Source: a virus. Taken from it: a stretch of DNA of 30,855 bases. The translations under genes were made by a program, and so were the position numbers. The notes beneath the pieces are model-generated. The model made no database searches and was not told the DNA's origin. It saw only the letters and a list, made by a program, of their open reading frames with translations. Positions 1 to 30,855 of the stretch are shown here, piece after piece. The stretch covers positions 1 to 30,855 of the IMG/VR virus record IMGVR_UViG_3300033155_001977; one strand, 5' to 3'. How positions within the stretch are numbered: position 1 is the first letter of the stretch; each line of letters begins with the position of its first letter.

Positions 1-2
1 CT

Positions 3-161
3 GAGTGCTTTCATTGCTATAAGTGCTATGATTGCTCTAATTGCACTGATTGCACTGATTGCACTGATTGCTTTTATTGCTTTGGGGTAACCAATGGGGA
101 ATATATGATATTAAACGTACAGTTTACGAAAAAAGAATATAACTGTTTTATGGATTCATAA
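3..161 (+). CDS. Cys-triplet-repeat protein, C-terminal part (5' truncated)
   Basis: This is the 3' end of a gene that enters from outside the window. It reads in frame 3 and stops at TAA 159-161. The visible 52 residues start with nine cysteines spaced exactly every third residue, all TGC codons (pattern CxxCxxC, including CTDCTDCTDC), followed by a tail containing GEYMILNVQFTKKEY. From memory, bacterial and phage proteins with such Cys triplets often end in a similar ILN-Q-(Y/F)-(T/S)-K-E-(E/Q)-Y tail; I cannot check this. The stop is followed at once by an AGGAAA ribosome site and the nuclease ATG at 173, so it looks like the first visible gene of the plus-strand operon. Function is unknown; metal binding or a stacked Cys ladder is possible. 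Frame 1 also stays open to position 90 (Ala-Leu-Ile repeats), but it lacks the continuation and the link to the next gene. Confidence 0.6.
   Translation, partial: ECFHCYKCYDCSNCTDCTDCTDCFYCFGVTNGEYMILNVQFTKKEYNCFMDS
40..66 (+). repeat. Three exact 9-bp tandem units (ATTGCACTG)
   Basis: Three identical 9-bp units lie at 40-48, 49-57 and 58-66, flanked by diverged units such as ATTGCTCTA and ATTGCTTTT. The unit length equals three codons, so copy-number change would keep the Cys-triplet reading frame intact. It underlies the CTD repeats of the overlapping gene. Confidence 0.85.
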
Positions 162-172
162 GGAAACAAAAA

Positions 173-898
173 ATGAGATACTACACATATAACGATATTG
201 AACTGCCTTCTGTTACAACTATTACAGGAATATTAGACAAGCCTGCACTAATGTACTGGGCGGCTAATTGTACACGTGATTATATCCTTGAACAACTGTC
301 TACCTTTGAGCTTAACGACAACAGAAATAAATTATTAGAAATAATTAATGATGGGCCTAAAAATTTTAGAAAGGTTTCAAAAAAAGCTCGGGACATTGGT
401 TCGCAAACACATGAAGCGATTGAAGAATATTTGAAAACTGGCAAGGAACCTTACAAGCCAGGAAAAGAAGTTGAGACAGCTTTTACAGCTTTCCTTGAAT
501 GGAAAGATGCAGTTAATTTACAACCTGTCTCAGTTGAGAAAACTGTTTTTTGCGATATGAATTTTGGATATGCTGGAACTTTAGACTTAATTGCAGACAT
601 AACAATTAAAAATAAAACTAAACGCTTTGTAATTGATTTTAAAACCAGCAAAGCTATTTACAAACCTGAGTACAATTTACAATGTGCTGCATACAGAGGA
701 GCACTTAAAGTGGAATCTATTTGTGCAAATGATATAAACTTATCAATTGAAGGAAACGCAATTGTTAGATTAGATAAAGCGACAGGCTTCCCACAGTTTA
801 AAGATTTTTCAGATTCTTATTTGAATGACGTAGAAGCCTTTATGACCCTTGCTAAGTTTTTTTATTTAACACATAATTGGAAGGGAAAACAAAAATGA
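173..898 (+). CDS. PD-(D/E)XK nuclease (Cas4/RecB-like phage exonuclease)
   Basis: This 241-residue protein is probably a DNA nuclease of the PD-(D/E)XK superfamily, acting on phage or host DNA in recombination or replication. The expected motif series is visible in order: H80 in THEAIEEYL, D138 in GTLDLIAD, the D-x-K core in VIDFKTSK (D155, K157), and the QxxxY motif in QCAAYRGA (Q170, Y174). The N-terminus (YNDIELPSVTTITGI) is also typical of phage members of this family. No Cys cluster for an iron-sulfur site is seen, so it is not a full Cas4. The ATG at 173 follows AGGAAA. The gene overlaps the next one by 4 nt (ATGA), suggesting translational coupling with a NinB/Orf-like protein, a partner that fits a recombination module. 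Specific activity (5'-3' exonuclease or endonuclease) cannot be told. Confidence 0.82.
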   Translation: MRYYTYNDIELPSVTTITGILDKPALMYWAANCTRDYILEQLSTFELNDNRNKLLEIINDGPKNFRKVSKKARDIGSQTHEAIEEYLKTGKEPYKPGKEVETAFTAFLEWKDAVNLQPVSVEKTVFCDMNFGYAGTLDLIADITIKNKTKRFVIDFKTSKAIYKPEYNLQCAAYRGALKVESICANDINLSIEGNAIVRLDKATGFPQFKDFSDSYLNDVEAFMTLAKFFYLTHNWKGKQK

Positions 899-1326
899 TT
901 GCACCTCGTTTTAAAGGTATCATAAATTTTGATAAAGCCCTCAATTTCAGGCTAAAAGAAATTTCAAGATGGGGTATGTGGTTGTCCACTAAATTCAAAG
1001 AAGGCGAGCACATAGAAATAATTATTAAAAAATGGAAACGCAAAAAAAGTAATCAGCAAAACAAATACTATTGGGGTGTAATCATTTCAATATTAAGCGC
1101 TCACACTGGATACACTAAAGAAGAAATGCACGAAGCGTTAAAGGTAAAATTCTTAAAGGACGTTACAAGTATATCCGAAGTGCCTAAGTTTTTTGATTAT
1201 AAAAAATTAAGTACAGTATACCAAGAAGAATATCACGATAGAATCAGAGTTTTTGCAGCAACAGACCTTGGGGTTAATATCCCGCTGCCAAATGAATGCA
1301 ACTATGAAGGAATTATAAATGATTAA
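895..1326 (+). CDS. NinB/Orf-like recombination-associated protein
   Basis: A 143-residue protein whose layout resembles the lambda Orf/NinB type of phage recombination mediator. The segment KKSNQQNKYYWGVI is the counterpart of the R-S-x-x-Q-N-R-x-x-W motif of NinB, and it is followed by HTGYTKEEMHEALK and a C-terminal part around IRVFAATDLGVNIPLP. I chose the ATG at 895, which overlaps the nuclease stop (ATGA) and has AAGGGAA upstream, over a TTG at 877 that would add six residues. The pairing with a PD-(D/E)XK nuclease supports a job in DNA recombination or repair. The family assignment rests on motif memory only; many phages carry this protein as hypothetical. Confidence 0.55.
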   Translation: MIAPRFKGIINFDKALNFRLKEISRWGMWLSTKFKEGEHIEIIIKKWKRKKSNQQNKYYWGVIISILSAHTGYTKEEMHEALKVKFLKDVTSISEVPKFFDYKKLSTVYQEEYHDRIRVFAATDLGVNIPLPNECNYEGIIND

Positions 1327-1588
1327 ATTAAAATTTCTTAATGTTCATAATGCGCTTACCCTTTTTCCGAAATTATCGATAGCTGATAAAAATAGAATGG
1401 AGAAAGCTATAACAGACCAATCAGAGCGTGATGCGTTTAAAGATAAATGCGTAACTAAATGTGGCAAATGCAAATTAGCAACTCGGCATGGAACACTCAA
1501 GCTCGGTACTTTATTGTATGGGTGTAAGCATAAAAACTTTTTCACAGATAACCCTAAGAAACTAAAAGCCGCTCCTTTTTTAGATTAA
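1319..1588 (+). CDS. Small Cys-motif protein, unknown
   Basis: An 89-residue protein that I do not recognise. It has four cysteines in the C-terminal half (C44, C48, C51, C69; CVTKCGKC then YGCKH), a spacing compatible with one zinc or metal site but not with a named family. The N-terminal 40 residues look helical and charged. The start overlaps the previous gene by 8 nt, with GAAGGA just upstream, so it is probably coupled to it. Confidence 0.6.
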   Translation: MIKLKFLNVHNALTLFPKLSIADKNRMEKAITDQSERDAFKDKCVTKCGKCKLATRHGTLKLGTLLYGCKHKNFFTDNPKKLKAAPFLD

Positions 1589-1665
1589 TGTCTAAAACTT
1601 CCATATAGACATCAAGAAGGCGAGATAAACAAAAACGAATAGTAGTCAAGGGGTAACAAATAGTC

Positions 1666-1697
1666 GCGTCGCCAAGACGACGCATGTGCGATATAAT
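1666..1697 (+). promoter_or_regulatory. Palindrome next to a TATAAT box (possible operator/promoter)
   Basis: In the 129-bp gap between two plus-strand genes there is a perfect 6-bp inverted repeat, GCGTCG (1666-1671) and CGACGC (1678-1683), with a 6-nt spacer, much more GC-rich than its surroundings. A second small palindrome CGCATGTGCG (1681-1690) follows, then a consensus -10 box TATAAT at 1692-1697. No TTGACA-like -35 is present at 16-18 bp spacing; the palindrome lies at that position instead. This may be an activator-dependent or repressed promoter giving a very short leader before the ribosome site at about 1705. It could also simply be an RNA hairpin. No T-run follows, so it is not a standard terminator. 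Confidence 0.35.
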
Positions 1698-1717
1698 TTA
1701 CAACAAGGAGACAAACA

Positions 1718-1987
1718 ATGAATAAACCAATTTCAATATGTGAGTTTTTAAAAACACTACAGCTTCTTTTTAATCCTGAAGAATATGTAATAGGCTTTCT
1801 GCTTTATTATAAAGATGGGGTATATCATGCTAGCTTTACACAACAAGAAAAACCTACAGGGGAAACTGTAGTTTTTATCAAAATTGAAAAAAACAAACCT
1901 TTGACAAGTACTGATATAAACCAAGCAGTGTGTGACTTTTGTGATAAAAAAATATTTACACAAATCCGCATAACCATTTTACCCTAA
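1718..1987 (+). CDS. Hypothetical phage protein (89 aa)
   Basis: An unrecognised 89-residue protein with a strong AAGGAG ribosome site ending about 7 nt before the ATG. The middle (VIGFLLYYKDGVYHASFTQQ) looks like beta strands and the protein has two C-terminal cysteines in CDFCDKK. No transmembrane segment or known motif is seen. It is the first gene after the palindrome/TATAAT region, so it may head a sub-operon that includes the ferredoxin. Confidence 0.6.
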   Translation: MNKPISICEFLKTLQLLFNPEEYVIGFLLYYKDGVYHASFTQQEKPTGETVVFIKIEKNKPLTSTDINQAVCDFCDKKIFTQIRITILP

Positions 1988-2031
1988 TAAAGTAAAAGGG
2001 AATTACCTTCAAATTATCGATAAAGTAGAGC

Positions 2032-2211
2032 ATGATTTCAATAAACAAAACTAAATGCATTAATTGCGGAGCATGTACTTTTGAGTGTGATGGTGGCGCA
2101 TTAGATTATTTTTCAGAAAAAGAAATAACTTATTCAGAAAAAGATTGTATGGAATGCTACGAATGCGTGGATGTCTGTGAGCAAAATGCAATTACGGTAA
2201 AGAAAGAATAA
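2032..2211 (+). CDS. Small 2[4Fe-4S] ferredoxin
   Basis: This 59-residue gene encodes two complete CxxCxxCxxxC iron-sulfur motifs: C9, C12, C15, C19 (CINCGACTFEC) and C39, C42, C45, C49 (CMECYECVDVC). Each motif is followed by the usual short strand (GGALDY and QNAITV). This is the layout of bacterial-type 2[4Fe-4S] ferredoxins, low-potential electron carriers in the cytoplasm. The common proline after the fourth Cys is replaced by Asp and Glu. The length matches classic clostridial-type ferredoxins (about 55-60 residues), so nothing appears missing. The ribosome site is weak (AGAG shortly before ATG). It lies 6 nt before the next gene and 44 nt after the previous one, clearly inside the phage operon. 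Its electron partner is unknown; a host oxidoreductase or a phage enzyme such as an anaerobic ribonucleotide reductase activase outside the window are possibilities. Confidence 0.85.
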   Translation: MISINKTKCINCGACTFECDGGALDYFSEKEITYSEKDCMECYECVDVCEQNAITVKKE

Positions 2212-2217
2212 AGTAAT

Positions 2218-2451
2218 ATGAAAGCTTTTTATTTAAAACATCCAACAGGAAAAAATACGCCACAGCAAAAATATTATAGAAGCCCATGTTTTACATGTGC
2301 ACACAAAGAGGATGATAAGCACAAGTGCTCTGCAAAGTGCAGGGCACGAATAAACTATTTAAACACATTAGAACTTACCTATAACAGGGATGCTGATTTT
2401 TCACATTTAACAAACTACCCAATTATAGAAAAAAGTTTTAGAAAATGCTAA
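2218..2451 (+). CDS. Small zinc-finger-like protein (CxxC-x9-CxxxC)
   Basis: A 77-residue protein with a compact Cys motif, C24, C27, C37, C41 (PCFTCAHKEDDKHKCSAKCRARI), which suggests a single zinc site followed by a basic helix. This could be a small nucleic-acid or protein-binding finger. I recall similar uncharacterised phage proteins but no function. It starts 6 nt after the ferredoxin stop with only a weak purine stretch as ribosome site, so translation is probably coupled. Its end overlaps the next ATG by 7 nt. Confidence 0.6.
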   Translation: MKAFYLKHPTGKNTPQQKYYRSPCFTCAHKEDDKHKCSAKCRARINYLNTLELTYNRDADFSHLTNYPIIEKSFRKC

Positions 2452-3152
2452 TATCATTATTAAAAAGGATATATAAAAAAATGAAATGGCCAGACCATAA
2501 AAGAGAAAAAAAAGAACTTGGCTTGCCAGAAGAACAACTTACTTTCTTAACTACTCCAGAACCTTTTAAAACCAAGCCGCTTGACAATTTCCCAATAACA
2601 GAAAAAATACAAAACCGAGAACCTATATCCGATTTCTTTTATTGGTATGAAGTCTTTAAAAGTCCTACTGCTAAAAAATTACGGATTGATAACAACACAA
2701 CCGATATTAAAATTTTAGAGGCTATACAATATCATGCTGCATATACTTTAGACCCTATCCGGAAACATATTAAAAGTCCTGTTTATATAGGCTCCTGGTA
2801 TCGTAACCAGCAATTGTCTTATGCTCTAAAGCTTCTAAACACAAAAAAATATACGACAGAACAAATTCGCAATATGGTTTTAAAAATACCTGCACCTTTC
2901 CGCCTCAGTTATCATAAAACAGGAGGGTGTACAGATTTTGAACCTATTCAACATTCTATCTCTTTAAGCAAAATAGCCCTATGGATAATAGACAACCTAC
3001 CATTTCATCAAATAATATTAGAATACTTCCCGAATGGCTGGATTCATTTAGCAAGCTTTAAAGATAAAGCTGATGGCATTATTTTGATAAAAGATGAAAA
3101 CCACGATTATGTAAAAGCTGATAGGGAATATATTATACAGTTATATGGATAA
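2445..3152 (+). CDS. M15-type peptidoglycan peptidase, probable endolysin
   Basis: A 235-residue protein matching the M15_3 (VanY/D-Ala-D-Ala carboxypeptidase-like) zinc peptidase layout used by many phage endolysins. Visible elements are the N-terminal cap FYWYEVFKSPTAKKLRIDN (about 65-83), LDPIRKHIKSPVYIGSWYRN (102-121), the zinc motif SYHKTGGCTDFE (H157, D164) and the C-terminal GWIHLASF with the third zinc ligand H201. There is no signal peptide or membrane anchor, so release would need a holin. The first ATG at 2445 overlaps the previous gene but has no good ribosome site; the in-frame ATG at 2481 with AAAAGGA upstream (spacing about 12) is an alternative that would drop 12 residues. Unusually, it sits in the plus-strand operon and not beside the holin. 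Confidence 0.75.
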   Translation: MLISLLKRIYKKMKWPDHKREKKELGLPEEQLTFLTTPEPFKTKPLDNFPITEKIQNREPISDFFYWYEVFKSPTAKKLRIDNNTTDIKILEAIQYHAAYTLDPIRKHIKSPVYIGSWYRNQQLSYALKLLNTKKYTTEQIRNMVLKIPAPFRLSYHKTGGCTDFEPIQHSISLSKIALWIIDNLPFHQIILEYFPNGWIHLASFKDKADGIILIKDENHDYVKADREYIIQLYG

Positions 3153-3178
3153 CTTAAATAAACAAAGGAATAAAAAAA

Positions 3179-3583
3179 ATGTATTGTATCATTGCAAATG
3201 TGATAAAGGATAAACTTTTACGTAAAGGCGCAAAAGTCCGTCTTGTAGATTGGCATGTGGGAGGCAGAAACCATTGGGTGCGTGGACTGTCTAAAGGTGG
3301 AAGATATATAACAAAAATTATCCCTTATAAAAAATTAACGGATTTTAGAGTAACGTATATTGATTGGATGAAAAAGACAGATTGCCTAAGTATGTGGAAG
3401 CGGCAAGACAAAGCTCAAGAGTTTGCAACTCATCTTGTCAAAACATGGGATAAAATAAGAGCGTATGACCATCAAGGAAATCTTATAAAAGATGGGGTGC
3501 CTGAGACTTCTTTATATAAAAAAGTACCTTCGGCAAATGTTTATATCCCTTTTTTAAAAAAATATAATTGCATGTGGACTTAA
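3179..3583 (+). CDS. Hypothetical basic phage protein (134 aa)
   Basis: An unrecognised 134-residue protein, rich in Lys, Arg and Trp (for example VRLVDWHVGGRNHWVRGLSKGG and IDWMKKTDCLSMWKRQ). The basic, aromatic composition could suit nucleic-acid binding, but there is no recognisable motif. The ATG at 3179 has AAAGGAA upstream at a spacing of about 7-8. It is the last plus-strand gene before the convergence with the late operon. Confidence 0.55.
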   Translation: MYCIIANVIKDKLLRKGAKVRLVDWHVGGRNHWVRGLSKGGRYITKIIPYKKLTDFRVTYIDWMKKTDCLSMWKRQDKAQEFATHLVKTWDKIRAYDHQGNLIKDGVPETSLYKKVPSANVYIPFLKKYNCMWT

Positions 3584-3595
3584 AATAATCATTGA

Positions 3596-3623
3596 ATTAA
3601 ACAAACACCCCTTCAACAAAGGG
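3596..3623 (-). terminator. Possible terminator of the late operon
   Basis: Between the convergent genes, CCCTT (3609-3613) and AAGGG (3619-3623) form a 5-bp stem with a CAACA loop. Read on the minus strand it is followed by GTGTTTGTTTAATT, an imperfect T-rich tract, just after the holin stop. The stem is short, so this is a weak call; no T-run follows on the plus strand. Confidence 0.35.
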
Positions 3624-3630
3624 AGGTAGC

Positions 3631-4083
3631 TTAAGAGTTCCCATTAAGGAATTTATTAAAACCTCCCTTAATACCTGACCCGTTAGATATCTTTTCACAA
3701 GAACGCCCTACAACATAACCAGAAACTCCTAAAGATAACAGTTTCCACATCTGAGCAGGCACGTCAAGCGTAACAGATTTTACAAAAAATAAAGATAAAT
3801 ACGGCGCAATGATATAATTATTTGCTATGATAACCACAAAAACTAACATAAGCAATGGGCGCCAGTTTCTCTGCATCCAGCTTTCACCTTGTGCTTCTGC
3901 TATAATAACAGAAGACTGAGCTTTTAATAAAGCAAGAAATTGAGTATTAGCTATCTCAATTATTTTAGACTCTAATTCTGCTTTTATTTTACGAGCAAGG
4001 TCTTTGTCCTCAACAAGTTTATCAACAATCCCAAGAGCCTTAGAAAAAAGTTCTGCCACTGGTTTTATTAAAAGATTAAACAT
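3631..4083 (-). CDS. Holin, 3TM GTA-type family
   Basis: A 150-residue membrane protein resembling the GTA_holin_3TM family. The N-terminal amphipathic helical region (about 1-65) is followed by the family signature ESWMQRNWRPLLMLVF (67-82), a first membrane span at about 75-98, and a second hydrophobic stretch (about 111-127) ending in VGRSCEK, the counterpart of the usual VGRSGEK. Such proteins are thought to permeabilise the inner membrane at lysis and release endolysin. It is the last gene of the late operon, after a coiled-coil membrane protein and a polytopic membrane protein. Confidence 0.8.
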   Translation of the reverse strand: MFNLLIKPVAELFSKALGIVDKLVEDKDLARKIKAELESKIIEIANTQFLALLKAQSSVIIAEAQGESWMQRNWRPLLMLVFVVIIANNYIIAPYLSLFFVKSVTLDVPAQMWKLLSLGVSGYVVGRSCEKISNGSGIKGGFNKFLNGNS

Positions 4084-4094
4084 ACGATACTCCT

Positions 4095-4436
4095 TTACGT
4101 TTTCTCTGCTATTTTATTAATACTGGCTGCAATTGCTTCCACGCTTTTACATAATGTTTCTATTTTAACCGTTAGAACTCTTATTGTTCCCTCAATAGTT
4201 CCTTCTTTTTGCTTTAAGTCTTTTATATCCTTTTCACAAATAGTAATCCGTTCTCTTAAACGGTTTGTCTCTGTTGCATTATTTTCTTTTGCATTCGCTA
4301 TAAGCCCTTGTATTGCTTCTTTATCAGACGTTTGCCGTTTCGTAAAAGTATTAAACGCAAAACCTACCCATCCCAAAAGAACAATAATTATAGCGTTAAA
4401 TAAAATTGCCACTATTGGCCATAATGAGGAATTCAT
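4095..4436 (-). CDS. Membrane-anchored coiled-coil protein (possible i-spanin)
   Basis: This 113-residue protein has one N-terminal membrane span (about 6-30) followed by a long charged region (about 37-105) with heptad character (RERITICEKDIKDLKQKEGTIEGTIRVL), so it should be a bitopic protein with a coiled coil outside the inner membrane. In a lysis cassette next to a holin this is the layout of an inner-membrane spanin, but no partner o-spanin lipoprotein is visible. DUF2730/DUF2746-type coiled-coil phage proteins are an alternative. It overlaps the upstream gene's stop by 4 nt (ATGA). Confidence 0.55.
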   Translation of the reverse strand: MNSSLWPIVAILFNAIIIVLLGWVGFAFNTFTKRQTSDKEAIQGLIANAKENNATETNRLRERITICEKDIKDLKQKEGTIEGTIRVLTVKIETLCKSVEAIAASINKIAEKT

Positions 4437-5221
4437 TTATTTTTCCTATATTCATCCTGTACTTTAAAAGCTAAGTAAGCACTGAAAAATAAAAAACTTA
4501 TAACTATTATTATAAATTCTGGTGCATATTGATAAAAATTATTTGATTCGCTTTGAAACTGAGATTGGTTTTGCACAGAACTTTTTATTATAATAGCAAC
4601 AGATGGCACTCCTACATATAATTTACTGTATAAAAAAACTCCTAAATTCAAATAAAGTTCTCGGAAAAGCAAAATTAACCATAAAAACTTAGTGAATGAA
4701 AAAAGATCTTTAATTGAAACAAAAACAGAAAATACAAAATACGCTATTGAACTATATAAAATAAATTGGCAAAATCTATGCAACAATTCAAAATTATAAG
4801 CAGGGTTAAGGTTTGTTATTTTACAAAATGAAAGCTCATTATTTAAAAAAGCTTTATAGAAAACAAATAGATTAACCTGTTCGGAATCATTTAAAACAGC
4901 TACTGTATAATTGAATGTATTATAATATAAAGTTATAGCGGCTAAAATCATAATTATAAAAATTATTCCTTTAACCCAAAAATTATATTTTAGAAAATTC
5001 AAAAAAGATTTTTCTTTATATTGATATGTAGTGAAAAGACTTATTACAAAAAAGAAAAGGCCTACCATAAAAAGACCAGCAGCACACATATTCCAAGTTG
5101 CCTCATAGCTTAAAGCTTGGCCTGACATTCTATCAGCTTGATAAAGAGCAATATAAAAAAAACTTACAAAGTAACCAATAAACCCTGCTATTATTAACTT
5201 GTCTTTATATAACAATCCCAA
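4433..5221 (-). CDS. Polytopic membrane protein, unknown
   Basis: A 262-residue protein with about six predicted hydrophobic spans (about 9-28, 46-65, 84-101, 151-170, 177-197 and 235-253), rich in Phe, Ile and Tyr. I do not recognise a family. The start is a TTG at 5221, directly after the TAA of the previous small gene and 7 nt after a GGAGG ribosome site that is itself part of that gene's coding end. No ATG is available nearer than residue 32, so the TTG is convincing. The position between tiny hydrophobic genes and the spanin/holin genes suggests a membrane job late in infection, such as lysis control or superinfection exclusion, but this is only context. Confidence 0.6.
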   Translation of the reverse strand: MGLLYKDKLIIAGFIGYFVSFFYIALYQADRMSGQALSYEATWNMCAAGLFMVGLFFFVISLFTTYQYKEKSFLNFLKYNFWVKGIIFIIMILAAITLYYNTFNYTVAVLNDSEQVNLFVFYKAFLNNELSFCKITNLNPAYNFELLHRFCQFILYSSIAYFVFSVFVSIKDLFSFTKFLWLILLFRELYLNLGVFLYSKLYVGVPSVAIIIKSSVQNQSQFQSESNNFYQYAPEFIIIVISFLFFSAYLAFKVQDEYRKNK

Positions 5222-5395
5222 TTAGCGACCTCCGCCTTGCCCAACTGTATTTCTTTTCCTCTTTTCAAACTGTTTTTTAGTTATACCATTTTTTTTGAGA
5301 AAGCGTTTGTCATAAAAAGCTTTAGCCTGCCAACCAAAAAAAAGACCTGCTGCCAATAAAATTATCTCTATAAACATTCTCGCATCTAATTCCAT
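5222..5395 (-). CDS. Small single-span membrane protein (57 aa)
   Basis: A 57-residue gene with one hydrophobic span (IEIILLAAGLFFGW, residues 9-22) followed by a strongly basic tail (KKNGITKKQFEKRKRN) ending in VGQGGGR. The C-terminal GGG is encoded by the GGAGG ribosome site of the next gene. Its own start has a near-perfect GGAGGAGG site, and its ATG overlaps the preceding micro-gene's stop (TAATG). It is probably a membrane peptide with a cytoplasmic basic tail. Function is unknown; lysis timing is one possibility. Confidence 0.65.
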   Translation of the reverse strand: MELDARMFIEIILLAAGLFFGWQAKAFYDKRFLKKNGITKKQFEKRKRNTVGQGGGR

Positions 5396-5448
5396 TATAA
5401 ACCTCCTCCACCAAAAATTAAATAAATTAAGTTAATTACAATACCCAT
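5395..5448 (-). CDS. Hydrophobic micro-gene 2 (17 aa)
   Basis: A 17-codon reading frame, MGIVINLIYLIFGGGGL, starts directly after the stop of micro-gene 1 (TAAATG) and ends in a TAATG overlap with the next gene. Its ribosome site GGAGGAGG lies inside micro-gene 1. It resembles micro-gene 1 in sequence (LIYLIF versus LFYLIF, both ending in glycines), so the pair looks like a tandem duplication. If translated it would be a very short membrane-inserting peptide; it may mainly serve to couple ribosomes to the next gene. Confidence 0.5.
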   Translation of the reverse strand: MGIVINLIYLIFGGGGL

Positions 5449-5502
5449 TTATCTGCCTCCTCCACTGAAAATTAAATAAAACAAATCCATTAAAAAAATC
5501 AT
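5449..5502 (-). CDS. Hydrophobic micro-gene 1 (17 aa)
   Basis: A 17-codon frame, MIFLMDLFYLIFSGGGR, with AAGGAG at 5508-5513 as ribosome site. That site overlaps the stop codon of the upstream cysteine-peptidase-like gene. Its last codons encode GGGR because they contain the GGAGGAGG site for micro-gene 2. Strong ribosome sites and strict stop/start adjacency argue for real translation, but a peptide this short needs direct evidence. Confidence 0.5.
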   Translation of the reverse strand: MIFLMDLFYLIFSGGGR

Positions 5503-5511
5503 ACAAACTCC

Positions 5512-5955
5512 TTATAATTTAATAAAACATATTTTCTTATCTTCTTTACGTGGGTAAAATATCTCATCAGTTTGCGGTTCAATAAATCTTATTTTCCTAT
5601 TTTCATTAATTGAAAAGTTTATTGCGTGAAGACAAGGTTCTTGACCGTCTATTGAAAATTTACCCCACACGACCCCAAACACGTACGGGAAGCGTACTTT
5701 ATTTTCATACTGGTAACGCACTATATCACCCTTTAAAATGTCGGCAAAATCATCACAATCGAATACGCCAGCCTTATAATCCATTCTATCAGTCTTGCTA
5801 CGTTCTAAAAACTCTTTCAACACAGAATCAGATAAACTTATATACGTCGAATCAGCAATAAAAATTCTAAAGCGTTTACATATACAACTGATTTTCCCTT
5901 TTAATTCTTTAAAAAGAATTTTCTTTACATCACCATCAAATAGCACGTCTTCCAT
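5512..5955 (-). CDS. MOA-related papain-like protein
   Basis: This 147-residue protein matches what I recall of proteins annotated as lectin MOA-related, similar to the C-terminal cysteine-peptidase domain of the mushroom agglutinin MOA. Candidate active-site elements appear in the right order: C67 in VFDCDDFADILKGD, H110 in CLHAINFSI (with N113), and E126 in RFIEPQTDEIF. Its normal substrate in phages is not known to me. Near the holin and membrane genes it could be a second wall- or protein-cleaving enzyme, or a virion-associated peptidase. Its ATG overlaps the preceding stop (TAATG). No signal peptide or carbohydrate-binding beta-trefoil domain is present, so it is the catalytic-type domain alone. 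Confidence 0.6.
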   Translation of the reverse strand: MEDVLFDGDVKKILFKELKGKISCICKRFRIFIADSTYISLSDSVLKEFLERSKTDRMDYKAGVFDCDDFADILKGDIVRYQYENKVRFPYVFGVVWGKFSIDGQEPCLHAINFSINENRKIRFIEPQTDEIFYPRKEDKKICFIKL

Positions 5956-6083
5956 TATTTACCTCTTTTAGCTTGATTTATTTTTATAGCAGCTAACCGT
6001 TTTTCAGCAGCTGCCTTTGAGGACGAATCCCCCTTAACATTTACTATGCCCCATTTTCCATTTTTCTTTTTATAAATCGGCAT
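5955..6083 (-). CDS. Small basic phage protein (42 aa)
   Basis: A 42-residue basic protein (MPIYKKKNGKWGIVNVKG, then SSKAAAEKRLAAIKINQAKR) with an excellent AAGGAGG ribosome site and a TAATG overlap with the next gene. The form KKxNGKWxIxxxxG...SKxxAExRLxAI is one I recall from short unannotated phage proteins. The C-terminal half is probably one helix. Function unknown. Confidence 0.6.
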   Translation of the reverse strand: MPIYKKKNGKWGIVNVKGDSSSKAAAEKRLAAIKINQAKRGK

Positions 6084-6112
6084 TTATGCCCTCCTTTATA
6101 TGTAATTATATC

Positions 6113-6184
6113 ACTCGGGAAGGAAATTGATTGATAATCAGTCGTAGACGCCCAATCTATTGTGGACTCGAATCCCTCCCGAGT
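6113..6184 (-). other. Spaced inverted repeat around the end of a late gene
   Basis: ACTCGGGAAGG (6113-6123) pairs with CCTCCCGAGT (6175-6184) with one bulged base and about 51 nt between arms. It spans the stop codon of the 117-residue gene. It could form an mRNA stem with a long loop upstream of the 42-residue gene. A chance match is possible. Confidence 0.3.
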
Positions 6185-6491
6185 TTTTCTCAAAGCTTGC
6201 TGCCCTGTTAGTCCATGAAGTTTTAAACTGTAAAGACCCGTCATCATCTCGAGTAAATACTTTGCTTGTCAAGTTCCCGTTTGCATCGTACAAGTTTTTC
6301 TGAATTAATAATATCGGGTCGTCATCATCCATAGTGATATAAATATCAGCATGTGTATTCGGGTATCCAATATACTCAGGTACATACTCACCACTCGCTG
6401 CGGGCAACTCTAAATAAGTGGCGTTATATATATCCATTTGCGCAAAAGCAGCTATTACACCATCACGGCTTAATGTATTATCTAATATCAT
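6138..6491 (-). CDS. Hypothetical late protein (117 aa)
   Basis: An unrecognised 117-residue protein, acidic, with a run of four Asp (MDDDDPI), an Ala/Tyr-rich start and a beta-rich C-terminus. An AAGGAG ribosome site lies about 9 nt upstream of the ATG. It follows the fibre genes, so it may be a minor virion, chaperone or adhesin accessory protein, but nothing specific shows this. Confidence 0.55.
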   Translation of the reverse strand: MILDNTLSRDGVIAAFAQMDIYNATYLELPAASGEYVPEYIGYPNTHADIYITMDDDDPILLIQKNLYDANGNLTSKVFTRDDDGSLQFKTSWTNRAASFEKNSGGIRVHNRLGVYD

Positions 6492-6507
6492 CTTTTAAAT
6501 CTCCTTT

Positions 6508-6828
6508 TTATTCTGGTAGTTGTGGGTTAGGCAAATAGCCTTCATCGATTAATTCCTGCATAGTTTTGCTTTCCTCTATGCAATCACCATTAGCTATAAA
6601 ACCATCTATAGCAGTTGTATTCGCTTCTGTACCACCATTAGCCGCATCAATGCTCTCACATGGTTCTCTAAAAAACCAACATTTTGCAAGCGTTTGATGT
6701 GTATATATAGTGGTAATTCTTTGTGAAATACTTTGAGGCAGCCGAGCATTTCCGATTAAAATCCCCATGCCTGTATTTGCAAGCTCTTCATTGTCAAAAA
6801 CTTCTATTTTATAAATTTTTTCAGTCAT
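6508..6828 (-). CDS. Hypothetical late protein (106 aa)
   Basis: An unrecognised 106-residue acidic protein that begins MTEKIYKIEVFDNEELANTG and ends in a Pro-rich tail (GYLPNPQLPE). Three cysteines are scattered without a motif. The ribosome site AAAGG lies upstream of the ATG. It follows directly after a LamG-type fibre protein and may be a tail-fibre accessory gene. Confidence 0.5.
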   Translation of the reverse strand: MTEKIYKIEVFDNEELANTGMGILIGNARLPQSISQRITTIYTHQTLAKCWFFREPCESIDAANGGTEANTTAIDGFIANGDCIEESKTMQELIDEGYLPNPQLPE

Positions 6829-6843
6829 AAGTGTAAACCTTTA

Positions 6844-7761
6844 TTAATAAAGTGAATAATAATCGTTAATGTTTGTTTCAATCGTTGCTTTATTTGCGAA
6901 CTTATTAGCATCATATAAAAGAATCTCAGATATTTTGCCTGTAAAATCACTAGCTGAAAGTATCCGATAACCTACTGAAAGATTATCAAAAGTAATAGTT
7001 CCCACTGAAGAACTTGAAATAAAAGGTGTTGAACTTCCATTTATATAACCGTTTACAGTTGTTCCATTATAAAAAATAGATACTAAATAATCTGTATTGC
7101 CTGTAAATGGGCTTGCTATAGGTGTAACATACCCCGAATCTGATTCTGGAAGATAACAATTTCCATCAGTAAAACGAGGGAAAAACCCATTATAAGTAAT
7201 ATTAGTTGTTCCGTACACACACCCCCCTGTATTTACTCCATCTATTCTAAAAACTAAAAAAATGGAATACACATTCCCAGGGGAAATAGTTAAACTGCTA
7301 TTTAATAATCTATCACCATCAAACTGATTAGTAGGTTTTAAAGGGCTGCCCGTTTTAATTATATCGCCATTGTTTACTATTTGTGGTTGTAAAGAAGTTG
7401 TTGATTGTGTTACATCAAAACCATTTCCGCTTTGGTCGTACCATTCAGCTCCGAAGCCATTAGTCGAAGCGCAAAAATCTGTTAAAGCAGTTTCATCTAA
7501 CCCCGCACCACTAAAACCAATATCCAAGTGGTCTTGGTTAGAATCTCTTCTTACTTTCTCAGCATCCCCCGTATATCCTCCCTGCAATAAGCTTAAAGAA
7601 TAAGCTGCTTTCAAGTTTATCACATCTATATCCCGAGCTGCTGGTGGCGGAGGCGCACTCACTGCCCCCCCTTTAAACTCATTTGTAGCCCAAATTAAAT
7701 TCGGGTTTATACCGTTAATATTATTTAAGTCAAATCTATGTAGTATTTTATATTTACCCAT
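6844..7761 (-). CDS. Phage adhesin with concanavalin A-like (LamG/arabinofuranosidase-type) domain
   Basis: This 305-residue protein is a probable receptor-binding or decoration protein. From about residue 52 it carries the segment AAYSLSLLQGGYTGDAEKVRR..., then FGAEWYDQSGNGFDVTQ (104-119), the hallmark of concanavalin A-like beta-jelly-roll domains of the LamG_3/ArabFuran-catal kind seen in phage fibres. The C-terminus (SVGYRILSASDFTGKISEILLYDA) is the final conserved strand pair of this fold. A Pro-rich linker (APPPPAAR, about 36-43) separates a short N-terminal virion-anchoring part. The ATG overlaps the stop of the preceding gene (TAATG), tying its expression to the other fibre genes. Confidence 0.7.
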   Translation of the reverse strand: MGKYKILHRFDLNNINGINPNLIWATNEFKGGAVSAPPPPAARDIDVINLKAAYSLSLLQGGYTGDAEKVRRDSNQDHLDIGFSGAGLDETALTDFCASTNGFGAEWYDQSGNGFDVTQSTTSLQPQIVNNGDIIKTGSPLKPTNQFDGDRLLNSSLTISPGNVYSIFLVFRIDGVNTGGCVYGTTNITYNGFFPRFTDGNCYLPESDSGYVTPIASPFTGNTDYLVSIFYNGTTVNGYINGSSTPFISSSSVGTITFDNLSVGYRILSASDFTGKISEILLYDANKFANKATIETNINDYYSLY

Positions 7762-8717
7762 TATGCATGTATCCTTGATTTATGTGCTGAAAATCTGGTG
7801 ATGTCAGTTATGGTAAACACAGAAGCATATGTACATTGTATTGACAGGGTGTAACCATTACCTATACTGCCACTATCTGCTATTGTCTTTATTAAAAAAT
7901 TCAAATTCCCTGCCGTTTCTTGCCTTTTTATTGTCTCACGGCGCACAATAGTAAATCCCGTAATCGGATTATTCAAAGTTAAAGTAGCTATTTGTACATA
8001 ATTATCGCTTCCTTTTGTAAAAGAACATCTTACTCTAAACGTATTTTCTTGAAAATTAACATTGTTTTCTAAAAACTTATTCGGCGTAGGAGTCCTATTA
8101 TAAAAAGTATCATCTGTTTTAATATTATTGTGCGGCCAGTCAGTTGAGCTTGAAATCTGTAATTTGGAAGCGGCTGGGTATTGAATAAACTGAGGTGTAT
8201 CAGCTACTAATGTATAAGCTGGTTTTGTCGCTGTTCCGCTTAAATTATACCACGAATGTAAAGAAACCCCATCACCAGTAAACGCAAACACAGAACCACC
8301 CAATGTCTCTGAAATTTGGAAAGTAGAACCCACACTATTTATAACAAAATAAGCCTTGTCAGTAGTTATTTCCGCTGGCAATGGAAGTGGAACTGGTTTA
8401 AAAGATACTTTGTCATCATCAGGAGGGGCTACTGTCGTATTAACAGTATTCCCTGTCGCTGTAAACGTAGCCAAACCACTTGATGTATAATACCCATTCA
8501 CTTTAACGATGCCTTCCGTATTAACAAAAGCCTGTTCAAACCTTTCTGCAAAAGGATTTGAGTTGTTCGGATTATATGCTTTAAATAAATTTAAATCAGT
8601 ATCGTATATGATGCCTTGTGCATTTGCCGCACTTAATGCTTCAATCTCTGCCGTAGTCATTCGAGGAGGTTTAAACCCCGTAATTTTAGATTTTATATCA
8701 ACTAAAGACTCACCCAT
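7761..8717 (-). CDS. Probable tail fibre/adhesin protein (318 aa)
   Basis: A 318-residue protein placed between the tailspike and a LamG-type adhesin. The N-terminus contains MTTAEIEALSAANAQGIIYDTDLNLFKAYN, a form common at the start of phage fibre proteins, where a virion-binding segment precedes beta modules. The middle has a small beta module (DKVSFKPVPLPLPAEITTDK, then AYFVINSVGSTFQISETLGG) of a type that recurs in other virion proteins here. The C-terminal third is beta-rich without a recognised fold. The AAGGAG ribosome site is strong. Confidence 0.6.
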   Translation of the reverse strand: MGESLVDIKSKITGFKPPRMTTAEIEALSAANAQGIIYDTDLNLFKAYNPNNSNPFAERFEQAFVNTEGIVKVNGYYTSSGLATFTATGNTVNTTVAPPDDDKVSFKPVPLPLPAEITTDKAYFVINSVGSTFQISETLGGSVFAFTGDGVSLHSWYNLSGTATKPAYTLVADTPQFIQYPAASKLQISSSTDWPHNNIKTDDTFYNRTPTPNKFLENNVNFQENTFRVRCSFTKGSDNYVQIATLTLNNPITGFTIVRRETIKRQETAGNLNFLIKTIADSGSIGNGYTLSIQCTYASVFTITDITRFSAHKSRIHA

Positions 8718-8727
8718 TTTTAACTCC

Positions 8728-11703
8728 TTACATATTAAAAACTAACCATTCCGTAGGCGATTTAGCTTGTATCATAAGCGCACCGCCATCTATATTTATA
8801 ATTGTACTGGTATCACCCAGTATATTGTCAGTTAATGTATCAGCTCCAGCTCTGTTAATTGTTATTTTATTAGTGCCTGCATTGGCTGCTGAATCTTTTA
8901 TTTTAAATATTTTACCCATTGATAGATCACTATCCCAACAAGCTGATGCCGCTGGCAATGTTAAAATTGCTTCGCCACTACTGGTGTAATCAACTGCTAG
9001 TGTATCATCAGAAACAAGAATCGTATAAGTTGCTGAAGTTACTATTTTTATCCTGCCATATATTCCGTTTTTTGCTTTGAAAGTTCCTTGCCCGATAATG
9101 TTCTTATTTTTATCTATCCGTACAGCCTCTTCAGGAGCAGACCCTGCATCTGTACGAGTGGATATAACAGCATCCGCAGGCATTTGACTTGTGCCTACTG
9201 TACCGTTTATTTCAGCAGTAAAAGCAACACAAGAAAGTACAGCTGTACCACTATACGCATGGAAAAAAACGCCTCCTATTTGGTCATTATCAATAACAGC
9301 TAAAGGACTTGCTAAAGTTCCTCTTAATTTCGCCAAAATCACCGCTGGCACGTTACTACCATTAGTCGCCAATTCTATTACTTGCTCCGCAGCTGTATCA
9401 CTTTGATAAAAAGCACCACCACCTTTAAAAGTACCACTCCCTATATCAACATTATCATTTGCAGTTCCAGGCTCTAATGTAGTCGATACCCTTTGCCATA
9501 AAGCCGCAGGCGGAACGTTGCCTGCCAGTTTCTGAATAGATTCAAGAATTGTATCAGTTGCTAAAACAGGACCCGAACTTATTACATACCCTGTTAAAAG
9601 TTTTCCTGTAACAGCTGTCTCCGCAAGAGTTACAACTCCCGCATTACTCATTATTGCTTCTCCTGACATTAGAACTTCTGTTGCAATGTCTAACCCATTA
9701 CCAAGAAGAAACATATTGTCAGTCAATGCTGTAGTTAATGTATTATTAGCTACATAAGTTTGAATAGCTTTTATTGTCCAGACTTCCTCATCTGTTGCGC
9801 TTTCAGTATCATCTATCGAAATTTTATTTATTTTTGCACCAGTTACTACTGGCACATTATTAACTATTTCATAAAATTGGATATAACCATTTATAATCTC
9901 AACAATATTCAAGTGATGACTTATAACCACATTGTTATCTGCGGCATTATTGCTACCGTCAGCATCAAAATAATAATCGCCTAATGTTGCACCTTCAGAA
10001 TGATTAAACAGAAGAATGTTGCCTGTCGCTGTCTTATCAATAAAATAAGAATACTCCAAAGCTCCTGTACAGGTATTAGCCAATATAATACTATTTGAAA
10101 CAAGTTCACCAAGGAAAACCCCAAACTGTTGCGTTTTAGTACTTTGGTCATCATAAAAAGTACAGTTTGATATTATAGCTTTATCGCTCGCCGTATCAAT
10201 TTCAACTCCGCTGGCATCTCCTTCAACTTCAATAAAGCTGAAAGTCCCTGTCCCATCAGTTCCAAAAGCTACAGGCGTAAGGCTATCAGAAATATCATAA
10301 AACTGAAAAGGTATCCCGCTTGCTACGCTTGAAACTGCATAATAATAAATATTTTCTGCTAATCCAGTGGGCAATGTTCCTGTGCTTGTTATTCTAAATC
10401 TATCGCCTAATGTAACACTATGAGTTGCTAACGTTATTGTATCAGCGACACCATCTAAAACAGCAGCATCGGGACTAAACTTCTGACCGTTATTAAAAAA
10501 CAAGCCTCCAACCACTTTACTATTTATGCTTTCTTCTATTCTCACCCCAAAGGTATCTTGTTCAAATGATATTAATCCAAAATGTACAGCCTCGTAAGAG
10601 CCATCTTCATGAACTCCATTATCACACAAACTACTTTGTACGTTATAAGTGCGGGTTCTATAGCCTTTGTTTAACAACGCAATTCCATCACCAGCTGAAT
10701 TTGAAATAACTGATATAAAAACATTTGATATAGAAGTATCTTTTGTTTCTTCTGATACTCCAGAATCAACATAAATCCCATCATTGCTGTTAGTAACTTT
10801 TACATTCTCAATATATGTTAATTCGGTATAAGAAATATCGCCACCACCTATATTAATGCTTTGCAATCTAATACAATAATTCGACATTTCTTCTAAAGTT
10901 ATATCACTAATTTTTGTGTAATAAGCCCCACTAACCAAAATACCAACTTGAAGATTTATTGTAGGGCTATTTCTCCGTCCATTTATATAAAAATCCTCAA
11001 ACACTATCAAATCACCATCATTGGCTGCATCATCTTTAGTTTTAAAAACATATAAATTAGAAAGATTATCCTTGGAATAAAAAGAAGCACTTGCACCTTC
11101 ACCTATCATTGTGGTTGCAATAACCATGTCATGACCACCTTGGGTTAAATAATAACCTGTTGGGATATCCATTAAGGCGCCCTCTAATTCTTGTGCATTA
11201 ATAGCCACAATTGTATCGTCAATTGGTGTAGTGTTATCAGTTCCTATATTTGTATCAGGGTCGTAATCCCCTATCGCTCCATAATCTTTTATATTATACC
11301 CTCTTGATAAAGACTGCCGTACTACTTGAGCTAATATCCATTTGTTTGGGGTTACATTTGTGTTTAGAATAAAATCAACCTGAACGCCAGCCTGTAACTC
11401 AAGCGCAGAAGGGTTAGAGCCTGTTTTTGTCTCTACTGCTAATTCGCCCCATGTTAAACCAAAAATTTTAAGTGTAGTCGCTCCACCTGTCCCAGGTGTT
11501 TGGATTTTGAAAGATACCCTTAACCCATTTACCGGAGTAGTAATATCAATCGGAATAATGCCTGCAGGCGTTACCTGCTCTATTATATAATTATCAGGTG
11601 TCGTAAGCGTGTGTTCTTTATAACTGTCATCAAAATTAGAAACTGTCCCAAGTACTTGATTCGCTTTATCCCCTTTAAAAGAAATACTATATGTATCAAC
11701 CAT
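8728..11703 (-). CDS. Tailspike with pectate-lyase-type beta-helix
   Basis: A 991-residue protein that should form the trimeric tailspike and bind or cleave the host surface polysaccharide. Residues 1-135 are a separate N-terminal domain, probably for virion attachment (contains FGLTWGELAVETKTGSNPSA). YNIKDYGAIGDYDPD (136-150) is the standard opening of Pectate_lyase_3 right-handed beta-helices, followed by GTDNTTPIDDTIVAIN and many helix-turn repeats (ISNV, GVRIEES, ISNCTFYD). The C-terminal 300 or so residues, from about LWQRVSTTLEPGTANDN, resemble generic phage fibre tails with Gly/Thr-rich repeats ending WLVFNM. The ATG overlaps the preceding stop (TAATG). Enzyme specificity cannot be read from the sequence. 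Confidence 0.8.
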   Translation of the reverse strand: MVDTYSISFKGDKANQVLGTVSNFDDSYKEHTLTTPDNYIIEQVTPAGIIPIDITTPVNGLRVSFKIQTPGTGGATTLKIFGLTWGELAVETKTGSNPSALELQAGVQVDFILNTNVTPNKWILAQVVRQSLSRGYNIKDYGAIGDYDPDTNIGTDNTTPIDDTIVAINAQELEGALMDIPTGYYLTQGGHDMVIATTMIGEGASASFYSKDNLSNLYVFKTKDDAANDGDLIVFEDFYINGRRNSPTINLQVGILVSGAYYTKISDITLEEMSNYCIRLQSINIGGGDISYTELTYIENVKVTNSNDGIYVDSGVSEETKDTSISNVFISVISNSAGDGIALLNKGYRTRTYNVQSSLCDNGVHEDGSYEAVHFGLISFEQDTFGVRIEESINSKVVGGLFFNNGQKFSPDAAVLDGVADTITLATHSVTLGDRFRITSTGTLPTGLAENIYYYAVSSVASGIPFQFYDISDSLTPVAFGTDGTGTFSFIEVEGDASGVEIDTASDKAIISNCTFYDDQSTKTQQFGVFLGELVSNSIILANTCTGALEYSYFIDKTATGNILLFNHSEGATLGDYYFDADGSNNAADNNVVISHHLNIVEIINGYIQFYEIVNNVPVVTGAKINKISIDDTESATDEEVWTIKAIQTYVANNTLTTALTDNMFLLGNGLDIATEVLMSGEAIMSNAGVVTLAETAVTGKLLTGYVISSGPVLATDTILESIQKLAGNVPPAALWQRVSTTLEPGTANDNVDIGSGTFKGGGAFYQSDTAAEQVIELATNGSNVPAVILAKLRGTLASPLAVIDNDQIGGVFFHAYSGTAVLSCVAFTAEINGTVGTSQMPADAVISTRTDAGSAPEEAVRIDKNKNIIGQGTFKAKNGIYGRIKIVTSATYTILVSDDTLAVDYTSSGEAILTLPAASACWDSDLSMGKIFKIKDSAANAGTNKITINRAGADTLTDNILGDTSTIINIDGGALMIQAKSPTEWLVFNM

Positions 11704-14700
11704 TATCGCTGTTCCTCAATTTGTTGCTGCCTTTTTGCAGCTATTATTTGTTGCAATAAAACAGATTCCTCAACTAGCTTTGCTTTTGCATATTGTTTTG
11801 CACCTGATATTATTCTATTGACATATACTTCTTTTGTATCATCAGAAAAATCCTGAAACCATCTTGTTTGAACAGCATTGTCCAAAAACGGTTTTAATTC
11901 TTTTGTGCCTTCTGGTTTAAAAGAATTTACATTTAAAAGAAGATTATCATATTCTTGTGGCGTCAATTCGACTTCAACACCTTGCAAATTCTGTACTTTC
12001 CTCGGCATAGATAAAGGATTTTTTTGTCTAAACAATTCTTTATCAATAGGCGAATTTTTCCCTTTTGATATATAAAATGGTGAAAGAATATCGGGCCCAA
12101 AACCTGCGGGCATTACAATGGGCTCACCCCAAAAATTACGGCGCGGAGGTAATGAATCTGAATACCCTGGAATCCTTTGACGTATTCCATCCAAAATAGT
12201 CCGAACATTTCTAAGCTCAGGATCAACCAAGCGTTCAATTTGAGCCACTCCCGTAGGCACTAATGTCCCAGCTAAATTCTGTAAATACCTTAAAGATGCT
12301 CTGTCAGGGTCATCAAAAGCTTTAATCACTTCCGTTACGCCCCTTAACCATGTTTTAGAAGTTACATTTTTTGTTATAGCTGATACAATTGCAGTAGCTA
12401 AGTCGTCAGATTCTAACTCATCTAATTGCCCAAGAATTTCAGTTGCATCGGCTGCCAATCCAAACATCATCCCGATAGGCTCTAAGCGACCATAAGAAAC
12501 ATAATTGTCTCCTATTTTAAGCGAGTATGGTTGCCATCCCTGGTTACGCAATAAAGCTTTCATTTTATAATTAGTTGGGCCACCACCAGTTACTAAACCA
12601 GAAGCTGCGTAAGAAGCGACTGTACCCATCACTATACTTCCCAGTCCCATACGTGCTAATGCTAAATCTCTGCGTGTACCACCTGCCATAACATCGCCTC
12701 GTATTCTTTTTGATAAAGGTGCTAACGGAGTACGCTCCATAGCATATTTTAAAATATTAGTAGGGGTTCTTATAAAAGGAGCAATTAATCTAAGCGCAGG
12801 CTTTGAAGCAATAAAAGATTGAAATTTTCTGCCAGTTTCGCCTAATTCGTTTGTAAAAGTTTGATACCTTGCCGTATCAATAGAAGCTGCGTGAATAGTA
12901 GGAGCAAGTTCATCAGGGTTACGCATAATTTCATTCATTCGTAATGCAATCCGTTCGCCTTTTAAACCTTCACTTATTGCTTGGCGATAAGATTGCGCTC
13001 TTAATTCCATGCGGTAACCCATACTTTTAAATAAAGTATCAGCCGATTGTAAAAACCGGCCAGGCAATGTAACAAAAGCACCTACTAAGTCAACTGCCCT
13101 AGCTGTAATACCACCTTGTTCTAAAGTTTTTTTAAAAGGTTTACCAATAAGAGTTTGTTTTAAATTCTCAGCAGTAATCGCTCGGGTAAATGGCATTTCA
13201 AGTTTACTCACAACATCGCCACCCTCTCCGGTTCTTAAAACTTTAAGACCTGCTTTTAATCCATCTTTAAAACCTTCTACCAAACCATATGTTTGCTGAA
13301 GCGCTTCACCCGCTTGTGTAGCACTTTGCCCTGTTAATTTAGAAAGCCCAGCTGCGAATAATCGCTCTGGAATAGCATATAAACTGGTAAGCATATTAGA
13401 TGTTATATTTACTGCATGCGTTTGGGGACCAGATAACAATCCATTTATCCATACCTCCATAAGCATATCTTTTCCTGTAGCTTTTCTTGCTTCTCTAACA
13501 AAAGTATTTATACCACTTACAGTATCTATGCCAGCTAACATATCAGCTAACTCATTAGGCGACATACCTTCAGGCAATGACCTCATGAGTTCATCTATTT
13601 GTTTTAATTGTAATGCTGTTGATTTTGCTTCAATTCTAAAAGCACTTAAAGAGCGCCCAGCTTCAGCAGTCAATCCAGACACTTGACTTTGAATAGCATA
13701 ATGAGTAGCTACTTGTTTTTGAAATTCAAACTTATCAAGCTCTGTTGCATCTTTACTTCTTATCTTGGCAGCCATTTCTTGTAACCGCTCACCCGAAGAG
13801 ACTAATATCTGCCTTGCAGCCACAGCTTCCTCCGCATTAAACGCTTGCCCTTTTCTACGTGCTAATAACATTTGAGGAGTCATCCCCAAATCATCTGCTA
13901 ATTTAGCAGTTTCCTCTAAAGAAACTTTCCCACGGCGAGCTATGTGTATATCTTTTTCAAATATTTTTGCTGTTTGCGCAATTAAAGATTTAACATCATC
14001 AGTTGTATCAATCCTTTTAAAATTAATATTAATAGCTTTTTCAGGAATGTCTTCTAACGGTTGCAATACTTTTTCTGCTGCTTGGGGGTCTTCTATTATT
14101 TCAACAATAGGTTTCCGGGAAACTCCTGTAAAACTTTTTAAGCGTGCTTCAATAGGCTTCAATCGCTGTTGAGCTTGTGTTTTTGTTTCACTACTTATTA
14201 TTCCCAAAAGCTTTTCTGCTGCCTTTTTGTTTCCTTTGTCTGCTTTTCCCGCTAATTTTGTAGCTACTTTTATATTTTGTTCACTCATAGGCACAAAACT
14301 AACAGATTCTTCTAAAGCATTTCTGAAAATTCCAGCTGTTTCACCTGTTTGCGCTGCTGTTTGCAAACCTTTTTGAATAGCTTTTTTAAACGGAAATGCA
14401 ATAACAGCTGGATCCGTTAAAATAGCAGTTGCCAATTCCACTGTTGGTCTCAATCCCTTGGGAATTTTCTCTAATAAATTTGTAGCTTCTAATGCTTCTT
14501 TTTCAAATTCTGGCCTGATAGCATCTTTTGGAAATAATTCACTCACCACAGCTTTGCCTGATACTTTCAAAGCTTCAAACGCAGCAGGGAAAAATCCTTG
14601 CTCTTTTTCTATTTGCGCAAGCCTCTCTTTTTGTCCAATAGCTGCTATAGCACCAGCTTGCGGCGCTCCTAACGGTCTTAACACCCATCCAGCTTTACTT

Positions 14701-15011
14701 AACACGAACTTTCCAGCTTCTGTTAAAGTACCAAGCGCAGAAGTTTCCTTTGTTACAATTTCTTTTTCATTAGGGATACCTATTTCAAAAGGAATACCTT
14801 CTTTTTCTTTTTTTGTAGTTGCGATAACTTCTTTTTGTGGAGCAAAATCCAATAACGCTTTAGCTGCTGGTGACAATGTGGCATTCATTAAATCCCTATC
14901 AGCAGAATATGCTTCAGCGACATCATCCCCTAATGGCTGCGCTGTTTGATTCTCTAATAAAGCCCGTGCTGCTGGTGATAAAAAAGAATTATTTTGAGTT
15001 GATTGTGCCAT
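11703..15011 (-). CDS. Large internal virion/DNA-ejection protein (1102 aa)
   Basis: This is the largest gene in the window. By size and place (after tail tubular proteins, before the tailspike) it corresponds to the large internal virion protein that podoviruses eject with DNA. The N-terminus has a repeated motif, SPAARALLE (12-20) and SPAAKALLD (47-55). Residues 110-500 are mainly helical. A conserved-looking core around 515-860 includes WINGLLSGPQTHAVNITSN and a glycine-rich hydrophobic stretch near 784-806 (MGLGSIVMGTVASYAASG) that could insert into a membrane. No lytic transglycosylase motif is seen. Both ends are tied by TAATG overlaps to neighbouring virion genes. Confidence 0.65.
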   Translation of the reverse strand: MAQSTQNNSFLSPAARALLENQTAQPLGDDVAEAYSADRDLMNATLSPAAKALLDFAPQKEVIATTKKEKEGIPFEIGIPNEKEIVTKETSALGTLTEAGKFVLSKAGWVLRPLGAPQAGAIAAIGQKERLAQIEKEQGFFPAAFEALKVSGKAVVSELFPKDAIRPEFEKEALEATNLLEKIPKGLRPTVELATAILTDPAVIAFPFKKAIQKGLQTAAQTGETAGIFRNALEESVSFVPMSEQNIKVATKLAGKADKGNKKAAEKLLGIISSETKTQAQQRLKPIEARLKSFTGVSRKPIVEIIEDPQAAEKVLQPLEDIPEKAININFKRIDTTDDVKSLIAQTAKIFEKDIHIARRGKVSLEETAKLADDLGMTPQMLLARRKGQAFNAEEAVAARQILVSSGERLQEMAAKIRSKDATELDKFEFQKQVATHYAIQSQVSGLTAEAGRSLSAFRIEAKSTALQLKQIDELMRSLPEGMSPNELADMLAGIDTVSGINTFVREARKATGKDMLMEVWINGLLSGPQTHAVNITSNMLTSLYAIPERLFAAGLSKLTGQSATQAGEALQQTYGLVEGFKDGLKAGLKVLRTGEGGDVVSKLEMPFTRAITAENLKQTLIGKPFKKTLEQGGITARAVDLVGAFVTLPGRFLQSADTLFKSMGYRMELRAQSYRQAISEGLKGERIALRMNEIMRNPDELAPTIHAASIDTARYQTFTNELGETGRKFQSFIASKPALRLIAPFIRTPTNILKYAMERTPLAPLSKRIRGDVMAGGTRRDLALARMGLGSIVMGTVASYAASGLVTGGGPTNYKMKALLRNQGWQPYSLKIGDNYVSYGRLEPIGMMFGLAADATEILGQLDELESDDLATAIVSAITKNVTSKTWLRGVTEVIKAFDDPDRASLRYLQNLAGTLVPTGVAQIERLVDPELRNVRTILDGIRQRIPGYSDSLPPRRNFWGEPIVMPAGFGPDILSPFYISKGKNSPIDKELFRQKNPLSMPRKVQNLQGVEVELTPQEYDNLLLNVNSFKPEGTKELKPFLDNAVQTRWFQDFSDDTKEVYVNRIISGAKQYAKAKLVEESVLLQQIIAAKRQQQIEEQR

Positions 15012-16489
15012 TATTTTTTTGCTCTTTTTAATGCTTCTGGTGAAATTTCAATCTTCGCATCAGTTGAAAGGTTTATTAATTTGTCTAATAGTTCAGCTTC
15101 TTTATTAAATTCGGGAGCGCTTAAATTGCCACTCGTGTACGCTTCAACTGTTTTTTGTTGAGCTGCTTTTAAAGCTGCCAAGTTTGTTTTGTCATTATCT
15201 CCTAAATAAAGCGGAATTGGTAATGTGGTAACTGTTCTGCGTCTATCAAAACGCCCGATTGTATTATTAGCTGCTTGCTCAGGGTCAACTCCTGATTCAA
15301 CTTGTGAGTTAAAAATATCGTAAGCGTCATTAAGTTGTTGATTTTTATCAGGCGAAAAAGCTGCAGGGTCAAAAGGAGAGACTTTAAAAGCTTGATTTAT
15401 TTTAGCTGTCGCTTGCTTATAATTTATTTCATTTATTTTTTGGTTTAATTGTGTAAAGGTAGTTGCAGATATATCGCCTGTTTCATAAGCCCTAAGCAAA
15501 TAAGGTTGAATGTCTTGCCCCATAGCAATTCTATCCATTAATTGAGTTTTTATTACTGGGTTATCTTTTGGAGTTATATCGCCCCGTTTAATAGCATTCC
15601 CTATAGATTGAGAAATATCTCTTGTGAAAAGTCTTCCCTCAAGATTATAATCAAGGTCTTTGTTTATGGATGCTTGTATAGCATCAACATCTTTAATAAC
15701 TCTAGCACGTAACCATTTTTCATAATTTTTCTGCGCTGATTCTCTTTTTTTTTCTTGACGTTCTTTAGCAGCGGCAATCATTTTTTTTTTATTTAAAGTA
15801 TAATTATCTAATCCTATTTCTGTTTTCCATTTCTCGTTAGATTGTTCAGCTAGCCTTGGATTGTCAACAATAGCATTATTAATAATGCTTTGCCTTATAA
15901 CACGTTCGCCTTGCGCAATATCAGTTGTTTTGTTTTGCTGAGGATATAAAGAAATTACACCATCCTTATAAGTATTTATTAAATTCTCAGTATTAACTTC
16001 GTTAAAAGGATCATCTGTAATTGCTTCATTTATATTTGTTAATAAACTTTGCTCTGCATTTGTTTTTGCAACTTGATGCTCAGTAGCTTCTAACGATTGC
16101 AACCGATTAAGTTGCGAAGTCCTTAAGCTTAAAGCTAATTTCCTAAATAATTGAGTTTGATTCTCATTGTCAAATTGTTCTGTAATTTTAGTTTCATTTT
16201 GCTCAAAAACTGTACCGTAATCCTGCGTAACCCCAAGAGCGCCTGCTCCTCGCCTGCTTAAAAAATCGCCATATTGTGGTCTCATAACGTCTGTGAACTG
16301 AGAAAAAGCAGCGGTGGCAGCAATAGCATCGCGCTCTTTTTGAGCCTGCTGTTGGCGTTCTTTAAGCTTTGTGTCAAGAGTAGATACAGTTGTCCCTGCG
16401 TACTCAATAACCGCTCCGATGCTGGGCTGTCTAGACGGCATTGCGACTTCAGTCCGTCGTGCTGATGTACTTGCTGGCAGATTAGCCAT
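15011..16489 (-). CDS. Internal virion protein, coiled-coil rich (492 aa)
   Basis: A 492-residue Gln/Glu/Lys-rich, almost entirely helical protein. Predicted coiled coil occurs around 35-55 (LDTKLKERQQQAQKERD) and around 225-265 (KKMIAAAKERQEKKRES). Its place between a small internal virion protein and the large ejection protein matches the middle internal core/ejection protein (gp15-like position) of T7-type podoviruses, although I see no direct sequence match. The stop overlaps the next ATG (TAATG). Confidence 0.6.
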   Translation of the reverse strand: MANLPASTSARRTEVAMPSRQPSIGAVIEYAGTTVSTLDTKLKERQQQAQKERDAIAATAAFSQFTDVMRPQYGDFLSRRGAGALGVTQDYGTVFEQNETKITEQFDNENQTQLFRKLALSLRTSQLNRLQSLEATEHQVAKTNAEQSLLTNINEAITDDPFNEVNTENLINTYKDGVISLYPQQNKTTDIAQGERVIRQSIINNAIVDNPRLAEQSNEKWKTEIGLDNYTLNKKKMIAAAKERQEKKRESAQKNYEKWLRARVIKDVDAIQASINKDLDYNLEGRLFTRDISQSIGNAIKRGDITPKDNPVIKTQLMDRIAMGQDIQPYLLRAYETGDISATTFTQLNQKINEINYKQATAKINQAFKVSPFDPAAFSPDKNQQLNDAYDIFNSQVESGVDPEQAANNTIGRFDRRRTVTTLPIPLYLGDNDKTNLAALKAAQQKTVEAYTSGNLSAPEFNKEAELLDKLINLSTDAKIEISPEALKRAKK

Positions 16490-16496
16490 GTGTGTT

Positions 16497-17024
16497 TTAA
16501 CTACCTTTTAGTTTTTGTTGAGACGGTTTAGGCGCTGGTTGAGTTTTTAACATAGTACTACCTGTCAAGGGAGCCCCCGCCAAAGTACCGCCTGCTCTTG
16601 CTAAATGTCCCACCCCTTCAACAATCCCCCCAGTTAAAACTCTACCGCCTTCAAACTTTAAGGATTGAGAACGTTGTAAATAATTTGCAATATCTATTTG
16701 TCCCGTTCTTTTCATGTTTATAATATCAAGCGTGGTTTGAACCGCAGGATTTGCTAATGTGTCAACTCCAGGAATACCACCAGTTCCAAAAGCACTTGCC
16801 TTAGCTATCCCTGTTTTCCGTTTACCAATTTGTTCACGCTGTCTTATATTGTATTCAAGTTCTTCTTCTGCTAAAGCTGCATTCTTTCTAGCTATTTCTG
16901 CATTTTGTTCTAAAACCTTTTTCTGAACACGAGCCTGTTGAATAACGTGCACCCCTTGCACAGCCATCCCTGCTATTGCCACACCTTTAGCTATCCCTCC
17001 GATTATTGGTAAAACGTGAGCCAT
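16497..17024 (-). CDS. Small internal virion protein (gp14-like position)
   Basis: A 175-residue protein with an N-terminal glycine/alanine-rich hydrophobic segment (IIGGIAKGVAIAGMAVQG), then a charged helix (QKKVLEQNAEIARKNAALAE) and a glycine-rich C-terminal half. This is the usual architecture of T7 gp14-like internal virion protein B, which forms the outer-membrane part of the ejection channel. I placed the start at ATG 17024, which overlaps the previous stop as TAATG like its neighbours; an upstream ATG at 17036 would add four residues. The segment RKTGIAKASAFGTGGIPG is also typical of these proteins. Confidence 0.65.
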   Translation of the reverse strand: MAHVLPIIGGIAKGVAIAGMAVQGVHVIQQARVQKKVLEQNAEIARKNAALAEEELEYNIRQREQIGKRKTGIAKASAFGTGGIPGVDTLANPAVQTTLDIINMKRTGQIDIANYLQRSQSLKFEGGRVLTGGIVEGVGHLARAGGTLAGAPLTGSTMLKTQPAPKPSQQKLKGS

Positions 17025-17443
17025 TATTTCACCCATCCATAACGGTAATAATCAGTTCCGTCATGTCCAAATTTTTTAAGCAAACCTTCTTTTAAAAAAC
17101 CTAATTTCTCCACAAATTTAATTCCTGTTTTAAAGGTAACTAAGCAATTAGCTTGAACGCGTATAGGGTTATATTCTTTTTTAAAAGCATTGAAAACTTT
17201 TATCCCTTTCAAACCTATTTTAACACGTTCCATTATAGACAACTCCCATATTTTAGGATTAACAAACAAATAAGTTTCATAATGTTTAGCCCATTTATTA
17301 GCAAAAAAAACAATAGCCATTACTTCATCCTCATAAAAAAGAGTTTTAGCATATCGCATAGTCTTTTGGATATCAGTATCTAAGATATTCGGATGTGAAA
17401 AGATGCTGAAATGCTGCTTTTTAAATTGTTTTATTCTAATCAC
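17024..17443 (-). CDS. GNAT-fold virion assembly protein, T7 gp13-like
   Basis: A 139-residue protein with a GNAT-like C-terminal half: RVQANCLVTFKTGIKFVEKLGFLKEG followed by LLKKFGHDGTDYYRYGWV, the form seen in T7 gp13-type phage proteins needed for virion assembly and usually found next to internal virion genes. The acetyl-CoA loop is not obvious, so enzyme activity is doubtful. I chose GTG at 17443, which overlaps the end of the upstream gene and has GGAGG 6 nt before it; an ATG at 17497 would extend far into the previous gene with no ribosome site. Confidence 0.65.
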   Translation of the reverse strand: MIRIKQFKKQHFSIFSHPNILDTDIQKTMRYAKTLFYEDEVMAIVFFANKWAKHYETYLFVNPKIWELSIMERVKIGLKGIKVFNAFKKEYNPIRVQANCLVTFKTGIKFVEKLGFLKEGLLKKFGHDGTDYYRYGWVK

Positions 17444-17963
17444 TATACACCTCCAAAGCTGGGTAATATCCCAAAACAGAACATGGAGTCGGGTCATCTA
17501 TAAACAATGTTAGTTGTCCATTAAGGTTTTGAGTATCCGCGCTTAAAAATCGTTTAACCCCTCCAAACAATTCTGTAATCGATTTAGTTTCTTTTCCATT
17601 TTTAGTACTCGGATAAGTTACGGTTATTTTTCCAGCAGTTTCATAAAACCGGAACGTTGCCTCTATAATTCTTTTTTGTTTTGGCTGCACTGTCGCATCG
17701 CCAGGGTCAACTGGTACAGTAGTAAATAAACTTTTAATTTGGTACCCTACAATGAATTTACTTGCGTAAATATCTGAAATAACTTTACCATCTGTTACAG
17801 TTTTTAACGTACCATCTGCTTTAGGACTATCAACGCGACCATCTGCCAAAATAACTACATCTTGATTGTTAAACCGCTCTAAACCATCTATTTGTAAAAC
17901 AGGACTAGTATATTCTTTTATAACCGCACTATCACAATTAATATAATTTATGGGTAAAGTCAT
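17436..17963 (-). CDS. Tail tubular protein B, C-terminal part as a separate gene
   Basis: This 175-residue protein corresponds to the C-terminal region of the large tail tubular B/DNA-stabilisation proteins of podoviruses. The segment QIDGLERFNNQDVVILADGRV matches their GLxHLEGxxVxVLADG motif, and QPKQKRIIEATFRFYET matches the later KKRIxxVxVRxYxT motif. In other phages I know, these are the end of one long protein; here they form their own gene. It overlaps the upstream gene by 4 nt (ATGA), so it is made by termination-reinitiation or possibly by a -1 frameshift. It should sit in the tail nozzle below the portal. Confidence 0.7.
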   Translation of the reverse strand: MTLPINYINCDSAVIKEYTSPVLQIDGLERFNNQDVVILADGRVDSPKADGTLKTVTDGKVISDIYASKFIVGYQIKSLFTTVPVDPGDATVQPKQKRIIEATFRFYETAGKITVTYPSTKNGKETKSITELFGGVKRFLSADTQNLNGQLTLFIDDPTPCSVLGYYPALEVYSD

Positions 17964-19939
17964 TTACTTACCACTTCCAACTCTTTACCATCTGACGACA
18001 GCATTTGTTTGCCTTCTGAAGTATATAATTTGCTACTAGAAAACGTATAAATCGCATGTGCAGTAACGTTTCTTATGTCCACTGCTCTTATTGTAACAGA
18101 CTGAGAAAGATTAAGCTCAGCTGTGTAGACCGTTCCGTGTCCTGATGGGTATGTCTCCGAGGGTTGTCTCGGAATAGAACCGTCAAGAGTATAGTAAATA
18201 TCACCGGCTGCGATTGTAGACGCATTCGTTATCGTTACTGTTATAGGAGCTATATATCTTCCCGTAGCTGGCAAAATACTTGGACCGCTATCCACAGTAT
18301 GTCTGCTTTGTTCTGCCATGCGTTCGATAGTATATTCTGGAAAACCATCTTTTAAAACTCGTTTCACCAAAAACCAGATTTCATTTTCCCCTGCAAAAGC
18401 TCCCTCTTCTGTAGAACCTGGTATCATAGCCCCACTCTCAAAAAAAGTATTTATCACATCATGTGTAGCCCACGAAAAAACTCGCTCATCCGGTACTAAC
18501 GTTAAAGATTGTAAACTCCCATTTTCTCTTATTACCCATACAATCTGCTCTGGCCTTTGTTGATAAATTATTTCTTTAATAGGCGAAATCTTTGTAAGAT
18601 GTTCTGTCAGTCTATTAAGGTCAAGCCCTTTAAACTTAGCACTTTCCCACGAATAATCAAAGCTTAACAAATTCATCCCTGGGTTTTGAGCAGCAACAAC
18701 AGTACCCCCTACAAAAATCGCAGGAACATCACTGCTTCCATATTCACTATTAATAGAAAACTCAGGCGGATTGTTTTCTTCTTCTAAAGCAGGCGTAATC
18801 ACACCTGCGTTTTTCCCTTTCATTGTACGCTCAGATTCAGTAGTACCTATAAAAAGACTTCCATCATTTGTCCCAGTCATCCACTGAATACGATTATATT
18901 TATCCACATTCATAGTATAATCCCAACCATCGGAAGCTACCGCAGTCTGGGGATCCTCTTGACCAAAGTTTTCTCTGAATTCTTGGCCATTTCTCGGGTC
19001 TAACAATGTCGCATCATATACCCCGGAAATAGAGGCATATATCGTTTGTGGAGAAGTCTCGACACCAGCTACTTTTAAGCGTCCATTATGGTAAGTGCCA
19101 TTGCTCGGCCATCCTTTTTCATCTGACCATTTATCTATAGGAGGCTCCTGAGTAAAGTCTTGCGGAATATTAGCAAAATAAACCGCTTGTAATTTCCAAT
19201 CTGTATCTCCAAAACGTAATAACTTTAACGTACGCTTCCGGCCAAGCCATAAATATAAAACATCAAACTTTTGCAACGCCCTTATTTTAAATAAATCGTC
19301 CTGTTCATACCAGATTGGTAAAACTTCCGCAGGGTTAAGTTTTTTATAATAAAAAGGATATTCGTAGTCATCTTGTAGTTGAATTCTTTCACCCTCTTTT
19401 GTAAGTGCAATCGAAAAAGACGGACTACTTTTATCAACAACATAATAAGCTTTTCCTGCTTCTACAGGTGTCGGCAATATTCCCTCTGCCCCTACTGAAA
19501 AAACAACTTGGTCATCATCTTGCAATATTCCAACCGGCCTTATTTGGTCGTATGTCTGATTTACATCTGTTACTGCAACTGGTTCTTCAAAGGATGGTAC
19601 TGTTTCATAGGTATTGATTTCATAAGGCACATCGCCATCCATTACAGGTTTTCCATTTTTAAAAAACCTTAAAGAAGCATCTTCTGCCTCTGGCACTGAC
19701 TGAGCACTCATCTCTATTATATATGATTGCGCTTTTGAAAAAATAAAAGGCAATAATTTACTTTCTCTGTCTTGCGCTTTTGCATCGGCAATATAAACCG
19801 TTCCAGGGCGTCTTAACAAACTTCCTTCTTTCATGGGAATGAAGTTATTACATTCAGCTAAGCCTGCTTGGTATTTAGATAAATCTACTTGGCCAAACAA
19901 TCTTTCTGAAATCACCCCTGAAAAGTTTATCTGAGCCAT
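17960..19939 (-). CDS. Tail tubular protein B, N-terminal part with extra C-terminal domain
   Basis: A 659-residue tail nozzle protein. The N-terminus NFSGVISERLFGQVDLSKYQAG (4-25) and ECNNFIPMKEGSLLRRPGT are standard for this family, as are YHNGRLKVAG, the VDKYNRIQWMTGTNDGSLFIGT region, and IVWVIRENGSLQSLTLVPDERVFSWATH. A small beta module (about 138-180) is inserted early. After ERMAEQ (about 536-541), where the family normally continues into GL-HLEG, there is instead a domain at about 555-630 resembling Fn3_assoc/CHB_HEX_C_1 (ITVTITNAS..IYYTLDGSIP..VTIRAVD), then a short tail and stop. The missing family C-terminus is encoded by the next gene. Confidence 0.75.
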   Translation of the reverse strand: MAQINFSGVISERLFGQVDLSKYQAGLAECNNFIPMKEGSLLRRPGTVYIADAKAQDRESKLLPFIFSKAQSYIIEMSAQSVPEAEDASLRFFKNGKPVMDGDVPYEINTYETVPSFEEPVAVTDVNQTYDQIRPVGILQDDDQVVFSVGAEGILPTPVEAGKAYYVVDKSSPSFSIALTKEGERIQLQDDYEYPFYYKKLNPAEVLPIWYEQDDLFKIRALQKFDVLYLWLGRKRTLKLLRFGDTDWKLQAVYFANIPQDFTQEPPIDKWSDEKGWPSNGTYHNGRLKVAGVETSPQTIYASISGVYDATLLDPRNGQEFRENFGQEDPQTAVASDGWDYTMNVDKYNRIQWMTGTNDGSLFIGTTESERTMKGKNAGVITPALEEENNPPEFSINSEYGSSDVPAIFVGGTVVAAQNPGMNLLSFDYSWESAKFKGLDLNRLTEHLTKISPIKEIIYQQRPEQIVWVIRENGSLQSLTLVPDERVFSWATHDVINTFFESGAMIPGSTEEGAFAGENEIWFLVKRVLKDGFPEYTIERMAEQSRHTVDSGPSILPATGRYIAPITVTITNASTIAAGDIYYTLDGSIPRQPSETYPSGHGTVYTAELNLSQSVTIRAVDIRNVTAHAIYTFSSSKLYTSEGKQMLSSDGKELEVVSK

Positions 19940-20838
19940 GTTCCCCTCTGATTATAAGGTAAATAGCCGTCTCTGTTAGAAAACGTCCCGTTAAATCGAA
20001 GTCTAGGCTTTTGGCTTCGGCTTATTAAATTCTTAGCCCCACGCACTGCAATGTTATACTCTTGGAACATCAACTCTTTTAGCTGAGAGGCTGCTGTTAC
20101 ACCTGTTAAACGAGGTGCTATATTAGAAGCTAACTTGAGCTTTAAGGCTTCTAAAAAAAATGAATTAAATCCACTCAAATCAACAGCTCCTGTGATTGTT
20201 TTTATACAACGTGCGTAAATAAGCATTGCATTTTCATCCAATGTAATCAGTTCATTCCTGAAAATTTTAAAAGCTACATTGGAATCTAAACGAATAGGAA
20301 AAACTATATCCTCGGGAAGTGTATAAGAAAACCCATTATAATTTTTAGCAAAGGGTTCTATCCTAACGACTGTACCCCCAGAGGTATAGGCACTGTAATT
20401 AGATGAGTTTATCCCTACTAATTCAAAGGTTGTTATATCTGTAACACTGATATAATAAATACCCTCTATCTCAGCCATTCCACCTACAGCGGCGATATGG
20501 ACATGAGTTTTGTCGGGGAGATTATGACTCGTAGCTGTCGTTACAACTGCTACGGGTGCATTTGCAATACTTAAAATATCTATTTTGCCAGTATCGAACG
20601 TATCAATATATGCTTGATAACCTGGTGTGTATTGTAACTGTTGAGCATTTTCACTCCATCCAAATTCATTAACAACACTTTCCACGCTTATATCGTAGAA
20701 TTGGTTACACACGTGTGCTGCTTGCCCTTCGCCTGTGTTTAAATTCTCAGTAGTAAGGTCTTCATCTTCCAAGTGAAGTGCGCCTAAATATGCTAATGCT
20801 TGGTTACAAATATCAACTTTTTCAAATTGTAAAGCCAT
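19927..20838 (-). CDS. Tail tubular protein A (gp11-like adaptor)
   Basis: A 303-residue adaptor that would join the portal to the tail nozzle. The N-terminus VDICNQALAYLGA (8-20) with CNQFYDISVESVVNEFGW (44-61) is the typical tail tubular A opening, and the C-terminal helical region (EALKLKLASNIAPRLTG) and RSGG/RPRL-like end fit too. Residues about 92-160 are an inserted module like the E1_FCCH domain (HNLPDKTHVHIAAVGGMAEI, TFELVGINSSNYSAYTSGGTV), often found in phage tail tubular A proteins. It ends 13 nt inside the next gene. Confidence 0.8.
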   Translation of the reverse strand: MALQFEKVDICNQALAYLGALHLEDEDLTTENLNTGEGQAAHVCNQFYDISVESVVNEFGWSENAQQLQYTPGYQAYIDTFDTGKIDILSIANAPVAVVTTATSHNLPDKTHVHIAAVGGMAEIEGIYYISVTDITTFELVGINSSNYSAYTSGGTVVRIEPFAKNYNGFSYTLPEDIVFPIRLDSNVAFKIFRNELITLDENAMLIYARCIKTITGAVDLSGFNSFFLEALKLKLASNIAPRLTGVTAASQLKELMFQEYNIAVRGAKNLISRSQKPRLRFNGTFSNRDGYLPYNQRGTWLR

Positions 20839-20849
20839 TCGTCACCTTG

Positions 20850-21317
20850 TTAGTTTTTGAATAAGCCTGGTTTGCCTGCTGCTTTAAACTCTTTATATTT
20901 TTTTATAATGGTTTCATTTTTCCGTTGGCGCTTCTCAAGAAACCCAGCTTTATACATTTTGCGTTTCATTCTATTTATAGCTTTCTGAGTATATCCTGGA
21001 AGAACTTCAATAGGCTCTGATGCATCTTCTTCTATTAGTTCTTCCTCTTTTTCCTCTAATTCTTCTTCTGTTTCAGTTTCCACTACTTCTATCTCTTCTG
21101 TTGTTTCTTCAGTTTCTTCTGATGGTTTAAGGTCTGTAAGTAATTCAAAATTCTTATTCAGATTTACCCCATCATTTGAAGGAAAATCTTCTACACTACG
21201 CTCTACGTATATTCCCCTGTTTAAAATCCTTCCTCTTTTCATACCCTTAAGCTTAAGCTCACACATAGTTAGTATGCTGAATTTAGCAGGATATAAAACA
21301 TCTTTTGCTGTAATCAT
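20850..21317 (-). CDS. Glu-rich hypothetical virion-region protein (155 aa)
   Basis: A 155-residue protein with three parts: an N-terminal domain (KDVLYPAKFSILTMCELKLKG), a very acidic stretch of Glu and Thr (about 66-100), and a basic helical C-terminus (TQKAINRMKRKMYKAGFLEKRQ). I do not recognise a family. Its place between the cement protein and tail tubular A suggests a head-completion, decoration or DNA-mimic-like role, all uncertain. It is preceded by a strong hairpin that may set its expression apart from the capsid genes. Confidence 0.55.
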   Translation of the reverse strand: MITAKDVLYPAKFSILTMCELKLKGMKRGRILNRGIYVERSVEDFPSNDGVNLNKNFELLTDLKPSEETEETTEEIEVVETETEEELEEKEEELIEEDASEPIEVLPGYTQKAINRMKRKMYKAGFLEKRQRKNETIIKKYKEFKAAGKPGLFKN

Positions 21318-21334
21318 TTGCTGTCCTTTCTTTA

Positions 21335-21362
21335 AATGAGGGCTACCTGAGTAGCCCTCATT
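21335..21362 (-). terminator. Perfect 12-bp hairpin after the capsid/cement genes
   Basis: AATGAGGGCTAC (21335-21346) and GTAGCCCTCATT (21351-21362) form a perfect 12-bp stem with a 4-nt loop between the stop of the cement gene and the next late gene. Read on the minus strand the stem is followed by TAAAGAAAGG, with no U-tract, so it may be a partial terminator or an mRNA-stabilising/processing element and not a classic terminator. The structure itself is certain; its function is inferred. Confidence 0.6.
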
Positions 21363-21375
21363 AGAAAAATTTCAC

Positions 21376-21801
21376 CTATTTTGTAGGCGACTCATGGTCT
21401 ATGCTTAGGTAAGCAGTCACCGCACCAGATGTAAGAGCGTCAGGCGTGTAAACAATCCCTTGATATTTATACAACGTCCCAAACGGCAATGGACCTGAAA
21501 ACTTTGTACCCGCTACACTTTCAGCAGGGAAAATAATTTGTCCTGCATTTGTACCTCCCGTGGTAAGAGTCCCGTTCGCTTCTTTAGTCACATAATAAGT
21601 TATCAAGTCGGTTCCATCCACTAAAGTTTCTGTTATTACAACATTCCAGTATAACCTTGCGCTTTCCCCTTCATCAGGCGTTATAACATTCCCGAATGTA
21701 TCCTCTAAATCAGGCCACTTCACAATATTTGTTGACTGAATAGGACTTGATCCTGATAAAGCCTGGTTTTCACTAAATATAAAATCATTTTGTAAAGGCA
21801 T
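21376..21801 (-). CDS. Capsid cement/decoration protein, Bbp16-like
   Basis: A 141-residue beta-rich protein immediately downstream of the major capsid gene. The opening FIFSENQALSGSSPIQSTNIV matches the LLFSDAQALTGTxxASTNVID-type start of Bbp16-family cement proteins of BPP-1-like phages, and the rest (LYWNVVITETLVDGTDLITYYV, GPLPFGTLYKYQGIVYTP) follows the same order with the Pro-Leu-P turn near the end. It should bind the outside of the capsid and stabilise it. The AAAAGGAGG ribosome site is among the strongest in the window, as expected for an abundant protein. Confidence 0.72.
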   Translation of the reverse strand: MPLQNDFIFSENQALSGSSPIQSTNIVKWPDLEDTFGNVITPDEGESARLYWNVVITETLVDGTDLITYYVTKEANGTLTTGGTNAGQIIFPAESVAGTKFSGPLPFGTLYKYQGIVYTPDALTSGAVTAYLSIDHESPTK

Positions 21802-21825
21802 TTTGTACCTCCTTTTATTTTGTTA

Positions 21826-22806
21826 TTATGATACTATTGCTTCAGTATCGAGTATCTGCTCATCCAACTGAATAGGAATCCCAGCAAATGCAATTGGCGG
21901 ACCACCCGAATCAAGCACATGTTCATTTGTAGGCTTCATCATTACTAATGCAGTAGTATCCTTAGTAAGAATTCTATCCCACATTTGATATTTCATACGT
22001 CTATTAACATATATCCGAGAAGTATCGTTTGTATCCATTGCAACTATAAGTTGCGCAAGCTTAGTCTCGTCAAACGTAGTAGTATCGTCAATATTACATA
22101 CTCGCCCAATTCCCAGAGGGTCAGGCACTACAAGACCATATCGCCAGAGCATAGTTATTTTCCAACCCATATATTCAGAATTATTATCCCCGCGTAAATT
22201 AGGTATTAAATCTGACATATGAATTTCCAAACCAGCTTTTGAATCTTTTGGGTAAATCCCATAACAATAATCTTTGCTATGATTAACTATGTATATACTG
22301 GTGCAGCTATCGGCTGTTGTACCACCATTGTTGACAACGTTTGAATTAGATAAATTATCTAACCGTGCTTTTAATCCAGTAGGTCTGTCAGGGTCAGAAT
22401 AACCATCACTATAAATCAATCTGCTGTCTATTGTTTTGGAAAACTTTGAAGCAAAAGAAATAGACTCTTGATTCAAATATGTTTTTACTCCTTCAGGAGC
22501 AAGCAACGCAATTTCCCTGTCGATATTCTCTTGCCCTTCAACGGTGCCTATTTTATCCCATAATGGAATAGTCTTCGAGCTGGACAGTGCTGGACCTTCA
22601 TAATACCTTCTATCTTCTATGATTGGCTCTGCTGCTCGCCTAACTGTTTTGTTTTGTGTTTTATCGTTTGATTCCATCCATAACATGTTTTTAACGAATG
22701 GACTTTTTTTCATAAGTACTTCTGCTATTTTAGCAGTTTTTCCGTCTGGATCAGTTCGGTTTGCAACTTCTGCTAATCCAAACCTGGTTAATTCATTTGT
22801 AGCCAT
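21826..22806 (-). CDS. Major capsid protein (epsilon15/BPP-1-like, HK97 fold)
   Basis: A 326-residue protein lying between scaffold and cement genes. The sequence MATNELTRFGLAEVANRTDP, then AEVLMKKSPFVKNMLWMESND, ITRKxx-like TVRRAAEP and GTVEGQENIDREIALL, is the characteristic series of epsilon15/BPP-1-type major capsid proteins. The second half contains YPKDSKAGLEIHMSDL and LWRYGLVVPDP, also conserved in this group. It assembles the icosahedral head. An AAGGAG site precedes the ATG, overlapping the scaffold-to-capsid spacing of the operon. Confidence 0.85.
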   Translation of the reverse strand: MATNELTRFGLAEVANRTDPDGKTAKIAEVLMKKSPFVKNMLWMESNDKTQNKTVRRAAEPIIEDRRYYEGPALSSSKTIPLWDKIGTVEGQENIDREIALLAPEGVKTYLNQESISFASKFSKTIDSRLIYSDGYSDPDRPTGLKARLDNLSNSNVVNNGGTTADSCTSIYIVNHSKDYCYGIYPKDSKAGLEIHMSDLIPNLRGDNNSEYMGWKITMLWRYGLVVPDPLGIGRVCNIDDTTTFDETKLAQLIVAMDTNDTSRIYVNRRMKYQMWDRILTKDTTALVMMKPTNEHVLDSGGPPIAFAGIPIQLDEQILDTEAIVS

Positions 22807-22809
22807 ATA

Positions 22810-23493
22810 TTACTCCTTTATTTTGGCAGGGTCGAACAAAAAAGTATCGCCCAACCCGTCTTTTTGTGATTGTGTTGGTTGTGTAGTCCCTGATATAAAA
22901 GAATCTTCGCCTATTTTTGTCCCAAAAAAGTGAAACATTCGATGAATATCAGGGTCGCTTTTAAAATGTGCTGAGAAATCAGTATCTTTTTTGCCAATGC
23001 TGTCGGCATATACTTTAAATGCCTTGTTTGCTGTTTGGATATTTTCCTTAAACTTATCGCCCCATTCTGTTTTTAAGGCAGCTTCTCCTGTTTCCACTGT
23101 TTGCTTTTGCTCATTTGTCATTGTTTCAAAACGTTGCGCATCAAATGCTATTAGCTTATCCGCTTGCGTTTGAGTTAAATTGTTTTCTTTAGCAAACGCC
23201 GAGAAACTATCTAAGCTACTATCATCCACATATGGTTTATAACTTTCTGGAATATCGAATTGATAGTTTTCGGGAACAACAGCCTTACCAGCTTTCAACT
23301 CGCTATATTCTTTTACTAATTCCTCAAAATTTCCGTGCTCTATTTTTAAATCCCCAGGCAATCCTCCTTTTAACGTATCAAAAGGATTAACCTCAGGGGT
23401 TATAGGGTTAACTGCATTCGTTAAAGGTACTTGACTTGCACCTCCAGTTTCGGTGTTACCCTGTCCTGTTCCGCTTGCATTTAAATCTGTCAT
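22810..23493 (-). CDS. Scaffolding protein
   Basis: A 227-residue protein directly upstream of the capsid gene. It has a disordered, Gly/Thr/Asn-rich N-terminus, then VPENYQFDIPES and a helical region (FSAFAKENNLTQTQADKLIAFDAQRFE, then ALKTEWGDKFKENIQTANKAF), the standard pattern of podovirus/siphovirus capsid assembly scaffolds. It would occupy the procapsid interior and leave before or during DNA packaging. The capsid ATG follows 3 nt after its end. The ribosome site is AAGGAG. Confidence 0.82.
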   Translation of the reverse strand: MTDLNASGTGQGNTETGGASQVPLTNAVNPITPEVNPFDTLKGGLPGDLKIEHGNFEELVKEYSELKAGKAVVPENYQFDIPESYKPYVDDSSLDSFSAFAKENNLTQTQADKLIAFDAQRFETMTNEQKQTVETGEAALKTEWGDKFKENIQTANKAFKVYADSIGKKDTDFSAHFKSDPDIHRMFHFFGTKIGEDSFISGTTQPTQSQKDGLGDTFLFDPAKIKE

Positions 23494-23505
23494 ATTTATT
23501 ACTCC

Positions 23506-23829
23506 TTATTTTTTAATTCCCATCAATAAATCTTCTGCCTTATGAGCATTTGATGGTTTAGCTTTATACACTTGTTTATAAAGCCATGTTACTATTTCTT
23601 TTCTGCCTGATTTAAAACTACTATGAGCATTACCTGTAAAAGTAGTTTCGTAAAAATCGCTTATATACATTAACACATGCAAAATATCTTGCCCGTCGTT
23701 AGTGCTAAATACGTTATTAAGTTTATTTGTCCATACATGCTGGCAATCTTCGCAAAACAAATAATTAATGTCAGCTTGAGGCTTGTCACAGAACAAGCAT
23801 TTTTTCAGTGGTTGGTTATGCTTCGGCAT
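23506..23829 (-). CDS. Bbp19-like protein with N-terminal zinc ribbon
   Basis: A 107-residue protein. The region NDGQDILHVLMYISDFYETTFTG followed by SSFKSGRKEIVTWLYKQV matches the Bbp19-type phage domain (DGRRVLxxLLxxxGxFxxSF...F.EGRRxxGLxLL), found in BPP-1-like head gene clusters. An N-terminal four-Cys zinc ribbon (C11, C14, C26, C29: CLFC...CEDC) is fused to it, which I do not remember from typical members. The role in the head is unknown. It overlaps the upstream gene by 14 nt and precedes the scaffold gene. Confidence 0.65.
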   Translation of the reverse strand: MPKHNQPLKKCLFCDKPQADINYLFCEDCQHVWTNKLNNVFSTNDGQDILHVLMYISDFYETTFTGNAHSSFKSGRKEIVTWLYKQVYKAKPSNAHKAEDLLMGIKK

Positions 23830-24088
23830 TTTCCTCCGTTAAAGTACACATGTCCTTTCCTTTTAACTCTAATTCTGAAAGTACTTCCTCCTCTTCTATC
23901 GCCTCACCCGGAAAATTAACCCATTCCACTTTTACCCCACAATTCCCACAAAATTTAGAAAATAGGTCAGGAGGATTCGCGAAAATGTATTCTACTTCAC
24001 ACTGAGGACATTTAAACCAAGCCAAATAAACTTCGTCCACAAAAGCTTCCTTTAGTTGTACCTCATAATCTATACTAATTTTTTTCAC
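23816..24088 (-). CDS. Small zinc-ribbon protein (90 aa)
   Basis: A 90-residue protein with a zinc ribbon, C27, C30 and C47, C50 (KCPQC...FCGNCG), followed by an acidic tail (AIEEEEVLSELELKGKD). It is a general metal-binding ribbon with no specific family. It overlaps both neighbours by 14 nt, so translation is coupled with the deoxyribosyltransferase-like and Bbp19-like genes. It may act on nucleic acid or in protein-protein contacts. Confidence 0.6.
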   Translation of the reverse strand: MKKISIDYEVQLKEAFVDEVYLAWFKCPQCEVEYIFANPPDLFSKFCGNCGVKVEWVNFPGEAIEEEEVLSELELKGKDMCTLTEENAEA

Positions 24089-24503
24089 TTTTTTGTTCCT
24101 TTAAATACTTAACTATATCTGAAAAGCTATCGTCCTCACTAAAAGCTTTACCCCCATTGTTTTCTACCATTTCCGCAACACTTCTCAAAGAACGGCGTTG
24201 ACCTTCTGAAAAATTTTTAACCAATGGGAAAAAGTCACTCACATACCAAAACAATGTACGCTCAGGACGTTTATTGCTATCATCAATCACCTCTGCAATT
24301 GAATAAACTCCAGTCATTGAAGGAGTAATAACGTATAAACAAAAATCACACTCTTGCCGTTGTCTGATTTCTTCTGCCTTGCATTCCTCAGTCCAATCAT
24401 CCACAACAGGATTAAAATAATCTATTTCAGCATTGTTTAAAAATGGAATTAAATCCCGTCGCCATGCCGAACCATTGCAAGTACCACCTAAAAAGACTTT
24501 CAT
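24075..24503 (-). CDS. Nucleoside 2-deoxyribosyltransferase-like protein
   Basis: A 142-residue protein of the Nuc_deoxyri_tr2 type. It opens with FLGGTCNGSAWRRDLIPFL (4-22), then DYFNPVVDDWTEECKAEEIRQRQECDF, and YVITPSMTGVYSIAEVIDDSN (58-77), where E71 is the likely catalytic glutamate. Family members exchange bases between deoxynucleosides or act on NAD-like and nucleotide substrates. In the phage cytoplasmic phase this may serve nucleotide salvage, base modification or counter-defence. Odd is its position inside the morphogenesis operon, directly after the portal gene. Confidence 0.75.
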   Translation of the reverse strand: MKVFLGGTCNGSAWRRDLIPFLNNAEIDYFNPVVDDWTEECKAEEIRQRQECDFCLYVITPSMTGVYSIAEVIDDSNKRPERTLFWYVSDFFPLVKNFSEGQRRSLRSVAEMVENNGGKAFSEDDSFSDIVKYLKEQKSEKN

Positions 24504-24506
24504 TTA

Positions 24507-26213
24507 TTATTTCTCCCCTGCATTTAGCATATCCGTTAAAGCATTCTTGCCTTCCGTATCAGTTTGTGACAACTCTTTTGCAGCTCCGACAACACCACCT
24601 ATTTGCTCTTGTGTTTGCTGTGCTTCCATTTGTACCGCTTGCTGCTGTTTTATAGCTTCAAGCTTTGCTGTGTATTCCTCTGATGAATAAAACATGTCAG
24701 CAGGCGCATTTACTACGTTGATTGTTTCGTCCATTGTAACATCTGCATTTAACTTATGAATAATATTTGGATCAAACTGCGCCACTTGGCCAAGCATACC
24801 TAAAGATTTATCCATACTAATTTTTTTAAACTCTTCAGCTATTCTAAATAATAAGGATTTATATTCTGGCTTAATTGGCTCTTTAGATAATTCAGGAGGA
24901 GGTTGCGGAATTAATCCAGCTCTGTTTGCTATTTCAAAAACTCTGTCGATAATAGGGTCATAAAAACTCACTTCCAATCGGTGAAGTAAATGCCCTAACA
25001 CGGCACCCTTTTGTTCCACTAGGCGAGCTATCTCAAAAGCAGTCTGTTGAACGTTTGGCTTATCGGCTATCATCAAAAGCAAATCATTATAAAAAACTTT
25101 TTGTATTTTATTTTGTAACGACGGAATATCATTTAGAACCCCACTTATATCAAAATACCCTGGCGGTAAAACTGGACTTACTTTCTGTTCACCCTGGCTT
25201 CCCATGTCAAAAACAGCACCAGGCGCAATAACGTCATCATTCATTTGTTGCTTTATATCAGGTGAAACATTACTAGCAGGATGTGCTTGATGGTCAATGA
25301 TATCAAGTTTTGCTCTTGTTTCTCTATATAAAAGTTTAATGTCTGCCAATGCCCCCATCGCTGGACTTCTTCCGTAAATATCACTACCCGATATTTTCCA
25401 TCGGATAGTAGGGCATGCGAACTCATCATAACCACTTTTTGACAAAATAGTTACATCCGCATTCGGATAATTATTTTTAGCACTTACTTTACAAGCACTG
25501 TTAGCCAAAAAATAAAAAGAAACAAATTTTTTGTTGCCGTTATCTATCTTGCTTGTATCTCTACCTGTATTTGGCATAATCAAATGGCTTACTTCAATAG
25601 GTTCCTGATTATATTTTTTAGCAGCATCCCTAATTTTAGAAGGTATTTCCTCAGCAGTTTTCTCAAATTGCGTTACAATATTCTCCGCAGTTGTATAAAA
25701 ACTACGAGCGATTGTATTAGGGTTTTGATAAATATCCACGCCTAAATAATACTCACCTGCCGTTAATGGCCTGAACCAAACTTTTTTATCTGGATGTTCT
25801 TGAACTATAACCGAAGCCGTGCCAAAGCCTATTAACTCCATCATCGCATAATTCAAAACACTATAAAAGTTAGAAAACTCTAAAAGCGATAAGAGAATGT
25901 CAGAAACTTCATCAAAGTAACTTTTAAAGTATTTATTTTTTTCAGGATCAGTAACGCCTATTCTAAGCCATGGTTGATTCCTCGGAATCATGCCTTGAAA
26001 CCCACCAGCCAATAATTGAGCTGCCATATATGGAACGCTGTCAAAAATATAATTGTAATTTTTGGCTATGTCTGGCTGTTCACCTTCTGTAATAAACTGC
26101 CCGTGGTCAGGAATAAGGTATTGTATTATTTGTTTCCAAACTGGCTCATATTGCTGACGACTTTGCTGTAAGTTTAAAAACAAACGGCCTATTTTTTTTG
26201 ATTCCTCAGACAT
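24507..26213 (-). CDS. Portal protein (head-to-tail connector)
   Basis: A 568-residue protein that forms the dodecameric portal through which DNA is packaged and ejected. It matches the T7/epsilon15-type head-to-tail connecting family: the N-terminus has EPVWKQIIQYLIPDHGQF, a middle region with YFDEVSDILLSLLEFSNFYSVLNYAMMELIGFGTASVIV, then GRSPAMGALADIKLLYRETRAKLDI and QNKIQKVFYNDLLLMIADKPNVQQTAFEIARLVEQKGAVLG, all typical. The Gln-rich tail is disordered. It follows the large terminase and a small gene, the normal order for head modules. Confidence 0.88.
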   Translation of the reverse strand: MSEESKKIGRLFLNLQQSRQQYEPVWKQIIQYLIPDHGQFITEGEQPDIAKNYNYIFDSVPYMAAQLLAGGFQGMIPRNQPWLRIGVTDPEKNKYFKSYFDEVSDILLSLLEFSNFYSVLNYAMMELIGFGTASVIVQEHPDKKVWFRPLTAGEYYLGVDIYQNPNTIARSFYTTAENIVTQFEKTAEEIPSKIRDAAKKYNQEPIEVSHLIMPNTGRDTSKIDNGNKKFVSFYFLANSACKVSAKNNYPNADVTILSKSGYDEFACPTIRWKISGSDIYGRSPAMGALADIKLLYRETRAKLDIIDHQAHPASNVSPDIKQQMNDDVIAPGAVFDMGSQGEQKVSPVLPPGYFDISGVLNDIPSLQNKIQKVFYNDLLLMIADKPNVQQTAFEIARLVEQKGAVLGHLLHRLEVSFYDPIIDRVFEIANRAGLIPQPPPELSKEPIKPEYKSLLFRIAEEFKKISMDKSLGMLGQVAQFDPNIIHKLNADVTMDETINVVNAPADMFYSSEEYTAKLEAIKQQQAVQMEAQQTQEQIGGVVGAAKELSQTDTEGKNALTDMLNAGEK

Positions 26214-26214
26214 A

Positions 26215-26415
26215 TTAAAACCCTAGGGTTGTTCGCCCTCCTGCACCTTCGCCCGCAGCGCCTGTTAGCATTGTTGACCTTGCAGCTTTAAACTGCCCTA
26301 TGGTTGCTTGCCTTTTCTTTTTTTTCTCTGCTGCAATTTCTTCCGGAGTTGGCAAAGCTGGACCAGTAGATTGAATTATTGGAGGCGGTGAGGGTGGCGA
26401 TAAAAGTGAAGACAT
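26215..26415 (-). CDS. Small Pro-rich protein before the portal gene (66 aa)
   Basis: A 66-residue protein with a Pro-rich N-terminus (SPPSPPPIIQ), a basic helix (EEIAAEKKKKRQATIGQFKAARS) and a short end STMLTGAAGEGAGGRTTLGF. Many podoviruses encode a similar small protein at this position with a GR(R/S)STILTG...TLLG-like ending; its role is not known to me. It ends 1 nt before the portal start, so the two should be coupled. Confidence 0.65.
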   Translation of the reverse strand: MSSLLSPPSPPPIIQSTGPALPTPEEIAAEKKKKRQATIGQFKAARSTMLTGAAGEGAGGRTTLGF

Positions 26416-26438
26416 ACTAAACTCTCCTTGTTTTGTTA

Positions 26439-27830
26439 TTACATATCAGCCCATGAGCGTTTCCCGCGCCCACGGCGTGAACTTATGTTGCGTTGCATTA
26501 ATATATTTTTATTTTTTTTGCGAACCGGATAAGCTCGCGTCAACGCCAAAGCATCAGCTCTATTTGGACTTGAAATTAATTGGCTTTTAGATTGTAAAAT
26601 TATTTGAGTTTCTTTTTTATAATCATATCGGATACTAGAAAGCTCAGAAATTAGAACAGGGTCATCAAAAATACTACCCCCGTTATCAAGCCATTCCTTT
26701 AGCTTTCCGTACATGTCAGCACGTTTATTAGCATACCTTATAGGGTCATCAGCCCTTGCTGCAAAGTTAACGCCTGTAATATAATGGCCGTAATTGAATT
26801 CTTTAAGACGGTTTAAAATACCCGAACCAGCTTCTCCCATATCCAAAAAAACCCTATCGGGCTTATCTTGGTCAATAGCTCTTATAATTTTATTAGCAAA
26901 ATATAATTGCCAATTATCAGTATGAGGCCGTTCTCCATCTAATCTAATCATTTGCATTCCACGCGTTGTACAAATAACATTCTCATCTCGGCGCGAAGCA
27001 AAATCAATCCCCATAATTGTAACGCCGTTATCGTAATCACTTATGTGGTACTTCTTATCAACTGCCTTTTTAACTGTTTCATAGGGTATATAAGGGTCTT
27101 CAACTAAATCAACAAATTCTCCAAATATCTCTTGGCGTACTGCTATTTCTGAACCACTTTCTTCGCGAACTTCCGCTTGCAATTCATTTAATGCTTCAGT
27201 ATCCAGTAACGGATTATCGTAACTGGTTACTGGAAATACAATATGTCGCGGGTTGTCTTTTGCAGCTCTGCATAATTCATAATATTTATGAGCTAAACCA
27301 TCTTTTGTTTTTTTACCCTTTGGAGTTCCGCCTACGATAATCAAGGAATTTGGATTGTCTAAAAGCATTGGCCTTACTGAGTTTTCCCACAAAGACCTAT
27401 TCTTTAAAATAATCCCAGCCTCGTTAAGAATAGCTAAGTCATAACCAAAACCTTCCCAGTTCTCAGGTCTGTCAGCTGAACGGAAATCACAATTTGACCA
27501 CCCACCTTCAGTGTTTCTTATTTTAATCTCTTTGCCTTCGTACATTTTAATCTCATACAGCTTTTCATTATTAGGCAATTTCAGCTGTTTGAGAATAGGC
27601 ATCCAAAAAAGCTCAACGTATTTTTTGATGTTTGATGCTATCGTATCACCCCATAGCACGGTTATTTTTTTCTCAATCATCTTTTCTATTACAAAATTAC
27701 TCATGCTTTGAGTAAAACCAAAGCGTCTGCCCTTCGGCACAAAAATACTTTTATACTTCCCGCTGTCCGCTGCATCCAGTATTTCTAACTGCTTCGGAGT
27801 GTAACCGTATTTTGAGATGCTTAAGTCCAT
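26439..27830 (-). CDS. Terminase large subunit
   Basis: A 463-residue DNA-packaging motor. The N-terminal ATPase has a variant Walker A, GRRFGFT (34-40), a Walker B LAILNEAG (N136-E137, where Asn replaces the more usual Asp) and a coupling motif GGTP (167-170). The C-terminal nuclease has its acidic residues in GIDFASRRDEN (D276), VFLDMGEAG (D330) and SPNRADALALT (D426). The Asn-Glu version of Walker B is one I recall from epsilon15-like terminases, so it is not necessarily a defect. It follows the small subunit after 9 nt. Confidence 0.88.
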   Translation of the reverse strand: MDLSISKYGYTPKQLEILDAADSGKYKSIFVPKGRRFGFTQSMSNFVIEKMIEKKITVLWGDTIASNIKKYVELFWMPILKQLKLPNNEKLYEIKMYEGKEIKIRNTEGGWSNCDFRSADRPENWEGFGYDLAILNEAGIILKNRSLWENSVRPMLLDNPNSLIIVGGTPKGKKTKDGLAHKYYELCRAAKDNPRHIVFPVTSYDNPLLDTEALNELQAEVREESGSEIAVRQEIFGEFVDLVEDPYIPYETVKKAVDKKYHISDYDNGVTIMGIDFASRRDENVICTTRGMQMIRLDGERPHTDNWQLYFANKIIRAIDQDKPDRVFLDMGEAGSGILNRLKEFNYGHYITGVNFAARADDPIRYANKRADMYGKLKEWLDNGGSIFDDPVLISELSSIRYDYKKETQIILQSKSQLISSPNRADALALTRAYPVRKKNKNILMQRNISSRRGRGKRSWADM

Positions 27831-27839
27831 ATAAAATTA

Positions 27840-28205
27840 TTAACTTTCTTTTTTGCCTGTAATAGTCTGCCTATTCAAAGTAATTGTAAAATCCCGCTCT
27901 GTGCTTAAACCTAGATCCTTTTTATCTTTCCATCCAAAGTTTTTAAGACCAAAAATATCACCCGCACGCCCATTTTTACGCAAACTTAATTCGTAAGAGT
28001 TCTCAACTTTAAGTTTAGCACGCCTTACTATATTTGAATAATCATCCCTTTTAGCATAATTGATAAGTCCTTCTCGGGATGTATCTATAGCTAAAGCTAA
28101 ACCTGTAATAGTCCATTCAACAGACTTCGTAGTTTTAAAATACTCATCAACCACTTTTTGTAATGCTTGCGGAGTCTTGAATTTTAAGGGTCTTCCTGCT
28201 GGCAT
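27840..28205 (-). CDS. Terminase small subunit (GP3_package type)
   Basis: A 121-residue protein that should recognise packaging DNA. It resembles the P22 gp3-like small terminase family: TPQALQKVVDEYFKTT, VEWTITGLALAIDTSREGLINYA (a helix-turn-helix-like region), IVRRAKLKVENSYE, and DIFGLKNFGWKDK near the end. It lies just upstream of the large subunit. AAGGA lies about 7 nt before ATG. Confidence 0.78.
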   Translation of the reverse strand: MPAGRPLKFKTPQALQKVVDEYFKTTKSVEWTITGLALAIDTSREGLINYAKRDDYSNIVRRAKLKVENSYELSLRKNGRAGDIFGLKNFGWKDKKDLGLSTERDFTITLNRQTITGKKES

Positions 28206-28226
28206 GACTTTTCCTTTTTTTTAGTG

Positions 28227-28538
28227 TCAAACATTCTTACTATCTTCCGCCAAACAACAGTTGCGGTGAGGTGTAGCAGGCAAAAGACAATTCCTTTCCT
28301 GTAATGTAATTTCCCGATAACAATGGTCAAAGACATCCTTCGGGGACCACCCAATATAAGTCTTCTCGTTTTCTGTAAAAGGAGGATAATAAACTTTATA
28401 ACCTGCTTCATCATCCCCTTGGGCAGAATCCCCATAATATTTATATTTTGTACAGGGAACTGCGCTAATTATTTTTGTTCCTATATAGTTTTTTGCGCCA
28501 TGCTGTTTACGCACAACAACCATTTTTTCATGCTTCAT
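28227..28538 (-). CDS. Conserved phage protein with GTK...GWSPKDVF motif (103 aa)
   Basis: A 103-residue protein of a type often seen in phages: an N-terminal YIGTKIISAVPC, then EAGYKVYYPPFTENEKTYIGWSPKDVFDHCYR (45-76). Related proteins carry the same Y-x-G-T-K and S-W-S-P-K-D-V-F elements, but no function is known to me. The first ATG overlaps the preceding gene by 11 nt; the in-frame ATG five codons later is an alternative, and neither has an ideal ribosome site. Confidence 0.6.
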   Translation of the reverse strand: MKHEKMVVVRKQHGAKNYIGTKIISAVPCTKYKYYGDSAQGDDEAGYKVYYPPFTENEKTYIGWSPKDVFDHCYREITLQERNCLLPATPHRNCCLAEDSKNV

Positions 28539-28947
28539 TTTGTTTTTCCTTTTCTTTGTTAATTAAAAACTGTATATATTCCTTTGCCTTTTCCAAATCT
28601 TTAATACCGTCTTTCTCTTTATACCGACATACGTATTTAATTATATTGCCTTCGCAAAACCCTATGTCATTTTTAATTATAAACTCAATAGGCTGCATCT
28701 TCATTTTGGTATAATGCTTTGGAGTTGCTTCCTCACTGTTTAAGGGAATACCACCTGAAGAAAAATCTTCAATATCTCCTGGCTTTTCCAAATCTTTAAC
28801 CCTGTCATTCCAGATGGGATAGTCACCCGCACCTGCCCACTCACAGATTGCACTGCTTACAGACGTCCAATGTGTAACCCTTGGGCATTCTATTTTGGTA
28901 TAATGCTTTGGGAATGAGTTCGTATCACGTGGATCCCCGCACGCCAT
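28528..28947 (-). CDS. DUF3310 protein with a partial N-terminal duplication
   Basis: A 139-residue protein. The C-terminal half is a standard DUF3310 domain: PKHYTKMKMQPIEFI, then FCEGNIIKYVCRYKEKDGIKDLEKAKEYIQFL. Proteins of this family are sometimes annotated as nucleotide kinases on weak grounds. The N-terminal half begins with a copy of the domain's opening, FPKHYTKIE, and later contains VKDLEKPGDIEDF, copying IKDLEKAKEYIQF, but the central GNxxKYxxRY motif is absent. DNA repeats underlie both matches. It is the first gene after a terminator and has a very strong AGGAGGGG ribosome site. Confidence 0.7.
   Translation of the reverse strand: MACGDPRDTNSFPKHYTKIECPRVTHWTSVSSAICEWAGAGDYPIWNDRVKDLEKPGDIEDFSSGGIPLNSEEATPKHYTKMKMQPIEFIIKNDIGFCEGNIIKYVCRYKEKDGIKDLEKAKEYIQFLINKEKEKQNEA
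28588..28911 (-). repeat. Paired in-frame direct repeats inside the DUF3310 gene
   Basis: A 20-bp sequence is identical at 28703-28722 and 28892-28911 (189 bp = 63 codons apart). A 17-bp sequence is identical at 28588-28604 and 28783-28799 (195 bp = 65 codons apart). Both lie in the same reading frame and encode PKHYTK and KDLEK, so they mark an old in-frame duplication of the domain. Confidence 0.85.
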
Positions 28948-28957
28948 AATCCCCTCC

Positions 28958-29005
28958 TAAAACAAAAAAAGCCGAACAAGCAGGTTTTAATCTGCTCACT
29001 CGGCT
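28958..29005 (-). terminator. Rho-independent terminator in front of the late operon
   Basis: On the minus strand the stem AGCCGA...TCGGCT (29005-29000 with 28975-28970), extended inward by AGCAG/CTGCT (28992-28996 with 28979-28983) across a 3x3 internal loop, is followed by TTTTTTTGTTTT. This is a classic intrinsic terminator. Its U-tract ends directly at the AGGAGGGG ribosome site (28951-28958) of the first late gene, so the late operon can only be reached by read-through or from a promoter further down. Confidence 0.85.
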
Positions 29006-29073
29006 CTCTAAGGTGCTCTCTGAGTTTATAATTGCATATGTATTATGTGTTTAGCTTAACCACTGTTTTGGTT

Positions 29074-29229
29074 TTATTCTATTACCGTGCATAATTCTTC
29101 AAACTCTTGGGTACTTTGTTCTGTGAAGATATTCATAGTTTTGCACTTAGGGCATTTAATTTCAAAAGTAAAAAGATTATTCTTTACTTTGAATAATAAC
29201 CTACCGCATTTGCTACAATGTGTTTCCAA
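29074..29229 (-). CDS. Com-like zinc-finger protein (51 aa)
   Basis: A 51-residue gene starting at TTG 29229, with GAGG 8 nt upstream; a stop codon precedes it in frame, so no earlier start exists. It carries C5, C8 and C26, C29 in HCSKCGRLLFKVKNN...FEIKCPKCKTMNIF, the pattern of Mu Com-like zinc-finger proteins (CxxCxxLL...IKCPxCxxxN). Mu Com is a translational activator of the mom DNA-modification gene; many phages carry Com relatives with no mom. A role in RNA binding or regulation is therefore inference. It is the last gene before the terminator and late operon. Confidence 0.68.
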   Translation of the reverse strand: METHCSKCGRLLFKVKNNLFTFEIKCPKCKTMNIFTEQSTQEFEELCTVIE

Positions 29230-29247
29230 ATTATTTGCCTCATGTTT

Positions 29248-29376
29248 TTATAATGCAAGAGAATGATCAATTAAACCTAAAAGCCCTCTAACTCCCTTAA
29301 TTCTAAAAAACCATTCTCTTGCTACTGCAAAAGGAAAACAAAAAAAGAAGAAAATTATTACTGTTATAGCTAACAT
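29248..29376 (-). CDS. Tiny membrane protein (42 aa)
   Basis: A 42-residue peptide with an N-terminal hydrophobic span (MLAITVIIFFFFCFPFAVA) followed by a basic part (REWFFRIKGVRGLLGLIDHS). It begins 1 nt after the stop of the preceding tiny membrane gene, with no ribosome site of its own, so it should be translated by coupling. Function unknown. Confidence 0.5.
   Translation of the reverse strand: MLAITVIIFFFFCFPFAVAREWFFRIKGVRGLLGLIDHSLAL
29255..29322 (-). repeat. 11-bp perfect inverted repeat inside a tiny gene
   Basis: GCAAGAGAATG (29255-29265) and CATTCTCTTGC (29312-29322) are exact reverse complements 46 bp apart. They could form a stem in the mRNA just before the Com-like start. One such pair is not far from chance expectation in a window this size. 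Confidence 0.4.
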
Positions 29377-29377
29377 A

Positions 29378-29515
29378 TCAAAGTTGTTTTGCTTTGTCAA
29401 GAAGTTTTTTATGTTTAGCGGGCGACTCGGAAAAAGTTTTCCCTAATCCCATTAAAAACAAAAAAACAATCCCATAACTTACGCCTACCACTATTGTAAT
29501 TATAAAAATTAACAC
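29378..29515 (-). CDS. Tiny membrane protein with charged tail (45 aa)
   Basis: A 45-residue gene starting at GTG 29515 with GAGGAG about 7 nt upstream. It has one long hydrophobic span (residues 2-24, LIFIITIVVGVSYGIVFLFL) and a charged tail (KHKKLLDKAKQL). A single-span membrane peptide is likely. It overlaps the end of a 12-codon leader frame and is followed 1 nt after its stop by another membrane peptide gene. Confidence 0.55.
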   Translation of the reverse strand: MLIFIITIVVGVSYGIVFLFLMGLGKTFSESPAKHKKLLDKAKQL

Positions 29516-29547
29516 GGCTTACTCCTCTTAAAATCGTATATTCTCAT
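29509..29547 (-). CDS. 12-codon leader frame (MRIYDFKRSKPC)
   Basis: A very short frame with a good AAGGAG site 8 nt upstream of its ATG; it overlaps the GTG start of the next tiny gene by 7 nt, and the next gene's GAGGAG site lies inside it. It may exist mainly to bring ribosomes to that start. It needs translation evidence. Confidence 0.35.
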   Translation of the reverse strand: MRIYDFKRSKPC

Positions 29548-29562
29548 TTTATTTGCTCCTTA

Positions 29563-29724
29563 TTAATAACCCCTATGAATAGTAAAGAAACCACTCCCTA
29601 TGCTTATATAAGAACCACGCCCGTTATGCCAGCTCGGCGTCCACCAATCAAACCAAAAATATTTTTACGCTTTTTTAAAAGGCATTAAGCGAACTGCCCA
29701 ACGCACTTTATGTTTATTCCTCAT
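29563..29724 (-). pseudogene. Trp-rich small phage gene interrupted by an in-frame TAA
   Basis: From ATG 29724 (with GGGGGGT about 8 nt upstream) the frame reads MRNKHKVRWAVRLMPFKKA, meets TAA at 29667-29665, then continues in the same frame for 33 codons: KYFWFDWWTPSWHNGRG, then SYISIGSGFFTIHRGY and TAA. The second part is what I remember as the body of a common short phage protein (FWFDxWTPxWHxGRGPYxSxGLxFxAIYRGY). There is no ATG, GTG or TTG in frame between the TAA and FWFDWW, so it cannot start on its own in a normal way. It is either a nonsense-mutated gene or read through. An in-frame ATG at 29763 would extend the first part by 13 codons over the previous gene's end. Confidence 0.55.
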
Positions 29725-29755
29725 TTTCAATACCCCCCAACTTACCGCGTATTGG

Positions 29756-30181
29756 TTAACCATTTTTTTTTTCCTTTTCCGATTTCAATAGTAAATACTT
29801 TTCAAAATGGTTCTTATGTTTTTCTATAAAAGAACCGTTCCATCCCATCCTTAAAAAAATAGAGAGATCCTTAAAAAAACTACGCCCCTTATCACCCTCC
29901 CATAAAGAAGGGTCTCCTATCATGTTCATTAAAGCTACGTCTAACCCGTGACTTATTTCCATCCTATCGCATTCTGCCCTTTCTTCCTTAAACGGTCCAA
30001 CAACAAGCCAGTATTTAGCATCAGCATCGTTTAAAAGGTCTACGCAGGTGTACTCAAAACTTCCTATTTTATAACCTCCTTTAATTTTTTTTATTTCAAA
30101 AATATCCCCGTCTTCTTTTTGAATCAAATCACCATCTTTTATTGTGCGACCCGTCCGGTCTTCCAAATATCTTTCTGGCAT
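29756..30181 (-). CDS. Hypothetical phage protein (141 aa)
   Basis: An unrecognised 141-residue protein with an AAAGGAGG ribosome site. The N-terminal 55 residues (YLEDRTGRTIKDGDLIQKED, IFEIKKIKGGYKIGSFEYTCVDL) look like a small SH3-like beta barrel, and the rest is helical (FFKDLSIFLRMGWNGSFIEKHK). It lies upstream of the tiny-gene cluster in the same transcriptional direction. Confidence 0.6.
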   Translation of the reverse strand: MPERYLEDRTGRTIKDGDLIQKEDGDIFEIKKIKGGYKIGSFEYTCVDLLNDADAKYWLVVGPFKEERAECDRMEISHGLDVALMNMIGDPSLWEGDKGRSFFKDLSIFLRMGWNGSFIEKHKNHFEKYLLLKSEKEKKNG

Positions 30182-30201
30182 CTTGTCCTCCTTTTATTGT
30201 T

Positions 30202-30855
30202 TTACAGTAAGCCGTCGTTTAATAAAGAACATACCTCTCTTGCTTCTCTCGCACATTGGCGCTGTATATCATCATTTAATATTTTATAAGTATCAGAGTC
30301 AAGAACAGCGCACTTTAGACATCTTAACGTAGGATAGAAATCTTTGTTTTTTTCTATCCATTTTATCTTTATAACTCGCTCTCTAAAAAGCTCATCAGAT
30401 TTTTTTATGTTTTCTTCAGTCACATGCTTGAAATCATTGGGCTTTGGGAAATGTTGAAGCATTATGTAAACAGCGTGAAAGTCATTTTTATATTTATCTA
30501 CGAGCCAATCAATATTAATCTCAGACTGATCTGCCTCACATCCCTCGCAGATATCTGCTAGATTTAACAACGTTGGCTTGTTTTTTTTTAACGGTTCTTT
30601 TTTAGCCCTTTCCTCCTTTGTTTCTTTCTTTTTATATAAATCCGAAAAACTGAACATCTGTAACTCATCAAAAGCATCTTCTAAAGTGACAGCATCCAAG
30701 CATTTCCCCTTTTCTATATCAATATAAAAGGTTTCCTCGTCAAATATATAAACTATTCTATAATTATCATTCTCCCCATCCACTATGCGTGCATCAAACC
30801 GCTTTAATAAATTCTTTAAATCTTCTAAAAAACTGTTACTTTTGTCGTCTTTCAT
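30202..30855 (-). CDS. Hypothetical phage protein (217 aa)
   Basis: A 217-residue, highly charged protein with a start codon at the very edge of the window, so its ribosome site is outside and the true start may be further upstream. The Lys/Glu-rich segment (KKKETKEERAKKEPLKKNK, about 74-92) looks like a linker between an N-terminal domain and a helical C-terminal domain containing several cysteines (ICEGCEAD, LRCLKCAV). The two CxxC motifs are far apart and could bind zinc together. Not recognised. Confidence 0.55.
   Translation of the reverse strand: MKDDKSNSFLEDLKNLLKRFDARIVDGENDNYRIVYIFDEETFYIDIEKGKCLDAVTLEDAFDELQMFSFSDLYKKKETKEERAKKEPLKKNKPTLLNLADICEGCEADQSEINIDWLVDKYKNDFHAVYIMLQHFPKPNDFKHVTEENIKKSDELFRERVIKIKWIEKNKDFYPTLRCLKCAVLDSDTYKILNDDIQRQCAREAREVCSLLNDGLL

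Follow-up and report, generated by a model that had tools for sequence, protein, structure and literature searches.

A predicted 2[4Fe-4S] ferredoxin gene in a putative podovirus of the epsilon15/BPP-1 type

The window (the whole 30,855-base stretch of DNA analyzed here, an IMG/VR record classed as linear and likely a fragment) contains, at 2032..2211 on the plus strand, a gene for a 59-aa protein with two intact CxxCxxCxxxC motifs. The fold model of this protein is that of a ferredoxin, and the gene lies among phage genes. The product is quite probably an electron-carrying ferredoxin of the phage, which would be expected to bind iron-sulfur clusters and to transfer electrons to a partner enzyme. 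On balance, we favor a fuller reading, namely, that this is a functional phage gene whose soluble 2[4Fe-4S] product supplies electrons to a needed redox enzyme, the most specific candidate being the activase of class III ribonucleotide reductase (RNR). The gene is a diverged addition to a group that is known but small, and the collections searched hold no earlier case from this podovirus lineage.

Sequence, family, and fold of the predicted ferredoxin

The ORF at 2032..2211 (+), which reads as given in a preliminary description of this DNA, starts with ATG and translates as MISINKTKCINCGACTFECDGGALDYFSEKEITYSEKDCMECYECVDVCEQNAITVKKE. An in-frame TAG lies two codons 5' of ATG 2032, which is therefore the earliest possible start. 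Cysteines 9/12/15/19 and 39/42/45/49 form the two complete CxxCxxCxxxC motifs, with 19 residues between them; the window has this motif pair a single time, and 0 of 200 first-order Markov simulations of the window contained it. The search against the Fer4 families that had been suggested for this ORF yielded scores over the Pfam cut-offs for both Fer4 (PF00037; 4.4e-11, 42.6 bits, cut-off 21.1, two stretches) and Fer4_7 (PF12838; 1.1e-10, 42.2 bits, cut-off 27). In the Pfam comparison, the dicluster ferredoxin domain spans the whole 59-aa chain, with no added DNA-binding or other region. PHROGs gave no convincing match for this ORF, and its nearest NCBIfam models are assorted electron-transfer families, all below cut-off, among them the named ferredoxin families HgcB (35.4 vs 99 bits), EFR1 (35.0 vs 75 bits), and FdxA_fam (26.6 vs 65 bits).

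AlphaFold2 modeling of the ORF without an alignment produced a poor, uninformative model (pLDDT 51.7). With a shallow alignment of seven rows (the ferredoxin ORF and six rows from IMG/VR loci), the model reached a pLDDT of 84.7 and showed the strand-helix-strand unit twice, as in ferredoxins. A Foldseek search with this model retrieved ferredoxin domains as well as the stand-alone ferredoxins of Clostridium acidurici, 1fca and 1fdn (TM 0.78-0.79 by query, rmsd 1.6-1.7); among the viral structures of BFVD, there was no match to the model at E <= 0.001.

As noticed in the preliminary description, the Pro after the fourth Cys is lost from both motifs, being replaced by Asp20 and Glu50. This Pro is usual in 2[4Fe-4S] ferredoxins, not obligatory, and a cellular ferredoxin (locus L327) likewise has Glu after its second motif. 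The preliminary description put forward that the loss might tune the redox potential. ATG 2032 lacks a strong Shine-Dalgarno sequence (gataaagtagagcATG); a site of the AAGGA/GAAGG type is found at most of the neighboring genes. We counted the weak ribosome-binding site and the loss of both Pro residues against the reading of the product as a functional ferredoxin.

Genomic neighborhood

The gene is located between phage genes, in agreement with the earlier observation. Upstream, on the same strand, are genes for a PD-(D/E)XK exonuclease of phage recombination (173..898, +; phrog_298, 3.1e-30; PF12705, 7e-5) and a NinB/Orf-like recombination mediator (895..1326, +; phrog_72, 1.2e-15), followed by an 89-aa Cys-containing ORF with a CxxxCxxC motif (1319..1588, +; no significant family match) and another 89-aa ORF that adjoins the ferredoxin gene on its 5' side (1718..1987, +; no family match below 0.05). 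A gap of 6 bases separates the ferredoxin stop from a 77-aa ORF with a zinc-finger-like CxxC...CxxxC arrangement (2218..2451, +; no family match), and farther downstream are an M15-peptidase-like endolysin (2481..3152, +; phrog_894, 3.7e-11, with a tblastn match to Pelagibacter phage peptidase M15) and a further ORF (3179-3583, +). The late structural genes are on the minus strand, convergent toward this block.

Two further cofactor assignments among the neighbors were considered and rejected: the C-terminal Cys triplet of a Cas4-type Fe-S cluster is absent from the sequence of the exonuclease (173-898), and the CxxxCxxC ORF (1319-1588) has no radical SAM match. At the left end of the window, an open frame (3-161, +) encodes a Cys-rich short repeat (CYKCYDCSNCTDCTDCTDCFYC) and consists of near-identical tandem units of ~9 bases.

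The block had been described as an early operon. As a description of the recombination genes, this is plausible; it fits less well with the rest of the block, which includes, on the same strand, the endolysin, usually a late gene, and a promoter-like site before ORF 1718 (1669..1697, +; 10/12 positions, a class of match not above chance). The possibility of an assembly join with host DNA had been raised as well, and none is visible. Known phage genes lie on the same strand, within ~0.7 kb of the ferredoxin gene on its upstream side and within ~0.3 kb on its downstream side, its GC (0.32) and GC3 (0.25) are like those of its neighbors, and the spacing is tight, so that a join is unlikely.

The phage and its relatives

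The portal/head-tail adaptor gene (24507..26213, -; phrog_332, 5.4e-101) encodes a protein with 28-32% identity to those of BPP-1, epsilon15, and others, and the portal, major capsid, scaffold, and tail genes together show ~25-32% to BPP-1, epsilon15, and similar podoviruses. The terminase large subunit (26439..27830, -; phrog_2, 5.8e-33) shows 36-43% to Campylobacter phages, a Desulfobacterales MAG contig, and a Curvivirga contig. Judging from these sequence similarities, the window phage is a divergent podovirus of the epsilon15/BPP-1 type, and the presence of podovirus-type structural genes on the same record bears out the earlier statement that a bacterial-type 2[4Fe-4S] ferredoxin is encoded in a podovirus. 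The nearest record found (L110) has 42% identity in the terminase and 32% in the portal. The late region includes, in addition, a 147-aa protein with an Agglutinin C-terminal domain (5512-5955, -; PF18021, 8.3e-12), unusual in such a region of a phage. Between the portal and scaffold genes lies a nucleoside 2-deoxyribosyltransferase-like gene (24075-24503, -; PF15891, 8e-11), adjoined by a zinc-ribbon-like protein (23816-24088).

Among cellular genomes, those with relatives of the terminase are Campylobacter, a Desulfobacterales MAG, Ignavibacteria, and Curvivirga, and because these are mixed, no host was assigned to the window phage. Assignment through the ferredoxin itself was rejected, as its cellular relatives are generic matches only, with 45-47% identity at best across ~700 genomes from three phyla. 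A Fer4_7 homologue was found in 0/50 related phage records, which are distant and in many cases fragments, and in 14/14 control genomes; given the distance and fragmentary state of these relatives, the absence is no proof that the gene is new to the window phage. Neither the ferredoxin nor the portal, each used as a single query sequence, gave a match in IMG/VR. Among phage records, tblastn returned five unannotated matches to the ferredoxin (E 0.006-0.05), four of them on fecal scaffolds; all five were left out of the evidence, and three of the fecal-scaffold records bear the mark UNVERIFIED.

Ferredoxins on other viral contigs

The gene had been proposed to represent a new kind of phage helper gene. 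This is not supported, given the precedents both in Nitrospirota viruses (PMC7678222) and on large IMG/VR contigs. The virus population VP_99 of Lake Baikal, associated with Nitrospirota, encodes a 4Fe-4S ferredoxin that is 86% identical to that of its host; the gene has been interpreted as an auxiliary metabolic one in support of the reductive TCA cycle (PMC7678222). Ferredoxin-type iron-sulfur domains have also been reported from an oxygen minimum zone virome (PMC8940887).

In IMG/VR, matches to a bare eight-cysteine DNA pattern proved to be mostly low-complexity Cys-rich repeats, and this pattern was abandoned. A search with a small ferredoxin alignment returned 45 pattern stretches, with 0 confirmed. 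A pattern with the motif spacing of the window protein, stricter than the bare one, identified no other viral contig in IMG/VR. Another stricter ferredoxin pattern matched 18 contigs, and three large ones among these, L335 (231,566 bases), L342 (117,318), and L338 (231,064), encode stand-alone 2[4Fe-4S] ferredoxins of 54-55 residues. L335 and L342 share the same ferredoxin and were counted as one lineage, so that the three contigs represent at least two. Terminase_6N was not found in L335, L342, or L338, and hence they are taken as phages from their inclusion in IMG/VR and their gene content.

All three of these contigs encode NrdD, the anaerobic RNR. On L342, a single strand carries thyA (3390), the ferredoxin gene (4299-4460), thioredoxin (6035), nrdG (6296), and nrdD sequence at 7174, and L335 has the same gene order up to nrdG; on both, thioredoxin-nrdG follows the ferredoxin gene on the same strand at a distance of 1.5-1.6 kb (1.6 kb on L342). 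On L338, the ferredoxin is ~6 kb away from thioredoxin, NrdD, and a radical SAM protein of the NrdG-like type. Stand-alone phage 2[4Fe-4S] ferredoxins can thus sit in dNTP-synthesis clusters with anaerobic RNR, a placement that offers viral ferredoxins lacking another explanation a specific role open to experiment. The dNTP cluster of L342 and L335 may be a better example than the window of a phage ferredoxin whose role is known. Its extent is L342:3390-8000 and L335:220-3173 (IMG/VR 3300033463_000040 and 3300028797_000096), with nrdD seen in L342/L347 and L348; L335 additionally encodes a dUTPase and a NifU-like protein.

Proposed function and alternative explanations

During infection, a host reductase such as PFOR, an FNR-type enzyme, or hydrogenase would supply the phage ferredoxin with low-potential electrons, which the ferredoxin would hand to a redox enzyme needed by the phage. 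Activation of class III RNR requires a flavodoxin- or ferredoxin-type donor, and, going by how the genes are arranged in the large phages, the activase of this enzyme, be it the host's or one encoded on phage DNA outside the window, would be the most specific candidate acceptor. Such activation would be expected to increase dNTP supply. RNR activation as the main target is a tentative assignment, less likely than not. The role in serving an RNR activase or a radical SAM enzyme that the preliminary description put forward gains indirect support from the nrdD-bearing large contigs but finds no such gene in the window: there is no radical SAM match, NrdG included, in the 30,855 bases and no NRDD match among the ORFs scanned with Pfam, which lie outside the large tail and virion genes, and no other ferredoxin-dependent gene was found in the window, itself a fragment. 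The ferredoxin gene suggests that low-potential electron carriers are in use in the host, and an anaerobic or microaerobic host with ferredoxin-dependent metabolism is the best reading.

The main rival, which we consider rather unlikely, is that the ferredoxin serves host energy metabolism, keeping low-potential electron flow through PFOR, hydrogenase, or the reductive TCA cycle going in infection. The VP_99 precedent with its link to the reductive TCA cycle (PMC7678222) and the mixed electron-transfer families among the sub-threshold NCBIfam models are compatible with such a role, but no host protein exceeds 47% identity in the ~700 genomes searched, so that no pathway is indicated. Divergence also bears on the view of the gene as a captured host gene, a passenger (moron) with no selected role, which would be consistent with its absence from 50/50 related records, the weak ribosome-binding site, and the lack of a similar gene in IMG/VR whether searched by its own sequence, by the small ferredoxin alignment, or by motif spacing. 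Strong divergence from the sampled cellular ferredoxins (45-47% at best) combined with retention of 8/8 Cys disfavors a recent unselected capture, and the composition of the gene matches that of the phage; we regard the passenger status as distinctly unlikely. Mis-assembly that joined host DNA to the phage, to which the linear and likely fragmentary state of the record might point, is extremely improbable in view of the flanking same-strand phage genes, the even GC and GC3 values, and the close packing of the genes.

Finally, the product might be an iron-sulfur or zinc protein other than an electron carrier, either a regulator with a structural or redox-sensing function or a decoy that binds and blocks a partner of the host ferredoxin. 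The small Cys-containing ORFs on either side (1319-1588 and 2218-2451) within a block of recombination genes, the acidic residues in place of Pro at both motifs, and the lack of a radical SAM partner in the window would all accord with this possibility, whereas the dicluster domain covers the entire chain and the model is that of a plain ferredoxin, which renders it improbable. Somewhat related, and in our estimation quite doubtful, is the idea that a diverged ferredoxin with both Pro residues changed to acidic ones in a small podovirus is a dedicated redox effector, acting as a retuned donor or as a decoy or switch on a partner of the host ferredoxin; if so, it would act on one host enzyme or host ferredoxin partner at takeover. 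Under the favored reading, an electron-donating phage ferredoxin, a small-genome podovirus lineage joins the few phages with a bacterial-type 2[4Fe-4S] ferredoxin.

Comparison with known ferredoxins

The closest structural likeness is to the Clostridium acidurici ferredoxin (1fca/1fdn), which shares with the window protein the two CxxCxxCxxxC motifs, a length of ~55-60 residues, and the same predicted fold, at 30% identity. Compared with this clostridial type, the window protein is phage encoded, has Asp/Glu for Pro after each fourth Cys, and has a cluster content that is predicted. The [2Fe-2S] ferredoxins of cyanophages, among them a Prochlorococcus phage ferredoxin reportedly described by Campbell et al. 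in 2020 (a work cited by PMC9973337), are likewise soluble and phage encoded; they differ in fold and cluster type and belong to phages of photosynthetic hosts. The Nitrospirota viruses of Lake Baikal (VP_99), compared here by description, resemble the window in that a viral contig carries a 4Fe-4S ferredoxin gene, but the VP_99 ferredoxin is near that of its host (86%; PMC7678222), whereas no near host protein was found for the window ferredoxin in the ~700 genomes searched. The ferredoxins of L335/L342 and L338 are, like the window protein, stand-alone, small 2[4Fe-4S] proteins encoded on phage contigs. In contrast to it, they keep the Pro after the fourth Cys, belong to other lineages with contigs of 117-231 kb, and are just 29-30% identical to the window ferredoxin; their contigs encode nrdD, and the ferredoxin gene of L335/L342 lies inside a thyA-trx-nrdG-nrdD cluster.
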